From Alphaproteobacteria bacterium (GTDB lineage Bacteria > Pseudomonadota > Alphaproteobacteria > Caulobacterales > Parvularculaceae), in assembly GCA_016125425.1 (NCBI GenBank), contig WGLT01000003.1:186001-250000 (forward strand): a DNA stretch of 64,000 nucleotides, in the 5' to 3' direction. The notes beneath the pieces were generated by a model. That model was not told the DNA's origin and searched no databases. It saw only the letters and a list, made by a program, of their open reading frames with translations. Each line of letters starts with the position of its first letter. Position 1 is the stretch's first letter. Positions 1-64,000 of this stretch are shown one piece after another. The translations under genes were made by a program, and so were the position numbers.

Positions 1-2342
1 ATCCAAAGACCCGGCATCTCGTCAGCGGCGTCGTGGCCGGTATCGGCGGTTACGGAAACTGTATGGGCGTTCCTACGGTTGGCGGAGAAACGAATTTCCA
101 TTCCGGATACAACGGAAATATCCTCGTCAATGCGATGACCGTTGGGATCGTCGAAAGACAGAGAATATTCTACTCAGCAGCCCGAGGCGCGGGAAATCCG
201 GTTGTCTATGTCGGCTCAAAGACCGGGCGAGACGGAATCCACGGCGCCACCATGGCGTCGGCGGAGTTCGACGAAGGTTCGGAAGAGCGTCGTCCGACTG
301 TGCAAGTCGGTGATCCTTTTACAGAGAAATTGCTGCTCGAAGCCTGTCTTGAACTGATGGCGTCGGACGCGATCGTCGCTATCCAGGATATGGGCGCTGC
401 CGGCCTGACGTCTTCATCCGTGGAAATGGCGGCGAAAGGCGGCGGAGGGTTCGATCTTGACCTCGACAAGGTCCCGCAACGCGAAGAGGGAATGACCGCC
501 TATGAGATGATGCTCTCGGAGAGTCAGGAGCGCATGCTCATGGTCCTGAAGCCGGGCAAAGAGGACCATGCCCGCACGATCTTCGAGAAATGGGGCGTCG
601 ATTTCGCCGTGATCGGCGTGACAACCGATACGGGGCGCCTCATCATTCGCCATCAGGGAGCGATCGCCGCGGACATTCCGATCGCTCCGCTTGCGGATGA
701 GGCGCCGAATTACGATCGACCCTATAAATTATATTCTCTGGACCAACCGCTTGAAGATCCCAAAACGACGATCCGCGAAGCGATGGTCTCCTTGACCGCG
801 GACAAAAGCGAATCCGAAATGCGCCAGATCGCCGAGACCTTCATAGACGATCGGGTTGCTTCGTTATCTGGCGCAGCCGCGGCGGGGTACAATGTTCAGT
901 CTGGGTCTGCGAAAATCTATGTTCGGCTGAAACCTGGCGCGGGCGACGATCTGACGCCGCTTGAAGAAGCGGCGCGAAACCTGAAGGAAATCGGGCTCGT
1001 GGCGACCGCTTTGGTGGAAGCGCGCGAGGAACAGATCGACCTCGCCGATCACGCCGGTTCAAACTCTCTGCTGACGGCGCTTGGCGTCCTCTTGTCTTCG
1101 CCCGACCTTTGCTCGAAGCGCTGGATTTGGGAGCAATACGACCATTCGGTCATGGCCGACACGGTTATCGGTCCGGGCGGCGATGCCGCGTTGGTCAGGG
1201 TTCATGGAACCAATCGCGCGCTGGCACTTACGACCGATGTGACGCCGCGTTATGTTGCGGCCGATCCGCGCGAGGGCGGCAAACAAGCGGTCGCCGAAAC
1301 CTATCGAAACCTATGCGCCGTCGGCGCAGCGCCTCTCGCCATCACGGACTGCCTTAATTTCGGCAATCCTGAACGTCCTGAGGTGATGGGCCAGTTCGTC
1401 GGGGCGATTGAGGGGATGGCGGAAGCCTGCGAAGCGCTCAACTATCCCGTCATTTCAGGCAATGTCTCGCTCTATAATGAAACCAACGGCGTCGCCATTC
1501 CCCCGACGCCGGCGATCGGGGGCGTTGGCGTTCTGGAGGATGCAACCAAAACGGCTCGCATCGGCGGCGCGGAAGCCGGCGACGAGTTGATCGCTGTCGG
1601 CGTGACGCGCGGCTGGCTCGGCCAATCGCTGTATTTGCGCGAACTCTTCGGGATGGAGGAGGGGGCGCCGCCGCCCGTCGATCTTGAGGCCGAACGGCGA
1701 AATGGCGAACTTATCCGGAAACTGATAGCCGAAGGGCTCGTCACAGCCTGCCACGATGTTTCGGATGGCGGTCTTCTAGTCGCAGCGGCCGAAATGGCTC
1801 TCGCATGCGGCGAGGGGCTTGAGCTCAAGACTCCCGTGAAAGCGCGTCGCGCCGCATTCTGGTTCGGGGAAGACCAGGCGCGATACCTGATCGCCGTGGC
1901 GCCGGGGGCGGCCGATACGCTGTTGCTCAAGGCCGCGATGGCGGGCGTTCAGGCGTCCAAAATCGGCCGCTTCGGCGGCGCTTTCCTGCGCCTCGACACC
2001 GGAACCGAGGACGCGGATGCGATCGGCCTTTTCGATCTCGCCGATCTTCATGGCGACGCCTTGCCGGCTTACATGAGCGGCGAAAGCGTCGAATCGAAGG
2101 AGCACGCCATGCCCATGAGCGCCGAACAGATCAAGTCCATGATCCTTGAAGCGTTGCCCGACGCACAGGTTGAAATTGAGGACCTTGCGGGCGACGGCGA
2201 TCACTATCGGGCGCGCGTTGTCTCCAGAGCGTTCTTGGGGAAGTCGCGGCTGCAACAGCACCAGCTCGTCTACCGCGCGCTCAAGGGCAAGATGGGAGGC
2301 GATCTACACGCGCTTGCACTTGAGACGGAGCCGGCGGAATAA
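1..2342 (+). CDS. purL: PurL (FGAM synthase large subunit), 5'-truncated, with C-terminal BolA module
   Basis: The reading frame is open from base 3, so the gene starts before the window. PurL makes phosphoribosylformylglycinamidine from FGAR, ATP and PurQ-derived ammonia in purine synthesis. Family hallmarks are [14 protein letters not shown] near the left edge, [24 protein letters not shown], the DCLNFGNPE segment of the second half and CHDVSDGG near the end. Two oddities. About 90 extra residues (around 750-1060) lie between the first and second AIRS-type halves, compared with my memory of the compact Bacillus and rhizobial enzymes. PurL would normally stop just after LPAYM (around 2075), but here the frame runs on without a stop into a BolA domain (2109-2342). 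The next gene is convergent and ends 2 bp away. The PurL identity is very secure; whether the product is a fusion is not. Confidence 0.95.
2096..2102 (+). promoter_or_regulatory. Internal Shine-Dalgarno ahead of the BolA ATG
   Basis: GAAGGAG lies inside the purL frame, 6 bases before the ATG at 2109. It is a strong ribosome binding site in the right place to start BolA separately from the long PurL frame, so both a fusion and a free BolA are possible products. Seen in the sequence; use of the site is an inference. Confidence 0.5.
2109..2342 (+). CDS. bolA: BolA-family protein (in frame with purL, possible internal start)
   Basis: The last 77 residues are a complete BolA domain: an N-terminal helix ([16 protein letters not shown]), the [12 protein letters not shown] strand, and the signature [12 protein letters not shown] followed by [10 protein letters not shown]. 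BolA proteins pair with monothiol glutaredoxins to handle [2Fe-2S] clusters and redox signals. In many alphaproteobacteria bolA is a separate gene just after purL, often followed by a grxD-type glutaredoxin. Here no stop separates it from purL, and no glutaredoxin follows, since the next gene is on the other strand. A ribosome binding site at 2096-2102 could start it independently at 2109 (or the second ATG, 2115). The domain call is secure; its existence as a free protein is open. Confidence 0.7.
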
Positions 2343-2344
2343 TC

Positions 2345-3439
2345 CTAGGATTCGCCGCTCCCGACGCCCGCGTCGTGCAGAAATATCTCCACCATAGGAC
2401 AAACCATAACGTGGTCGTCGAACACGGCGCCAACGATCAGTGTTTTGTCCCGCACGGCGCCGACGCTTGAGGCGTTGATCCTTCCGGTCGTATCGACGAA
2501 GACCACTGATTTGCCGCCGGTGCGCGAATTGATACGAATGACCTCCGACGGCGCGATCGCTTTAGGATCATTCATATGACGAAGGAAATCGAAGACTTTT
2601 GGATGGCCGGCGACCCACAGGGCGCCGTCGCTTGAGACCTCGATATTGTCCGGTCCCATTGGCGTATGAATTGTGCGAATGCGCTTTAATGCGCCCGTTG
2701 TCCCGTCGCGCCGGTAGAAGTCCACGCGACGTCTCATGAATTCTGAAACATAGACCATACTTCCGTCAGCGGACATGTTTACGCCAGCTGGAAACGCGAG
2801 ACCGCGCGCGACAACGCGCGCATGTTCGCCGTCGAAATACACGACATTCCCCGAAGGCAGCGCAAGCCAGTCTTCAAGCGCGCGCAGAAAATCACGCTTA
2901 AAATAATGGTCATTTACGAAATAAAACTCGCGCGGCCCGAGGGCGACCAGATCGTTTGGCGACCGAAGCAGGGGAAATGTGACGCTCGCCAGATGCGTAA
3001 GCGCGCCGCCATCGCCGACGCTGAAAATTTCGACGGCCTGTGTTCCGTCGGTGCGATGGTTGATTGCAAAAAGCCGTTTCTCGCCGTCCGGGTCGCGCCA
3101 AAGACTGATGCCATGCGGCTGGAAATCGCCGAAATCATCGGACGTAACTTTTCGAACGGTTTGATACGTCGCTACGTCAAAAGCATAAATGCCGCCCTGA
3201 ACAGGCCGGCCGGCCTTGGAGGCTCGCCGGTCCGAGGCCGAGACGAATGCGATATTCGTATCCGGATCGATTGTAACATCTTCCGTTCCGGGAAATATGC
3301 GCAGCGTGTCGCAATGTTCCGCCAGCCGGTTTTCAATCTTGACGAACGCGCCAGAGGCCGCGATCACGTTCGACAATATGTAAGCAGCGAGGGCCGCCAG
3401 CGCCAAGCCCAGGCCGACGATCGGTCCGCGCATCACCAC
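2345..3439 (-). CDS. Paraoxonase/arylesterase-like six-bladed beta-propeller lactonase
   Basis: This 364-residue protein aligns by eye with animal serum paraoxonase along its length. It has an N-terminal hydrophobic anchor (GLGLALAALAAYIL), GTEDV (calcium-site Glu/Asp), FQPHGIS and AINHRTD (the two catalytic histidines), SPNDLVALGP, VNDHYF, GVNMSADG, GPDNIEVSSDGALWVAGHP and a final GAVF strand. All calcium ligands and both histidines that paraoxonases need are present, so it should be an active calcium-dependent lactonase or arylesterase held at the inner membrane or in the periplasm. The substrate cannot be told. It is monocistronic, convergent with purL. A second family member at 53316-54407 lacks the histidines. 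Confidence 0.85.
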   Translation of the reverse strand: MVMRGPIVGLGLALAALAAYILSNVIAASGAFVKIENRLAEHCDTLRIFPGTEDVTIDPDTNIAFVSASDRRASKAGRPVQGGIYAFDVATYQTVRKVTSDDFGDFQPHGISLWRDPDGEKRLFAINHRTDGTQAVEIFSVGDGGALTHLASVTFPLLRSPNDLVALGPREFYFVNDHYFKRDFLRALEDWLALPSGNVVYFDGEHARVVARGLAFPAGVNMSADGSMVYVSEFMRRRVDFYRRDGTTGALKRIRTIHTPMGPDNIEVSSDGALWVAGHPKVFDFLRHMNDPKAIAPSEVIRINSRTGGKSVVFVDTTGRINASSVGAVRDKTLIVGAVFDDHVMVCPMVEIFLHDAGVGSGES

Positions 3440-3537
3440 GTGCCCCCTTGATCAGCTTGGCGCTCAAGGTCCCAAAATTGAAGGCTCGGCGCAACCTGCC
3501 TATAGCTGTATGGCGATCGTCGACAGGAGGCGGACCC

Positions 3538-4506
3538 ATGGCTGGAAGACACGTAATTGCGACGCCCAGAAAATTCCCCGCCGCGCTCGCCGCCGCGCTG
3601 CGCGCCAAATACGACATCCGTGAGCCAGACGGCGGATTTCCTTTATGCCTGACAGAATTCGCAGCGATCGCCGAAGGCGCCGAGGCGGTTTTCGCTACGG
3701 CTTTCGACGATCTCAATCGGGCTTTCATTGCGGCGCTGCCGCCAAGCGTCCGCTATATCGCCTCGATCGGGGTCGGGGTCGACCATATCGATCTCGCTGC
3801 GGCCAAGGCGCGCGGGTTGGTGGTTTCGAATACGCCTAAAGTAACGACGGCTTGCCTGGCCGATACGACCATCGGCCTCATCATCGCTGCGTGCCGGCGT
3901 TTTCGCGAGGGACTTGAAATCGCCGAAACCGGCGAGGGGCGCGCCATGCTCGAACCTGAAAGCTGGGGCCATCGCGTCACCGGCCGGACGCTCGGAATTA
4001 TCGGCATGGGCGAAGTCGGCAAAGCCGTCGCAAGACGTGCGCGAGCCTTCGAAATGCCGATTATCTACACGACGCCGCATCCGACGACCGAGATTGATCG
4101 CGAATTCTGCGCGCAAGCCGTTAGCCTCGACGAGCTCCTTAAAACAGCCGACGTCATATCGCTGCATTGTCCGCTAAAGGAAGAAACGCGGCATCTAATC
4201 GATACTCATGCGATCGAGAAAATGAAACAGACTGCGGTGGTCATCAACATTTCTCGCGGACCTGTCATTGACGAACTTGCGCTTATCGCCGCGCTTAAGT
4301 CCCGTCGCATCTTCGCCGCCGGTCTTGATGTGTATGAGACGGAGCCCGGGCCGATTCGCGAAGAGCTTAGAAGTTTGCCGAACGTCTTCTGTCTGCCGCA
4401 CGCGGCCTCGGCGACCTGGGAAAGCCGCGCAGCCATGGGCGCGCGGGTTATGGCCAATATCGACGCGTTCTTCGAGTCCGGCGAGCCGCTCGACAGGGTC
4501 GTCTAA
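3538..4506 (+). CDS. D-isomer-specific 2-hydroxyacid dehydrogenase (glyoxylate/hydroxypyruvate reductase type)
   Basis: This 322-residue NAD(P)-dependent oxidoreductase has the substrate-domain start RHVIATPRKFP, the SIGVGVDHIDL segment, the Rossmann loop GIIGMGEVG, then the catalytic Arg in NISRGP, the Glu in DVYETEP and the His in LPHAASAT. It fits enzymes that reduce glyoxylate or hydroxypyruvate to glycolate or D-glycerate. In a methylotroph such an enzyme can serve the serine cycle, but nothing nearby proves that here. The ATG at 3538 was chosen because AGGAGG sits 7-8 bases upstream; the frame is open further 5' to 3448 without a good site. It is convergent with the acylase gene. Confidence 0.9.
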   Translation: MAGRHVIATPRKFPAALAAALRAKYDIREPDGGFPLCLTEFAAIAEGAEAVFATAFDDLNRAFIAALPPSVRYIASIGVGVDHIDLAAAKARGLVVSNTPKVTTACLADTTIGLIIAACRRFREGLEIAETGEGRAMLEPESWGHRVTGRTLGIIGMGEVGKAVARRARAFEMPIIYTTPHPTTEIDREFCAQAVSLDELLKTADVISLHCPLKEETRHLIDTHAIEKMKQTAVVINISRGPVIDELALIAALKSRRIFAAGLDVYETEPGPIREELRSLPNVFCLPHAASATWESRAAMGARVMANIDAFFESGEPLDRVV

Positions 4507-4586
4507 GGCGTCCAATAATTTGCGACAATATAAATTGTGCGGCAAGCGCGCCAGGCGGAGACCGGCCCTCTCGACCGGCTTTTCAC

Positions 4587-6752
4587 CTAATGTTGCGGCG
4601 ATGTTCGCCCCGGCCTTTCGTCGGATGTGGCCTGCTTCAGGAGCGCATCAAGGCTCATCGGCGGCTCTTTCCATTCCTCATTCGCAAAAAGCGGCGCCTG
4701 GTCGGCGTAATGCGGCGATGTTTCGTCGAGCGTCGCCGAGCCGAACTGATGGATGGTTTTGATGGTCTGCGAACCGTCCGGAGCCCAGTCGGCATATAGG
4801 ATATAGCTATCTCCGCCGCCGCCTTCCCAAACGTGGCTCACCGACGCGTCCGCCGGATAGATGGCGCGCAAGGTGTCCGGCGCGCCGTCGAGCGGCAGAT
4901 CGACCTTGCCTCGCTTCAGCCGCATCGTTTGGCCCCATTCGGGATCGAGCCGTCCGAACACTTTTTTGAGCTCGTTCGCCGCCTGCTTGAGCGCAGCCTT
5001 GGGGTCCGGCGTTTCGGCGTTCGTCCCGTCCAGCAGCGGACCCAAGGCAAGTCTTCCCGTCCGGATCGCGAGCGCTGCGCCGCGGCTATTCTTCTCCGCC
5101 GAGAAGTCCCAATCGCGTAAAACGTCTAGGGCGGATTTAAGGCTTTGATCGGAGTTTGCGGCCGGGTCCGCGAGCAAATTTGAAATCAGAACTCCGAGCC
5201 TTGAATTCGGCGCGTAACGAACATCCATTTTATAGGCGACGAATTCATTGCCGGTGATGGAGGGATCGGCGCTGTAAAGCGCCTGAATGCGCAAGGAACG
5301 ATTGGTGACGCGGCGATCGACGCCGTAGTCAGCAGGATAATTCTCTGGATCCGGATTGTCGGCCGGACCCGAGGCCAGGAAGGGCGAGTGATTGGAGCTC
5401 ACCACATAGCCTGATGACGGCCGCACCACAAAGGGCGCCGTCCCGAAGGGGCGCGTCCCTTTCCAAATGAGATCGGCGCGCGATCCGTCTGCGATCTTGG
5501 TCCAATCCTGATGGCCGGATCTGATCGGTATGGCTTCATTGTAAAAATAAGCAATCGTCCCGGTCGCATCGGCGTAGACGACATTGAAACTCGGAATCGC
5601 CTGCATCGACATCGCCGCCTTCCAGCTCGGAAAATCGGTGGCGTGATCAAGCCTGTCCCATTGCTCGACGGCGCGGATATCGCCTGCGCCCGCATAAGCG
5701 ACCGCATAGACTCCGCTGGGCGTGATGAAGGCAGGCCCCTGCACCGCGCGTAGAACCGTTTTTTCGACTGGCAGCGAGAACGGGCCGAACAGCTTCACCC
5801 GGAATTTCGCTTTAGATATTTCGAAGTCTTTCCAACCGCCATCAAAGCGATATTTGGTCGGATGTTTCGGGCTATCGACTTCGAGTTTGTAAACATCAAC
5901 AAGGTCCGGCTTGTTGACGGTGAAAGCCCATCCGAGCTTCGGCCCCGCGCCGTGCAGGATCAACGGCGACCCCGGAAACAGCCCGCCGATCATGTCGATG
6001 CCCTCGTCCGATTTGAGCCGGGCTTCATACCAGGCGACGGGCCCTGTCCAGGGCTGATGCGAATTGACCATCAGCCGCGTGTGGCCGTCCGCCGCGCGCG
6101 CCGGCGACAGGGCCATCGCGTTCGAGCCGATCTCAACGGAAGGCGGCAAACGCAAAAGCGCGACGCGTGCTTGTTCGAGGGCGGCGTGCTGTCTGGGCGA
6201 AGACCTAAACAGATCCGTTAGCGCCTCGTCGAGGCCGTAAAAGAAAGGCGTTCTCGCGGCGAATCCCGCGACGACATCCTTGCCTGTCACAGACGCGACA
6301 CCTGGCGCGCATCGGTTCTTTTTCTCCGCGCACCAGAGATTGATCCCCGCGGCGTATCCTTCGACGAGCGCGCGTGTTTGCGACGAAAGATCCGTCTCAT
6401 ACTTCTCGTTGATATCGCGCCAGATCCCGAGGGATGCGATGAGATAATCGGTGATTGCGCCCGCTTTTCCCGTCTTTGTGGCGAGTTGGCCGCGTGAGAA
6501 CAGAATGACGTCCTGAATGGTCGCCCAGTCGTCCTCGGCATGCGCATAGGCCAGCCCGAAAGCGACGTCAGCGTCGCGTTTTCCGTAAATATGCGGTACG
6601 CCGAATTTGTCGCGAATGATCCGCGCGTCATAGCCTGCTGCCGCTTTTATCGCCGCGGCGGCGTCAAAGGACGCCGAGGGCGTCCACAAATAAAATGCAG
6701 CGGCGATGAGAATGATGGCGAGCGCCGCCAGCGCCCAGCGGATGATCTTCAT
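4587..6752 (-). CDS. Penicillin acylase (S45) family N-terminal-nucleophile hydrolase
   Basis: The 721-residue precursor begins with a membrane/signal segment (residues 4-22) and an alpha-chain portion with RDKFGVPHIYG and GLAYAHAEDDW. The GSNAM motif places the autocatalytic nucleophile serine at about residue 210, so the chain should split into alpha and beta subunits in the periplasm. The beta chain holds the usual NSHQPW and NPDLVDVY-type segments. Members hydrolyse amides such as penicillins, aculeacin or N-acyl-homoserine lactones. Because this genome carries a luxI homolog (33984-34673), an acyl-homoserine lactone acylase role is possible but unproven. It is monocistronic. The family is secure, the substrate unknown. 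Confidence 0.88.
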   Translation of the reverse strand: MKIIRWALAALAIILIAAAFYLWTPSASFDAAAAIKAAAGYDARIIRDKFGVPHIYGKRDADVAFGLAYAHAEDDWATIQDVILFSRGQLATKTGKAGAITDYLIASLGIWRDINEKYETDLSSQTRALVEGYAAGINLWCAEKKNRCAPGVASVTGKDVVAGFAARTPFFYGLDEALTDLFRSSPRQHAALEQARVALLRLPPSVEIGSNAMALSPARAADGHTRLMVNSHQPWTGPVAWYEARLKSDEGIDMIGGLFPGSPLILHGAGPKLGWAFTVNKPDLVDVYKLEVDSPKHPTKYRFDGGWKDFEISKAKFRVKLFGPFSLPVEKTVLRAVQGPAFITPSGVYAVAYAGAGDIRAVEQWDRLDHATDFPSWKAAMSMQAIPSFNVVYADATGTIAYFYNEAIPIRSGHQDWTKIADGSRADLIWKGTRPFGTAPFVVRPSSGYVVSSNHSPFLASGPADNPDPENYPADYGVDRRVTNRSLRIQALYSADPSITGNEFVAYKMDVRYAPNSRLGVLISNLLADPAANSDQSLKSALDVLRDWDFSAEKNSRGAALAIRTGRLALGPLLDGTNAETPDPKAALKQAANELKKVFGRLDPEWGQTMRLKRGKVDLPLDGAPDTLRAIYPADASVSHVWEGGGGDSYILYADWAPDGSQTIKTIHQFGSATLDETSPHYADQAPLFANEEWKEPPMSLDALLKQATSDERPGRTSPQH

Positions 6753-6973
6753 GACGTTTCCCCTCGCTGACTCTGTCTTCCGAGCACAGAGCCGAGCCCT
6801 TCTTGTGGCCGGTTTGATCGCCGCCGCCAGACATCACCGGGCCGCGTTCGCGGCGGCGTTCCCTGGCGCAGAACGCACGCAAAATGACCTCGTATCCGGA
6901 AGGCGGTCAAATGTACGGGCTCACGTCTCTTCAACCGGCCGCGGGTCCGCCGCCCGCGACCGCGGGGCCGACG

Positions 6974-7462
6974 CTAGGGACCGGAGCCGCCGCCAGGCCC
7001 TCCGCCGGGTCCGGCCGCCCCGGAACCGGCGGGCAGCTTGCCGACATTGCCAAGCAGCTGCTCCCAAAAGCCGAGTTCCTTGCCGCGAGTCGGAGTCTCC
7101 CCCGCCGCCATTTTCACGTCATAGCCGTCGGCCAGCGTGAAAGTGTCGACATTCTTCACCTTGCCGTCTTTGTCGAAATAGAAAGCGACAATGCGCCGGC
7201 TGGTTGTGTGCGGGCGAAAAAAGGCGCGCGCCTGTTCGACGCTCGCCATATAATACCATGCGTCCGGATCGAACGTGCCGATCATGGACGGCTCGCCATA
7301 TTTCGCAAGAATGCTTTCCTTCGTGTCGAGCCCGGCCTTGGCGGCAAGCTGACTTTCTCCCCGTTCGAGAACATATCCGTGGGACGAGTGCACCGAAACG
7401 CATCCCCCCAGCGCCGGGAGAAGGAGAAACACGGCGAGGGCGAATACGCGGGAACCTGTCAT
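6974..7462 (-). CDS. bamE: BamE (SmpA/OmlA) outer-membrane assembly lipoprotein
   Basis: This 162-residue protein has a lipoprotein signal ending in the lipobox LGGC (Cys at about 21). The SmpA/OmlA fold follows: GLDTKESILAKYGEPS, then WYYMASVE, then FYFDKDGKVKNVDTFTLADG. BamE is an accessory lipoprotein of the BAM complex that folds outer-membrane beta-barrels. The C-terminal tail is rich in Gly, Pro and Ala and is not part of the usual fold. It is divergent from the chaperone gene at 7540, an arrangement common in alphaproteobacteria. Confidence 0.9.
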   Translation of the reverse strand: MTGSRVFALAVFLLLPALGGCVSVHSSHGYVLERGESQLAAKAGLDTKESILAKYGEPSMIGTFDPDAWYYMASVEQARAFFRPHTTSRRIVAFYFDKDGKVKNVDTFTLADGYDVKMAAGETPTRGKELGFWEQLLGNVGKLPAGSGAAGPGGGPGGGSGP

Positions 7463-7539
7463 TGCTTGATCCTGAGGTGCTGGAGGACTACGTCCGCGCC
7501 AGGCGCCGATTCTAAAGGGCGCCGGAAGCGCCCCACCCT

Positions 7540-8076
7540 ATGATTTTGTCCCTGTTTAGAAAAGACCCCCGAAAAGACGCCGCCGACGCGCTATTCGACG
7601 CAGCCGCGGCCCAGGCTCGCGCGCCGGAGTTTTTCACTGCGCTCCACGTCGAAGACAGCGTAGACGGCCGATTCGAGATGCTGGCGCTCCATGTCTATTT
7701 GGTTTTGCGCCGCCTGAAGACGGAGCCCGGCGCGCGACCGACGTCCCAACTGGTATTTGATGCGTTTTTCGCCAGTCTCGACGCCGCCCTGCGGGAGATG
7801 GGGGTCGGCGACCTCTCCGTCGGCAAGAAGATCAGGGGCTTGGCGGAGAACTTCTACGGTCGCGTCGGCGCCTACGAGAAGGCCCTTTCGGCCGACAATG
7901 AGGACGAACTTGTCGCCGCCCTCTCCCGCAACGTTTATGCGCAGGCGGTCGCAGAGGCCGCGCCCGCGCTCGCCAGCTATGTACGAAAGGCGGACGCGTT
8001 TTTGCGCGAACAGCCGGGCGGGCGCATTCTTGCCGGCGTGGTTGATTTTCCGCCCGCCCTCGGAGGCCCGGAATGA
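7540..8076 (+). CDS. Ubiquinol-cytochrome c chaperone family protein
   Basis: This 178-residue helical protein has the Ubiq_cyt_C_chap pattern: a DALF start, RFEMLALHVYLVLRRLK, VFDAFFASLDAALREMGVGDLSVGKKIRGLAENFYGR and a Y-EKAL segment. Relatives of mitochondrial Cbp3 help assemble the cytochrome bc1 complex. It opens a rightward operon and overlaps the next gene (DUF177) by 4 bases (ATGA), so the two are probably translationally coupled. Confidence 0.88.
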   Translation: MILSLFRKDPRKDAADALFDAAAAQARAPEFFTALHVEDSVDGRFEMLALHVYLVLRRLKTEPGARPTSQLVFDAFFASLDAALREMGVGDLSVGKKIRGLAENFYGRVGAYEKALSADNEDELVAALSRNVYAQAVAEAAPALASYVRKADAFLREQPGGRILAGVVDFPPALGGPE

Positions 8077-8588
8077 CCGCCGAATCGCCATTCTCGTTCG
8101 AGGTTCCGGTCGATTCCCTGCCGCATGGCGGCGCGGCATTCGAGGTCGAAGCCGATCCGGCCACGCGGCGCGCGGTTGCGAACCGGCTCGACGTGCCGGC
8201 GATTGATCGCCTGATTGGGCGCTTCCACCTCGCTCCCACGCGCGAAGGGGCTCGGCTCAAGGGCGCGCTCGAGGCCCGGCTTGTCCGACATTGCGTGGCG
8301 AGCCTGGAGCCCGTCGAGGAGTCGGTCAGCGAAGAGTTCGAGATCGCTTTTTTTCTTCAAGAAAATGGCGAGACGGAGGTTGATTTTGATCCCGACGCGC
8401 CTGAACCGCTCGAAACCGGCGTTGTCGATCTCGCGGAAATCCTTGTTCAACAACTCTCTCTCGCGATGGACCCATATCCCAGACGGCCGGACGCGCCGCC
8501 GCTGGGCGACACTGCGGGCTCGGACCGGACGGCGTCGCCTTTCGAGGCGCTTCGCGAGGCATTTGCAGGACAGCGCGACAAGCGGTAG
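8073..8588 (+). CDS. DUF177 / YceD family protein
   Basis: This 171-residue protein begins FSFEVPVDSLP and carries the DUF177 core, with ARLVRHCVASLEPVEESVSEEFEIAFF and a C-terminal DLAEILVQQLSLAMDPYPR region. Family members are needed for 23S rRNA accumulation or ribosome assembly. The usual pair of cysteines in the RHC...V segment is reduced to one. It sits between the bc1 chaperone and plsX, as in most alphaproteobacteria. Confidence 0.88.
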   Translation: MTAESPFSFEVPVDSLPHGGAAFEVEADPATRRAVANRLDVPAIDRLIGRFHLAPTREGARLKGALEARLVRHCVASLEPVEESVSEEFEIAFFLQENGETEVDFDPDAPEPLETGVVDLAEILVQQLSLAMDPYPRRPDAPPLGDTAGSDRTASPFEALREAFAGQRDKR

Positions 8589-8642
8589 GAGAACCGGCCG
8601 CGCGGCCGACCTGCGTTTGCAACCACGGGGGCTGGTAGTATC

Positions 8643-9761
8643 GTGTCGCGCGCCGTCGGAGATCGCCTGTTGAGAGAAACGCAGCCGGAAAATGCGCCGC
8701 TGACGCTGGCGATCGACGCCATGGGCGGCGACCATGGTCCAGAAGCCGTGCTCGACGGGGCGGCCGCGGCCGCCGCCGCCGGCCTCAAGGCGCGATTCCT
8801 GTTTTTTGGCGACCGGGCCGTTCTCGGCCCCCTGCTCGCCGCGCGCCCGAAGCTTGCCGGCAGCGAAGTGCGCCATGCGCCGGGCGTAGTGGCCATGGAA
8901 GACAAGCCGAGCCAGGTTTTGCGGCGCGGGCGCGACAGTTCGATGTGGGCGGCTGTCGAGGCTGTCGCAAAGGGCGATGCCGCCGTCGTCGTCTCGGGCG
9001 GCAATACCGGCGCGTTGATGGCGGTCTCGATTTTTCAACTCCGGATGATCGACGGCGTGGATCGACCGGCGATTTCCGCGCTCTGGCCGACGCCGAACGG
9101 GCGTTCGATCGTTCTCGACGTCGGCGCGAATGTCGAGGCTGACGCCAATCAGCTTGTCCAGTTCGCAATCATGGGAGAGGCGTTCTTCCGCGCCCTGACT
9201 GGAAAAGAAAAACCGACTGTGGGACTGCTCAATGTCGGCGCGGAGGAATTGAAAGGCCATGACCTGATCCGCAACGCCGCGCGCATTCTGCGCGAAGCGG
9301 ATCCCGACATGGCTTTCGCGGGCTTTATTGAGGGCAATGATATTTCCAAAGGCACTGTAGACGTCGTCGTCACTGATGGCTTCACGGGCAATGTCGCGCT
9401 GAAGACAGCCGAAGGCGCGGCGCGCCTGGTCGCCAGCTGGATTAAAAAGGCGCTCACCAATTCGATCATCACGCGGATCGGCGCGCTTTTACTGCGCGTT
9501 CAACTCATCAAGCTACGGGAGCGAATGGATCCTTCGTCCGCGAATGGCGGCGTTTTTCTCGGGCTGAACGGCATCGTTGTGAAGAGCCACGGCGGGGCCG
9601 ACGCAAACGGCGTCAAAAGCGCCATCGAACTTGCGGCGTCGCTTGCGCGTCATCCGTTCCGCGATGAGGTCGCCCAGACAGTCGCCGCGGTTGCAAAACG
9701 CGCTGTGAATGTGCGCGTGACAAATCAGAATTCCGATGAGGCGAAGGCGGCCGCGGTATGA
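8643..9761 (+). CDS. plsX: Phosphate acyltransferase PlsX
   Basis: PlsX makes acyl-phosphate from acyl-ACP for PlsY in phospholipid synthesis. The 372 residues show [12 protein letters not shown] at the start, [51 protein letters not shown] and the terminal [13 protein letters not shown]. The start is uncertain: GTG at 8643 has a poor ribosome binding site, while TTG at 8670 has GGAG 8 bases upstream; both lie before the conserved region. It overlaps fabH by 4 bases. Confidence 0.97.
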
Positions 9762-10729
9762 GTTTGAAAGCAGTCGTGCTCGGTTGCGGGACGTATCTGC
9801 CCGAGCGTGTCCTCACGAATGACGATCTCGCCAAAAGGGTCGATACGAGCGATAAGTGGATTCGCGAGCGCACGGGCATTCGCGAGCGCCACATTGCGGC
9901 TGAAGGCGAATTCACCTCAGATCTTGCCGTGGCCGCCTCGCGCAATGCGCTCGAAATGGCGGGCTTTTCTCCAAGCGACATCGATCTTGTCGTCGTCGCA
10001 ACGACCACACCTGACCTGACATTTCCAGCGACCGCCGCCATCGTACAGGCGAAGCTCGGGATCGAGAACGGCGCCGCTTTTGACATTCAGGCAGTGTGCA
10101 GCGGATTCATCTATGCGCTATCGACAGTCGAGAAGTTTTTGACGAGCGGCCAGCACAAGCGCGCGCTGCTCATCGGGGCTGAGACCTTTTCGCGAATTCT
10201 GGACTGGGAGGACCGGGCGACCTGCGTTCTCTTCGGCGACGGCGCAGGCGCATTCGTGATGGAAGCGCAGAAGGAAGCGCAGGCTCAGGGCCGCGGCGTT
10301 ATTGCGAGCTATTTGCGCAGCGACGGACGTCTTGTCGACCTTCTCTATGTGGATGGCGGCGTGTCTACGACGAAAACCGCCGGCCATGTGCGGATGCAGG
10401 GGAACCGTGTATTTCGCGAAGCGGTCGTACGGATTTCCGAAGCGATGGAGACTGTCGCCAGGCAGGCGGGCGTATCAGCGAACGACATCGACTGGTTCGT
10501 GCCGCATCAGGCGAATGAACGCATCATCCAGGGGGTCGTGAAAAAGCTGGATTTGCGGCCCGATCAGGTTATCTCGACGATCGCCGGGCAGGGCAACACG
10601 TCGGCGGCGTCGATTCCCCTCGCCTATTGCGCCGGCGTCAATGACGGGCGAATCAAGCCGGGCGACCTCGTCATGCTAGAGGCGATGGGCGGCGGCCTGA
10701 CTTGGGGGGCGGCCCTTTTGCGCGCCTAA
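9758..10729 (+). CDS. fabH: Beta-ketoacyl-ACP synthase III (FabH)
   Basis: FabH condenses acetyl-CoA with malonyl-ACP to start fatty-acid synthesis. In the 323 residues the catalytic triad is visible: Cys at about 114 (QAVCSGF), His at about 250 (VPHQANERI) and Asn at about 280 (GQGNTSAAS). [16 protein letters not shown] near the N-terminus is the usual substrate/CoA segment. It is coupled to plsX by an ATGA overlap. Confidence 0.98.
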
Positions 10730-10762
10730 CGCAAAAGACAGCCGAGCAAATTCAATCACTTG

Positions 10763-10791
10763 TTGACCGGCTTCTCCTTCGAGGATTAACA
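10763..10791 (+). promoter_or_regulatory. Candidate sigma70-type promoter for ihfA
   Basis: TTGACC (10763-10768) and TTAACA (10786-10791) are separated by 17 bases and lie about 40 bases upstream of the ihfA ATG at 10832. This suggests ihfA-merR can be transcribed apart from plsX-fabH. It is a sequence match only. Confidence 0.45.
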
Positions 10792-10831
10792 TCCCGATCA
10801 AGGAATAAACCTTGAGACGAGGTGCGAGGCG

Positions 10832-11155
10832 ATGAGCGGCAAAACGACGACGCGCGCGGACCTCACGGACGCTGTCTACCGATCGCTCGGGGTCTCGCGG
10901 AACGAATCAGCGCTTTTCGTCGAGCGTATTCTTGAAGAAGTGGCTTCGGCGCTCGAACGGGGCGAAACTGTCAAAATCTCCTCTTTCGGCACTTTTTCCG
11001 TCCGTTCGAAAAAACTCCGTATGGGGCGCAATCCAAAGACGGGCGAAGAAGTGCCGATTACGCCGCGACGCGTAATCACTTTCCGCGCTTCGCACGTCCT
11101 CAAAGAACAAATCAACGAGGCGCTTGCGCGCGGCGCCGCCGACGCCGCGGAATAG
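10832..11155 (+). CDS. ihfA: Integration host factor alpha subunit
   Basis: This 107-residue HU/IHF-type DNA-bending protein has the dimer core ([17 protein letters not shown]), [14 protein letters not shown], and the DNA-inserting beta arm [23 protein letters not shown] with the intercalating proline. The alpha subunit is favoured by its position after fabH and before a MerR gene, the standard alphaproteobacterial order. A GAGGCG-type ribosome binding site precedes the ATG. Confidence 0.96.
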
Positions 11156-11168
11156 CGATTAGGAGCCC

Positions 11169-11690
11169 ATGGCTTCTCCGAAATCAGCCGAGGCGTTCAG
11201 GACCATCAGCGAAGCAGCGAGCGAGCTCGACGTGCCGCAGCATGTGCTTCGGCATTGGGAGGATGTGTTTGGACAGATCCGTCCGATGCGCCGCGCCGGC
11301 GGAAGACGCTATTATCGACCGCTTGATATCGATGTCCTGCGGGGCGTGCGCGTGCTGCTCTATGACGAGCGTTACACAACGCGCGGCGTGCAAAAGATAT
11401 TCAAGGAGAACGGCGTCAAATACATCGCTGAGCTTGGCCGGTTGGCCGCCGCCGGTCAGCCCATCGAACTGCGTCCGCTCATCGACAATGTCGAGGAAGA
11501 CCCGGCGGGCGACGATGACCGCGCGGAAGAGAGCGCGGTCTCGCCTGGCAGCGATTCGCCGGGGATGACGCCCGCCTTGCGCGAGCGGCTGACCGCGCTC
11601 CTGACTCAGCTTGAGAAAGTCCAAGAGGCTCTCGACGAAGCGACGCTCGCCATAGAGGCGATCGACGTTGAGGCGGTTGAGGACCAGTAG
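11169..11690 (+). CDS. MerR-family transcriptional regulator
   Basis: This 173-residue protein has an N-terminal winged helix: [20 protein letters not shown], the [17 protein letters not shown] wing, then [14 protein letters not shown]. The C-terminal part is acidic and low in complexity, ending in a coiled-coil-like [18 protein letters not shown]. It shows no metal-binding cysteines, so it belongs to the unassigned MerR group that accompanies ihfA in alphaproteobacteria. It lies 13 bases after ihfA, in the same operon. Confidence 0.92.
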
Positions 11691-11812
11691 CGTCTGCGAG
11701 CGCGATCAATCCAGTTTCATCCGCTCGCTTCTGGGCTCTTTGCGCCTCGCCCTTCTTTCTTGAGGCGGCGCGGGCGGACCAAAACTGAGCTATCCGCACA
11801 GGCGGGCCATTG

Positions 11813-12589
11813 ATGGAAGCGCCCATCGCGAACAAGACGGTCGCCGGCGTCGACGGCTGCAAGGCCGGGTGGATCGGGATTATTCAACACGAGGGCTCCG
11901 CGCCGCAGGCGGCCGTCTATCCGACATTCGAAGGATTGGTTTCGGTCCTCCCCGAGGACGCTGCGATTGCGGTCGATATGCCGATCGGTTTGCCGGAATA
12001 CTGCGGACCCGGAGGGCGCGGACCGGAATCATTGGTGCGCCCGCTTCTCGGCATGCGTCAGTCGAGCGTTTTTTCGATTCCTTCCCGCGCCGCGGTCTAC
12101 GCGGAATTGGGTCCTTTCGAGAGCGAGACCGATCGCCTCGATGCGCATAAGCGCGCCTCGGCCATTGCGCGCTCGACATCCGATCCGGCGCGCGGCGTCT
12201 CGATTCAGGCCTTTGGACTTTTTGGGAAAATACGTGAAATCGACGGACTGCTCCTGGCCCGCCCCGATCTCAGAACCCGCGTTATCGAATCGCACCCGGA
12301 GCTCGCTTTCTGGCGATTGAACGGCCGCGAATCGATGAGCCTGCCGAAAAAGGTCAAGGGCGCAATCAATCCCGCGGGCTTGGCGCAGCGAAAAGCGCTG
12401 CTTGAACGGTGCGGCCTTCCACGCTCCCTGCTCGCACAGACGCCTCCCGCGGGCGCGGGCGCTGATGATTTTCTCGACGCGTGCGCCGTAATGCTTGTTG
12501 CGCGCCGCTTCGCTCTGGGGCTCGCACGGTCCTTCCCCGACCCGCCGGGACGCGACGGACATGGAATTCCGGTGGCGATCTGGGCATGA
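11813..12589 (+). CDS. DUF429 family protein (predicted RNase H-like fold)
   Basis: This protein of about 258 residues carries the DUF429 pattern: VAGVDGCKAGWIG, VAVDMPIGLPE, LGMRQSSVFSIPSR and VIESHPELAFWRLNGRE. The acidic residues in the first two motifs suggest a divalent-metal RNase H-like site, but no function is established. It lies between merR and tRNA-Pro, which are usually adjacent in related genomes, so it may be an insertion there. The start could be TTG at 11810 or ATG at 11813. Confidence 0.85.
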   Translation: MEAPIANKTVAGVDGCKAGWIGIIQHEGSAPQAAVYPTFEGLVSVLPEDAAIAVDMPIGLPEYCGPGGRGPESLVRPLLGMRQSSVFSIPSRAAVYAELGPFESETDRLDAHKRASAIARSTSDPARGVSIQAFGLFGKIREIDGLLLARPDLRTRVIESHPELAFWRLNGRESMSLPKKVKGAINPAGLAQRKALLERCGLPRSLLAQTPPAGAGADDFLDACAVMLVARRFALGLARSFPDPPGRDGHGIPVAIWA

Positions 12590-12593
12590 AGCG

Positions 12594-12622
12594 TTGCGGG
12601 GCGGCCGCTCGCCCCCTATAAC
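12594..12622 (+). promoter_or_regulatory. Candidate promoter for tRNA-Pro
   Basis: TTGCGG (12594-12599) and TATAAC (12617-12622) have a 17-base spacer and end 37 bases before the mature tRNA 5' end. This is a sequence match to sigma70 elements. Confidence 0.45.
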
Positions 12623-12659
12623 CGCCGCTCGCCGACAGGCTCGCCCTGCCGGCTTGGGT

Positions 12660-12736
<77 letters not shown>

Positions 12737-12822
12737 TTTTCATCAAATGATCGCTTTCGCCTTTTCGCCCCCTTAACCACGTTTTTTCAGGCTGTTTCAA
12801 CGCGCGGGCGCTAGCCTCCGGC

Positions 12823-13284
12823 ATGTTTATAAGTCGGAGTCGTGTGTTGCGTCGTTTGTTGCGTGTCGCCCCGATCTGCGCGGCATTCCTCTTTGCCGCG
12901 CCGCTTGCTCATGCGCAAATCGAGGACGTGCGCTGGGAAGTGCTCGCTCCCGACGAAAGGCAGATCGTCGATCTTCTCGCCGCAGATTTTTATGAAGATT
13001 CTCTGCGGCTCGCGCAGTCCCGCGCGATTGAGGCGCATACGGCCGAGCTTTATGTCGAAGCGAACGCCGAAGGCCGTGCGAAGTTTCGCGCGGCGCGCGA
13101 GGCGGCCTGGCGCGCGATGACGCCGCAAGAGCGCAAATCCCTCCGCGACGCTGACCGGCCCGCCTACGCCAATCTCACCGACGATCAGAAAGCGCCCTTC
13201 CGCAAGATCGCGCTCGACAAGCTCGACGCCTCAGGTGCGATCGACAAAAAGGCGCTCGTTCTCGCGCTCCGCCACGAGATTTAG
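12823..13284 (+). CDS. Hypothetical exported protein
   Basis: I do not recognise this 153-residue protein. It has a clear signal peptide (hydrophobic ICAAFLFAAPLAHA, cleavage likely after AHA). The mature part is alpha-helical and charged, with repeated acidic/basic patterns (LAPDERQIVDLLAADFY, MTPQERKSLRDADRPAYANLTDDQKAPFRKIA). The start may be GTG at 12844, which has GGAG 5 bases upstream, rather than ATG at 12823, which has none. It is convergent with the SRPBCC gene. Confidence 0.7.
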   Translation: MFISRSRVLRRLLRVAPICAAFLFAAPLAHAQIEDVRWEVLAPDERQIVDLLAADFYEDSLRLAQSRAIEAHTAELYVEANAEGRAKFRAAREAAWRAMTPQERKSLRDADRPAYANLTDDQKAPFRKIALDKLDASGAIDKKALVLALRHEI

Positions 13285-13298
13285 AAAAAGAGTCTCGC

Positions 13299-13835
13299 TC
13301 AGCGGCTTGCGAGCTTTTTCTCATATTTTGCCCGGTGCGCCATGAGGGTCGCCCAGAAAGGTGGCGGCGTCTTACCCGCGAGCCGCGCTTCCAGCAGATC
13401 GACATGAACCTGCCATCCGGACGAATTGCCTATGACGGCCTTTGCGCTGGCGAGATTTGATTCCGTCAGCGTCAGGAGCACCTTGTTGCCCCGCGCCGTC
13501 AGTTCAAAACGAGTCGTTAGCGGCTTTCCGTCTTCGTCTTGCCACTCCCAGACGAGGAGGCGCGGCGGTTCAATTTCAACGATTTTTACGCCGGCCTGCA
13601 CTTCGCCTGCATATTGCTCATATTGCCTGGGCGGCTTGTCGTCCGGCGTCGTCAGCTTTGCGTGATTGAAGAGGAGTTGCGCTTCGCCTGGCGTCTTAAA
13701 TTCCGCGCCCCCGGCGAACCATTCGGCGCGCTTTGCGGGGTCGACAAGATAGGCCCAAACCCGCTCAATCGGCGCTGGAAGAAGCCTCTCGAAGCGAATG
13801 GTCGTCGCATCGACCATTTTGCCTTCATTGCTCAT
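13299..13835 (-). CDS. SRPBCC / AHSA1-like domain protein
   Basis: This 178-residue START-like protein has FERLLPAPIERVWAYLVDPAKRAEWFAGGAEF, then VEIEPPRLLVWEWQDEDGKPLTTRFEL, then GWQVHVDLLEARLAG. The family binds hydrophobic ligands or acts as an Aha1-like domain. It overlaps the ArsR gene upstream by 4 bases, a very common pairing in which the regulator and the SRPBCC protein form a unit. Ligand unknown. Confidence 0.88.
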   Translation of the reverse strand: MSNEGKMVDATTIRFERLLPAPIERVWAYLVDPAKRAEWFAGGAEFKTPGEAQLLFNHAKLTTPDDKPPRQYEQYAGEVQAGVKIVEIEPPRLLVWEWQDEDGKPLTTRFELTARGNKVLLTLTESNLASAKAVIGNSSGWQVHVDLLEARLAGKTPPPFWATLMAHRAKYEKKLASR

Positions 13836-14176
13836 TTGCTCTTTCTCCTCCCATTGTTTTCGTCATCGGCGACAAGCGCGCGTTCGAGCGCGTCGAGGCG
13901 CTTCGTCCAGAAGGCGCGGCGCGCCTCGATCCATGCAGCGGCGTCGTCAAGCGGCGCCGGATTGAAAGAGAGAAAATGCTCGCGCCCTTCGCGCCGGCGG
14001 CGGACGAGATCGGCGCGCTCTAAAATGCGGATATGCTTCGAGACTGAATTCAGGGAGATGTCGAAGGGCGCGGCGAGATCTGTAACGCGCGCCTCGCCCT
14101 CCTCGAGCCTTGCGAGAATCGCCCGGCGCGTCGGGTCGGCAAGCGCCAGCATGGTATTGTCGAGGCTCGATTCCAC
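13832..14176 (-). CDS. ArsR/SmtB-family HTH regulator
   Basis: This 114-residue winged-helix protein has LADPTRRAILARLEEGEARVTDLAAPFDISLNSVSKHIRILERADLVRRRREGREHFL. It has no cysteine metal site, as is usual for ArsR proteins paired with SRPBCC proteins. GTG start at 14176 with GGGAGGG upstream. First gene of the two-gene unit with the SRPBCC protein. Confidence 0.92.
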   Translation of the reverse strand: MESSLDNTMLALADPTRRAILARLEEGEARVTDLAAPFDISLNSVSKHIRILERADLVRRRREGREHFLSFNPAPLDDAAAWIEARRAFWTKRLDALERALVADDENNGRRKSK

Positions 14177-14230
14177 GCGCCCTCCCGATATTCATCCTTT
14201 TCGGTGAATATCAGTTGCGCACGGCGATTG

Positions 14231-15097
14231 TCAATGCGCGCCGGCTAGCCCCATGCGCTCGCGGGTCTCGGCGGGCGAGGCGACCTCGCGTCCCGCGCGG
14301 CGGGCGACCGTGGCTAGCGCCTCTATCATCGGACCGTTGGAGGCGGCTTTCTCGCCGTCCGGCAGGTAGAAACAATCTTCAAGCCCGGTTCTAAGATTAC
14401 CGCCAAGTTCGGCCGCGCGCTCGTGCACCGCCCAGACATCTTCGCGGCCGATCACCGTCGCCTGCCACGGCATGCCCTCGCGGTGATATTTGATCAGCAA
14501 GGGAAGCAAGTCCGGGTCCGCCGGCATGCCGGATGCGACGCCCATCACGAAGTTATAATCGGCGTGCTCCGTCATGCCGTTTTCGATGTAGAGCCCAACG
14601 GAGCGGACAATGCCGATATCGAAACATTCAAATTCGGGCAGAATGCCGACCTCTTTCATCACGTCGAGATGGGCTTTCACCTTCTCGACCGGATTGTCGA
14701 AGACCATGGGCGGCCAGGCCCACTGCCCGTTCGAGCGAGTCTTCAGATAATTCAGGGTGCCGGCGTTCAGGGCCGCCATCTCCGGCTTGCAGGCCCGCAA
14801 ATATTCCAGCACATGGCCATATTCCGGACCGACAACGCCGGTGGTCATGTTGATGATCACGCCGGGGCATACGCTGCGAATGGCGTCATTGATTTCTATG
14901 CAGATATTTGGATCCCACGTGGGCAAATGGCCCATGCCGGGCCGTTGATCGCGATAGTGAACGTGCATGATGGATGCGCCGGCGTCATAGGCGCGCTTCG
15001 CCTCCGCCGCCATTTGCGCTGGCGTCACCGGCACCGGATGTTGATCAGGATTTGTAAGCACGCCGGTGAGCGCGCAGGTAATGATTGCCTTGGTCAT
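14231..15097 (-). CDS. BKACE (DUF849) family beta-keto acid cleavage enzyme
   Basis: This 288-residue TIM barrel belongs to the Kce/BKACE family, which splits a beta-keto acid with acetyl-CoA to give acetoacetate and a new acyl-CoA. Visible are KAIITCALTGVLT, the metal-ligand motif MHVHYRD, IINMTTGVVG, PEMAALNAGTLNY, FECFDIG and GLEDCFYL. It lies at the downstream end of the acyl-CoA carboxylase operon and may process a keto acid from that pathway. The substrate cannot be inferred from sequence by eye. Confidence 0.88.
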   Translation of the reverse strand: MTKAIITCALTGVLTNPDQHPVPVTPAQMAAEAKRAYDAGASIMHVHYRDQRPGMGHLPTWDPNICIEINDAIRSVCPGVIINMTTGVVGPEYGHVLEYLRACKPEMAALNAGTLNYLKTRSNGQWAWPPMVFDNPVEKVKAHLDVMKEVGILPEFECFDIGIVRSVGLYIENGMTEHADYNFVMGVASGMPADPDLLPLLIKYHREGMPWQATVIGREDVWAVHERAAELGGNLRTGLEDCFYLPDGEKAASNGPMIEALATVARRAGREVASPAETRERMGLAGAH

Positions 15098-15122
15098 CGG
15101 CGCCGCACGCTCCTTCTCCGCC

Positions 15123-15860
15123 CTACTGTTCGCCGAAAATTTCAGATGCTTCCTGGCCGATGGACTGGCATTTCATCATCGCCGTCATGTCTGGCTGCTT
15201 TCCAGCCCGCGCAGCCTCCGCCGCTTTCTGCATCATATCCTGGCATGGCCCCATATCGAGCACCTCGAATCCGTCAGGAACTTTGAAGTCGGAATCCGGC
15301 ATCGGGCCTTTTCGCACCTCGCGTGCGACGATTTCGGGCTCCTCCCCGGCCTTTCCGGCGCGAAGTAAGATACCGTCGCTTGTGATGCACGCCTGTTGCC
15401 GCCCGCCCGCATCGTCCGTTTGCCAAACCTCGCAGGAAAGACCCGCGACCTTGTCAGTTCCGATCCGTTTCGGCTGCGGCCCTTTTGCCTCTTTCCATTT
15501 GAGAACTGTATTCATGAACCCCCTCTTTTGGGGCATGACGAGAGCCTTTTTCGGCGCCTCCGGTCCGGTTGCATACATGATCATCTGATCGTTCGATGCA
15601 TCGAATACGCTGATGAGTTTCGAACCCGCTTTCGCTCTCTTGGCGTTCATGTGCGCCATCTCAATGCGCATCTTCCCCGGACCGTCGGCTTCCAGCGTGA
15701 TTTCTTTCGGCGCATTTTTTTCGTCCGAATGAAGATCATAGACCGCACGATAGCTGGCTTTCATATCGGGAAAACCGGCCGGAGCTCCAGCGGCTTGCGA
15801 CTGGGCGCAAACGAAAAAGGCCGCGAGCGCGGCCGCGCCGGCAATTTGTACGTTTCGCAT
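15123..15860 (-). CDS. Exported protein of unknown function (DUF4412-like)
   Basis: The 245-residue protein starts with a signal peptide (IAGAAALAAFFVCAQSQA). The mature part has the pattern of periplasmic carrier-like beta proteins: ASYRAVYDLHS, MRIEMAHMN, SVFDASNDQMIMYATGP, VAGLSCEVWQT, ACITSDGILLRAG, VPDGFEVLDMG. Two cysteines (GLSCEVW and QACITSD) could form a disulfide. The ATG at 15860 was chosen for the signal peptide and the GGGAGAG just upstream. It lies between the biotin carboxylase subunit gene and the BKACE gene. Family assignment is tentative. Confidence 0.75.
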   Translation of the reverse strand: MRNVQIAGAAALAAFFVCAQSQAAGAPAGFPDMKASYRAVYDLHSDEKNAPKEITLEADGPGKMRIEMAHMNAKRAKAGSKLISVFDASNDQMIMYATGPEAPKKALVMPQKRGFMNTVLKWKEAKGPQPKRIGTDKVAGLSCEVWQTDDAGGRQQACITSDGILLRAGKAGEEPEIVAREVRKGPMPDSDFKVPDGFEVLDMGPCQDMMQKAAEAARAGKQPDMTAMMKCQSIGQEASEIFGEQ

Positions 15861-15928
15861 GACGATCTCTCCCTCTGTCAAAAAAGCGAGACTAACACGT
15901 CCATTTCCCGCGAAAGATGAAAACTGTT

Positions 15929-17887
15929 TCATTTCTCGCTCTCAAGCGCGACGACGGTCGTGCGGATCGCAACCTGATCCCCCGGCGCGGCGAGGACCGC
16001 CGCGACAACGCCGTCCCGCGGGGCTGTGAGCTTGTGCTCCATTTTCATCGCCTCAATCGTGGCGATCACGTCTCCCTTGCGCACCGTATCGCCAGCCTTG
16101 ACGAGGACAGCAGTCACCGAGCCTGCCATCGGCGCCTTCACAATGTCGCCTCCCGGCCCAGCCTCCCCCGCGGGAGCGTAGGTTATGTCAATGAAACGGC
16201 GTGATATTCCGTCGAACCAGACATCGATCGCGTCGCCGCTGCGACAGAGGCATGCGGACTTTACAGCCCCGTCGTGCCTGAAACGCAGGCCTCGGCTGTC
16301 TCGTTCGATAATCTCGATTTCCGCTGATTCCTCTCCCAGCCGAGCAGAGATCGCCGAACGCGTCGCTTCGGCGACGACGGAAATACATTCTTCCCCATAC
16401 TGAAGCTTTAGCGGAAAAGCGCTCCTCCCCCGGGAGTTCCAGCCCGCGAGCAGATCGCCCGGAGCGAAATCCATGAGCGTGGCTGCGACGAGCGCAATTT
16501 CTAACGCGCGTACGGACGGCGCGGGCGCGGCAAGCCGCTCAAGATTTTCTTCGATATAATCGATACCGGCTCCGCCAGCGGCGAAATTCCCATCGCGCAA
16601 AAGCGAAACCAGAAAGCGCCCATTCGTCGAAAAGCCGAGCAGGATGGTATTTTCCAGCGCGGACGCCAACCGTTTTCGCGCTTCGTCGCGCGTGTTCCCA
16701 TACGCGATCAGCTTTGCGATCATTGGGTCGTAATATGCGCTGACCTCGTCGCCTGCCTCAACGCCGGAGTCGATGCGCACATTCTTCATTTTCGGAAATT
16801 GCAGCGCAGTGATGGCGCCCGTTTGCGGGAGAAAGTCACGCGCCGGCTCCTCTGCATAGAGGCGGGCCTCCATCGCCCAGCCATTCAGACGCACATCGTC
16901 TTGCGTCAGCGCCAAGGGCTTTCCCTCAGCAATGTCGAATTGCAATCCGACGAGATCAAGACCCGTCACGCATTCGGTCACCGGATGCTCGACCTGAAGG
17001 CGCGTATTCATTTCCAGGAAATAGAACGCATTCGCCTTGGGATCGTACAGGAACTCTACCGTACCCGCGCCCCGGTAATTGACTGCGCGAGCCGCCTCGA
17101 TCGCCGCCTGGCCCATCGCCGCTCGGATTTCGGCTGAAATGACAGGCGACGGCGCCTCCTCAATCACTTTTTGGCGGCGGCGCTGCAAGGAACAGTCGCG
17201 TTCGCCGAGATGCACGACGGCGCCATAGACGTCGGCTAAAATCTGAATTTCGACATGGCGCGCGCCGACAATAGCCTTCTCGATCAAGAGTCGGTCATCG
17301 CCGAATGCGTTCTTTGCTTCCCTCCGCGCCGACAAAAGCGCCTCTTTCAGATCTTCGGCGCGCGCGACAAGGCGCAAGCCCCGCCCGCCGCCGCCGGCGC
17401 AAGCTTTAACCATAAGCGGGAAGCCGATGCGCTCAGCCTCGTTTTGGAGACGCGTGTCCGACTGCTCTGTGTTCTGATAACCTGGAACGCATGGGACGCC
17501 GGCGGCGATCACGCGCCGTTTTGCTTCGCCCTTATCGCCCATGGCGGCGATCGCCTCCGGCGTCGGGCCGATGAAAATCAAGCCAGAGTCATGACAACAT
17601 TGTGCGAATTCGGCGCGCTCTGAAAGAAAACCATAGCCCGGATGAATCGCGTCGACTTTCGTTTTCTTCGCCGCTGCGATCACAGCGGAGATGTTGAGAT
17701 AGCTTTCTGACGCCGGCGCTCCGCCGATATGCACGGCTTCTTCCGCCAAACGCACATAGGAGGCGTCCGCGTCCGCGTCCGAATAAACCGCGACCGTCCT
17801 GACCCCGCGCGCCCTCGCCGTTCGCATAATCCGGCAGGCGATCTCGCCGCGGTTGGCGATCAGGACCTTTCGGATCGCCCTGTTCAC
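15929..17887 (-). CDS. Acyl-CoA carboxylase alpha (biotin carboxylase + BCCP) subunit
   Basis: This 652-residue subunit of a methylcrotonyl/geranyl/propionyl-type CoA carboxylase has the biotin carboxylase start VLIANRGEIACRI, ATP-grasp glycine loop ACAGGGGRGL, RDCSLQRRRQKVIEEAPSP, MNTRLQVEHPVTE and a C-terminal biotinyl domain with EAMKMEH (biotin Lys at about 615). It carboxylates its own biotin, which then passes CO2 to the beta subunit encoded at 19941. It overlaps the GNAT gene by 4 bases. The partner's sequence leans to the geranyl-CoA (AtuF) branch. Confidence 0.93.
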   Translation of the reverse strand: MNRAIRKVLIANRGEIACRIMRTARARGVRTVAVYSDADADASYVRLAEEAVHIGGAPASESYLNISAVIAAAKKTKVDAIHPGYGFLSERAEFAQCCHDSGLIFIGPTPEAIAAMGDKGEAKRRVIAAGVPCVPGYQNTEQSDTRLQNEAERIGFPLMVKACAGGGGRGLRLVARAEDLKEALLSARREAKNAFGDDRLLIEKAIVGARHVEIQILADVYGAVVHLGERDCSLQRRRQKVIEEAPSPVISAEIRAAMGQAAIEAARAVNYRGAGTVEFLYDPKANAFYFLEMNTRLQVEHPVTECVTGLDLVGLQFDIAEGKPLALTQDDVRLNGWAMEARLYAEEPARDFLPQTGAITALQFPKMKNVRIDSGVEAGDEVSAYYDPMIAKLIAYGNTRDEARKRLASALENTILLGFSTNGRFLVSLLRDGNFAAGGAGIDYIEENLERLAAPAPSVRALEIALVAATLMDFAPGDLLAGWNSRGRSAFPLKLQYGEECISVVAEATRSAISARLGEESAEIEIIERDSRGLRFRHDGAVKSACLCRSGDAIDVWFDGISRRFIDITYAPAGEAGPGGDIVKAPMAGSVTAVLVKAGDTVRKGDVIATIEAMKMEHKLTAPRDGVVAAVLAAPGDQVAIRTTVVALESEK

Positions 17888-18339
17888 GAGCGCGGCCCCA
17901 ACTCTTTGTCGACCAATCGGTGCGCCGTGGCGCGTCGCATAAAAACATCGCCGCTCGCCTGATAGCCCGCCGCTTCATAAAACGGAACCGCATCGACCCG
18001 CGCTGAGGCCCTAACGCGCCGGACGCCATTCGCCGCCATCGTCTCCTCCGCGAATGCGACGAGACGGCGGGCGACGCCGCTGCGCCGCGCTTTCTCAGCG
18101 ACCACAAGGTGACGCAGTTCAGCCGCCCCGGCTCCGTCCGGATAAAAGCCGACGCAAGCGATGACTTTTTCATCCGCTATCGCGACGAAATGCCTGCCGG
18201 TTCTGTCACGTTCAATCATGTTCGCACTCGACTCTCTGCCGAGCGGCGCGCGCAGCACGGCATCGCGCAAAGCCTGCTCCTGACCGAAAAGAGGTGAGTC
18301 GATCTCGATCTCCCTGCATTCAATTACCGTTTTCGTCAT
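17884..18339 (-). CDS. GNAT-family N-acetyltransferase
   Basis: This protein of about 151 residues has the GNAT core: DRTGRHFVAIADEKVIACVGFYPDG, LRHLVVAEKARRSGVARRLVAFAEETM (acetyl-CoA loop) and VDAVPFYEAAGYQ. The start at 18339 overlaps the acyl-CoA dehydrogenase stop (ATGA), and its own stop overlaps the carboxylase alpha start. It is therefore locked inside the carboxylase operon. Substrate unknown; protein lysine or small-molecule acetylation are both possible. Confidence 0.87.
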   Translation of the reverse strand: MTKTVIECREIEIDSPLFGQEQALRDAVLRAPLGRESSANMIERDRTGRHFVAIADEKVIACVGFYPDGAGAAELRHLVVAEKARRSGVARRLVAFAEETMAANGVRRVRASARVDAVPFYEAAGYQASGDVFMRRATAHRLVDKELGPRS

Positions 18340-19514
18340 TCCCGGCCCGATTGTCCGGGCAGAATACCCATCAGCTTGCATATAATGGAGAGCATCACTT
18401 CATCAGCGCCGCCGCCGATCGACCCCAATCGCGCGTCGCGATAGGCGCGAGAGACCGGCGTTTCCTCCATAAAACCCATGCCGCCCCAATATTGGAGACA
18501 GGAATCATTGACTTCGCGCGCGAGCCGCCCCGCCTTGAGTTTCGCCATCGAGGCGAGCATGGTCACGTCCTCGCCATTCACCATTTTGTCGACAGCATCC
18601 CATGCGAGCGACCGCAGCGCCTGCACCTCGCTCATGAGTTCAGCTATCCGAAAATGCACGACTTGATTGTCGAGGATAGATTTTCCGAACGCCTTACGTT
18701 CGCGGCAATAGTCTATCGTCGCATAAATAATCTTCTCCTTGCCGACCAGACCGGAGAGCGCCGCCCATAATCTCTCCTCCTGAAATTGCAGCATCTGATA
18801 GGTAAAGCCGAAGCCTTCCTCGCCGATGCGATAACGTTGCGGAACACGGACATCCTCGAAAAAGAACTGCGCGGTGTCCGAACTCCGCATGCCAAGCTTC
18901 TTGAGCTTGCGCGCAATCTCGATCCCCTTGCGCAGCTTGCCATTTTCACGCAGCGGCAGGCAGATCAGCGTCTTGTTTTTGTGTGCGGAGCCTTCGGAGG
19001 TATTGGCGAGGAGACACATCCAGTCGGCTTGCGTGCCGCTCGTCGTCCACATCTTGCCGCCATTGATGACATAGTCGTCCCCATCCTTTTTCGCCGTCGT
19101 TTTAATTGACGCGACATCGGAACCGGAACCGATCTCGGAAACGCCGAGACAGGCCACATAATCGCCGCTAATCGACGGACGCAGAAACTCTTCGCGCACT
19201 TCGTCCGAACCGAATCGGGCGAGCGCCGGAGTCGCCATATCGGTCTGCACGCCGATCGCCATCGGCACGCCGCCGCAATTGATATGTCCGAGCGTCTCTG
19301 CGACGACTGCGCCATAGGACCAATCAAGGCCAAGCCCGCCGAATTCAACGGGTTTGGTGACGCCTAATAACCCAAGTTCGCCGAGGCCCTTAAACACCTG
19401 ATGCGCCGGGAAGATCTCCGCCTCTTCCCACTCGTCGACATAAGGATTGATCTCTGCGTCAATATAGCGTTTCAGCGTCTGTCGCAGTTGCTCATGTTCA
19501 GGCGTTAGTTTCAT
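18336..19514 (-). CDS. Acyl-CoA dehydrogenase (citronellyl/isovaleryl-CoA dehydrogenase-like)
   Basis: This 392-residue flavoenzyme has the N-terminal helical start (EHEQLRQTLKRYIDAEINP), GLLGVTKPVEFGGLGLDWSY, GVSEIGSGSDVASIKTTA (FAD-binding), GMRSSDTAQFFFEDVRVP, FQEERLWAALSG and the C-terminal YWGGMGFMEETPVSRAYRD-GSIGGGADEVML. From memory it resembles AtuD-type citronellyl-CoA dehydrogenases more than standard isovaleryl-CoA dehydrogenases. The adjacent carboxylase subunits support either an acyclic-terpenoid or a branched-chain pathway. No other pathway steps (hydratase, lyase) are in the window. Confidence 0.9.
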   Translation of the reverse strand: MKLTPEHEQLRQTLKRYIDAEINPYVDEWEEAEIFPAHQVFKGLGELGLLGVTKPVEFGGLGLDWSYGAVVAETLGHINCGGVPMAIGVQTDMATPALARFGSDEVREEFLRPSISGDYVACLGVSEIGSGSDVASIKTTAKKDGDDYVINGGKMWTTSGTQADWMCLLANTSEGSAHKNKTLICLPLRENGKLRKGIEIARKLKKLGMRSSDTAQFFFEDVRVPQRYRIGEEGFGFTYQMLQFQEERLWAALSGLVGKEKIIYATIDYCRERKAFGKSILDNQVVHFRIAELMSEVQALRSLAWDAVDKMVNGEDVTMLASMAKLKAGRLAREVNDSCLQYWGGMGFMEETPVSRAYRDARLGSIGGGADEVMLSIICKLMGILPGQSGRE

Positions 19515-19524
19515 TGCGCCCTCG

Positions 19525-19917
19525 CTAGTCGACCGTAATCATCGATTGATAGTGCAGTCCCGCCAGCCCGATCGCAGCAATGAGGAGAAAGAATATCCAT
19601 TGCCGCATGGCGAACAAAGGTTGACGCTTCCAAAGCGCCAGAATGAAGACCCAGAGTCCGAAGACGCCTGAAAGCACGGTCATCTGAATCGCGACATCAA
19701 TCGCGGCCGGTTTCTTCGCCGCCACGAAGAATGAACCGCTCATCGCAAGCAGCATGATGCTGACGCCATGCCAGCAAGCGTAGTTCATATATTTCGCGAC
19801 CGGCGTCAGATCTGCGGCGAGCAACGGACGCGCGACATCCTTGCCGCCGACGAAGACGTGCACGCCCAGTCCGACAAGCGCGAGGGCGCCGGCTGCTAGA
19901 AACCAAGGATCTGTCAT
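19525..19917 (-). CDS. Hypothetical four-helix membrane protein
   Basis: This 130-residue protein has four hydrophobic segments: residues 5-24 (FLAAGALALVGLGVHVFVGG), about 47-66 (HGVSIMLLAMSGSFFVA), about 77-96 (MTVLSGVFGLWVFILAL) and about 104-122 (WIFFLLIAAIGLAGL). I do not recognise the family. It sits 10 bases before the acyl-CoA dehydrogenase and after the carboxylase beta gene, so it is co-transcribed with soluble CoA enzymes. A transport or membrane-tethering role is a guess. Confidence 0.75.
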   Translation of the reverse strand: MTDPWFLAAGALALVGLGVHVFVGGKDVARPLLAADLTPVAKYMNYACWHGVSIMLLAMSGSFFVAAKKPAAIDVAIQMTVLSGVFGLWVFILALWKRQPLFAMRQWIFFLLIAAIGLAGLHYQSMITVD

Positions 19918-19940
19918 CGTATTTTCTCCGCAGGGACTCC

Positions 19941-21557
19941 TTACATCCTCGCAACGCCGAATATATTCGGCCGCAGTTGTCGCGCTTGCGCTTCAGCGAT
20001 CGTATCTAGGCAGAATGCGAGAACCTTCCGAGAATCGCGCGGATCGATCAGTCCGTCATCCCAAAGCCGGGCTGTCGCATATAGCGCCGTCGACTCCGCA
20101 TCATATTGATTGACGATCTGCTTTGACATGGCGTCGAGAAACGCCGCGTTTGGCTCCTCGCCGCGCTTGGCCGCCCCCTCTTCCGCGACAATGCGCATCG
20201 TCTTCGCCGCCTGCTCGCCGCCCATGACCGCAATGCGATTATTCGGCCAGGCGAAAATAAATCGCGGATCGAAGGCCCGGCCGCACATCCCGTAATTGCC
20301 GGCGCCGAATGAGGCGCCGATATGCAAAGTCAATTTGGGCACGGTCATGTTCGTCACTGCCTGAATCATCTTCGAGCCATGTTTGACGATCCCGCGCTGT
20401 TCAGCGTCGGTTCCGACCAAATACCCCGTCGTATTCTGAAGGAAGATGACCGGCGATCCCGCCTGGCACATAAGCTGGATAAATTGCGCCGCCTTCGCCG
20501 CGCCATCCGCGTCTATGGGTCCGTTATTTGAAACGATCCCGACTTGATGGCCGGCGATCGCCGCTTGCGTGCAGACGGTCGACGCCCCGTAGCCGTCCTT
20601 GAATCCGAGCATGTCGGAGCCGTCGACAAGGCGCGCGATCACTTCGCGAGAATCGTAGGGAATTCGATAGTCAACCGGAACGATGCCCAGGATCTCTTCG
20701 GCGTCATAGAGCGGCTCGGCGAACGCGCGCTTTCGCGCTTGGCGGTCGCGGTTCCAGTCAAGCTTCCTGACGATTTCGCGGGCTAAACGAATGCCGTCAG
20801 CGTCGTTTTCAGCCATGAACTCCGCCGTTCCAGAGACGTGATAATGCATCTCCGCGCCGCCGAGTTCTTCGTCGCTCGCAATTTCGCCTGTCGCAGCTTT
20901 CAGCAAAGGCGGCCCGGCGAGAAACACCTTTGTGCGCCCGCGTACAGCAATGACATAATCGGAAAGCCCGGTCTGATATGCGCCGCCTGCTGTCGATGAG
21001 CCATGGACGACAGCGATAACCGGGCACCCCGCCGCCGACAGCCGCGCAAGATTGGCGAAGCTTCTGCCACCCGCTACGAACATTTCCGCCTGGCGGAAGA
21101 GATTGGCGCCGGCGCTTTCGATCATCTGCACAAAAGGCAACTTGTTTTCGAGCGCAATCGCCTGCGCGCGCAGCGCCTTCTCCACGCCCATTGGCGTGGC
21201 GGCGCCGCCCTTGATGCCGCTGTCGGAAGCCGAAACAAGACACCGGACACCCGAGATAAACCCAATGCCCGACATTCCGCCGCCGCCGAAGATATTTCCG
21301 TCGCCGTCGTCGTCATGCATCTTGTAGCCGCAGAGCGTGGAAATCTCGAGGAAAGGCGCCCCGCGATCGAGCATGAGGGCGAGGCGCTCGCGCGGCAGGA
21401 TCTGACCGCGTTTCTCGAATTTCGCGCGCGAACGCGCCGAAGTCTCGACGATTTTGGCTTCAAGAGCGCGGAATTGATCGATTAACGCCAGATGCGCCGC
21501 ACGGTTGGCGGCGAATTCTTTGCTTCTAGCGTCAATCTGCGATTTGAATGCCGGCAT
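19941..21557 (-). CDS. Acyl-CoA carboxylase beta (carboxyltransferase) subunit, MCC/GCC type
   Basis: This 538-residue carboxyltransferase moves CO2 from biotin to a gamma-methyl-enoyl-CoA. The two crotonase-like halves are clear: LPRERLALMLDRGAPFLE, HGSSTAGGAYQTGLSDYVI, FLAGPPLLKAATGE, ELGGAEMH; then FLQNTTGYLVGTDAEQRGI, GASFGAGNYGMCGRAFDPRFIF and WPNNRIAVMGGEQAA. The wording of the acyl-pocket motifs (SDYVIAVR, NTTGYLVG, MIQAVTN) matches my memory of geranyl-CoA carboxylase (AtuC) better than methylcrotonyl-CoA carboxylase. Substrate choice is therefore an inference. First gene of the leftward operon. Confidence 0.93.
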   Translation of the reverse strand: MPAFKSQIDARSKEFAANRAAHLALIDQFRALEAKIVETSARSRAKFEKRGQILPRERLALMLDRGAPFLEISTLCGYKMHDDDGDGNIFGGGGMSGIGFISGVRCLVSASDSGIKGGAATPMGVEKALRAQAIALENKLPFVQMIESAGANLFRQAEMFVAGGRSFANLARLSAAGCPVIAVVHGSSTAGGAYQTGLSDYVIAVRGRTKVFLAGPPLLKAATGEIASDEELGGAEMHYHVSGTAEFMAENDADGIRLAREIVRKLDWNRDRQARKRAFAEPLYDAEEILGIVPVDYRIPYDSREVIARLVDGSDMLGFKDGYGASTVCTQAAIAGHQVGIVSNNGPIDADGAAKAAQFIQLMCQAGSPVIFLQNTTGYLVGTDAEQRGIVKHGSKMIQAVTNMTVPKLTLHIGASFGAGNYGMCGRAFDPRFIFAWPNNRIAVMGGEQAAKTMRIVAEEGAAKRGEEPNAAFLDAMSKQIVNQYDAESTALYATARLWDDGLIDPRDSRKVLAFCLDTIAEAQARQLRPNIFGVARM

Positions 21558-21653
21558 AAACCTGCGTCACTTGTTTCGCGCCAGACAGTCTAGAGCGCCG
21601 TCTCGCGGGATGCCAACTTCTTGCGCAGCGCACGTCGCCAATTCCACCGGGAC

Positions 21654-22259
21654 TTATTCGGGCGAGCGATCTGATTCTGGCTCGTCCGTATCCGGAATGC
21701 GGGTTCCGCGCGTTGTATAGTCCTGCCAGTCGCCTGTGTCCCAATAGGGCGTGTCTATAAACCAGTCTCGCAGAGGTTCCGGCACCGACTTGTCCGTGAC
21801 GAGAACCTGCTCGCCCGGCGAGGATGCGAATGCTGCGAGGTCCGCAATATCTTGTGCGTCGAGACTGATGATATAGCCGAGTTCCCGCTTTTGCAGCGCT
21901 GTCATCGCAGAAGCGCCGCGCCACATGCGCGCAGCAAAATCCAGCGGCTTGATCAGATTCTCCCCGCTCGCGGCGTCCAGCGCAGGCGCGACCGTGCCGC
22001 CCACGCCGTTCACCGAGTGGCAGATCACACAACCTTTGGTGACGAATAAAATCCGGCCTCTGCGGGCGTTGAAGCTCGGCATGTCGACCGCAAGCTCTTT
22101 CGGCGGTTTGGCGAGCGCCGCCGTCGCCGGATCGGGCTCATAGCCTGGCGCGCTTTCGATGAGCGGAGCTGCATTGTTCGGCGCTGACTCCGTCTCCTTC
22201 GAACAGGCCGGCAGCGCCAGCGCGGCGCAAGCGAAAAATAGTGACAAACCATGGCGCAT
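21654..22259 (-). CDS. c-type cytochrome lipoprotein
   Basis: This protein of about 201 residues has a lipoprotein signal with lipobox LPAC (Cys19). One heme-c site, CVICH (Cys77, Cys80, His81), is followed by a class I cytochrome fold with GGTVAPALD and ARMWRGAS (candidate axial Met). The C-terminal 60 residues (YWDTGDW...) have no obvious domain. It should sit on the periplasmic face of a membrane and carry electrons. The ATG at 22259 was chosen for the signal sequence and GGGGG upstream. Partner enzyme not apparent. Confidence 0.88.
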   Translation of the reverse strand: MRHGLSLFFACAALALPACSKETESAPNNAAPLIESAPGYEPDPATAALAKPPKELAVDMPSFNARRGRILFVTKGCVICHSVNGVGGTVAPALDAASGENLIKPLDFAARMWRGASAMTALQKRELGYIISLDAQDIADLAAFASSPGEQVLVTDKSVPEPLRDWFIDTPYWDTGDWQDYTTRGTRIPDTDEPESDRSPE

Positions 22260-22522
22260 CGTAACCCCCGTTGAACGCGATTCCACTTACCCCGACTCGC
22301 GCCGCCCGCGCCAGTTCAGACGACAGAGGCGATTGCGCGCAAGCACCCCTGCGCTTAGTCCAGACGCGTCCGCAAGCAGGAGCGCGCCCATGGCCCCGCC
22401 CGCCGTCCTCGAAACTGACAAGTTGAACGCCGCTTGCGCCGACTGCCCTTCCGGGCCTCGTCGGCCTTGTTTCTACGGGCGCAAGCGCAGGAGGGAACGA
22501 TCGAGGCGCGCGCGGAGGCTCG

Positions 22523-22735
22523 TCATCTCGGCCGCACGACGCAGCTCCGGGACGCAACCGGGAAACATCGCGGCGGCGGGAAGACGATCGCCGGATCGAG
22601 ATAGCCGGATTCGAGTTTGCCGGCGAGGTCCGCGACAGTCGCGCGCGCTTCCGCCGGCGTCATGTCAGTTGCAGCCTGCACGGGGGCGAGGGCGGACAGG
22701 ACCGCAAGGGCGAATATGGCGACGAGGGCTTTCAT
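22523..22735 (-). CDS. Short exported protein, possibly the remnant of an S41 peptidase N-terminus
   Basis: This 70-residue frame has a good signal peptide (VAIFALAVLSALAPVQA). The next stretch, MTPAEARATVADLAGKLESGYLDPAI, resembles the helical N-terminal region of bacterial S41/retinoid-binding-like peptidases. After that the sequence becomes Pro/Arg/Cys-rich and ends, and no peptidase domain follows in any frame up to 22260. It could be a decayed gene or a real small exported protein. Confidence 0.4.
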   Translation of the reverse strand: MKALVAIFALAVLSALAPVQAATDMTPAEARATVADLAGKLESGYLDPAIVFPPPRCFPVASRSCVVRPR

Positions 22736-22833
22736 TGTTGCTCCGTAGGCTACGATCGATCGCGGTCTATAGACCGCTCGCCGAACGATTCCGCTTCGTT
22801 TCGGCGCGCAACTCGCGCGTTTGGTCGAATTCG

Positions 22834-23439
22834 CTAGAACGCGGCCGCTCTCTTGTACCCGTCCCGCGCCGTGATCGTCTCCCACCATCTCTCTACGTTG
22901 GGCGTCATCGCTTCATGGATGCCGATCGAAAGCGCGAGATGAAGCGCATAGCCCACAGCGATATCAGCCATGGTGAAACGCCCCGCGCACAGAAATGACC
23001 TGCCTTCGAGGCCGGCCTCGACCGACCGCCAGCGCCCGAGAAACCATGCCTTGTAATCATCTACGACCTGCGGCTGACGTCGCTCCTCCGGTTCGAGCAT
23101 TGAGTAGCGCAGCACAAGCGTTTGCGGAAACGTCAAAGTCGCATCCGAACGATGCAGCCAATTGATATAAACGCCGAAATCCTGCTCTTTCCTCGTTACG
23201 GCGAGCGGGGTAGGCCCATATTTTTCTCCGAGATAATGACAGATCCCTGCGCTCTCGGTAAGCACGGCCTCGCCGTCGATCAAAGTCGGCACCGTGCCGA
23301 GCGGGTTCACCGCCTTATAGTCCTTGTGAAACACCCGCGGCGGGAATCGCAGCGTGACGAGCTCATAGTCGAGCCCCATCTCCTCGAGCGCCCACAGGGC
23401 GCGCATCGATCGGGCGTTCGGGCAGTGGTATAGCTTCAT
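22834..23439 (-). CDS. Glutathione S-transferase family protein
   Basis: This 201-residue protein has the thioredoxin-like N-domain LYHCPNARSMRALWALEEMGLDYELVTL with NPLGTVPTL and the glutathione-contact ESAGICHYLGEKYG. The helical C-domain contains CAGRFTMADIAVGYAL (the conserved N-capping Asp). It would conjugate or reduce electrophiles in the cytoplasm. It is monocistronic and near acyl-CoA genes, with no further clue to substrate. Confidence 0.92.
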   Translation of the reverse strand: MKLYHCPNARSMRALWALEEMGLDYELVTLRFPPRVFHKDYKAVNPLGTVPTLIDGEAVLTESAGICHYLGEKYGPTPLAVTRKEQDFGVYINWLHRSDATLTFPQTLVLRYSMLEPEERRQPQVVDDYKAWFLGRWRSVEAGLEGRSFLCAGRFTMADIAVGYALHLALSIGIHEAMTPNVERWWETITARDGYKRAAAF

Positions 23440-23625
23440 CCTGACCTTCCAATCCGTCGAAATCCAAATCTTCGCCAGTCGAGCGGCGCAGCGCAGAACA
23501 TGAGCCCTTCACAGGCCAACGCAGACATGGGACGCCGCCAGACTTCTGCAGATGCTGTCGATGATTGACTTTGTCCGGCCGGAGTTCAACGCTTCGCGGC
23601 CGGCGGGCAATCAAGGGGCGAAATC

Positions 23626-24051
23626 ATGGCGATGATCGAGACCTATCGCGGTCTGGTCTATCCGAGGCATCTCGATCACATGGGGCATATGAACGTGCAA
23701 TATTACACGGCGCGTTTCGACGAGGCGACATGGCACATGGCGTCAAGACTCGGCCTCACTCTCGACTACATCAATCGAACCAATACCGGCATGGCGGCGC
23801 TCCAACAAACCACGCACTACAAGGCCGAAGTGTCGTCCGGCGCGCTGCTCGTCATACGTTCGGGCATAATTGAGGTCAGGACTAAAACCATTCGCTTTTT
23901 CCATCGCATGTATAACGCCGAGTCCGGCGTGGAAGCGGCGACAAGCGAATTGGTCGGCGCGCATCTCGATCGAAAGGCGCGCAAGGCGATTCCCCTGCCG
24001 GCGTTTGTGGAAGAGAACGCTGCCGCGTTCATGATCGAAACGGAACGATGA
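23626..24051 (+). CDS. Acyl-CoA thioesterase (4HBT hotdog fold)
   Basis: This 141-residue hotdog protein begins ETYRGLVYPRHLDHMGHMNVQYYTARFDEATW, with the catalytic-type Asp/His segment of 4-hydroxybenzoyl-CoA-like thioesterases, followed by the LVIRSGIIEVRTKTIRFFHRMYN strands. It would hydrolyse a CoA thioester. Its stop codon overlaps the start of the next acyl-CoA dehydrogenase gene (ATGATGA), so the two are coupled. Confidence 0.88.
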   Translation: MAMIETYRGLVYPRHLDHMGHMNVQYYTARFDEATWHMASRLGLTLDYINRTNTGMAALQQTTHYKAEVSSGALLVIRSGIIEVRTKTIRFFHRMYNAESGVEAATSELVGAHLDRKARKAIPLPAFVEENAAAFMIETER

Positions 24052-25223
24052 TGACTCCGCTCGACTTCGACGCAACGCGCCTTCCATCGCCGCATCTGAC
24101 GGATGCGCATGAAGCATGGCGAAAAACCGTGCGAACCTTTGTCGACAAGGAGATTGCGCCATTTGTGAACGCCTGGGATGAGGCTGGCGGTTTCCCTCGC
24201 CAACTTCATCAAAAGGCGGCGGCGATCGGGCTCATTGGGATTGGCTATCCGGAAGAATTCGGCGGGATCGGGGAAGATATCGACGTCTTCCATAGCATCA
24301 TCGCTTCCGAAGAACTGGCGCGCGCAGGCTCAGGCGGCCTCATCGCCGGATTGATGACGCATGGCATCGGGCTGCCGCCGATAATTGCGCTCGGTTCGGA
24401 TGACCTCAAAACGCGTATCGCGCCGCCCGTTCTTGCGGGTGAAAAAATCATCGCCCTATGCGTCACAGAACCGTCGGGCGGCTCTGATGTCGCAAACCTA
24501 AAAACGCGCGCCCGTCGCGACGGCGAGGAATATGTCGTCGATGGCGAGAAGACGCTGATCACTTCAGGCTGCCGCGCCGATTTTCTGACCGTCGCCGTTC
24601 GAACCGGCGGAGAAGGCGCTGGCGGACTTTCCTTCCTCCTTGTCGAAGCGGACCGGCCTGGCGTTTCGCGAACGCCCCTCAAGAAAATGGGATGGTGGAT
24701 GTCCGACACCGCGACGATCCATTTCGACAATGTGCGCGTTCCGGCGGACAATCTGATCGGAACTGAAAATGGCGGCTTCGCCGGCATTGTGGTCAATTTT
24801 AATATGGAGCGACTTTCGATGGCCGCGCAGGCCATCGCCTTTTCGCGCGTCTGCATAGAAGACGCCGCCCGGTGGGCCGTCGACCGAAAAACGTTCGGCA
24901 AGCCGCTATCAAAGCATCAGGTCATTCGCCACAAGCTCGCGGAGATGGTCCGTAGAACGAATGCGAGCCAGGCGCTGCTCGACAATTGCGCGTGGCGCGT
25001 GAAGCGCGGAGAGGCGCCTGTCGCTGACCTTGCCCTTCTCAAGACGCAAGCGACGCGGACCATGGAGTTCTGCGCGCGCGAGGCGATTCAGATCCTCGGC
25101 GGCGCCGGTTACATTCGCGGACATCGCGTCGAACGCATCTATCGTGAAGTCCGCGTGATGGCGATCGGCGGCGGTTCGGAAGAGATCATGCTGGATCTCG
25201 CCGCGCGCCAATTGGGCCTGTAG
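24048..25223 (+). CDS. Acyl-CoA dehydrogenase
   Basis: This 391-residue flavoenzyme has the family motifs [78 protein letters not shown] and [36 protein letters not shown]. It oxidises an acyl-CoA to the enoyl-CoA. The downstream end overlaps the convergent acyl-CoA synthetase gene by 38 bases. Together with the thioesterase and synthetase it suggests a catabolic acyl-CoA module; substrate unknown. Confidence 0.92.
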
Positions 25224-26781
25224 GCGCCCACATCTTCCTTAGCGACGTCTTCAAAATCTTGCCGGAGGGATTGCGCGGAAGGGCGTCCATAAATGCAATC
25301 GTCTTCGGTAGTTTAAAACTTGCAATCTTGGGTCGAAGGAAATCGATCACGTCTTCGCGAGAAAGTTCAGCGGCCGGACGCTTCACAACAATGGCCGTGA
25401 CGACCTCACCCCATTTTTCATCAGCGACGCCGATGACCGCCGCTTCAAGGATCGCCGGATGTGACGCGAGCACGTTTTCCAGCTCGGCGGGATAGATGTT
25501 CTCCCCGCCCGAAATGATCATGTCCTTGATGCGGTCGACGACATAGAGAAAGCCGTTTTCATCGTAATAACCGGCGTCGCCCGACCAATACCAGCCTTCG
25601 CGGATCGCCTCCGCCGTCGCATCCGGCCGATTCCAATAGCCGTTCATGATGTAACCATTCCTGATGACGATCTCACCGACTTCGCCCTGCGGCAGCTCCT
25701 CGCCCGTTGCAGGGTCGCAAATCTTGATTACGGCGCCCGGTAGCGGCTTACCGGCGGACAGGCGCTGCTTCTTGCCGGCCCCGTGATCACGCCAATCAAG
25801 AACGCTCGCCCCGCCCGACGTTTCAGTCATTCCGTAAAATTGCGTGAACTCGGCGTTGCGAAATTCTCTGATCGCCGCATCAAGCAAGGGCTCCGGCATC
25901 GGCGCCGCGCCATAGCTGACGCCAACGAAACGGTCGAGCGGCGCGTTCATCGCTTTCGCCGCCTCCAGGATCATCATAACCATCGCAGGGACGAGAAAAG
26001 TTGTCAGCGGCGTCGGGCCTTGCGCCTCTTTTACGATCGCAGCGGGATCAAACTGGCGATGCTGGATGATCGGCATGCCGCGGCTGAACCCCATGACGCC
26101 GAAATTAACGCCCGCCACATGAAAATGCGGCAGTGCGTGCAAGATCGATTCGTCATCGCTCTTCGGAAGAACGACGCCGAGTTCAGCCCCCGCTGCTCCA
26201 AGCGCATGATAGCAACGATTGGTGAGCACGACGCCCTTCGGGAGGCCAGTCGTTCCGCTCGTATAAAGCTGTACGACGACATCGTCGCTCGTCGGCCGGT
26301 AGTCCGGTTCAACGGCCTCGCGCTCGTCAATAAAGCGATCGAAACAATTTTCTTTTCCGCTTTCCAGAACAAAAGTACGCGGCGGCTGAAAATCATCGAC
26401 GCTTCGAAGCTGATCCAGGAACATCTGTTCGGTGATGAACAGTCTCGCTTGCGAGTCGCTGAGGATTGCGGTGACTTCGGCTGGCGCCAAGCGCCAATTT
26501 ATAGGCGTAAGGACGACGCCGATCTTTATGGCGCCGAATAGAACCGGCCAGAATGTCCCGACATTGCGCGCAAGCCATGCGACCCTGTCGCCGGGTTTGA
26601 GGTCGAGGGCCATAAGCGCCTGCGCCGCCCGGTTCGACCGTTCATTGACCTGCGAATAGGTATGGCTCGCGCCTTCGAAGCGCAGCGCAAGCCGGTTCGG
26701 CGTGCGTCGCGCCCGTTCGCGAATGAGGTCTGCGAGCAATGGCGGATTGATAATCCGCTCCCTTGCGACAACATTCAACAC
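25186..26781 (-). CDS. Acyl-CoA synthetase (AMP-binding)
   Basis: This 531-residue ANL enzyme has the P-loop-like [12 protein letters not shown], the FYGMTETSG adenine motif, [36 protein letters not shown] (hinge and A8) and the catalytic C-terminal lysine motif [11 protein letters not shown]. It activates a carboxylic acid to its CoA thioester through an acyl-adenylate. It is tail-to-tail with the acyl-CoA dehydrogenase. A medium/long-chain or branched acid is likely, but not determinable by eye. Confidence 0.93.
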
Positions 26782-26868
26782 ATCCTCCCTGACTTATGTT
26801 TCGGGACACTATGATGCGCGGTAAGTCGAAGCGAAAGGGCCCTCGGCGTCCGGAATGAACGCCAGCAC

Positions 26869-27582
26869 TCAAGGGACGAGGTTCTCGGCCGGACACAGAC
26901 GCTGGTCTACGATGGCGATGATCCGGTCCATTCGCCGTGCAAGCCGCTGGTCATGGGTTGCTATAAGGGCCGACAGCCCCTCCCCGCGCACGACGTCGAG
27001 AAGCGCGTCAAACACTCGTTCGGCGGTTTTTGGATCGAGATTGCCTGTCGGTTCGTCCGCGAGCAGGATTTGCGGGTTGTTGGCCAGCGCACGCGCGATC
27101 GCGGTGCGTTGCTGTTCGCCGCCGGAAAGCTGCCCAGGCTGGTGGTCGAGACGCTCGCCGAGACCGACAATTGTCAAGAGGCGCGCAGCCTCCGCTTCCG
27201 CGTCAGCTTTTGTCCGTCCCGCGATAAGCCGCGGCAGAGCGACATTGCCGAGCGCGGTGAACTCCGGGAGCAGATGATGGAACTGGTAGACGAAGCCGAG
27301 CGTGTCGCGCCTCAACCGGGTCTTGGCGGAATCAGAAAGCGCGGAGGTTGACACGCCGTTGATCAGAACTTCGCCGGCGGACGGCGCTTCCAGGAGCCCC
27401 GCGATATGCAGAAGCGAAGACTTTCCTGAGCCGGACGGACCGAGAAGCGCCACTGTCTCGCCGCGCGCGAGCGCAAAATCAGACGCCTTCAAAATCAAAA
27501 GGTCGCCATAGCGGCGTTCGATCTGGCGCAATTCGAGCACCGGTCCGTGCGCGCCATCCGCCTTTTCCGCGTTGTCACTCAT
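26869..27582 (-). CDS. lolD: LolD lipoprotein-releasing ABC ATPase
   Basis: This 237-residue ABC ATPase has Walker [12 protein letters not shown] (about 47-56), the LolD/MacB-type [20 protein letters not shown]-loop, signature LSGGEQQR and Walker [13 protein letters not shown]. With the permease at 27960 it extracts lipoproteins from the inner membrane for LolA. The ATG at 27582 was chosen because it begins the conserved part; the frame is open further 5' but would overlap the upstream gene. It overlaps the NTF2-like gene by 8 bases. Confidence 0.93.
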
Positions 27583-27949
27583 CGGAATGCCACCATTGGC
27601 GCTGCGAGATCGCCAGTCCGTCTGTGTCGAATTGAACGACGAGAACGCCATCGTAGTGGGCGCGCTTGCCGGTGTCCGGCCGGGTAAAGGCTGCGCTCCA
27701 ATGCGCAGCGCCCAACTGGGCTTCGACGTAAAGAATGCGCGCGCCGAAATCGATGTCTGCTTCATTCGCTACGGCCTTCGAAAACGCCGCAGCGATTCCC
27801 TCCCGGCCCTTTTTCGGTTCGTGAAACGGCGTCCAATAATAGAGCCCGCTCTCGGCGAAGAGATTGGCGAATCCGGCGGCGTCCTTTTTGCGCCATGTTT
27901 CGCCATAACGGTCGAGCCAAGATTGAAAATGCGCTTGCGTGAGCGGCAT
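27575..27949 (-). CDS. NTF2/SnoaL-like domain protein between lolC and lolD
   Basis: This 124-residue protein has the cone-shaped NTF2-like pattern: [75 protein letters not shown], and an end that contains QWWHSDE. Such domains bind small ligands or act as isomerases or hydratases. It is wedged between lolC and lolD, 10 bases after the former and overlapping the latter, so it must be co-expressed with the lipoprotein exporter. No role in lipoprotein release is known to me. Confidence 0.82.
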
Positions 27950-27959
27950 AGACTCCCTC

Positions 27960-29264
27960 CTATTCGTAGCGAAGCGCTTCGACGGGATCGAGTCGCGCCG
28001 CGCGCCAGGCGGGATATATTGTCGTCAGGAACGACATTATGAGCGACCAAGCGACGATGAACCCGATTTCGCCCGCCTGCATTTGGGCGGGCACGCCTTT
28101 AAAGTAATAAACATCTTCGGGAAATAGATCAGTATGGAATACCCAGGACAGAAAGTGTTCGATCGCGTCAATATTCCACACGAAGACAGCACCCAGAACA
28201 ACGCCGCTTATCGTGCCAAGCACGCCAATGAGCGAGCCGGATATAAAGAAAATCCGCATGATCGAACTTTGCGTCGCGCCCATTGTTCGAAGGATAGCGA
28301 TATCGCCTGTCTTGTCTTTCACAAGCATGATCAGCCCGGTGACAATGTTGAGCGCAGCGACCGCCACGATAAGAAGAAGAATGAGCCGCATGACCGAGCG
28401 TTCGGTCTGAAGCGCATTGAAGTAGCTGGCGTTCTGCTGTTGCCAGTCGACGATGTCGTAGCCGGGCGCGGCGGCTGCGACAGCGGGGCGGTATCGCTTA
28501 ACGTCGTCCGGCTCGGCGACCTTCAACTCGATCTGGCTGACAGCGCCGTCGTAATTGAAAAACAGCTGCGCCTGTTCGAGCGGCATGAATCCGATATACC
28601 CATCATATTCGGAATTGCCGACTTCGAAGATCGCCCCGACCTTATACGTCTTCTTTCGGTAGGTCGGACCGAAGGGGGTGTCTGCGCCGCGCGCCGATAT
28701 CAGAGTGACGGGATCGCCCGCCCTCACGCCCAGAGTATAGGCGAGGCGGCTGCCGATCGCGATCTCGTCGCCGCCATAGGCGCCGGCGCCGAATTTGTCG
28801 AACGAGCCGTCGACAACATGGCTACGGCCGGTGTCAGGGTCCGCGCCTGACACATAGCCGATCTTCATCAGGTCGCGCTTGCTGATCCCTCGAATGACGA
28901 TGCCGGACCCGCCCCCATGGGCGCTGGCGAAGACCTGCCCCTGAACCATGGGCGTCACGTCGACGACGCCGGGAACGGATCGCAGCTTTTCGGTCAGCGC
29001 CTTGTAATCAGTAATCGGCGCGGAGGATTCGACGAACATGTGGCCGTTGACGCCGAGCAACTGACCGAGAAGCTTCGTCCTGAATCCCTGCATGACGGAC
29101 ATTACGATGATGAGCACGGCGACAGCCAGCATGATGCCGAAAAAGGCGATCATTGAAATCAGGGAAACGCCCTTCCCGGTCCGGGTGGCGCCCAGATAGC
29201 GGCGCGCGACCATCCACTCGAAGAAGGAGAAAGGCGGGGTAGCTTTCGCGGGAACCGATGCCAT
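27960..29264 (-). CDS. lolC: LolC/LolE-type lipoprotein-releasing permease
   Basis: This 434-residue permease has the FtsX/LolC topology. An N-terminal helix (VSLISMIAFFGIMLAVAVLIIVMSVMQGF) is followed by a large periplasmic domain, then three C-terminal helices (LILLLIVAVAALNIVTGLIMLVKDK, FFISGSLIGVLGTISGVVLGAVF, IGFIVAWSLIMSFLTTIYPAW) and the IAILRTMGATQSSIMRIF coupling region. It pairs with LolD to release lipoproteins to the carrier LolA. In related genomes proS sits directly upstream; here a histidine kinase and small genes lie between. Confidence 0.93.
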   Translation of the reverse strand: MASVPAKATPPFSFFEWMVARRYLGATRTGKGVSLISMIAFFGIMLAVAVLIIVMSVMQGFRTKLLGQLLGVNGHMFVESSAPITDYKALTEKLRSVPGVVDVTPMVQGQVFASAHGGGSGIVIRGISKRDLMKIGYVSGADPDTGRSHVVDGSFDKFGAGAYGGDEIAIGSRLAYTLGVRAGDPVTLISARGADTPFGPTYRKKTYKVGAIFEVGNSEYDGYIGFMPLEQAQLFFNYDGAVSQIELKVAEPDDVKRYRPAVAAAAPGYDIVDWQQQNASYFNALQTERSVMRLILLLIVAVAALNIVTGLIMLVKDKTGDIAILRTMGATQSSIMRIFFISGSLIGVLGTISGVVLGAVFVWNIDAIEHFLSWVFHTDLFPEDVYYFKGVPAQMQAGEIGFIVAWSLIMSFLTTIYPAWRAARLDPVEALRYE

Positions 29265-29417
29265 CGACCAAAACCAGAGATTCGCCAGGCTCGCCTCCTA
29301 GCCCAGTTCCTGTCTCAATCCAATCGGCGCGCCGTCTGCGAAGCTTAACGCGACCTTAGGATTAATGCGTCAATGTGAACGAAACTCACGGTCTGGAGCG
29401 GCTTCAAGGGGGGCAAA

Positions 29418-31280
29418 ATGCCCGTTCATGGACGGGAAATCCGCGACTTGTTCGATCGCCGCTCGATGCGGGGCCTGGTGTTTTTCGCGATATTCGCGAC
29501 TGTCGCGCTCATCGCGACGGCGCGCATGGCGAGCCTTGATGCAGCCCGGCCCGCGATACTGAGCGCCGCCGGCGAAGCCACGGCGGCCAGCCAGCGCATA
29601 GCCTTCCTCGCCAACGCCTATGCGGCGGCGCCGGCGGGTCCGCAACGCGACGCTATTCGCGACGATCTCAACAAAACGATCAAAGCGTTCCGAGAGGCGC
29701 ATGACATTTTGACCATGCGCGCCGAAGAGACGGCCGAGGCGAAGAAGGATCTCAAACGCATACAGCCGATCTATTTCGGTGCGCCTTTCCATTTCGACGC
29801 TGACGTCGAGGCCTATATTCAAAGCGCGCAGGCTGTCGCAGCGTCCTCGCCCGAAAATCTTTCGCCGGATCGCCCGCCCCTGTCCGGTCTCAGTTCGACG
29901 AAAGCTGAGCGGCAATTCCGCACGCATCTGTCGATCGCGCGCGAACTTCGCGCCGAAGCCGAGACTGCGGTTCGGAATGAACGTTTCGCGCATGATGCGA
30001 TCTGGATCACCGCCCTCGTCTTGATCCTCCTCGAGTGGCTTTTTCTCTTCCGTCCGATCGGTCTTCACGTCGAAGAAAGCGTAGAAGAAATCAAAAAAGC
30101 GGAAGAGCGCACAAAAAAAGCGGCTGCGGCTGCGGAGCTTGCAAACGCGTCCAAGTCGAATTTCCTGCGTATAATCAGTCATGAAATTCGAACGCCAATG
30201 AACGCCGTGACAGGCATTGCGCAGCTTTTGCGCAAAGCCGACTTGCCACCTGTCTTCGCGGAACAAGTTCGCCAGCTGAATGCAGCGAGCGAGCATCTTC
30301 TTAGCCTTGCGAACAATGTGCTCGATTTTTCCAAGCTTGAGGCGGGTACGATCGTTCTTCAGGCAGCCCCGTTTTGCCTTGCCGACGAACTACGACGCTG
30401 CGCCGATATCATCCAGCCGCTCGCGACGGAAAAGAATCTGGAGTTCGCGGTCGACATTGACGAAACGGCGGACGTAGTGCTCGAGGGAGACGCCGCCCGG
30501 CTTCGGCAAATCGTCGTCAATCTTCTCTCAAACGCTCTCAAATTCACCGATCGCGGGAAGATCGCGCTTGAATGCAGCGCTGTCAGCATCGCTGACGGGC
30601 GGGCGGGATTTCGGCTGAAAATCTCCGATACCGGGGTGGGCATTTCTCGGGACGCACAGAAAAATATTTTCCGATCCTTCGAAAAACTCGATGCGTTCGA
30701 ATCGCGCCGCCAGGGAGGCGCGGGAATCGGACTCGCGATTGTCGCGGAGCTGATACAGGCGATGGACGGATCGATCTCAGTCGACAGCGCCCCCGGCACG
30801 GGGTCGACCTTCTATGTCGCTCTCTCTTTTCCTGCGGCGGAGCCCGTAGCGGAGAACAGCGGCTCAGCCGAAGCGCAGATGGAGTCCGGACCGCGGCGGC
30901 GGGTGCTCGTCGTAGAGGACAACATTCCGAACCAGATGATCGCCAAAGCATTTCTGAACGCCGGCGGTTTTGACGTCACGATCGCCAATAATGGCCAGGA
31001 GGCGCTCGATGCGGTGGCGCGAGAGAAGTTCGATCTCGTGCTCATGGACATCAACATGCCGGTCATGGACGGTTTGGAGGCCACCCGCATTCTTCGGCAG
31101 AACCCGCTCTATAAGAACAAGCCGATCCTCGCCTTCACCGCGCACGCCCTGGAGGAGGATCAGGCGTCCTTGCGCGATGCGGGTCTCGACGACGTCCTGA
31201 AAAAGCCGGTCACCGAAAAGGGGCTGGTCGAGCGCGTGAGGCTCTGGATCGCCAATGACAACCCGGCCGACGCGGCCTAG
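29418..31280 (+). CDS. Hybrid sensor histidine kinase with receiver domain
   Basis: This 620-residue membrane kinase has a first transmembrane helix (about 19-36), a periplasmic helical sensor (about 37-195), a second transmembrane helix (about 196-213) and a coiled linker. HisKA follows with SHEIRTPMNAV (phospho-His about 255), then HATPase with NLLSNALKFT, DTGVGIS and GGAGIGLAI. A receiver domain follows with VVEDN, the phospho-Asp in LMDINMPVMDG (about 544), FTAHA and LKKP. There is no output domain, so phosphate probably passes to an unlinked Hpt or regulator. AAGGGGGG upstream supports the ATG. It is monocistronic; signal unknown. Confidence 0.94.
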   Translation: MPVHGREIRDLFDRRSMRGLVFFAIFATVALIATARMASLDAARPAILSAAGEATAASQRIAFLANAYAAAPAGPQRDAIRDDLNKTIKAFREAHDILTMRAEETAEAKKDLKRIQPIYFGAPFHFDADVEAYIQSAQAVAASSPENLSPDRPPLSGLSSTKAERQFRTHLSIARELRAEAETAVRNERFAHDAIWITALVLILLEWLFLFRPIGLHVEESVEEIKKAEERTKKAAAAAELANASKSNFLRIISHEIRTPMNAVTGIAQLLRKADLPPVFAEQVRQLNAASEHLLSLANNVLDFSKLEAGTIVLQAAPFCLADELRRCADIIQPLATEKNLEFAVDIDETADVVLEGDAARLRQIVVNLLSNALKFTDRGKIALECSAVSIADGRAGFRLKISDTGVGISRDAQKNIFRSFEKLDAFESRRQGGAGIGLAIVAELIQAMDGSISVDSAPGTGSTFYVALSFPAAEPVAENSGSAEAQMESGPRRRVLVVEDNIPNQMIAKAFLNAGGFDVTIANNGQEALDAVAREKFDLVLMDINMPVMDGLEATRILRQNPLYKNKPILAFTAHALEEDQASLRDAGLDDVLKKPVTEKGLVERVRLWIANDNPADAA

Positions 31281-31389
31281 CGAATTCCATTCGCCGCACC
31301 GGCCCGCCATTTCATCGCATTGGCTCTAGCGCTCTCTGGTTTGGTTAACGTCTCTCCCCACCTTTCGTCCAAGACGGGGAGAGACGGTC

Positions 31390-31470
31390 ATGCGACTTTT
31401 CGTCAATTATTGCATCGTCAGCGCCATGGCGGCGTCGTTCATCGTTTTCGCCGCCCATATGTTCGCCTGA
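31390..31470 (+). CDS. Candidate 26-residue membrane peptide
   Basis: A short frame, with GGGGAGAG 5 or more bases before its ATG, encodes a very hydrophobic peptide beginning MRLFVNYCIVSAMAASF and ending HMFA, enough for one transmembrane helix. It lies alone between the kinase gene and DUF2892. The good ribosome binding site and pure membrane composition argue for expression; its shortness argues for caution. Confidence 0.35.
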   Translation: MRLFVNYCIVSAMAASFIVFAAHMFA

Positions 31471-31479
31471 GGCCGGCCC

Positions 31480-31683
31480 TTACGGCGCCGCCTTTTTCTT
31501 GGTGCTGATGCCGAAGATGCTGTAGGCGGGGCAGACGCCCACCAGCGCCGTCACCGCGAGAACCCCGCCGATGACGAGCGCGATGTAATCCACGCCAGCC
31601 CTGGCGCTCATCGCGAAATAGGCGATCAGCGCCGCCGCAACCACCAGCCGCAGGATGCGGTCGATAATGCCGACATTCGCCAT
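31480..31683 (-). CDS. DUF2892 (YgaP transmembrane-type) protein
   Basis: This 67-residue protein has two transmembrane segments (LRLVVAAALIAYFAM and IALVIGGVLAVTALVGVC), the leading NVGIIDRILR and the terminal CPAYSIFGIST typical of DUF2892. This domain is often fused or adjacent to rhodanese, but no rhodanese is nearby here. GGAGG precedes the ATG at 31683. Confidence 0.88.
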   Translation of the reverse strand: MANVGIIDRILRLVVAAALIAYFAMSARAGVDYIALVIGGVLAVTALVGVCPAYSIFGISTKKKAAP

Positions 31684-31775
31684 CTGAAGCCTCCTTCGTC
31701 CGAATGGACGGTCCTCCATCCGTCGAAGCATACCGTCCCGGGCGCAAGTCGACTTGATCGGCGTCAATTCTGCGC

Positions 31776-33122
31776 TCAGCGCAGCGCGAGCGCCGCCTTC
31801 ACTTCTGACACGATCCTTTCGATCGCCGCTTCCGGCGCGAGCGCCAAGCGTTCGCCGTCCGCGCGCCGCTTTATTTCGACTTCGCCCGCGGCGAGCCCTC
31901 TTGGGCCAATCACCAGCTGATACGGCAGACCAATCAGATCCATCCGAGCGAATTTCTCGCCAGGACGGGCCGGCGTGTCGTCATAGAAAACTTCGACGCC
32001 AGCCTTCTCAAGCGCCGCATAGGCGGTCTCGCAAGCAGCATCTGTGGCGGCGTCGCCCTGTTTCAAATTTATGAGCCCGACATGGAAGGGGGCGACCGCC
32101 ATCGGCCATTTGCATCCCGCATCGTCGTGATGCGCTTCGATGATCGCGCCCACAAGCCGCGACACGCCGATTCCATAAGAGCCCATTTCGACAGGAATAT
32201 CTTTGCCCTCCGGACCGGCAACGACGGCTTTCATCGGGTCTGAATATTTCCGGCCGAAGAAGAAGATGTGCCCCACTTCGATGCCGCGGGCGGAAATGCG
32301 ATCGCCTTCGCTGGTCCGCTTTTCGAATTCGCCCGCGTCGTGCTTCTCCTCCGTCGCAGCGTAATAGCCCGTATAACGATCGATCAGCGGCTGCAGATCG
32401 GCGTCAAAATCCGTATCGTGCCCCGGAATGTCCAGATCCAGCAGCCTGCGGTCGCAGAACACCGCGCTTTCGCCGGTTTCCGCCAGCACGATGAATTCGT
32501 GGGAAAGGTCTCCGCCGATCGGTCCGGATTCGGCGCGCATCGGAATAGAAGTCAGGCCCATCCGCGCAAAGGTGCGCAGATAAGCGACAAACATGCGGTT
32601 GTAGCTGCGCCGCGCGGCCGCCTCGTCGATGTCGAAGGAATAGGTGTCCTTCATCAGAAATTCGCGACCGCGCATGACGCCGAATCGCGGCCGAATCTCA
32701 TCCCTGAACTTCCACTGAATATGATAGAGCAGCTTGGGCAGCTCTTTGTAAGACCGCACGCCCGCACGGAAAATCTCCGTGATCATCTCCTCATTCGTCG
32801 GACCGAACAGCATTTCGCGGTCGCCGCGGTCCTTGATGCGCAGCATTTCCTTGCCATAGGCGTCATAGCGGCCGGACTCGCGCCAAAGCTCCGCTGGCTG
32901 AATGGTCGGCATCAGCATTTCGACGGCGCCCGCCCGGTCCTGTTCTTCGCGGACGATCTGTTCGATCTTGCGCAAAACGCGAAAGCCGAGCGGCAGCCAG
33001 GCGTAGATACCCGCACCTTGCTGGCGAATCATGCCTGCGCGGAGCATCAATTGGTGCGACACGATCTGCGCTTCGGCAGGCGTCTCCTTGAGGAGCGGAA
33101 GATAGTAACGGGTAAGGCGCAT
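31776..33122 (-). CDS. proS: Prolyl-tRNA synthetase (short alphaproteobacterial type)
   Basis: This 448-residue class II synthetase charges tRNA-Pro. Motifs visible are [22 protein letters not shown], motif 2 region [25 protein letters not shown], motif 3 [10 protein letters not shown] and a C-terminal anticodon domain ([13 protein letters not shown] ... [14 protein letters not shown]). It lacks the long insertion (editing) domain between motifs 2 and 3, as is usual for alphaproteobacteria. tRNA-Pro(GGG) lies at 12660 in this window. Confidence 0.96.
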
Positions 33123-33198
33123 GAGGATTCCGTGAGCGGGGATTGAAAGCTCCGCTTTCTAGAAACCCTGGCGCGCCTTGTCTATGGAGCCCGGCCCC

Positions 33199-33822
33199 TC
33201 AAATGCGGCGCACGGACGCCTTTCCCAAAAGCCCGATCCGCCGGTTGACCACGGCGAATCCCTCCACCCGCCAGACGTCCGCGCCGGCGGTCTCGATCGT
33301 GCTGACAAAGGCGTCCTCAGTCAGATTCTCCTCTTCACGGACCAGAGTCGGCATGCGGCAGAGCACTTCTGTCGGCCAGATTTTGAAGCGCTCCGCCCCG
33401 TCCGGGTCATAATCGAGCCCGCAGCGGTGGCACATGATGAGATAGATGAGCTTCTGCCATTGGACGAGCGCGGACAGAAAGACGACGTGAGAGGGACTTT
33501 TGTCCATCGCCGTTTCATACGCCCGATCAAAAACCGCCCGAGCGATGTCGCGTCCGACGAAATACGCGCGCGGCTCGATGCGTTCCTCCGTAATTCTGTT
33601 CGGCATCACATTGAATGCGAGCTTCTGCGCCGAACGATCGAGAATCGGCCTCTCGAAACTGTAGTCGCCGCTGACATAACGCTCGACGGCCAAACTCAGC
33701 GCTGCTTCGTTCATGCCGCCGCAGGGACCGGCAAGGGCGGCGCGAACGAGATCGCCGTGGTCGGGGGAAAGCGCGTGCAGCCGGACAACGCCGCCGGAGT
33801 CGTCGGGAACGAAGATTGTCAT
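33199..33822 (-). CDS. Unrecognised protein divergent from luxI
   Basis: I do not recognise this 207-residue soluble protein. It has alternating hydrophobic segments (SPSHVVFLSALVQWQKLIYLIMCH), a cysteine-bearing HRCGLDYD, and a C-terminal VSTIETAGADVWRVEGFAVVNRRIG that looks like beta strands. The overall pattern could be a double hotdog or acyltransferase-like fold, but this is weak. There is a good ribosome binding site (GGAGGGAAAC) before the ATG. It shares its upstream region, with a 20-bp dyad at 33908-33927, with luxI, so quorum control is plausible. Confidence 0.75.
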   Translation of the reverse strand: MTIFVPDDSGGVVRLHALSPDHGDLVRAALAGPCGGMNEAALSLAVERYVSGDYSFERPILDRSAQKLAFNVMPNRITEERIEPRAYFVGRDIARAVFDRAYETAMDKSPSHVVFLSALVQWQKLIYLIMCHRCGLDYDPDGAERFKIWPTEVLCRMPTLVREEENLTEDAFVSTIETAGADVWRVEGFAVVNRRIGLLGKASVRRI

Positions 33823-33907
33823 GAGTTTCCCTCCGTCTTCGGTTGATCACGAGGCGCCGTCCTCGCGCGCCTGATGCGATCCTCGCTTTCGCCGGATCGA
33901 TCGCGCC

Positions 33908-33927
33908 ACCCCTCCAAATGTAGGGGT
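33908..33927. promoter_or_regulatory. 20-bp dyad, lux-box-like
   Basis: ACCCCT and AGGGGT are perfect inverted arms around an 8-base centre (8 of 10 positions symmetric across the two halves). It lies 56 bases before the luxI start and 85 bases before the divergent gene's start. Length and position fit a LuxR-type operator, although the arms differ from the classical CT...AG box. Confidence 0.5.
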
Positions 33928-33983
33928 AGCCGCCGTCGCGATCGCGGGGGAAGAACTTAGCGCAGCCTGGGGAGGTGCTGACA

Positions 33984-34673
33984 GTGGTCGAAATCATTTC
34001 GAAGGAGAATGCGTCCCTTTACGAAGACGTACTCGATGACATGTTTCGCATGCGCTACCGGGTGGCTGTCGGCCAGTGGGGTTGGCGCATTCCAAATATT
34101 GAAATCGGATACGACAAAGACGACTATGACCGCGCCGACACAGTGTATTTCGTTTGTCTCGACGTCACCGAAACGCACGTTGTCGCTTGCGGTCGGCTTA
34201 ATCCGACGATTGGGCCGCACCTTTTGCGAGACGTCTTTTCGCACCACTGCCAGTTCCAGGATGTTCCAATCGGACCGGATATCTATGAATTATCGCGCTA
34301 TGTGGTCGACCGCGATGCGCTGACGAAAGATGAGGCCGTTGCGGTTCGCGCCCGCATCGCCGCCGCGTTCAATCTCTTTTGCTTGGAGTCCGGAATAAAA
34401 TACGTATCCCTTCTGACCTATCTCAGCTCATACTCCCGCACGCTCGCGCAATGGCCGACTCGCCCGCTCGGTCCGGCGATCTACTACCCGCAAGACAAAG
34501 CGGCCTATATCGCCGCGCTCTGCGAAATGCTGCCGGAGGGGGTCGCCAACATTCGGCGAACTTACGGACTTCGCGACGACGAGCCTCATCTGTCGACGCG
34601 TATGGAAGGCTCGGCGCTGCCGACCGCGCGACGGCTGCGCGCCCAAATCGCCAATGAGAGCGTTGCAGCCTGA
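33984..34673 (+). CDS. LuxI-family acyl-homoserine lactone synthase
   Basis: This 229-residue autoinducer synthase retains most invariant LuxI residues: Arg24, Trp34, the DDYD acidic pair (about 46/49), Arg in ACGRL (about 71), Phe in RDVF and the ELSR pair. Starting at GTG 33984, with GGGAGG 8 bases upstream, gives Arg24 and Trp34 their canonical numbers; an upstream GTG at 33975 overlaps that ribosome binding site. The usual aromatic at position 28 is Ala. The opening (SLYEDVLDDMFRMRY) and the PLG segment resemble BjaI and RpaI, which use acyl-CoA or aryl-CoA, so the signal may not be a fatty acyl-ACP product. It is convergent with luxR. Confidence 0.9.
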   Translation: MVEIISKENASLYEDVLDDMFRMRYRVAVGQWGWRIPNIEIGYDKDDYDRADTVYFVCLDVTETHVVACGRLNPTIGPHLLRDVFSHHCQFQDVPIGPDIYELSRYVVDRDALTKDEAVAVRARIAAAFNLFCLESGIKYVSLLTYLSSYSRTLAQWPTRPLGPAIYYPQDKAAYIAALCEMLPEGVANIRRTYGLRDDEPHLSTRMEGSALPTARRLRAQIANESVAA

Positions 34674-34795
34674 GCGCTCTGGAACTAGGCGCGCGCCTCG
34701 CCCCTCCCTGTAAGGCGTCGCGCCGGCGAGGCGACGGACGCGCCGCTGACGACGCTCGGCGCGGTCCTCGCCTCGCCTCCAAATCTCGCGCAAAT

Positions 34796-35533
34796 CTACG
34801 GAAGAATAAGCCCGAGCCTGATCGCTACAGCGACGGTATGCGCGCGACTGCACGTACCAAGCTTGCGCGATGCATCCCGGATGTGATCGCGCACGGAATG
34901 TTCGCTGATTGAGAGCACCTTGCCGATCTCCCAATTTGTCTTCCCGCCCGCGACAAAATGCAGAACCTCGCTTTCCCGCGCGGTCAGTTTCGCCGGCGGC
35001 TGATAGGGGAACGATCCGAATAGCCGTTCGATCTTCGAATAGGCATGGAGGCTGACGATTTCGAGCTCCCCGATTTCGCGCTCGTTCAGTTGATAATTCG
35101 AGGCGCCGAAGGACACCGATCCAGGCGGGCCATCTTCCGTGCGCATCGGAAACGCCATGCCATCGGCGAATCCGAATTCGCGCATGATCGCCTCGACCTT
35201 CTTATCCTTGAACCGCGAATGTTCGAATGCGTCCTTCCAGCGAAACGGACGCTCGACGACGAGCGAATATCGGGCGACAGGATCGCGCATCAGCACATTA
35301 CTGCGCATCCAATGGTCTACCCATTCCTTCGTCCACGTGCTGAGTTGGAAGACCTTGCTGCGATCTTCGGAATGCAAGGCCGGATTTATGATGTGACCCA
35401 TGCCGACGGTCGTGAAGCCGAAGCGCGCCGCATAATTGGCAAGTCGCGTCACGATCTCGCGCGCGGTTCTGGACTCGTCGATGCTCCGTACAATGTCTTG
35501 TACGTTGAAAGCGCTATCTGTCGAGACTCTCAT
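34796..35533 (-). CDS. LuxR-family quorum-sensing regulator
   Basis: This 245-residue protein has an N-terminal autoinducer-binding domain with a Trp-x3-Trp-x8-Asp-Pro pattern (WVDHWMRSNVLMRDPVA), RPFRWKDAF and GSVSFGA. The C-terminal GerE HTH is KLTARESEVLHFVAGGKTNWEIGKVLSISEHSVRDHIRDASRKLG. Spacing matches canonical W57, position 61, D70 and P71; position 61, usually Tyr, is Trp. It is paired by position with the convergent luxI, 122 bases apart. It probably binds the dyad at 33908-33927. Confidence 0.93.
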   Translation of the reverse strand: MRVSTDSAFNVQDIVRSIDESRTAREIVTRLANYAARFGFTTVGMGHIINPALHSEDRSKVFQLSTWTKEWVDHWMRSNVLMRDPVARYSLVVERPFRWKDAFEHSRFKDKKVEAIMREFGFADGMAFPMRTEDGPPGSVSFGASNYQLNEREIGELEIVSLHAYSKIERLFGSFPYQPPAKLTARESEVLHFVAGGKTNWEIGKVLSISEHSVRDHIRDASRKLGTCSRAHTVAVAIRLGLILP

Positions 35534-35608
35534 CAATCCGGCCGCCGGCGGCGCCGGAAGCCATCTCCCCTTGCTTCCGCCCTCTGCAAGGTTAGTCCGT
35601 GACGCCCG

Positions 35609-35935
35609 CTATTTCAACGCGTCCTTCGCGCAGTTCGCTGCCGGCATGAACCCAAGCGGCAGCCCGGAAGAAGGCTCGATCAGAAATCGGGCGACGGCGT
35701 TTTCAGAGGTTCCCGAGGAAACGCGTTCATCATGCCAGACAAACATGCCGGCGCCGATATCGAGGCGCGGCCCGAGTTGCGGCGCGCTGATATTCGCAGG
35801 CGGGAAATAAGGCGCAGCGTCGGGCCGGACCGCGCAGTGTCGCGAGCTGACTTCGATTGTCCGCGCATCGGCGTCCGCCGCGCCGATTAACAGGGCGCAG
35901 GCGACAAATATGATGAAGGCAGCGGTTCGGCGCAT
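35609..35935 (-). CDS. Hypothetical exported protein
   Basis: I do not recognise this 108-residue protein. It has a signal peptide (AAFIIFVACALLIGAADADA) and a mature part of about 85 residues with two cysteines (SRHCAVRP and AANCAKD) that could form one disulfide. The composition is mainly beta-like with prolines (YFPPANISAPQLGPRLDIGAG). It lies upstream of luxR's start, transcribed in the same direction, 75 bases away. Confidence 0.65.
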   Translation of the reverse strand: MRRTAAFIIFVACALLIGAADADARTIEVSSRHCAVRPDAAPYFPPANISAPQLGPRLDIGAGMFVWHDERVSSGTSENAVARFLIEPSSGLPLGFMPAANCAKDALK

Positions 35936-36052
35936 GACGAGATCACGGATTCAAAAATCGCGCCTGCGCCGGCGGATCGCGAATTCGTTAACCACCGCGG
36001 GATGGGCCTCGCAAAGCGTCCGCGCCGATCGCGTCCGTCATCCTGGAAAGCT

Positions 36053-36137
36053 TGGTGCGGTCGAGAGGACTCGAACCTCCACGGATTGCTCCACAGCGAC
36101 CTCAACGCTGCGCGTCTACCAGTTCCGCCACGACCGC
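36053..36137 (-). tRNA. tRNA-Leu(GAG)
   Basis: Read on the minus strand, the 85-base molecule has acceptor GCGGTCG/CGACCGC, a D-loop AACTGGTAGACGC, anticodon stem GCAGCG/CGCTG with loop TTGAGGT (anticodon GAG), a long variable arm typical of tRNA-Leu, T-arm GAGG-TTCGAGT-CCTC, discriminator A and encoded CCA. Confidence 0.97.
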
Positions 36138-36321
36138 ACTGAACCCCTGCAGGCCCTTTTATTCCTGAGGCGGCCCGCAAAGCGAGCGGCGGGGATAGCA
36201 AAAGCGCGAGAGCGTGTGAAGTCCTTCGAGCGCCCGGCTAGCAGATTATCGCGGGACTTCGCTTTCGCCCCAAGCCGCCCTAGAAAGCCGCGGCAGACGC
36301 TGTCCTGCGGACTGGAGCGCG

Positions 36322-37029
36322 ATGAGACAACCGCTGACATCCGACCTCCGCCCTGTAATTCCCGTCGGCTGGGCCGTCTCGGCGGGCAGGATCGCTTACC
36401 CCGATGCGGTGCAGGCCATGGAGGCGCGCGCGGCCGCGATACGCCAGGGGGAGGCGGGCGAACTCGTCTGGCTCGTCGAACACCCCCCGCTCTACACGGC
36501 CGGAACCAGCGCCCGGCCCGAGGACCTGCTCAATCCGGGGGCGTTTCCCGTCTTCAAGAGCGCGCGCGGCGGCCAGTTCACCTATCACGGGCCCGGGCAG
36601 CGCGTCGCCTATGTCATGCTCGACCTCGCCGAGCGCGGGCGGGACGTGCGCGCCTTCGTCGGCGCGCTCGAGGCGTGGGTCATCGCCGCCCTCAGGCGTT
36701 TCAATGTGATTGGCGAAACGCGCGAGGACCGCGTGGGGGTCTGGGTGGATCGCACGACGCCCGGCGGGCCTCCCCGAGAAGACAAGATCGCCGCGATTGG
36801 CGTGCGCATCCGCCGGTGGGTCTCGTTCCACGGCGTCGCCTTGAATGTGGAGCCGGACCTTTCGCATTTCGCCGGGATCGTCCCCTGCGGGGTCTCCACG
36901 CCCGGATACGGCGTCACGAGCCTTGCGGAGCTCGGCCGTCCGGCGACCATGGATGAGGCGGATGCGGCCCTGCGCGCGTCCTTCGCCGAAGTCTTCGGCC
37001 CGACCGTCGACGCCCCCGCCCCGATTTAA
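36322..37029 (+). CDS. lipB: Lipoyl(octanoyl) transferase LipB
   Basis: LipB moves octanoate from octanoyl-ACP to lipoyl domains. In 235 residues the family motifs are [26 protein letters not shown], the Lys at about 155 (EDKIAAIG) and the catalytic Cys at about 189 (GIVPCGVS). It is monocistronic, next to the EF-hand protein gene. Confidence 0.96.
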
Positions 37030-37114
37030 AATCGGCAATGTCGGCGCGGCGGAATTTTGCGCTCGCAGGCGAAGCGCTTATCTTTCGGGCAGCGAGCAGA
37101 AAAAGGAGGCTCCC

Positions 37115-37945
37115 ATGACGAAGCTGACGGCCCTGGCTGGCGCAGCCTGTCTCGCGGTCTTCATGGCGGGCGTTTCCAGTGCGCAGGCGCCGCTGACGCC
37201 GGAGCCGAGCGGCGGTGATTCGGCGGCCGGTCAGAGCGCGCCGGCAAACCAGGCGCAGCCGGCCCCCGCCGCCGATGATGCGGCGACCGCAGCACAGGAA
37301 GAGCCGGCGCCGGTCGATCCCGACAACATGGCGGACAGCCTGAACTCCCAACAACAATTGAAACAGACCTTCACGCTGAAGCGGACCATCAATGGCAAAG
37401 TGACGGACACTGAGCGGCGCACTGTCATCTATGACAAGAACGCGCCTTCGCGCCCGACTGAAGCGGGCGGGAGTCCGGTGAAAAGCCTCCTCGATGACTT
37501 CGCGCGTGAGGTTCTGACCCGCACCCAGGCCTTTGAGGAAGCGAGAATCGATTTCGCACGCGCCGACATCAACCGCGACGGCGCGCTGGATGAATCCGAA
37601 TTCGTGCCGCTTGTCATGTCATGGAACGACAATAAAAAGCGCGAAGCGCCGGCGAGCGATGCGGAGGCGGCCCGTCAGCGCGAATTCGACGCGTTTGTCG
37701 ACCAATTGGCGCCCGATGAAGCGAAAGCGGAATCGGAACAGGCCGCCCGGCGAAAATTCCAGGCGCTGACGAACGGCGCCGCCCTATTGCCCCGGAAGGA
37801 CTACATCGCATCCTATCTCGCCGAATTCGACGCCGTTGATGCGAATGGCGACGGCATGCTGCGCGGCGCAGAACTGATGCGCTTCCGCGCGCTCAACAAG
37901 GGCGAACCCATCGCATCGAACGAGACGGACGAGGCCTCACAGTAA
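37115..37945 (+). CDS. Exported EF-hand protein
   Basis: This protein of about 276 residues has a signal peptide (ALAGAACLAVFMAGVSSAQA) and an Ala/Pro/Gln-rich low-complexity segment (about 25-70). Two canonical EF-hand loops follow: D-I-N-R-D-G-x-L-x-x-x-E (151-162) and D-A-N-G-D-G-x-L-x-x-x-E (242-253). Both keep the full set of calcium ligands, so calcium binding in the periplasm is likely. The role is unknown. AAAAGGAGG gives a strong start at 37115. The stop overlaps the end of the convergent ATP12 gene by 9 bases. Confidence 0.85.
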   Translation: MTKLTALAGAACLAVFMAGVSSAQAPLTPEPSGGDSAAGQSAPANQAQPAPAADDAATAAQEEPAPVDPDNMADSLNSQQQLKQTFTLKRTINGKVTDTERRTVIYDKNAPSRPTEAGGSPVKSLLDDFAREVLTRTQAFEEARIDFARADINRDGALDESEFVPLVMSWNDNKKREAPASDAEAARQREFDAFVDQLAPDEAKAESEQAARRKFQALTNGAALLPRKDYIASYLAEFDAVDANGDGMLRGAELMRFRALNKGEPIASNETDEASQ

Positions 37946-38653
37946 TCGCAACCAGCGCGCCGTCCTGAGGAAATCGGCTTTGAGGCGCGATTCGCGCGCG
38001 GCCGCCTCGCTGTCGGCGCCCCAACGTTCGGACTGGAAACGCTCGTCGAGACGCGACGCGGCGAAAATGTCCTCCGCAGCGAACGCGTCCGCTTCAAGCG
38101 CCATGGCGAGCACCGCTGAGCCTGTAATTTCGGCGGCGGTTTTCACGCCGACCAGACGCCAATGGTCCATCGCTTCAAGACGCAGACGCGCGGCCTCAAT
38201 AAGCGCAGGGCTCTGTTCGACGGAGACGACGCCCGCCGTCACGCGCAGATCTGCGCCGAGCGCTTCGCGCGCCCAGTCGACATAGGGCGTCCACTGCGCA
38301 CTTTGTCGCTCTATCAGCGCGGCGGGTTCGTCGGCGCGGTAGCAGAGAAGATCCGAACGCAGATAGGAGAGAATCGAGTTGATCCACGCTTGGCGATCCT
38401 TCCCGCCCAAATCGATGGCGGTCGAGGCGAGCCGGGTCAGCATCATGGCGTCAAAGTCGACGGTTTCTCCCTCGCCGCCCCATTCCTCAGCCAAGGCGGC
38501 GCCGAGCGCGCGCGTCGGCGCCGCCAGCGGCGCGCGGGCGGGCGTGCGCGCTTCCTTTCCATCGAGACGCAGGACGAACACACCGTTTTCGGGCGCGATG
38601 TCGACGCTTTTGTAGAATTTCTTGATCCGGCGTCCGCCTGAGAGCGGCGTCAT
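37937..38653 (-). CDS. ATP12 family F1-ATPase assembly chaperone
   Basis: This 238-residue protein matches ATP12: RRIKKFYKSVDIAPENGVFVLRLDGKEARTPARAPL, LAEEWGGEGETVDFDAMMLTRLASTAID, DLLCYRADEPAALIERQSAQWTPYVDWAREALGADL and the conserved GSAVLAMAL. It helps assemble the alpha subunit of ATP synthase. It overlaps the upstream pseudouridine synthase gene by 4 bases. Confidence 0.92.
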   Translation of the reverse strand: MTPLSGGRRIKKFYKSVDIAPENGVFVLRLDGKEARTPARAPLAAPTRALGAALAEEWGGEGETVDFDAMMLTRLASTAIDLGGKDRQAWINSILSYLRSDLLCYRADEPAALIERQSAQWTPYVDWAREALGADLRVTAGVVSVEQSPALIEAARLRLEAMDHWRLVGVKTAAEITGSAVLAMALEADAFAAEDIFAASRLDERFQSERWGADSEAAARESRLKADFLRTARWLRLL

Positions 38654-39645
38654 TGCAAATCCCTCGGCCAGGTTGCGTCGGCGCATTCGTCGAAATGAAA
38701 GAACCGCCAGCTATCGAGCATATGGCCCGACAACGCCGCACGGATGGTAATCGGAACGCCGTCCTTGGGATGAGGAAACGTCATTTCGCGGCAAAAGAGG
38801 TGCAGCTTGGGCGCGACGCCCTCGAGCCGCGAGACGGGTCCGCCATATTTGGAATCGCCGACGATCGGCGCGCCCGCCGCCGCGCAATGGACTCGCAACT
38901 GGTGCGTTCTGCCCGTACGCGGACGCAGCGCGAGAAAGCTGACGCCGGCGCCAGCGCCATCGAGAATTTGAAAGTCCGTGACAGCCTTTTTTGCGTCCTC
39001 GCCTTCGGCCGGGACGACGCGCTCCCGCTTTCCTTCGCCGATACGCACCATTCGTTTGGCGATCGGCAGATCGATCGTTCCCTGACGAGGATGCGGCGCG
39101 CCGGCGACCAGCGCCCAGTAGGTCTTGTCGACTTCGTGACGCTGGAACGCCCCGCCGAGCTTGGCCGCCGCCGCGCGCGTCTTCGCGAGTATGAGAAGGC
39201 CGCCCGTATCCCGGTCGAGACGGTGAACGAGGCGCGGACGTTCGCCGTCTTCCTCCAGCGCCGCGAGCATCCCGTCGATATGGCGCGTCGTCTTCGAGCC
39301 GCCCTGCACGGCGAGACCGAAAGGCTTATTGAGCGCGATCAGCGACTCATCCTCGAAGAGAATAAGAGATTTAAGGAAATCCCTGTCCTCGCGGCGAGCC
39401 TTGGCGTTCGGAGCCGGCGCAGGCTTTTCCGCCGGTTTCTCAGCGATCGGCGGTATGCGGATGGTCTCGCCCGGTTCAAGCCTCCGGCTTGCCTTGACCC
39501 GTCCGCCTTCCACCCTGACCTGGCCTTTCCGCAGCAATTTTTCGAGTTCGCCGTGCTTGAGGTTCGGAAAGTGCGAGCGGAACCAGCGGTCGAGGCGCAT
39601 GCCCGCTTCGCTTTCGGTCACCTTGATGGTTTGAACTCGGCTCAT
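38650..39645 (-). CDS. RluA-family (RluC-like) pseudouridine synthase
   Basis: This 331-residue protein has an N-terminal S4 domain (GMRLDRWFRSHFPNLKHGELEKLLRKGQVRV) and a linker rich in Lys, Ala and Pro. The RluA catalytic domain has HRLDRDTGGLLILAKT (catalytic Asp about 144), then FLALRPRTGRTHQLRVHCAAAGAPIVGDSKYGG. It modifies uridines, probably in 23S rRNA. It is coupled to the ATP12 gene downstream, as in other alphaproteobacteria. Confidence 0.93.
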   Translation of the reverse strand: MSRVQTIKVTESEAGMRLDRWFRSHFPNLKHGELEKLLRKGQVRVEGGRVKASRRLEPGETIRIPPIAEKPAEKPAPAPNAKARREDRDFLKSLILFEDESLIALNKPFGLAVQGGSKTTRHIDGMLAALEEDGERPRLVHRLDRDTGGLLILAKTRAAAAKLGGAFQRHEVDKTYWALVAGAPHPRQGTIDLPIAKRMVRIGEGKRERVVPAEGEDAKKAVTDFQILDGAGAGVSFLALRPRTGRTHQLRVHCAAAGAPIVGDSKYGGPVSRLEGVAPKLHLFCREMTFPHPKDGVPITIRAALSGHMLDSWRFFHFDECADATWPRDLQ

Positions 39646-39770
39646 ACCGCTTTTTCCATTCCGAATCCGCGCTCGTCTGCCCTATATAGGAGCCGCCGCC
39701 GGGATTCATTTGGACTGCAGCGTCGGCGCGCTCAAGCCTTTGAGGGAATCACCGCCATGATGGGACGGCG

Positions 39771-40172
39771 ATGAACTGGCAAATCCTTTTTCTTGTCATG
39801 GCGGGCGGCGGCCTTGGGGCCGGCGCGCGCTATCTCTGCTCTGGCCTGATCGCTGAGATCGCAGGCCCTTCTTTCCCTTGGGGAACTCTCGTCGTCAACG
39901 TCGTCGGATCCTTCCTGATCGGCTTTATCAACGCCCTTTCAGGGCCCGACGGCCGGCTTTTTATAAGCTCCGAGGCCCGGCAATTCATCATGCTGGGCAT
40001 TCTCGGGGGTTACACGACTTTTTCCTCTTTCAGCCTCCAGACGCTCAATCTCATGCGCGATGGCGAATGGCTGCCGGCCGGGGCTAATATCGGCCTCTCA
40101 TTCGCCCTTTGCATCATCGCCGTCTGGCTCGGGCACCTCGCCGCCACCTCGTTCAACCAACTCCGAGGATAA
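39771..40172 (+). CDS. crcB: Fluoride exporter CrcB/Fluc
   Basis: This 133-residue four-helix protein has GGGLGAGARYL, FPWGTLVVNVVGSFLIGF (with the channel-lining Asn) and GGYTTFSSFSLQTL (Thr/Ser/Phe fluoride pathway). It forms dual-topology dimers that expel fluoride. No fluoride riboswitch is recognisable in the 125 bases upstream. It precedes a DUF190 gene by 3 bases. Confidence 0.95.
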   Translation: MNWQILFLVMAGGGLGAGARYLCSGLIAEIAGPSFPWGTLVVNVVGSFLIGFINALSGPDGRLFISSEARQFIMLGILGGYTTFSSFSLQTLNLMRDGEWLPAGANIGLSFALCIIAVWLGHLAATSFNQLRG

Positions 40173-40175
40173 GCC

Positions 40176-40520
40176 ATGGACATGCCGCGCGACGCCATGC
40201 TGCTCCGCATCTTCATCGGCGAGAGCGACCGTCATGACGGTCGGCCTCTCTATGAAGCAATCGTCACCCGCGCGCGAGAGAGCGAACTCGCCGGAGCGAC
40301 GGTTTTACGCGCGCCCATGGGGTTCGGCCGGTCTAGCCGCATGCACACGACAAAGATCCTCCGCCTGTCTGAAGACCTGCCGATCGTTATCGAAATCGTA
40401 GACACCGAGGCGAAGATCAAGGCCTTTCTCCCCATTCTGGATTCGATGATCGGTTCGGGTCTCGTCACGCTCGAAAAGGTGCAGGTTCTGCGTTACGGCG
40501 ATCGGGCGAACGGGTCGTGA
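40176..40520 (+). CDS. DUF190 family protein
   Basis: This 114-residue PII-like fold protein has LLRIFIGESDRHDGRPLYEAIVTRARESELAGATVLRAPMGFGRSSRMHTTKILRLSEDLPIVIEIVD. DUF190 genes very often sit beside crcB, and the proteins may sense nucleotides or anions. It is in an operon with crcB. Confidence 0.92.
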   Translation: MDMPRDAMLLRIFIGESDRHDGRPLYEAIVTRARESELAGATVLRAPMGFGRSSRMHTTKILRLSEDLPIVIEIVDTEAKIKAFLPILDSMIGSGLVTLEKVQVLRYGDRANGS

Positions 40521-40521
40521 C

Positions 40522-40866
40522 GTGAAAGCGCTCGGCGATGCGAGTTTCTTTCACGCGTTCGAGACGATCGCTGACGCCGGCAATCCGGGTCACCACCAAA
40601 AAAGCTGGCGCCACGAGGGCGCATGCTGGCGACGCGACCGGCAAAGCATATCCTGCGCCGAGTACACCCTGATCGCGGAAGTATTCACCGTCGCGCACGA
40701 AACGCGTCCGAAATGGACGCTTCTGGTCGTCAAAGAACATTGGTGGGCGGGCGAGGAAAAGGACGCCGTCAGGAGCCAGCGCTGGGCGCGTCCGATTTCG
40801 GGCCGCCGTTCTGATATTCTCGCCTGGTTTCGCGCCCGCCAGAACGAGGCCGCCCAGCGCCCGTGA
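40522..40866 (+). CDS. Hypothetical protein after DUF190
   Basis: A GTG start one base after the DUF190 stop opens a 114-residue frame I cannot assign. Conserved-looking stretches include FTVAHETRPKWTLLVVKEHWWAGEEKD and RWARPISGRRSDILAWFRARQ, which read like a folded, Trp-rich protein. Its last 98 bases overlap, tail to tail, the convergent fatty-acid-hydroxylase gene, so one of the two 3' ends may be overcalled. Confidence 0.6.
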   Translation: MKALGDASFFHAFETIADAGNPGHHQKSWRHEGACWRRDRQSISCAEYTLIAEVFTVAHETRPKWTLLVVKEHWWAGEEKDAVRSQRWARPISGRRSDILAWFRARQNEAAQRP

Positions 40867-41614
40867 AGGGCGTCGCAAGAAGCCCGATAAAAGTGCGATC
40901 CGAGTGACCTTCGACGCCAATCTTCATGTCCGGCGCGCGCGGCGAGGCGCTTTTGGTGCGAAAGAGCCGGTCCCAGACGCTAAACACTCCGGAATAGTTC
41001 GAATTGGTGTCGCGCCAGACCGCATGGTGGTGCACCCAATGAATGGATGGCGTTACGACGACGCGTGATAACAGCCTTTCGAATTTCGCCGGCAGATTGA
41101 GATTCGAATGATGAAAGATCGTAGCGACCAGCAGGACCGTCTCGAAGACGACAACATGCGCGAAAGGGATAGCGAAAAGAATAATCGGCGCCATGCGCAA
41201 TAGCGCCGACAGCGCGATCTCGAAGGCGTGAAAGCGCAAAGCAGAACTCGAATCGAGAAACTCATCGAGATGATGCGCGGCGTGGAGGCGCCACATCGCT
41301 GGCGCCCGGTGATAGGCGCGGTGCAGCCAATAGGTCCAGCAGTCCAGGACGATCACGTCGACGATGACTATCGGCCATGCGGCCAGCGCGTCTTGGCGGG
41401 TCCAGAGGGCGTGGTCTGACGCCAAGAGCGTCAAAGGCAGCACGACGACCGGCGAAATCAACAGAACAATCAGCCAGAGGGCGCCATTCGCGAGAAGGCG
41501 ACCGCACCCCGACGGCGCCGCCGTCTTGGGCGCAATACGTTCTCCGATAAAGACGCATGCAAACCAGATCCCGACGATCCATGCTTTGAAGACGACGACA
41601 GCTTCAAGCGTCAT
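40769..41614 (-). CDS. Sterol desaturase / fatty acid hydroxylase superfamily membrane protein
   Basis: This 281-residue membrane protein has three or four hydrophobic segments and the histidine boxes of diiron hydroxylases: HRAYH, HAAHHLDEF and, near the C-terminus, HWVHHH. It would hydroxylate or desaturate a lipid in the inner membrane. It is about 0.5 kb from ispA and near the hopanoid genes, so an isoprenoid lipid substrate is possible but unproven. The last 30 or so residues overlap the convergent gene at 40522. Confidence 0.88.
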   Translation of the reverse strand: MTLEAVVVFKAWIVGIWFACVFIGERIAPKTAAPSGCGRLLANGALWLIVLLISPVVVLPLTLLASDHALWTRQDALAAWPIVIVDVIVLDCWTYWLHRAYHRAPAMWRLHAAHHLDEFLDSSSALRFHAFEIALSALLRMAPIILFAIPFAHVVVFETVLLVATIFHHSNLNLPAKFERLLSRVVVTPSIHWVHHHAVWRDTNSNYSGVFSVWDRLFRTKSASPRAPDMKIGVEGHSDRTFIGLLATPFTGAGRPRSGGRETRREYQNGGPKSDAPSAGS

Positions 41615-42075
41615 CGCGCAGGCTCGTCAGCGAATCGTTTCCAGCCGCGACGCTCAAAACAGGCCGGATGGCGAACCATGCCGATCTTCCCATAAAAGCC
41701 GACGGCCTTGGGCGCTGAGATGAGGAAGAAATGCGCATATTCGCCGGCCAGCGCGGCGCTTTCCTCAATAAGCCGCTCGCCAATGCCCCGCCCCTGGAAA
41801 GCGACGTCGACCGCAAGATCCGAACAATAGCAGCAGAAGGAAAAATCGGTCACGCATCGCGAAACGCCGACAATCAGGCCGTTTTCATCGCGTGCCGTGA
41901 CGATGAGATCGGCGTTCTCCAGCATCGTTTCAATGCGCCTGCGTTCGTTCACCGGCCGGCGCTCAGCGAGCATCGACCGCTTCAGTACGTCGATAAATTC
42001 GTCAGCGGAAAGGTCCTGCTCGCGCGCATAGCTGATCATAAGGCGGCCCGTCCGTTGCAAAATCGCCGTGAGCAT
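41611..42075 (-). CDS. GNAT-family N-acetyltransferase
   Basis: This 154-residue protein has the GNAT fold with IVTARDENGLIVGVSRCVTDFSFCCYCSDLAVDVAFQGRGIGERLIEES (acetyl-CoA loop QGRGIG) and the late YGKIGMVRHP. It overlaps the hydroxylase gene downstream by 4 bases (ATGA). Substrate unknown. The start could be TTG/ATG at 42075 or the internal ATG 12 residues later (MISYAREQ). Confidence 0.86.
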   Translation of the reverse strand: MLTAILQRTGRLMISYAREQDLSADEFIDVLKRSMLAERRPVNERRRIETMLENADLIVTARDENGLIVGVSRCVTDFSFCCYCSDLAVDVAFQGRGIGERLIEESAALAGEYAHFFLISAPKAVGFYGKIGMVRHPACFERRGWKRFADEPAR

Positions 42076-42135
42076 AGGCCCTGTTCGTCCCGGCGCAATC
42101 GCGCACGCGATAATGTGACGACGGACGGACGGATC

Positions 42136-43023
42136 CTAGCTCTTGCGGCGGAACACGAAATCCGCCGCGCCTTTCAAGGGCGCCGCACGATCGCCGAAGC
42201 GGTCGAGATGGGCCTTGGAGCTCGCGACGAGATCCTTCGCTTTGTCGCGCGCGCCTTCGGCCCCGAGGAGCTTCACGAAGGTCGCCTTATCCATATCCGC
42301 GTCCTGTCCGACCGGCTTGCCGAGAGATTCTGCGTCTCCGAAAGCGTCAAGAAGGTCATCGACGATTTGAAAGGCCAGACCCAAATCCTCCGCGAAGGCG
42401 GCGAGGCACATGACCTCTTCCTCGCTGGCTTCGCCGACAATGCCGCCTCCGATCGCCGAGAACCGGATGAGGGCGCCGGTTTTCAACCGCTGCAATTCCT
42501 CGATCCCCGCGAGATCGAATTCCTTTTGCTCGGCGTAAATGTCGATCATCTGCCCGCCAACCATGCCGGCCTTTCCTGAGGCGCGGGCGAGTTCGAGTGC
42601 GAGCGCGCAGCGAACTTCTGGGTTCGGATGGGTCTCCCGTTCCGCAAGAATCTCAAAGGCCAAAGTCAAGAGCGCGTCGCCGGCCAGAATCGCCGTGGCG
42701 TCGTCATACGCCTTGTGAACGGAAGGGCGTCCGCGGCGCAAATCGCTATCGTCCATCGCGGGCAGATCGTCATGTATGAGCGAATAGCAATGGATCATCT
42801 CGACCGCGCAGCCCGCCCTAACCGAACGTTCGCGCGGGCAACCGAACATGTCCGCAGCAGCGATCAACAAGAACGGTCGGAGGCGCTTGCCGCCGTCCAG
42901 GGCGCCATGGCGCATTGCATCGACGACGCGCCCGAGCGGGCCGGGACGCCGAGGCAGAAACTCATCGAGCGCTGTCTCAACGAGCGATGCGGTTTCTTTC
43001 ATAAGAGCGTCGAATTCAGCCAT
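42136..43023 (-). CDS. ispA: Farnesyl diphosphate synthase (IspA-type)
   Basis: This 295-residue trans-prenyltransferase has GKRLRPFL, the first aspartate-rich motif LIHDDLPAMDD with RRGRPSVHK, the LKTGALIRFS segment and the second motif QIVDDLLD. It makes farnesyl (perhaps geranylgeranyl) diphosphate, the substrate for HpnC/HpnD. The two residues before the first motif are Ser-Leu-Ile, with a small insert (DDLPAMDD) as in short-chain type II enzymes. ATG 43023 was chosen at the usual MAEF-type start. It is downstream of the zinc-finger gene. Confidence 0.93.
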   Translation of the reverse strand: MAEFDALMKETASLVETALDEFLPRRPGPLGRVVDAMRHGALDGGKRLRPFLLIAAADMFGCPRERSVRAGCAVEMIHCYSLIHDDLPAMDDSDLRRGRPSVHKAYDDATAILAGDALLTLAFEILAERETHPNPEVRCALALELARASGKAGMVGGQMIDIYAEQKEFDLAGIEELQRLKTGALIRFSAIGGGIVGEASEEEVMCLAAFAEDLGLAFQIVDDLLDAFGDAESLGKPVGQDADMDKATFVKLLGAEGARDKAKDLVASSKAHLDRFGDRAAPLKGAADFVFRRKS

Positions 43024-43077
43024 TGGTTTCTCGCAAAGCGGCGCAGAAGGCGTCCTTAACCGGGCTTGCATCTGCGC

Positions 43078-43752
43078 TCAATGGCGGGCCGTCCGTTCGG
43101 ACACGAAGCCCGCGCCGGCGCAATTCTCACACGTCCGCGCAATGAGGCCCCGCCGCCCCCTGCCTCCGCAAGCATCGCACAGCGTTTTCGCCGAGCGCGT
43201 CGCCAGAAAGGACTTCAGAATGTCGCTGTGGCTCCCGGAGCCGGCTTGCGGCGCATGATTGACCGCGAAGCCCCGGGCGGGCTCGCTGGCGGCGAATTTG
43301 AATGCGCCAGCCAGGGAAGCCTGCCGGGAAAGGCCGTGCAGCACGATCATGAGGTCACGTTTCCACGCTTCGAGCACCAGCATGAACTGGCCCTCGTCGA
43401 AGGCACCGACCGCCTCGATCCCGGCCAGCAGATAGATTTCCCCGTCCGCTTCTAGGCTCGCGATCGACAGGTGGAGATTGCGGTTGATGTCCTCGACCAG
43501 CGATTCGTTGGCGTCGAAGCCGACGAACCGGGCGAGAAAGCCAATTTCGGCGACCCCGCCCGCCGAGCCGGGCCCCTGCGCGAGCGCCACCACGAAATTC
43601 ACGCCATGATCGGACACGCCATAGAGGGCGAAGCCCTGCTCCTCGCCGATCATGTCGACGGCCTGGAATTGCCGCTCGAGCGCTTTGACAATTCCGGCGG
43701 CCGGCCAGGCCGCTGCCAATGATTTCGACGGCGCTGAACTAAACTTGAACAT
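43078..43752 (-). CDS. YbjN-like protein with C-terminal DnaJ-type zinc motif
   Basis: This 224-residue protein has a body (ALYGVSDHGVNFVVALAQ, FDANESLVEDINRNLHLSIASLEADGEIYLLAGI, FMLVLEAWKRDLMIVL) that looks like the YbjN/T3SS-chaperone-like fold. The last 40 residues carry CDACGGRGRRG and CENCAGAGF, two CxxCxGxG repeats as in the DnaJ zinc centre. I know no named family with this combination. It precedes ispA by 54 bases on the same strand. Confidence 0.7.
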   Translation of the reverse strand: MFKFSSAPSKSLAAAWPAAGIVKALERQFQAVDMIGEEQGFALYGVSDHGVNFVVALAQGPGSAGGVAEIGFLARFVGFDANESLVEDINRNLHLSIASLEADGEIYLLAGIEAVGAFDEGQFMLVLEAWKRDLMIVLHGLSRQASLAGAFKFAASEPARGFAVNHAPQAGSGSHSDILKSFLATRSAKTLCDACGGRGRRGLIARTCENCAGAGFVSERTARH

Positions 43753-44039
43753 CTCTTAAAACCCCTCCCGAACCGGACGCAACGCCCCCTCTGGCTGATC
43801 GACGCTACACGAGCCGCTATGGAGGGCCAACCGCGGCGCGTTCGATCCGCGACGTTTCCCGCTCCGCGGGACGAACCTGGTAGCATTTATGACCAAAGCG
43901 TGTTTTGCGATGCCGCGCAGGACGGTCTATACGGACTGGCTCGGCCGATCGGCCGCCATTGCCGCCGCAGCGGCGGCGTGAAATAACCGTGCGACAGTCC
44001 GCAGCGGCAAGCCGGACGGCGCAATGTGAGGGGTACTGT

Positions 44040-45032
44040 ATGTCCGAGGCGGCGCAACCGCTGCGGGTGATCTTGGCGCAACCGCGCGGTTTTTGCGCGG
44101 GCGTAGAACGGGCGATCGACATCGTCGAACGCGCGCTCGAGAAGTACGGCGCGCCGGTCTATGTCCGCCACGAGATCGTGCATAACAAGCGTGTCGTCGA
44201 CACGCTGAAAGCCCGCGGCGCGATTTTCGTGGAAGAGGTCGATGAAATCCCCGAGGGCGCCGTGACCATCTTTTCCGCCCATGGCGTTTCTAAGAAGGTC
44301 GAGGACGGCGCGGAGCTGCGAACCCTGGACGTCATCGACGCCACCTGTCCCCTCGTCACCAAGGTCCACAAGGAAGGCCGACGCTATGCGGAGCGCGGCT
44401 ACGACATCGTACTGATCGGCCATCTCGGCCATCCGGAAGTCGAAGGCACGCTCGGCCAGATCCCGGGCACGGTGCATGTCCTCAGCGAGCCGCATGAGGT
44501 CGCGGCGCTCGAAGTCGCCGATCCTGAACGGGTCGCATTCGTCACGCAGACGACGCTCTCCGTGAACGACACCAAAGACGTTATCGCCGCCTTGCGCGAG
44601 CGCTTTCCGAAGATCGTCGGACCAGATACGCGCGACATCTGCTACGCGACTCAGAACCGCCAGACAGCCGTAATCGAGATGGCCAAGAAAGTCGATCTGT
44701 TGATCGTTGTCGGCGCCAACAATTCATCGAATTCGAACCGATTGCGCGAAATCGGCGAGAATTTCGGCGTGCCGAGCTATTTGATCGAAGACGCGACCAT
44801 GCTTGATCCGGCTTGGTTCGACGGCGTGAAAACAGTCGGCGTTACGGCCGGCGCCTCGGCGCCGGAGACGCTTGTTCAGGAGGCGATCGTCCGCATCCGG
44901 GAATTCCGCTCGCTTACGGTCGAGACGCTGGACGGCGTCGAGGAGAATGTTCACTTCAAATTGCCGCGTGAGCTCGCAGATGTGCCGCGTCCGAAAGATG
45001 CGATGGACGCCTGGGCGACCGAGAGCGCCTGA
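44040..45032 (+). CDS. ispH: 4-hydroxy-3-methylbut-2-enyl diphosphate reductase IspH
   Basis: This 330-residue [4Fe-4S] enzyme does the last step of the MEP pathway and makes IPP and DMAPP. Cluster cysteines are in [11 protein letters not shown] (about 19), DATCPLV (about 103) and [11 protein letters not shown] (about 201), with the GHPEVEGT histidine motif and the SSNSNRL diphosphate site. GAGGGG precedes the ATG at 44040. It is followed after 35 bases by hpnH. Confidence 0.97.
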
Positions 45033-45067
45033 GCGCGCGGCGGCTGAACAGAGTACGGGAGAATTGA

Positions 45068-46222
45068 ATGGGAGTATCGCTTCATCAGCAATTGCGGGTC
45101 GGCGGTTATGTGCTCAAGCAGACGCTGATGGGGCGCAAGCGTTATCCGCTTGTCCTGTTTCTTGAGCCGCTTTTCCGCTGCAATCTCGCCTGTCCCGGAT
45201 GCGGCAAGATCGATTATCCGGCTCCGATCCTCAACAAGCGCCTCTCGGTGCAGGAATGCCTCGATGCCGTCGATGAATGCGGCGCGCCGGTCGTCGCCAT
45301 TCCGGGAGGCGAACCGCTGATTCACAAGGATATCGGCGAGATCGTCGCCGGCATCGTCAAGCGCAAGAAGTTTGTTTCGCTCTGCACGAACGCGCTTTTG
45401 CTTGAGAAAAAACTGCACCTCTTCAAGCCGTCGCCATTCCTGTTTTTCTCTGTCCATCTCGATGGTCTCGAAGAAGAACATGATCGCGCCGTTAATCAGA
45501 AGGGCACATTCAAGATTGCGGTCAAAGCGATAAAGGCCGCGCAGGACAAAGGCTTCCAGGTCAATGTCAACGCGACGATCTTCGACAATATGACCGCAAA
45601 GCAGGTCGCGGATTATCTCGATTTCGCGACCGATCTGGGCTGCAACATTTCGATCTCGCCGGGTTACGCCTATGAGCGCGCCGAGGACAAGGAACATTTC
45701 CTGTCACGCGAAAAGACGAAGAATCTCTTCCGCGACGTCTTCCGAATCGGGAAGGAACGCGGGCGCCAATGGAATCTGTCGCATTCGACCCTGTTCCTGG
45801 ATTTTCTTGCGGGCAATCAGGAATACCACTGCACGCCCTGGGGCTCTCCGACACGCAATGTCTTTGGTTGGCAGAAGCCCTGCTATCTCCTCGGCGAAGG
45901 CTATGTGAAAACCTTTAAGGAGTTGATGGAGACGACCGACTGGGATCAGTACGGCACCGGCAAATATGAAAAATGCTCGAACTGCATGGCCCATTGCGGT
46001 TATGAGCCGACGGCCGCGATGGATGCGGTGAAGAATCCGCTGAAGGTCTTCAGGCTCTCGAACATGTTCAAGATTAAGACCGAGGGTCCGATGGCCCCGG
46101 AAATCGACCTGTCGAAGGCGCGCAAGGCGGTCGACCTCCACGACAAGATCGTCGCGGAGGAAATGTCAAAGATCGAGGCTGAAAAGAAGCCGGCGAAAGA
46201 GCCCGCCCAGGCTATTGCGTAG
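45068..46222 (+). CDS. hpnH: Adenosyl-hopene transferase HpnH (radical SAM)
   Basis: This 384-residue radical SAM enzyme adds the adenosyl group to diploptene, the first step of extended (C35) hopanoids. It starts MGVSLHQQLRVGGYVLKQ, as HpnH proteins do, and has the cluster motif CNLACPGC (Cys 38, 42, 45), GGEPLIHKDI and a C-terminal CSNCMAHCGYEPTA. It is coupled with ispH. The 3' end overlaps convergent hpnG by 57 bases. Confidence 0.96.
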   Translation: MGVSLHQQLRVGGYVLKQTLMGRKRYPLVLFLEPLFRCNLACPGCGKIDYPAPILNKRLSVQECLDAVDECGAPVVAIPGGEPLIHKDIGEIVAGIVKRKKFVSLCTNALLLEKKLHLFKPSPFLFFSVHLDGLEEEHDRAVNQKGTFKIAVKAIKAAQDKGFQVNVNATIFDNMTAKQVADYLDFATDLGCNISISPGYAYERAEDKEHFLSREKTKNLFRDVFRIGKERGRQWNLSHSTLFLDFLAGNQEYHCTPWGSPTRNVFGWQKPCYLLGEGYVKTFKELMETTDWDQYGTGKYEKCSNCMAHCGYEPTAAMDAVKNPLKVFRLSNMFKIKTEGPMAPEIDLSKARKAVDLHDKIVAEEMSKIEAEKKPAKEPAQAIA

Positions 46223-46867
46223 ACTTTTTAACGCCGTTTCCGAATCCGAACCGAGTTGCAGCAGCGCCGGCAATTGCGCCGGCGCTTTCGCGCATTTCCA
46301 CAGCACCGAAAGCGTTCGCGTCGAGCCGTCTGGAGCGACCGCATTAAGCGCGGCAGGCGGCAAGGCGCGCGAGGCCGGATCGGCGATAGCCCGGATCGCC
46401 GCGAAAGGAACGCCAGCGGCGCGCGCCGCACGCGCCGCGCCGTGGCTCTCCATATCGACCGCGCTTGCGCCGTAGCGTTCGAAGAGCATGGCCTTTTCAC
46501 GCGCGGATGCAACGATTTCGTCCGATCCGAAAATAATCGCGCGCGGCGTTGGAACCTCAGTGCCGGCTGCTTCCAGCGATGCGATCAGATTGGCGCTCGC
46601 GGCGTACTCGCTGCCGCTCCTCGTGCGGATAGCAGAGCCCAGAATAATGTCGCCGCTCACAAGATCCGGCGCCAGACCGCCGGATACGCCGACGGAGAGG
46701 ATTGCTGCCGCGCTCTCGCAACACAGGCCACGCGCCAATTCCTCAGCACGTTCTGCGCTTGCGCCAGAAACGGCGATTCGAATTTTCTCTGCCGGCGCAC
46801 ACGCCCGCACGACGGCCGCTTCCGACTTTAAGCCGCAGATGACGGCGATGAACTGGTTTGCGCTCAC
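46166..46867 (-). CDS. hpnG: Hopanoid-associated phosphorylase HpnG
   Basis: This 233-residue nucleoside-phosphorylase-like protein removes adenine from adenosylhopane to give ribosyl-hopane. Visible motifs are VICGLKSEAAVVR, ILSVGVSGGLAPDLVSGDIILGS, VDMESHGAARAARAAGVPFAAIRAIADPA and the C-terminal helix. It lies 69 bases after hpnE on the same strand; the squalene-hopene cyclase gene that often sits between them is absent. Confidence 0.93.
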   Translation of the reverse strand: MSANQFIAVICGLKSEAAVVRACAPAEKIRIAVSGASAERAEELARGLCCESAAAILSVGVSGGLAPDLVSGDIILGSAIRTRSGSEYAASANLIASLEAAGTEVPTPRAIIFGSDEIVASAREKAMLFERYGASAVDMESHGAARAARAAGVPFAAIRAIADPASRALPPAALNAVAPDGSTRTLSVLWKCAKAPAQLPALLQLGSDSETALKSLRNSLGGLFRRLLFSLDL

Positions 46868-46936
46868 GCGCGGATTTTAGTGCGAATGGCGGACGCCGAA
46901 CAGCGCCGATACGAGAAGCGATGCTGACGAGCCACG

Positions 46937-48217
46937 TTAGGCGCTTCCTCCTGTTCGCGTCCAAACAATCTCGGCCGCACGATCCCCCGACCTGATCGAA
47001 CCTTCGATCGTCGCTGGAACGCCCGTGTTCGTGTAATCGCCGGCGAGGAGCAGATTGGCGTAGCGCGTTTCAGGATGCAGCCGTTTGGCCGCGCCTTCAG
47101 GCGACTGATCGGGCGTCGCGCGCCGTTCGCGAATGACCCGCACGGCTTCATAAGGCATATCGCCGAGCTCCAGCGCAATCTGCGTTTCGCGCCAGAGATC
47201 CTCCACCACTTGCGCATTCGGAACCTCGTCCATGCCGATCGCATGACTGGCTGAAACGGTGAGGCTCACAATGTCGTCGCGAACAAAAGCCCATTGCGCA
47301 TCCGATGCGACCATGCCGATGAACGGCGAATCCCCAAGCGCGGTTTTCGGAACGGGGGACGGCGTCCGATAATGCACGTTAAGGATCGAGGCGCTGTCGT
47401 CCGGCGGGTCGAGCTCAGGCAAAAGCTGTCTCAGGCGTGAGGGCGGCACCGCCAGGATGACATGGTCATCGACGCCGACATCTACGCTGTTTTCAGGAAA
47501 CTCGAGCCCGCCGACGCGACCATCCTGAAACCAGAGATTTTTCAGCCGCGCATTGAAATGGACAGTCGCGCCGCGGCCCCTCAAATACGAGATGGCCGGG
47601 TCTACAAAGGCCGCCCCCAACCCTTTCCGGGCGGCGAGCGGACGGCAGGCCTTACCGCCCAACGCAAAGGTCTCACGGATGACTGACCATAATAGCTTCG
47701 CTTGTCCGGTCGCCGGCGTCGTGTTGAGGACGGCGAGCGTCAGCGGCTCCCAGAAGCGCGCGTAAAGCACGCTTTTGTCATCGACCACTTCCGCAACGGT
47801 CTGCCGGCGATTTGCGAGCGCGATTTTCGCTGCTTTGACGTAGTCGAACGTGTGCGACCCCGGGACACGCGCATGCTTGTTGAGGACCCAGGTCGGAATA
47901 AGCCCGTCATTAATCTTAACGCGCCAGCGTTCGCCCGACCTGATGTCGACAAAGGGATATTCAGCGGCGGAAGGTCCCGTCAGCGCGTCGCTTGATCCAA
48001 TCCTTTTCAGGTAGTCGAGCGCATGGCGATTGCCCGACATGATGAGGTGATTGCCGTTGTCGATTACACGGTCAAGCGTCTTGTCGTAGAATGACCTGCA
48101 CCGTCCTCCCGCATGGCCCGCAGCATCAAACAGCGTGACTTTCACGCCTCGCTCAGCAAGGCGCGTCGCCGCAGAAAGACCGGATAAGCCGGCGCCGACG
48201 ATGAAGGCTTCGCCCAT
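46937..48217 (-). CDS. hpnE: Hydroxysqualene dehydroxylase HpnE
   Basis: This 426-residue FAD amine-oxidase-like protein has the dinucleotide fold AFIVGAGLSGLSAATRLAERGVKVTLFDAAGHAGGRC and a C-terminal FAD segment (LLLAGDYTNTGVPATIEGSIRSGDRAAE). It reduces hydroxysqualene to squalene, completing the HpnCDE route. It is preceded, 6 bases away, by the oxygenase gene. Confidence 0.95.
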   Translation of the reverse strand: MGEAFIVGAGLSGLSAATRLAERGVKVTLFDAAGHAGGRCRSFYDKTLDRVIDNGNHLIMSGNRHALDYLKRIGSSDALTGPSAAEYPFVDIRSGERWRVKINDGLIPTWVLNKHARVPGSHTFDYVKAAKIALANRRQTVAEVVDDKSVLYARFWEPLTLAVLNTTPATGQAKLLWSVIRETFALGGKACRPLAARKGLGAAFVDPAISYLRGRGATVHFNARLKNLWFQDGRVGGLEFPENSVDVGVDDHVILAVPPSRLRQLLPELDPPDDSASILNVHYRTPSPVPKTALGDSPFIGMVASDAQWAFVRDDIVSLTVSASHAIGMDEVPNAQVVEDLWRETQIALELGDMPYEAVRVIRERRATPDQSPEGAAKRLHPETRYANLLLAGDYTNTGVPATIEGSIRSGDRAAEIVWTRTGGSA

Positions 48218-48223
48218 AAATGA

Positions 48224-48892
48224 TCACAGTCTGATGAAGGACGAGGGCTTATCCTGCTGTACGCGGTTCGATCCTTTTGCTGTCCCCCAGGAGGCGACAA
48301 CATAGGAAACGCCGCTTGTCACCGGCTTCGTCTCCACTACGTAGCGATGATCGGACGGAAAAGCGACGAGAAGTCCGGTCACCGGATTCATCCCGAAGTC
48401 GAAATTCGGAAAATAGAGCTGACCGCCCTCGAAATTCTCGTTGAGAAACAGAACCAGGCTGTAATCGCGATTGGCGTTGCGCCGCCAAGTCCTGTTTTCA
48501 GCGTCCCAGCTCTCTGCGTCAGCGTGCGGCGCTTGGCCGGAGCCGGCGCGATATCGTAGCAGCATCGGCGCTTCAAAACCTTCGATTTGAACATTGTAAT
48601 GCTGGGATACCAGTCCGGCGAAAGCGTGGCGCATGAGCGCGCCCATATTCACAGATTGCGAGTCGATGCTGCTGCTCCGGGCGCCTTGCCCGTTACCTGA
48701 CAGCTTGCTTTCGCATTCGGCGACATATTTTGCGCAAAGGTCGATCGGAAGGAATTGACGTATCGCCACCACGCCCGGCGGGGCTGCGCCAAGCGCCATC
48801 ATCATCCCAACAGGTTGCTCCGGGCAGAACCCCGCCCAGTTCGCCGGCTCGAGAGGCCCTCCGACGACCAGTCCCTTTTCGTCAAATTCCAC
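48224..48892 (-). CDS. 2-oxoglutarate/Fe(II) oxygenase-like protein within the hpnCDE operon
   Basis: This 222-residue double-stranded beta-helix protein of the prolyl-4-hydroxylase type has the iron triad His123-x-Asp125 (APHADAE) and His182 (SDHRYVVE), with LVLFLNENFEGGQLYFPNFDF and the GLLVAFPSDH strand as in that family. The Arg or Lys normally held in the following GxR/K to grip 2-oxoglutarate appears to be Ser (SGVSYVV). The gap to hpnE is 6 bases and to hpnD 2 bases, so it is co-translated with squalene synthesis genes. A role in hydroxylating squalene, a hopanoid or a protein is inference. I know no named hpn gene for it. Confidence 0.87.
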   Translation of the reverse strand: MEFDEKGLVVGGPLEPANWAGFCPEQPVGMMMALGAAPPGVVAIRQFLPIDLCAKYVAECESKLSGNGQGARSSSIDSQSVNMGALMRHAFAGLVSQHYNVQIEGFEAPMLLRYRAGSGQAPHADAESWDAENRTWRRNANRDYSLVLFLNENFEGGQLYFPNFDFGMNPVTGLLVAFPSDHRYVVETKPVTSGVSYVVASWGTAKGSNRVQQDKPSSFIRL

Positions 48893-48894
48893 GA

Positions 48895-49770
48895 TCAGAC
48901 TTCCTTTAGCTTAGGTGCGAAAAACCATCGTGCGGAGATCGCAGCCTTCTCAATGCGCGAGAGCGAAGGACGCGCACCCAAGTCCCATCCGCCCTGGCTT
49001 ATTTTGAGCAAATAGGCCTCGTAAACGCCCATCATCAACAGCGCCGGTCGAAGTATACGCCAATCGAGCGAAGAGAGCGCAGCGCGCGCTTCGGCGAATT
49101 TGCCGGCCGCCACTGCGCCGAGCTCGCGGCCGATCTCCGGCAGCGCGGGCGACGCCAATAGCGCGTCCGGCGTCAGCGGCGCGCCGTGCTTCACGAGAAG
49201 CTCGCGCGGCAGGTAAAGTCGGCCGATGGCGGCGTCCTCGGCGACATCCCGGAGAATATTGGTGAGCTGCAAGGCGTCAGCGAGCGCGAGGGCGAAGCGA
49301 TCCGACGCTTCGCCGCGAGGCGCGCCGAACACCGGCATGGACAGCATGCCGACCGAACCCGCAACGCGGCGCGTGTAAGCAAAGAGCGTCGACATGGGCG
49401 GGGCTACGATCGGACCTTCCGCATCCATCTCCATGCCTTCGATCATCAGAAGGAATTCCTTCTTCGGAAGATCGAACGCCTGTACGGCGGGCAGAAGCGC
49501 CGCGCCCGTCGGGGTTTCCGGCCCGCCGTCGAACAGACGGTCGATTTCAGCGCGCCAGTCAGTGAGTCCGCGCCGCTTTACGGCGAGCGGCGCGTCATCG
49601 TCCGCGATGTCGTCAACCTCACGACAGAAGGCGTAGATTGCATGCATCGCCTCGCGGCGCGGTTTCGACAAAATTCGCATCCCTGCCGCAAAAGAGGTGC
49701 CTGAGCGCTTGACCGTCGCTTCGGCGTGCGCGCGCGCGTCTTCCAGCGAAGGCAATGCCGAGGCGCTCAT
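48895..49770 (-). CDS. hpnD: Presqualene diphosphate synthase HpnD
   Basis: This 291-residue squalene/phytoene synthase family enzyme has FAAGMRILSKPRREAMHAIYAFCREVDDIADDD (first Asp-rich motif) and LQLTNILRDVAEDAAIGRLYLPRELL (second motif). It joins two farnesyl diphosphates to presqualene diphosphate. Its start overlaps the stop of hpnC by 4 bases (ATGA). Downstream it is followed by the oxygenase after 2 bases. Confidence 0.95.
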   Translation of the reverse strand: MSASALPSLEDARAHAEATVKRSGTSFAAGMRILSKPRREAMHAIYAFCREVDDIADDDAPLAVKRRGLTDWRAEIDRLFDGGPETPTGAALLPAVQAFDLPKKEFLLMIEGMEMDAEGPIVAPPMSTLFAYTRRVAGSVGMLSMPVFGAPRGEASDRFALALADALQLTNILRDVAEDAAIGRLYLPRELLVKHGAPLTPDALLASPALPEIGRELGAVAAGKFAEARAALSSLDWRILRPALLMMGVYEAYLLKISQGGWDLGARPSLSRIEKAAISARWFFAPKLKEV

Positions 49771-50666
49771 TTCGGCGCGCCCCGGCCCGCTGAGAAAAAG
49801 CCGGAAATCGCCCCTCGAAAGCCCGCCGACACGAAGTCAAACTTTGCAAGCGCGACCCGGCTCGCCAGCGGATCTCCTCTGCGCAACAGAATGATCAGCC
49901 GCGCGGCGAGATTGACGATCACCGCCGATTCCATCGCGAGACTTCTGGAATTCAGCGCTGCAGGCAATGCTCGCGCGTCCTTCATTAACGTTTCGCAACC
50001 TGTCAGCATGCGGTCGATTACCCGTCGCAGAGGCGGGGTGAGCGCGCTTTTGTCGAGATCTTCGATGGCGCCGCCTTCTTCGGCAAGCCAGTCGCCAATG
50101 ACGTACACGCGGTCGAGATTGCGCCGGTCATCGCCGCAATCCTGAAGATGATTGACGATTTGAAGAACCGTACAGAGCGCATCTGAATATCTGTAGGCGG
50201 ACTTATCCTCGCCGTGCAGGTCAAGAAGATAGCGTCCGACGGGATTGGCCGAGAGCGCGCAATAGCCGAGGAGTTCCTTCCAGGTCTTGTAGCGGAGCTT
50301 CACCGCGTCCTGGAGGAAGGCGGCGATAAGGTCCGAGCCGTGCTGCGTGGTCACCCCCGTCTCAGCCATACTGGCGCGCAGCGCAGCCGCCTTTTCATAG
50401 CCGGCCAGCTCAGACTCTCCCTTCAGAACGGCGTCAAACCCTTTGAGACGACGGATTTTTTCGTCTGCCGACAAGCTTCCATTATCGGCCACGTCATCGA
50501 TCGCTCTCGCGAAAGCGTAAAAGGTCGCCACATGCGGACGAAGCCGTCTGGGCAGCAGAAAAGAGCCGACGGGGAAATTCTCATCCCCCGCGCCTTTGCC
50601 TGAGGGCGTTTCGGCTGCGCCCTGCGCGCCGAGCGCCTGTTCTGATGCCTTCACGGTCGCCGTCAT
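49767..50666 (-). CDS. hpnC: Hydroxysqualene synthase HpnC
   Basis: This protein of about 299 residues belongs to the same prenyl synthase family as HpnD: FLLPRRLRPHVATFYAFARAIDDVADNG and VNHLQDCGDDRRNLDRVYVIGDWL. HpnC converts presqualene diphosphate to hydroxysqualene. The start at 50666 fits family length; the frame is open upstream to 50741. It heads the hpnC-hpnD-oxygenase-hpnE operon and is divergent from hpnB across 90 bases. Confidence 0.94.
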   Translation of the reverse strand: MTATVKASEQALGAQGAAETPSGKGAGDENFPVGSFLLPRRLRPHVATFYAFARAIDDVADNGSLSADEKIRRLKGFDAVLKGESELAGYEKAAALRASMAETGVTTQHGSDLIAAFLQDAVKLRYKTWKELLGYCALSANPVGRYLLDLHGEDKSAYRYSDALCTVLQIVNHLQDCGDDRRNLDRVYVIGDWLAEEGGAIEDLDKSALTPPLRRVIDRMLTGCETLMKDARALPAALNSRSLAMESAVIVNLAARLIILLRRGDPLASRVALAKFDFVSAGFRGAISGFFSAGRGAPK

Positions 50667-50756
50667 GGCGAGACCTTTACGGCTTTTCCCGCAGGCTGCA
50701 AACCGCCGTCCGGGAAGGCTTGGCGCGAGGCTCAGCCTCACCTAGAGCGGCTTGTC

Positions 50757-51920
50757 ATGACCTTGAATTTCATCGCCGTCCTGTCGCTCGCCCTTTGGCT
50801 CTATCTCCTGCTCGGCCGGGGATTTTACTGGCGGGCGCGCGAAAGGCTGGGCGAGGCGCCCGCGCCCGCACGCTGGCCGGAGGTCGTCGCGGTTATCCCG
50901 GCGCGCGACGAAGCGAACGTAATCGCAAGCTCGATCGCCTCGCATATGGCGACCGACTATCCAGGCGCTTTCACGGTCGTGCTCGTCGACGACGGGTCGG
51001 AAGACGGCACCGCAGCGATCGCGCGCGCCGCGGCGGCCGACGCCCCTCGCCGGCTGGAGATCGTTCCGGGCGCGCCTCTTGAACCTGGCTGGACCGGAAA
51101 ACTCTGGGCGATGCAGCAGGGAATCGCTCGCGCGAGGACCTTGGCCCCGCAGGCGCGCTATCTCCTCCTCACGGACGCCGATATTGTCCATGCGCCGTCC
51201 GCGCTGCGCCGCCTCATCGCCAAAGCCGAAGCGGAAAACCTCGCCCTCGTCTCTTTGATGGCGCGGCTCGACGATCGCGGCCTATGGGGCTCGCTCCTCA
51301 TCCCGGCTTTCGTCTATTTCTTCCAGCAACTCTACCCATTTCCCCTAGTCAACCGGCCGCAACGCCCGGAAGCGGCCGCGGCAGGCGGCTGCATGGTCGT
51401 GCGCCGCGACGCGCTCGAAGCGGCGGGCGGGGTCGAGGCGATATGCGGGCGTTTGATCGATGATTGCGCCCTCGCCGCGCTCATCAAGAACGCCCGGACG
51501 CCGTCGCCGCGCCGCATCTGGATTGGTCTCGCGGACCGCGAAGTCGAAAGCCGGCGCGACAATCGGCGGCTGTCATCGATCTGGAACATGGTCGCCCGCA
51601 CCGCTTTCGAGCAGCTGCGACATTCGACGAGGTTTCTTCTCGGCGCCGCGATCGGGATGACTCTGCTCTATCTTGCGCCGCTTGCCGTCATTTTCTCATT
51701 CCCGTTGCACCGCAATGCGTATGCGTTCGCGCTCGCAGCATCGGCATACGGAATAATGACGTTAACCTATCTGCCTACGATCAGGCTCTATGGCGCGCCG
51801 GCCTGGAAGGCGGCCCTGCTGCCGGTCGCCGGCTTATTCTACCTGTTAATGACGTTGTCCTCCGCATGCCGATACTGGCGCGGCGCGGGCGGAATGTGGA
51901 AGGGTCGGAGCTATGCATGA
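50757..51920 (+). CDS. hpnB: Hopanoid biosynthesis-associated glycosyltransferase HpnB
   Basis: This 387-residue GT2-type transferase has an N-terminal helix, VIPARDEANVIASSIASH, VDDGSEDGTAAIAR, PGWTGKLWAMQQG, the metal motif LLTDADIVH, and C-terminal membrane helices (LLGAAIGMTLLYLAPLAVIFSF and others). HpnB is consistently linked to hopanoid loci, but its sugar acceptor is not settled. It is transcribed away from hpnC. Confidence 0.93.
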   Translation: MTLNFIAVLSLALWLYLLLGRGFYWRARERLGEAPAPARWPEVVAVIPARDEANVIASSIASHMATDYPGAFTVVLVDDGSEDGTAAIARAAAADAPRRLEIVPGAPLEPGWTGKLWAMQQGIARARTLAPQARYLLLTDADIVHAPSALRRLIAKAEAENLALVSLMARLDDRGLWGSLLIPAFVYFFQQLYPFPLVNRPQRPEAAAAGGCMVVRRDALEAAGGVEAICGRLIDDCALAALIKNARTPSPRRIWIGLADREVESRRDNRRLSSIWNMVARTAFEQLRHSTRFLLGAAIGMTLLYLAPLAVIFSFPLHRNAYAFALAASAYGIMTLTYLPTIRLYGAPAWKAALLPVAGLFYLLMTLSSACRYWRGAGGMWKGRSYA

Positions 51921-52066
51921 CGCGGCGCGAAACCGCAGGCGGATATTCTCTGCACGGGAGAATCCCGCTTCGTCCCTTACGAGATGATATCACAGAAATT
52001 TTGAATTTTCCTGACGAAGTGATAATGTTCGCCCGGGTGACTGGTGCGCGTCAGGGAGGGGCCTCG

Positions 52067-52339
52067 ATGTTTCTGCTCAGTTTCCGTAGGTTCATCGCGC
52101 CTACGGTGATCAAGTTTTTTTACTATCTCGGTCTTTTGGTGACCGTTTTGGGCGGACTGGGCACGATCGTTTACGGGTTGACGGAAATCAGCGAACTCGG
52201 CTTTCCGCAAGCGATGACTTATGTCGTCGGCGCGTTGATCGGTACGCCGATCATCATTCTTCTGATGCGGTTCTCGACAGAGATGTGGCTCGTTCTATTT
52301 GAAATGAACGACCGTCTCGGACAAATCCGCGACAAATAG
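52067..52339 (+). CDS. DUF4282 family membrane protein
   Basis: This 90-residue protein has two transmembrane helices (VIKFFYYLGLLVTVLGGLGTIVYG and AMTYVVGALIGTPIIILLMRFSTEMWLV) and the polar end FEMNDRLGQIRDK typical of DUF4282. The ATG at 52067 has GGGAGGGG upstream. The longer frame back to 51464 is a shadow of hpnB. Function unknown; the convergent neighbour is hpnA. Confidence 0.85.
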   Translation: MFLLSFRRFIAPTVIKFFYYLGLLVTVLGGLGTIVYGLTEISELGFPQAMTYVVGALIGTPIIILLMRFSTEMWLVLFEMNDRLGQIRDK

Positions 52340-52347
52340 GACTTCGG

Positions 52348-53319
52348 TCAAACCAGCAGGCCTTTGCGCTCAAACCACTTGAGCGCAGCGACAAGAGCGT
52401 CTTCGAAAGAAGACGCCGTCCATCCGAGCTCCCGTCGCGCCTTCTCGCTTGAAAACGTAACCGGGCGGCCTGCGATACGCACGCCCGTCAGCGGCGCCCT
52501 GGGCGCGGCCCCCGTAATGCGCGCAAGGCCGGATTCGGCGAGCGCGGCGGCGAACGCGACTTTATATGGAATTTTCGTCTTCGGCATCAACCGTCCGCTA
52601 AGCGCCTCCAGTCGATCGAGCAGCGCGCGCATGGCGATGTTTTCTCCGCCGAGAATGTAACGCTGGCCTCTCCGGCCGCGATCGCGCAAGGCGATAAAGC
52701 CGTCAGCAAGGCTATCGACAGCGACGAAATTCAGCATGCAGTCGATAAAAGCGGGCGTGCGACCATTGACGAAGTCGAGGATCATGCGCGTCGGCGGGGT
52801 CAGGCGGCTATCGCCCGCGCCCAGCGGTTCGGTCGGAATCGCAATGACGGCGTCGAGGCCGTCCAGCACGGCCGCTTCGACGGCGCGGTCGGCCCGAAGC
52901 TTCGATAAGGGATATGCGCCGAGCATATCGGCCTCGTCCGGCCGCGACATTTCATCGATCACACCGCCCCACGTGCGCCGGCCGATCAGCACTGTCGGAC
53001 TAGAGCAGTGCACGAAACGGCGGACGCCCTCGGTCTTTGCAGCGGCAAGCATGACCTGCGTTCCAACGCGGTTCGTCTGGTCGAATGATTTAGGTTTCGC
53101 TGACCACAATTGCGGATTGCCCGCAATATGAAAAACCGTGTCGACGCCGGCGCAGGCGCGTCGTGCTGTATTCTCATCCGTGACAGATCCCTGGATATCG
53201 TCTTGCGACGTCGGGGCCGCCAAGTCGAGAACGCGAACGCGCTCGCCGCGTTCTTTCAACCTTTGAACGAGGCGGCCGCCTATAAATCCGGCGCCGCCCG
53301 TCACCAGAGAGAGCGTCAC
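52348..53319 (-). CDS. hpnA: Hopanoid-associated sugar epimerase HpnA
   Basis: This 323-residue extended short-chain dehydrogenase has LVTGGAGFIGGRLVQRLKERGERVRVLD, DTVFHIAGNPQLW, VHCSSPTVLIG and, where most members have YxxxK, the motif YPLSKLRADRAV. HpnA is predicted to modify a sugar or the polyol head of hopanoids. It overlaps the paraoxonase-like gene upstream by 4 bases (ATGA), so it is the third gene of an operon with a sulfotransferase. Confidence 0.92.
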   Translation of the reverse strand: MTLSLVTGGAGFIGGRLVQRLKERGERVRVLDLAAPTSQDDIQGSVTDENTARRACAGVDTVFHIAGNPQLWSAKPKSFDQTNRVGTQVMLAAAKTEGVRRFVHCSSPTVLIGRRTWGGVIDEMSRPDEADMLGAYPLSKLRADRAVEAAVLDGLDAVIAIPTEPLGAGDSRLTPPTRMILDFVNGRTPAFIDCMLNFVAVDSLADGFIALRDRGRRGQRYILGGENIAMRALLDRLEALSGRLMPKTKIPYKVAFAAALAESGLARITGAAPRAPLTGVRIAGRPVTFSSEKARRELGWTASSFEDALVAALKWFERKGLLV

Positions 53320-54407
53320 GACGACCTCTTGCAGACAAGAAGCCCCTCGTCTGTCACCGACCCGAGCACAAGCGCGCCGGCGCTTTCTATTGCGACAGTC
53401 GCTGCGCTGAACAAAGCGCCGGAAATGTCGTCAAAAAGGATTTCCACGGCGCCCGTTTTCTCGTCGACCTTAACGACGCGTGAGGGCGCGCGGCCAATGC
53501 CGAATAGCCGGTTGAGCCCGATGCGAAGCATCGACGGATGCACGGCCGTTACGATGCCGCCATCGTCTGCAATCGTCACATTATCGGGACCGCCCGGCAC
53601 CGGAATACGGGCGAGCAGGCCGAGCCCGCGCGCGCTTTTTTGAAGGATAATGATTGCGCGCTCACGCGTTCCCGCCAGCGCGATGTCGCCATTCGCAAGA
53701 CGCGCCAGACCGTTGGCGTAGGCTGCTCCGTCGAACAACATGCGCCCGTCGCGATCGACGACGCCGCTTTTCCTCCAGGAGAGCGCTTCTTCTATTTTCG
53801 CGCGCCATCCGGCGAGGCCGTGATCGAAGGTCACGAAAAGCTCGCCTCCCTCCGCGAGAATGTTATTGGCATGACGAGGCGCCGGCCCCTCTCCGGCCAC
53901 GTAGACGGCGCCGTCCTGGCTGATGCGCTGAACGCGCGGCGTCATCGACCATTTTTCGTTGATCTTCTGGTAGCCGCGATTGACGAACGCAATTTCCTCT
54001 GTATCGGGATCATAAGAGACGCCGACCGGCCGGAGCCCGCCCGGAACATCCTCTCGATTGATCAACGGCGCTACGGTCATTTCCGCCGCATCGGTTTCGA
54101 CAAGCGCCTTGTAGGAAATTTCGTAAATTCCGCCTTCCGGAACCGAGAAAGCGCGTTCTCTCACGGCCTTGGCCACGGCCAGCCTGTCGTAGGCGGAAAG
54201 AAATAACCGGCCCTTGCGACGGTCGAGCGAAAGATCCTCGATCCCGACGATGGATTTGCCGGTTGACGAATCCACCAGTCGCACCCGTCGGCACTGCTCC
54301 TTGGCGTATACGGGCTTTGACTCCGCTTTCACGGCGCATCCTCCTGCGGCAAGTGAAAGCGCCGCCAGCAAGATCGTCGCACTAAGCCGCCCCCGCATCT
54401 TCGTCAT
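53316..54407 (-). CDS. Paraoxonase/SMP-30-like propeller lipoprotein lacking catalytic histidines
   Basis: This protein of about 363 residues is related to the paraoxonase at 2345-3439: VGIEDLSLDRRKGRLFLSAYDR, ISQDGAVYV, RHANNILAEGGELFVTFDHGLAGW, GPDNVTIADDGGIVTAVHP and a terminal GSVTDEGLLVC. It keeps the GIED, HANN and GPDN calcium-type residues. Where the active paraoxonase has PHGIS and INH, this one has RPVGVS and VNRG, so both histidines are missing. The N-terminus is a likely lipoprotein signal (LSLAAGGC). ATG 54407 was chosen; 54398 is possible. It overlaps the sulfotransferase by 26 bases and hpnA by 4. Confidence 0.82.
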   Translation of the reverse strand: MTKMRGRLSATILLAALSLAAGGCAVKAESKPVYAKEQCRRVRLVDSSTGKSIVGIEDLSLDRRKGRLFLSAYDRLAVAKAVRERAFSVPEGGIYEISYKALVETDAAEMTVAPLINREDVPGGLRPVGVSYDPDTEEIAFVNRGYQKINEKWSMTPRVQRISQDGAVYVAGEGPAPRHANNILAEGGELFVTFDHGLAGWRAKIEEALSWRKSGVVDRDGRMLFDGAAYANGLARLANGDIALAGTRERAIIILQKSARGLGLLARIPVPGGPDNVTIADDGGIVTAVHPSMLRIGLNRLFGIGRAPSRVVKVDEKTGAVEILFDDISGALFSAATVAIESAGALVLGSVTDEGLLVCKRSS

Positions 54408-55521
54408 GGCGCAATTCCCCGCGCGCTTGCCCCTGCTCTCCTCCCGGGCGCGCATACCCCCATTTGTCGAGGAAGTAGCCGAGCCGCCTCGAGACTTTTT
54501 CCGCGGCTTCATCCGAGTAGTCGAACTTGTTTTTCTTGAAGCTGCGAACGGACGCAAGATAGGCGGCGAAAGCCGGCCGCGCCAGATCGAATCCGGGCAA
54601 ATTGAGGGTCGAATAGACCTCTTCGAGCGCCGCCATCGGATTTTGATCTAGCTCGGAATAGCGCAACTCGATGAAGCGGTCAGCCGGAAGGCCCGCCGAT
54701 TCCGTTTCGATCTTCCTCATCATGCGCTCGTAAACGTCGAGAATTGTTTCGTCGATATCGACATGCGCATAGTCCTGAAGAGCGAATTCCTTTAGAAGTT
54801 TTGACCAGAAATTCCGCATGGAGACAAAAACCTCATACGGATTCCGGTGGATATGAATGAATTTCGCTTCCGGGAACATTTCGAGAAGCATGGCGAGTCG
54901 CGCCGTATACGTTGGATTTTTGATGAGAAGCGGTTTTCTTCCCTGATAATGCGAAAGCTTTCGCATCAAATACAGGAACATCCGCCGCCAGCCCTCGACC
55001 TCTTCCGGCCCGCAATCGTCGAAAAACAGGCCCCGATACACGAATTCGCGAAAGGCGCGCGGAAAGTAGATGCCGTGATAGAAGGACAGGTCGCTCATAT
55101 TCGCGACGGCGATCTCGTCTTCTTGCGGGCTGTCCGGCTTCACGGGAATGTTGTCGATGAACCGGTGCTCCGGCAACGCACGCTCGAGCAGCGGCCGGAA
55201 AGCCTTCGCCAGTCCGAAAAGGTCCCATGGAAGCCCCGTCGCGACCGGCGGGACATACGCCCAGTCGCCGCTCTGGGTCATGGTGTTGTAGAGATGGGTC
55301 GTGCCCGAACGCCAATGCCCGAGAATAAAAACGGGCGGCGCAACATCCTCCGCCGCCGGCAGACGGCTTTCCATCAAAATGCGTTCGGCGGCCGAAAACG
55401 GCCATCGCCCCAGGACAGACAGGGCGATCCCTGCGCCTGCGAGAGGCTTGTCAGGCAGCCCGGCGCGGCGGACGACGGCGGCAAGCGTCCCGATATTGGC
55501 GCCGCTGAGCGGATGGGCCAT
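54382..55521 (-). CDS. Sulfotransferase family protein
   Basis: This 379-residue protein has the PAPS 5'-phosphate loop FILGHWRSGTTHLYNTMTQ and the 3'-phosphate region FIHIHRNPYEVFVSMRNFW, with IKNPTYTARLAMLLEMFP before it and a C-terminal LGYFLDKWGY. It would transfer sulfate to a hydroxyl or amine of an unknown acceptor in the cytoplasm. It is the first gene of a leftward operon with the paraoxonase-like lipoprotein and hpnA, so a lipid or hopanoid-linked acceptor is a reasonable guess. Start ATG 55521 (a TTG precedes it). Confidence 0.88.
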   Translation of the reverse strand: MAHPLSGANIGTLAAVVRRAGLPDKPLAGAGIALSVLGRWPFSAAERILMESRLPAAEDVAPPVFILGHWRSGTTHLYNTMTQSGDWAYVPPVATGLPWDLFGLAKAFRPLLERALPEHRFIDNIPVKPDSPQEDEIAVANMSDLSFYHGIYFPRAFREFVYRGLFFDDCGPEEVEGWRRMFLYLMRKLSHYQGRKPLLIKNPTYTARLAMLLEMFPEAKFIHIHRNPYEVFVSMRNFWSKLLKEFALQDYAHVDIDETILDVYERMMRKIETESAGLPADRFIELRYSELDQNPMAALEEVYSTLNLPGFDLARPAFAAYLASVRSFKKNKFDYSDEAAEKVSRRLGYFLDKWGYARPGGEQGQARGELRHDEDAGAA

Positions 55522-55720
55522 CAACGAATCCTTAACGCCGATCTCAGAATGGCCGCGTGTAGCGCAGGCGCGCGCCCTTGGCCAGCGCGAAGCCCGCTGC
55601 GACAGCGCTCGCCGCGGCGCCCGCGAAGCTTATGGTTAATCAAATTTCGCCATGATCTTGGGGGAGATTCCTCCGCGGCGGGCGAGCGCCGGAATTCGGT
55701 AAAAGTCGGGTAGACGCAAA

Positions 55721-57481
55721 GTGCACATCAGCCGCCTTATGAGCCTCGCCGGCGTCTTCGCCGCCGCGCTCTGTGCGTTTGCGGTCCCGGCGAGGGCGAC
55801 GGAGAGTTATGCGGTCGAGATAGAGGGCGTGTCCAACGGGCTCAGGGGCGCCCTCGAAAACGTCTCGGTCATCGCCGGACATAAGCGCGAGATCGCAACG
55901 ACCGCGGCCTTGCGCAGGATCGCCAGAAATGATCTCGAGAATTTTCGCACCACGCTTCAGGCCGCCGGCTACTATGCCGGAACAGCGACGGTCGAGGTCG
56001 ACGCCGAGACAGATCCGGAAAAACCGAAAGTGATATTCCGCGTCGAGACCGGGCCGAAATTCCGGATCACCGATTACGAGATCCGCTATGTCGACGAGGA
56101 CGGCTCGGACCGGCCTGCAAGCCTCGACGCAGCCGGGATGAAGGCGAACGGGGCGGCCGATGGCGCCTCACTGCAACAGACTCAGCTCGCTTTCCTGAAC
56201 GCGCTCTGGGATAAGGGGTACCCCTCGGCCCGAATCATATCGCGCGAAGCTGTAGCCGATCTCGAGGCGGGAACGGCGCGCGCGGTCTTTGTTTTCGCAA
56301 GCGGCCAACACGCGCGATTCGGTGAAATAAAGGTCAGCGGCCAGGACAGGACGTCCCCCGTCTATTTGAGGAAACTCAAAACCTGGCGACCCGGCGACAT
56401 CTATAGTCATTCAAAACTGGTCGCTTATCGCGACAGGCTCGCCGCCACGGGTCTTTTTTCGAGCATCGACGTGGAGCCAGGCGCGCCGGACACGCAAGGC
56501 CTCGCGCCCGTCCTCGTCAATGTGGCGGAGCGAAAGCGTCGAACGATCGGCGTGGGTGCGTCTTACTCGACAACCGAAGGGCCCGGCGGACGCCTCTATT
56601 TCGACTATCGTAATCTCTTCCACCACGGCGAGCTCGCGCACACGGAAATCAGCGGAACGCAAGTGCAGCAGTCCATCGGCGTCACCCTCGACAAACCGCT
56701 GCCCGCCATGCCCGGCAGCGCATTCGCGACATTCCAGTTCAGCAATGAATCGCCGGACGCCTATCACGCGCGCACAATCCGCCTGTCGGGCGGTTTGTCG
56801 CACAAGTGGCTGCAATCACGTCTCGAAACACGCGGCGCGCTCGCTCTCGAAACCTCGAAAGTCCGCACTGACACGAGCGACGTACGGACCTACTTTTTTT
56901 CGATCCCGCTAACGACGATCTGGAACACGGAAAATGATCTCCTCAACCCGACGCAGGGCGTCAAGGTTTCGCTTTCGGCGACTCCCTATACGGGCTCGGA
57001 CAGTTTTGAGGTGAGCGAACTCAATGTGCGGTCTCGCTTCACTTTCGGCAAGCATGACCGTTTCACGATCGCCTACAGAGGCCGGCTTGGCTCCATAGTC
57101 GGCTCGCCCCTATCAAGCATCGCTTCAAACAAACGCTTTTACGCCGGCGGCGGCGCATCGGTGCGCGGTTATGGCTACCAGCTCATCGGACCGCTCGACG
57201 CGGAGAATAACCCGGTCGGGGGGCGATCCGTGATCGAGGGCGCGATCGAGACCCGCGCGCTCGTCACGCGCAAGATCCAAGTCGCCGCCTTCGCCGATAC
57301 GGGGTCGATTTCAGAAAGTTCGACGCCGGATTTCGGCCAACGCTTCTTTATCGGGGTGGGCGGCGGGGTGCGCTATCTAACGCCGGTCGGCCCGATCCGT
57401 CTTGACGTCGCTTTCCCGACTGACCGGCGCGCCGTCGATAACGCCTTCCAGATTTACATCTCGTTGGGGCAGGCGTTCTGA
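55721..57481 (+). CDS. tamA: TamA-type BamA-family outer membrane protein
   Basis: This 586-residue protein has a signal peptide (LAGVFAAALCAFAVPARA) and N-terminal POTRA repeats (about 30-260; for example TTLQAAGYYAGTATVEVDAE and KVSGQDRTSPVYLRKLKTW). A C-terminal 16-strand barrel carries the Omp85 motif VRGYGYQLIGP and ends in GPIRLDVAFPTDR ... FQIYISLGQAF with a terminal Phe. With TamB it inserts outer-membrane proteins or moves phospholipid. GTG start. Its stop overlaps the tamB start by one base (TGATG). Confidence 0.94.
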   Translation: MHISRLMSLAGVFAAALCAFAVPARATESYAVEIEGVSNGLRGALENVSVIAGHKREIATTAALRRIARNDLENFRTTLQAAGYYAGTATVEVDAETDPEKPKVIFRVETGPKFRITDYEIRYVDEDGSDRPASLDAAGMKANGAADGASLQQTQLAFLNALWDKGYPSARIISREAVADLEAGTARAVFVFASGQHARFGEIKVSGQDRTSPVYLRKLKTWRPGDIYSHSKLVAYRDRLAATGLFSSIDVEPGAPDTQGLAPVLVNVAERKRRTIGVGASYSTTEGPGGRLYFDYRNLFHHGELAHTEISGTQVQQSIGVTLDKPLPAMPGSAFATFQFSNESPDAYHARTIRLSGGLSHKWLQSRLETRGALALETSKVRTDTSDVRTYFFSIPLTTIWNTENDLLNPTQGVKVSLSATPYTGSDSFEVSELNVRSRFTFGKHDRFTIAYRGRLGSIVGSPLSSIASNKRFYAGGGASVRGYGYQLIGPLDAENNPVGGRSVIEGAIETRALVTRKIQVAAFADTGSISESSTPDFGQRFFIGVGGGVRYLTPVGPIRLDVAFPTDRRAVDNAFQIYISLGQAF

Positions 57482-60400
57482 TGCGGCGCCTGGTCCTCAT
57501 GCTGGCGCTCGCCGCCTTCGCGCTTTCCGCCGTCGCCGGCGTAGGACTCGCCCTGCTCTTTCACACGCCGCCAGGCCGGCACTTCCTGGCCTCGCTGATC
57601 GAGCCGTCTCTCGGCGACGCGCTGGGCGGGCGAGCCACGATCGGATCGCTCGGGGGCGCGCTGCCCAATAATCTCATCCTGAGTGACGTATCGTTTCGCA
57701 GCGAAGATGCGGACTGGCTGCGCATCGACCGCGTCGAAATGGACTGGTCGGCGCTTGCGCTGCTCGGAGACAAAATCAGAATTCGCAAACTTGACGTAGA
57801 CGGCGTTCATCTTCTTCAAGCGCCGCCCGAAACAGCCCGCGCCGAAGACGAAGCGGCGGCCTTCACGCTCCCGTCTCTACCCCGTCGCTTGCCCGATCTC
57901 GCCGTGAAGCAAATCACAATCGCCGACATAGACGTCGACGAAAGCGTATTCGGCGCGCCGCTGCACCTCGACGCGTCGGGCGGCGTGGTTATGCATGGCG
58001 GGATGCTCTCACTCATGCTTAACGCCACCAGCGCCGGCGACACTGACACGATCAATGCGACGATGGAATTCGATCAGAACGCCAACCATGGCGCTGTCGA
58101 CATTGTCGCGGCTTCTGCGTCCGACGGATTTCTCGCTTCGCTCGCCGGTCTTGACGGCGAACTCTTTCTGAAAGCCGCAGGCGAAGCGCCGCTCAATGCT
58201 TTCAAGATGCGGATGGAAGCCGCCGCTGGCGAATTCGGCGCGGCCACGCTCGCTTTTGCCGGCGATCTTCTAAAATCCGATCAAATAGTCCTGTCGGCGG
58301 AAGGCGACGCGACTTTGGGCCCAAAGCTTCAAAACCTTTCGGAGATTATCGGGTCCCGGCTGCAATTCGCCGTTTTGCTGAGCCAGTCGGGCGCGACCAC
58401 TAAACTGGCGATTGAAAAACTTAAAGGCGACGCCGGAGAGGCTTCAGGAACGCTGATCTGGCAGACAAACAAGTCGCGCGCGCAGACGCTCGCGGGCGAC
58501 ATCTCGGCCGAATTTTCGCCTACGTTCGAGCCCGGCATCCAAGCGATGACCGGCCCGCGCGCGCGCCTGACGTTTCGTCTCCTCCCTGTCGCCCTGAATT
58601 ATCAGCTCGACGCAAATCTGGAGACGCCCAAGGCCGCTCTTCTCATCGAGAAAGCGCAAACCGATCTCGAGAGCCGCCTGAACGGTCTCCTGACGCTTCA
58701 GATGAAGCCCGACGCGGAGCTTCCTGTCCTCCTCAAAGACGGCGTTACGGCTCAGGCGTCGGCGGACCTGAACGCCGCCGGCCTGTCGACATTGCAGCAA
58801 TTCCATATTGAAAGCCCGAGCGGCCTCGATTTCGAGGGGGAAGCGCGGTTCAATGCGTCGAGCAAAGGGATCGCGCTCGGCGGCGACTTGTCGGCGGCGC
58901 CGAAAACGGTCGCCGCGGCGACCAGCGCAGTGACCGTCGACAAACCGATCCGGGCCGCGATCTCCGTATCCGGAACCATGGACCGGCTTTCCGGCAAGAT
59001 CGATATCGATTCGCCCTCGATCGCCGGCGAAGGCGGCGCGATACCGCCCTCGACGACGACCATTCAATTTGTTCGCAAAGGGGCGACGCTTTCCGCAGAC
59101 ATATCCGGCCGCGCCAAGAGCGCCGCCGGGTCGCTGAAAGGGCGCGTCGAGCTCGATGGGGATGCGATCACCGTTTCCTCGCTAGCGCTCCAAGCCGCCG
59201 CATTCGCCCTCAATGGGTCGGCGTCTTACGATGGCGCCCGTCAGACGGCTGCGATCGACCTTAGCTATCGGGGCGACCACGGCGCCGAACCCTGGCCGGG
59301 CGTCAAGCTGACGGGGGAAATCGAGGCGAAAGGCGCGCTCGATCGACGCGGGGCGGCCGGCAATCGACTTGCGTTAACAGCCCGGAACATCGCGCTCGGC
59401 GACGACATCCGCGCGCAAAGCCTGACTGCGCAGGCGTCGGGCCCGGCTAAGGCGATCCAATTCGAGGCGCATGGAGACGGGCTTCTTCTGCCGGCCGCCG
59501 GAGCCGTGGATTCTCTCGCCATCGGCGGCGAGGCCGACTTGCGCGGGTCGCCCGAGATCAAGCTGACGACGCTCAACGCGATCATTTCCGGGCTTGCCGT
59601 GGCGTTGAAGCAGCCGGCGCAGATCAGCTTCGACAAAGGCTTAGGCGTGAAAGGGCTCGCGGCTTCCCTGGGGCGCGCCGGATCGCTCTCGCTCGACGCC
59701 GATTTGAGCAAGACCCGCTGGGCCGGAGATCTGGTGCTTGTCGATGCGCCGCTCCCCCGCGGCGACGGCTATGCAAGTCTGACACTCAATCTCGATACTG
59801 ATCGGCCCATTCCCGCCAGGGGCGAACTCTCGCTGCGCGCCTCGATCTCCAAAGAGAACGAAGCCGCGATCAGCGGACCGTTTTCCTGGGACGGCGACAC
59901 TTTGCGTTTTCGCGACAGCAATCCGAAAAATGGCGCGGAAATTTCTCTTGCCTTGCCCGTTAAATTGAAGAGAACGCCGTCTCTATCGATCGAGACAGCG
60001 GGTCAAATGTCCGGCGCCGTCGACTATGCCGGTCGGGTTGAGGAATTCGCGCCGTTTCTGCCGACCAGCCTGCAATCTCTCGAAGGCGCACTGACTGCGC
60101 ACGCCGTCATCGAGGGAACGATCGACAGTCCGAAAATCGACGGCCGCGTTACGCTTGCAAAGGGCGCTTACACGGAATTGGCCTCCGGCCTCAGCTTCAC
60201 AGGAATCGAAGGCGCCTTGAACGCAAGGGCGTCGAACGACGAAACCACGGTCGCATTCGACTTTTCGGGTCACGGCATCGGTCAGTCCGGAAAAACCTTA
60301 ACGCTCGCCGGGCGAACGACCCTCGGCGCGGGCAGCCGGATTGACGCCGAAGTCACTGCAAAGGGCGCACGCTTTTCGACCGGACCGATCCAATCAGCCT

Positions 60401-61317
60401 CTCTTTCCGGCGCAGTGAAACTTGCAGGCCCGCTCGACGCCATCAAGGCGGAGGGCGCGCTGACCGTCGACGAACTCAACGCGTCTCTGGCTGCGCCGTC
60501 CTCCGCCGGTCTTGTCGGAATTACGGTCGTCTCCGCCGACCAGGCCGATAATTCTCTCACCGCGCCTAAATCCGCCGCCGCGCCGGCGCCGCCGATCGTT
60601 CTCGACATCACTGTCAGCGCCGACGACCGCATATTCGTCCGCGGACGCGGCCTCGAAAGCGAATGGACGGCCGATCTGCGCGCCTCGGGAGACGCGCGCG
60701 AGCCGCTCATCATGGGCTCTGCAAGCTTGAAAAGAGGTTATCTCGATTTTTCGGGACGGCGCTTCACGCTGACCAAAGGTCAAATCGATTTCGACAAACT
60801 TCAGCGGAATAATCCCACTCTCGACATTCGCGCTGAATACGCCGCCGCCAACAACGTCACCGCGGCGATTGAAATCACCGGCCGCGCGCAGTCCCCGTCC
60901 GTCTCGCTGACTTCAACGCCGCCCCTGCCGACGAATGACGTCATGGCGCTCGTGCTTTTCGGAAAGCAGACAACGGACCTCACCGCCATGGAATCGTTGC
61001 AGGTCGCCGCGGCGCTCGCGCAGCTCAGCGGCGTCGGTCCGTTCGGCGGTTCGGGCGGCGGCATTACGGGCGTCGCGCGCCGGACACTCGGACTTGATCT
61101 TCTCAATGTTGACATCGGCGCGAACGCCGGCGAGAGCAAACTTGAAGTCGGCAAATATGTCGCACAAGGACTGTTTGTCTCCGCCACGCAGGACGTGCAG
61201 GGCAAGAATGGCTCCGTACGGGTTCAGTACGACATCACCCCGTCAATCACCGTCGAAACTCAGTTACAACAGGACGGCCAGCAGACGGTCTCCGCCAACT
61301 GGAAGCACGATTTCTGA
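57481..61317 (+). CDS. tamB: TamB-type translocation and assembly module protein (DUF490)
   Basis: This 1278-residue periplasm-spanning protein has one N-terminal membrane helix (MLALAAFALSAVAGVGLALLF) and then long repetitive beta-taco sequence. The C-terminal DUF490 part has KGQIDFDKLQRNNPTLDIRAEY, LPTNDVMALVLFGKQTTDL, LDLLNVDIG and VRVQYDITPSITVETQLQQDGQQTVSANWKHDF, as in TamB. It bridges the inner membrane to TamA and has been linked to anterograde phospholipid transport. It is coupled to tamA. Confidence 0.95.
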   Translation: MRRLVLMLALAAFALSAVAGVGLALLFHTPPGRHFLASLIEPSLGDALGGRATIGSLGGALPNNLILSDVSFRSEDADWLRIDRVEMDWSALALLGDKIRIRKLDVDGVHLLQAPPETARAEDEAAAFTLPSLPRRLPDLAVKQITIADIDVDESVFGAPLHLDASGGVVMHGGMLSLMLNATSAGDTDTINATMEFDQNANHGAVDIVAASASDGFLASLAGLDGELFLKAAGEAPLNAFKMRMEAAAGEFGAATLAFAGDLLKSDQIVLSAEGDATLGPKLQNLSEIIGSRLQFAVLLSQSGATTKLAIEKLKGDAGEASGTLIWQTNKSRAQTLAGDISAEFSPTFEPGIQAMTGPRARLTFRLLPVALNYQLDANLETPKAALLIEKAQTDLESRLNGLLTLQMKPDAELPVLLKDGVTAQASADLNAAGLSTLQQFHIESPSGLDFEGEARFNASSKGIALGGDLSAAPKTVAAATSAVTVDKPIRAAISVSGTMDRLSGKIDIDSPSIAGEGGAIPPSTTTIQFVRKGATLSADISGRAKSAAGSLKGRVELDGDAITVSSLALQAAAFALNGSASYDGARQTAAIDLSYRGDHGAEPWPGVKLTGEIEAKGALDRRGAAGNRLALTARNIALGDDIRAQSLTAQASGPAKAIQFEAHGDGLLLPAAGAVDSLAIGGEADLRGSPEIKLTTLNAIISGLAVALKQPAQISFDKGLGVKGLAASLGRAGSLSLDADLSKTRWAGDLVLVDAPLPRGDGYASLTLNLDTDRPIPARGELSLRASISKENEAAISGPFSWDGDTLRFRDSNPKNGAEISLALPVKLKRTPSLSIETAGQMSGAVDYAGRVEEFAPFLPTSLQSLEGALTAHAVIEGTIDSPKIDGRVTLAKGAYTELASGLSFTGIEGALNARASNDETTVAFDFSGHGIGQSGKTLTLAGRTTLGAGSRIDAEVTAKGARFSTGPIQSASLSGAVKLAGPLDAIKAEGALTVDELNASLAAPSSAGLVGITVVSADQADNSLTAPKSAAAPAPPIVLDITVSADDRIFVRGRGLESEWTADLRASGDAREPLIMGSASLKRGYLDFSGRRFTLTKGQIDFDKLQRNNPTLDIRAEYAAANNVTAAIEITGRAQSPSVSLTSTPPLPTNDVMALVLFGKQTTDLTAMESLQVAAALAQLSGVGPFGGSGGGITGVARRTLGLDLLNVDIGANAGESKLEVGKYVAQGLFVSATQDVQGKNGSVRVQYDITPSITVETQLQQDGQQTVSANWKHDF

Positions 61318-61331
61318 GGACGGAAAAAACA

Positions 61332-61357
61332 GGCGGACCGGATCGCCCCGGTCCGCC
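61332..61357. terminator. Bidirectional intrinsic terminator
   Basis: A perfect 10-bp stem (GGCGGACCGG / CCGGTCCGCC) with a 6-base loop stands between two convergent genes. CTTGTTCTTCTCC follows on the plus strand and TGTTTTTTCC on the minus strand, so it can end both tamB and the leftward gene. Confidence 0.85.
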
Positions 61358-61389
61358 CTTGTTCTTCTCCGCGCGATCGAGCTCTTCCC

Positions 61390-63408
61390 CTAATTCCTCA
61401 AAAAGGGCTTGAGCGCCCGATTCCGGCCGGTGCCGTCCGGCAGGTCGGTCCAGAAGCCGTCGATCCAGGGATGGTCGGCGGGATCGAATTTGCCGGACGC
61501 ATCGATCACGAACGGCCCAACCGAGACGAAATTCGCCAGCATCGCCTTGTCGTCCTCGCTGTAGAGCGCCTCGGCCCAGGCGGCGTCGATCCGGCCCGCC
61601 TCATCGCTCAGCAGGAAGTCGCGCAGCCAGGCGATGAACGCGGGCTCAGCCTTCAGACTCGAAGGAACGACGAGATGCGAATTGCCCTCATAATCGCCGA
61701 CGAAAGTCGCGCCGAATTTCTCCGCCTCCGCCTTCTGGGCGTCGCGGTCGGCGACGATCTGCGGAATACACAACTTGCATGTCCCCGAGATCATGAAATC
61801 GGCGAAGCGCTTTCTGAGGCCCACGGGATCGCTTGCGATCGCACCGAGCCATTGGGCGTCGCGCGCCGCGTCGTCGGCCGCCGGAAAGAGCCCGGTCGAT
61901 AGGTCGTAAATCCCGTTATAATAGGTCGCCGTCGAGACGCCGATTTTCTTCATCCACACCGCCGGATCGAGGCCGTTCGCCGTGAAATAGTCTTTCGCGC
62001 CCTGAAGCGCGGCCGTGGTGCGGCCGAGATAGACATGCTGGCCCGCGAGCACGATGGTCCAGGCCTGGTCGGCGCGCCCGGCCGCGCGCAGGGCGGCGTC
62101 GAACTGCACGGCGTAATTGGCCGTCAGCCAGCCCAGCGCATAGCGGAAGCTCTCGCCCGACGCGTCCGGATTCTTCGCCTTCAGCGCGTCGCCCATGCCC
62201 CAGTAGTAATTGGTCATGCGCCAGAACGGGTTGGCGAAGTTCCAGATTTCGTTCCCGATCTCCTGATAGAGCGTGTAGTTTTTCGGATAATTCTCCGAAG
62301 CGAGCGCGGCCGCCACCTTGTCGGCGTAATTGCGCCATTCCGGCGAGGCGGCGACGGCGTCGAAATTCGCCTGCCCGAAGGCCCGGATCGCCAGCGCATC
62401 CGACTGGTATTGGGCGTCCTCGATTCCGTCCGGCGCGCCGAGCAGGGGCGGCACGTTGATCCACAGCGCCGTGTCGGTCTTGACCGCAAGATCGACCATC
62501 AAGGCGAGCGGCGCGCCGCGCGGCAGGTCCGGCGCATCGGCGTTACGGGCCGGATTCGAGCCCCAGCCGAACATCTGCTTCGTCGAGAGCTCGGAGACCT
62601 TTCTGATCCATGTCGTATTGGTCTGCGCGACATCCATCATGCGCAGGACCTTATATTGCGACAAAAGCGCGACATATTTCGGCGAGAAAATTTCGCCGGC
62701 GTTGATCGCCGCTTCGTCCTCCTTGCGGTAGAGCCGCGGATTGGAGAAGCCCGCGCCGATGCGCGTCAGTTCGACGCGCGCCCAGCCAGTGTCGTTCGCC
62801 GGATAGACGCATTCGATCCGGTGCGCGTTCACGTGCACGGTCGGTTTGCCGAAGCCGCAGCGCGCGTCGGCGTCGCCCTGCCAGTCGAAGACATAGGTCC
62901 CGGCGTAATAATCGGGATAATAGCGCGCGCCGAAACGAAACAGACCGGAAGCGATGAATCCCTTGCCGCCGTCGTATCCGGCCGGCAGACGCGTCGGCAG
63001 CATCGTCGTCTTGTCGATCACCCCGGCGTTGTATAGTTCGGCGAAACTCATGTCGGCGAGGCCGGAGTTCCACTCCCCGTGCGCCGCCCACGCATAGCCG
63101 CTCGATTGCAGAAGGTTCAGGAACTTGTCTTCAAGGCTCCAGTAGGCAATCCCGTCCAGCCCCAATTGCATGATCGGTTTGCCGTCATCGGTGTTGGGGA
63201 AGGTCGCGCTCGCGGAGGATGGCGCGCTGGCGGGGGTATCGGACGAACTGCTCGGAGACGGGGCGCCGCTCGAAGAAGACGGCGCGTCGCCGGGCGAACT
63301 CACCGCTCCCTGAACGGACGTCGTCGGATCGGTATAGTCGCTCCGTGCGGTGCAGGCTGCGGCAAGGCCCAGAACAACCGCGCCAACCCAAGAAAAATTC
63401 CGCCGCAT
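61390..63408 (-). CDS. Secreted or lipid-anchored TIM-barrel-like protein (putative glycoside hydrolase)
   Basis: This 672-residue protein has a signal with Cys at about 19 (LGLAAAC, a loose lipobox) and a Ser/Pro-rich linker (about 25-70). A large domain begins MQLGLDGIAYWSLEDKFLNLL and contains ALMVDLAVKTDTALWINVPPLLGA, YQEIGNEIWNFANPFW (Glu about 387 in a GH-A-like NE motif), TIVLAGQHVYLGR and GDYEGNSHLVVP. It probably folds as a barrel and may cleave or bind a polysaccharide, but no named family is certain. AAGGAGG fixes the start at 63408. It is monocistronic. Confidence 0.75.
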   Translation of the reverse strand: MRRNFSWVGAVVLGLAAACTARSDYTDPTTSVQGAVSSPGDAPSSSSGAPSPSSSSDTPASAPSSASATFPNTDDGKPIMQLGLDGIAYWSLEDKFLNLLQSSGYAWAAHGEWNSGLADMSFAELYNAGVIDKTTMLPTRLPAGYDGGKGFIASGLFRFGARYYPDYYAGTYVFDWQGDADARCGFGKPTVHVNAHRIECVYPANDTGWARVELTRIGAGFSNPRLYRKEDEAAINAGEIFSPKYVALLSQYKVLRMMDVAQTNTTWIRKVSELSTKQMFGWGSNPARNADAPDLPRGAPLALMVDLAVKTDTALWINVPPLLGAPDGIEDAQYQSDALAIRAFGQANFDAVAASPEWRNYADKVAAALASENYPKNYTLYQEIGNEIWNFANPFWRMTNYYWGMGDALKAKNPDASGESFRYALGWLTANYAVQFDAALRAAGRADQAWTIVLAGQHVYLGRTTAALQGAKDYFTANGLDPAVWMKKIGVSTATYYNGIYDLSTGLFPAADDAARDAQWLGAIASDPVGLRKRFADFMISGTCKLCIPQIVADRDAQKAEAEKFGATFVGDYEGNSHLVVPSSLKAEPAFIAWLRDFLLSDEAGRIDAAWAEALYSEDDKAMLANFVSVGPFVIDASGKFDPADHPWIDGFWTDLPDGTGRNRALKPFLRN

Positions 63409-63557
63409 GCCGGCAACCTCCTTACGCAACGCCCATCTTGTCCCGCCACATCGACCATATGGTCGAACCGGAAACGGAAGGTCAACGCAAAGAGTCCATT
63501 TGAAATGCTCAACTTTTTTTCATGTGACAGGACGCTAATGTCCGTACGTCGCACGCG

Positions 63558-64000
63558 TTAATCGATCGCAGCGCGCAATTCCTGCAAACGGGCGTAGGCG
63601 GTCGGGATATCGCTGCGGTTCGCAGCCATGCGCAGATCCCGAAGTATTGCCAAAGCGTTAAGAAGGACAGGCAAAGGCGGTCCGCTCGCCGTCAACTGCT
63701 CCAGATGGCGCGTTTCGAGAGACTTTGAAGGCTTGTCGATGAATCGTGCGACGAGCCGGTCGTGATGGCGCGCGGCGGCCGCGCCATGCGCGTCGCAAAC
63801 CGCCAGAAAGGCGCGCGCTGCGTCTTTGAACCAGCGTTCTCCGCTGTGTTTCTCCCGTGCGTCCAACAGCTCGTCGAGCAACGGCTTGCGCCGCATGCAA
63901 TCCCGCAAACTCGCCTGATCGGCGGGCATCATGAATAGCATCTTGTCGACGAGCAATTGCGCGTAATACGGATCGTTCGCCCGACACAGTCCGAGCAGAA
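63558..64000 (-). CDS. 3' part of an unknown helical protein (5' end outside window)
   Basis: The minus-strand frame is open to the right edge, so the start lies beyond 64000; about 147 residues are visible. They are helical and charged (VDKMLFMMPADQASLRDCMRRKPLLDEL, ARAFLAVCDAHGAAAARHHDRLVARFID, LLNALAILRDLRMAANRSD). I see no recognised domain. It is well separated from the next gene. Confidence 0.65.
   Translation of the reverse strand, partial: LLGLCRANDPYYAQLLVDKMLFMMPADQASLRDCMRRKPLLDELLDAREKHSGERWFKDAARAFLAVCDAHGAAAARHHDRLVARFIDKPSKSLETRHLEQLTASGPPLPVLLNALAILRDLRMAANRSDIPTAYARLQELRAAID

Follow-up and report, generated by a model that had tools for sequence, protein, structure and literature searches.

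The closest described counterpart of the locus presented here is the hpnC-hpnD-hpnE squalene operon of hopanoid producers. As far as later hopanoid products are concerned, a 2025 survey of Alphaproteobacteria describes, near the hpn clusters of the strains studied, no candidate for the formation of bacteriohopane-pentols or -hexols, and among the strains surveyed these compounds were reported only from Rhodospirillales and Sphingomonadales (PMC12583986). In the window, by which we mean the whole 64,000-nucleotide stretch of Parvularculaceae DNA that was analysed, gene order and orthologs are like those of the squalene operon, but one additional gene, hereafter gene x, occupies the gap between hpnD and hpnE, giving the order hpnC-hpnD-x-hpnE-hpnG. 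The neighbours of x were identified with NCBIfam models; the squalene-hopene cyclase gene lies on a different contig of the same genome. The features of the locus are as follows:

43905-45032, plus strand: ispH (ORF coordinates; as the family match begins only around residue 54, translation probably starts further inside the listed ORF)
45068-46222, plus strand: hpnH, adenosyl-hopene transferase (TIGR03470, 528.7 bits; cut-off 225.05)
46166-46867, minus strand: hpnG, hopanoid-associated phosphorylase (TIGR03468, 190.4 bits; cut-off 187.1)
46937-48217, minus strand: hpnE, hydroxysqualene dehydroxylase (TIGR03467, 346.6 bits; cut-off 283.05)
48224-48892, minus strand: gene x, a P4H-type 2OG-Fe(II) oxygenase-fold protein, probably a pseudoenzyme (222 aa, GTG start)
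48895-49770, minus strand: hpnD, presqualene diphosphate synthase (TIGR03465, 265 bits, slightly below the cut-off of 278.6)
49767-50741, minus strand: hpnC (TIGR03464, 263.5 bits; cut-off 250.45)
50757-51920, plus strand: hpnB (TIGR03469, 479 bits; cut-off 379.25)
52348-53319, minus strand: hpnA-like epimerase/dehydrogenase (TIGR03466, 302.4 bits, below the cut-off of 367.65)

The GTG start of x lies 2 bases past the hpnD stop codon and its end lies 6 bases ahead of the hpnE start, in agreement with a preliminary description of this DNA that had placed the gene inside the squalene operon at this same spacing. A Shine-Dalgarno-like AAGGAAG was spotted by eye directly 5' of the GTG, and inspection by eye of the 3' end of x revealed no obvious ribosome-binding site of its own for hpnE. 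The protein matched the Pfam family PF13640 (2OG-FeII_Oxy_3) with 31.9 bits, above the curated cut-off of 27, and this match together with the predicted fold bears out its earlier assignment to the Fe(II)/2-oxoglutarate (2OG) oxygenase superfamily. Since the Pfam match exceeds the cut-off and close homologs exist, x is not a chance ORF. A genome search found it to be the single close copy in the window's genome, and a PHROGs search with x returned 2OG-oxygenase and other matches, all of them weak. We conclude that x is a real gene of a known superfamily, for whose setting between hpnD and hpnE no report was found among the titles listed by a literature search covering hopanoids together with oxygenases, hydroxylases, prolyl 4-hydroxylase, Parvularculaceae and Marinicaulis.

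Two other features of this genome were observed. An ORF of 413 aa with a lipoprotein-like start, as judged by eye, adjoins hpnA (53316-54557, minus strand); searches of Pfam and NCBIfam gave nothing significant for it, and a sequence search of the PDB gave no match at E <= 1. This ORF is likewise found beside hpnA, at 38-47% identity, in 10 of 13 related loci that carry x, and the three loci without it comprise two that end at a contig edge and the relocated copy of genome G018 (see below). In addition, a putative second, distant P4H-type domain was found at the end of a long ORF with repeat-like sequence elsewhere in the window's genome (G000:C21:20236-20568, locus L034).

A homolog search across 149 genomes, the window's included, identified close homologs of x in 13 others (14 copies, with E-values from 8e-56 to 6e-40), and the idea that x might be a unique orphan gene was discarded on this ground. 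The gene lies between hpnD and hpnE in 12 of these 13 carriers, one of which (G036) has a tandem pair, and the active-site residues are complete in the x of all 12. Titles of the 12 matching named contigs read Marinicaulis (7), Parvularculaceae (3) or Alphaproteobacteria bacterium only (2). A survey of hpnD-hpnE gaps in other genomes had been proposed in the preliminary description, and it showed that the gap gene recurs: with HpnE called at E <= 1e-60, 43 of 62 Parvularculaceae genomes bear HpnE, and the gap is occupied by x in 13 of the 43, that of the window among them. For the other 30, no x match was found at E <= 0.01 in the stretch of DNA searched around hpnE. None of the eight other genomes of the window's genus (three of which are less than 85% complete) contained a close x, and HpnE was found in seven of them.

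Phylogenetic analysis grouped the hpn-embedded copies and the relocated G018 copy in a 15-row clade, with support values of 95/91 in a 50-row tree and 97/95 in a 21-row tree, neither of which fixes the position of the window copy within the clade. The end branch of the window copy is the longest in this clade (1.14 in the 50-row tree), followed by that of G018 (0.92). A topology test placing the G018 copy outside the hpn-embedded copies gave an AU p value of 0.19. On a tree of HpnE and HpnD, the presence of x requires at least 11 changes, compared with a mean of 11.3 for shuffled labels; as this is as many as for random labels, x has been gained and lost often. These data are best explained by one settlement in an ancestor, after which x was duplicated and repeatedly lost; transfer between operons may also have occurred. 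The two tandem copies of G036 (L040, 8471-9184 and 9239-9958), both located between hpnD and hpnE, are not sisters. A recent tandem duplication in this genome was rejected, because the two copies form no clade (AU p 0.002), which suggests that the array is old or that a second copy was acquired.

For the window protein, the AlphaFold2 model was confident, with a pLDDT of 93.6 and a pTM of 0.90. Foldseek matched this model to its best solved structures at E-values of about 1e-9, and VIA-align gave, for the best 50 matches listed, Z scores of 15.9-17.1 over 161-191 residues (rows within 1 being tied), all within residues 24-217. Among the best structural matches were the viral collagen prolyl hydroxylase (vCPH), PHD2, P3H1 and the EF-Tu prolyl hydroxylase of P. 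putida. At the sequence level, the best match to solved bacterial P4Hs was weak (E 3.4e-5). Judging from the model, which is nearest to P4H/PHD structures, x belongs to the P4H-type fold group by descent, and the fact that its structural neighbours act on proteins gives a hint that a protein may be the type of substrate used by the x family.

The active site was read from two alignments. Alignment A2 comprises the window protein and 48 relatives from 46 of the 52 loci of a profile scan (two loci supplied two copies each); it excludes L091, L114, L115, L120, L127 and L132, which are split, partial, second or fused copies, and retains three further fused relatives after trimming. Alignment A3 comprises 43 relatives, that is, A2 minus six rows, the window row being among those dropped. 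The codons concerned are:

48518-48526, minus strand: codons 123-125, the retained H-A-D metal motif
48446-48448, minus strand: codon 149, Phe; Tyr in the 14 other Parvularculaceae copies
48347-48349, minus strand: codon 182, His, formerly proposed as third ligand; column variable in the family
48335-48337, minus strand: codon 186, GTG, Val; all 48 other aligned relatives have the distal iron-binding His here
48305-48307, minus strand: codon 196, TCC, Ser; all 48 other aligned relatives have the 2OG-binding Arg/Lys here

The preliminary description had read an iron triad made of His123, Asp125 and His182. The first two residues stand, as the H-x-D pair is present in all 49 rows of A2. The third does not: the His shared by the family stands in column 186, where every one of the 48 other rows has it and the window copy has Val. 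In the relatives, this His is placed 10 residues ahead of the Arg/Lys, and when the A3 profile was compared with solved prolyl-4-hydroxylases, their 'LH' fell on it in each of the four alignments listed; the His of this 'LH' we take to be the distal iron ligand of those enzymes. With Val in the distal His column, the facial triad of the window copy is therefore incomplete. We also considered His182 as a replacement ligand, and rejected it. Its column carries His in 24 of the 48 other A2 rows, each time together with His at 186. Within the hpn-embedded rows, the 13 apart from the window's hold H, Y, S, A, W or G there, three of them His. The strand formed by residues 186-188 of the window model corresponds to residues 203-205, His203 among them, in the model of an intact copy, and residue 182 sits in a short helical turn preceding that strand. 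The replacement of the 2OG-binding Arg/Lys by Ser, already pointed out in the preliminary description, was confirmed at column 196, since all 48 other A2 rows have Arg or Lys there. Moreover, residue 149, which is Phe in the window copy, is Tyr in all 43 rows of A3 as well as in the 14 other Parvularculaceae copies (the 13 of hpn operons plus that of G018), and the matching Tyr of PHD2 touches 2OG. On this comparison, 2OG turnover by the window copy has most likely stopped.

Sequence constraint differs between the intact copies and that of the window. In the intact close pair G055/G058, x showed a dN/dS of 0.10, compared with 0.10-0.19 for hpnC, hpnD, hpnE and hpnG, and is under firm purifying selection. 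The window copy is changed at 10 of 39 otherwise invariant x columns and retains 29, whereas each of 12 other copies is changed at 0-3 of 29-32 invariant columns (15 of 363 in sum); this difference (Fisher p 2.7e-5) ignores phylogeny, and the count is biased against rows lacking a close sister, such as the window's, since pairs such as G055/G058 mask each other's changes. An isolated row, G019, served as a partial control and was changed at 0 of 29 columns in x and 17 of 186 in HpnE, while the window's own HpnE and HpnD were changed at 10 of 179 and 6 of 122 invariant columns, respectively. Both the invariant-site and the pairwise counts exclude G018 and one G036 copy, and the HpnE and HpnD counts are given without G060 and G051, respectively, because of contig ends. 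The window frame itself contains no stop codon or frameshift, and its codon-position GC content (0.63/0.45/0.66) is normal. Neutral simulation gave a chance of about 0.00003-0.03 of finding the frame open at 0.12-0.15 substitutions per site, the value varying with the indel rate assumed. Neutral decay alone is thus disfavoured for the window copy, and its open frame implies either some function or a late inactivation.

In view of the residues it has lost, we consider it likely that the window copy of x derives from an hpn-operon-resident P4H-type oxygenase and has been catalytically disabled. Most likely, a P4H-type Fe(II)/2-oxoglutarate oxygenase would have settled once in the hpnD-hpnE gap of a Parvularculaceae ancestor, after which some lineages would have kept it as an operon gene with tight spacing and many others would have lost it. 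Elsewhere among its carriers, x has the appearance of a complete enzyme under selection. The window's lineage has preserved the H-x-D pair and the fold, but its distal His has changed to Val, the 2OG-binding Arg/Lys to Ser and the conserved Tyr to Phe, and its still-open frame may represent a late relic or encode a non-catalytic member of the HpnC/D/E group.

The preliminary description had instead proposed that the protein hydroxylates squalene, hydroxysqualene or a hopanoid precursor, or that it uses a different co-substrate. An active oxygenase of this kind, whose third ligand was His182 or whose co-substrate was unusual, would agree with the 2- and 6-base gaps in the operon, the retained H-x-D pair and an open frame of normal composition. 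However, His182 lies outside the ligand position of the family, in a turn four residues ahead of it, the substitutions at positions 186, 196 and 149 dismantle the iron/2OG site, and the structural neighbours are mostly peptidyl-proline hydroxylases, so that we regard this reading as very improbable. Given the loss of the distal His, the 2OG Arg and the conserved Tyr, oxygenase activity of the window copy is unlikely, as is hydroxylation of squalene or hopanoids by it, and the proposal is not upheld. The chance that x is a spurious ORF or an assembly artefact appears close to negligible: beyond the draft state of the window's genome (31 contigs), we found nothing in its favour, and the family match, the recurring place, the confident fold and the presence of two separate in-frame substitutions all speak against it.

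A disabled descendant, which is the reading we prefer, could have had two fates that we consider about equally likely, neither of them reaching an even chance by itself. On the one hand, the window copy may be a relic heading for deletion, either inactivated recently or held open because breaks would harm hpnE translation. This would be consistent with the patchy occurrence of x in relatives and its absence from the eight congeners searched, with the surplus of changes at invariant sites, and with the lack of an obvious ribosome-binding site for hpnE, by eye, in the 3' end of x; it is harder to reconcile with the low probability of an open frame at such divergence in the neutral simulation, with the 29 of 39 otherwise invariant residues retained and with the confidently predicted fold. 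On the other hand, the protein may be a maintained pseudoenzyme, that is, a non-catalytic P4H-fold partner or regulator of HpnC, HpnD or HpnE, or of whatever its ancestor hydroxylated. A frame intact despite the neutral expectation, the retained fold residues and the tight operon spacing point in this direction, but 30 of the 43 HpnE-bearing relatives manage without x.

Relatives of x also occur away from hpn genes. A scan of genome contigs with the single x protein found no relative, and an alignment-based scan yielded 52 loci. The preliminary description had named homologs widely found away from hpn genes as an argument against a hopanoid role, and this argument holds in part: in 40 of the 52 wider-family loci no clear hpn gene was found in the flanks (some of which are short; L093 and L113 had weak matches), and genome G018 adds a case within the same family, so that the x family is not confined to genomes with hopanoid genes. 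The G018 copy has complete residues (L047, 8490-9257) and adjoins a DUF1223 gene and an aconitase-like gene, the latter named by eye. Searches of this genome gave no match to shc and none to HpnE above the cut-off, and in place of the hpnC-hpnD pair they gave two SQS_PSY matches, one strong and one weak; a hopanoid role for x is hardly plausible in G018. The strong match would represent a phytoene synthase, given the desaturase-like match about 1.4 kb from it. With the x profile at 1e-15, 15 of 385 sampled alphaproteobacterial genomes matched, the window's included, and the 15 loci in the other 14 had no match to hpnA, B, C, D, E, G or H (E <= 1e-4) within up to 1.5 kb on each side. No neighbour recurred widely in the wider family, where shared flanks were found in small groups only (for example, L122/L124/L126).

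Several of these relatives carry additional domains. A SEC-C motif was present in 19 of the 49 A2 members; this zinc motif lies N-terminal to the oxygenase domain in mostly gammaproteobacterial relatives, such as L105 (5476-6219). Three near relatives are fused to a PF11397 GlcNAc-transferase domain (L098, 4739-7630; L100, 3890-7630; L096, 897-2714), with the oxygenase domain behind PF11397, and two of the three also have a sub-threshold AhpC/TSA match. These three proteins represent a bacterial hydroxylase-glycosyltransferase architecture. Protein hydroxylation is a natural guess for the wider family, since the enzyme responsible for glycosylating the hydroxyproline of Skp1 belongs to PF11397.

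For the intact x copies, we give hydroxylation of a protein side chain about an even chance, and we think that it is somewhat likelier than oxidation of squalene or hopanoids, because of the fold, the settings of the wider family and the G018 copy; the recurring place in the hpn operon counts in the opposite direction. That the intact members of the clade (the window copy excluded) act on a squalene or hopanoid intermediate as oxygenases, adding for example a side-chain hydroxyl, would accord with this recurring place in 12 genomes besides the window's, with purifying selection comparable to that of hpnC in one pair and with the genes for bacteriohopane-pentols and -hexols being unknown according to PMC12583986. 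We nevertheless find it doubtful, given the P4H/PHD fold, the relatives away from hpn genes, the complete G018 copy in a genome where hopanoid genes were not found, the 30 of 43 HpnE-bearing family genomes without x, and the same paper's report that, of the species it studied, only Rhodospirillales and Sphingomonadales had pentols and hexols (PMC12583986). More improbable still would be the combined case of a clade of undescribed squalene/hopanoid 2OG oxygenases, candidates for hopanoid hydroxylation or for O2-dependent control of HpnD/HpnE, whose window member has turned into a non-catalytic partner of the squalene enzymes that is still selected.

Genes for some hopanoid side-chain hydroxylations are unknown, and an oxygenase found repeatedly in the hpnD-hpnE gap of a single family offers a concrete candidate that can be deleted, with the protein-hydroxylase reading at least as likely; despite our preference for a protein substrate, the intact copies deserve to be tested for changes in hopanoids. 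The clade, in which x is found intact, relocated, duplicated, absent or disabled around a single locus, also offers a good natural series for studying how an operon-embedded enzyme is shed. The window copy itself calls for caution against reading an iron triad from a lone sequence, as the alignment reveals the loss of the usual ligand.

Compared with the P4H/PHD (EGLN) group, represented by PHD2, vCPH and the P. putida EF-Tu hydroxylase, the predicted fold and the H-x-D pair are alike, at identities of 17-28% among the matches listed, but the window copy lacks the distal His, the 2OG-binding Arg/Lys and the conserved Tyr. Likewise, its score exceeds the cut-off of Pfam PF13640, yet the residues that give this family its chemistry are partly missing. 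The proteins that combine a SEC-C motif or a GlcNAc-transferase domain with a 2OG oxygenase, mostly from Gammaproteobacteria, belong to the same wider oxygenase family as x, and differ from the window copy in having an extra zinc motif or glycosyltransferase domain, a complete active site and no clear hpn neighbour.
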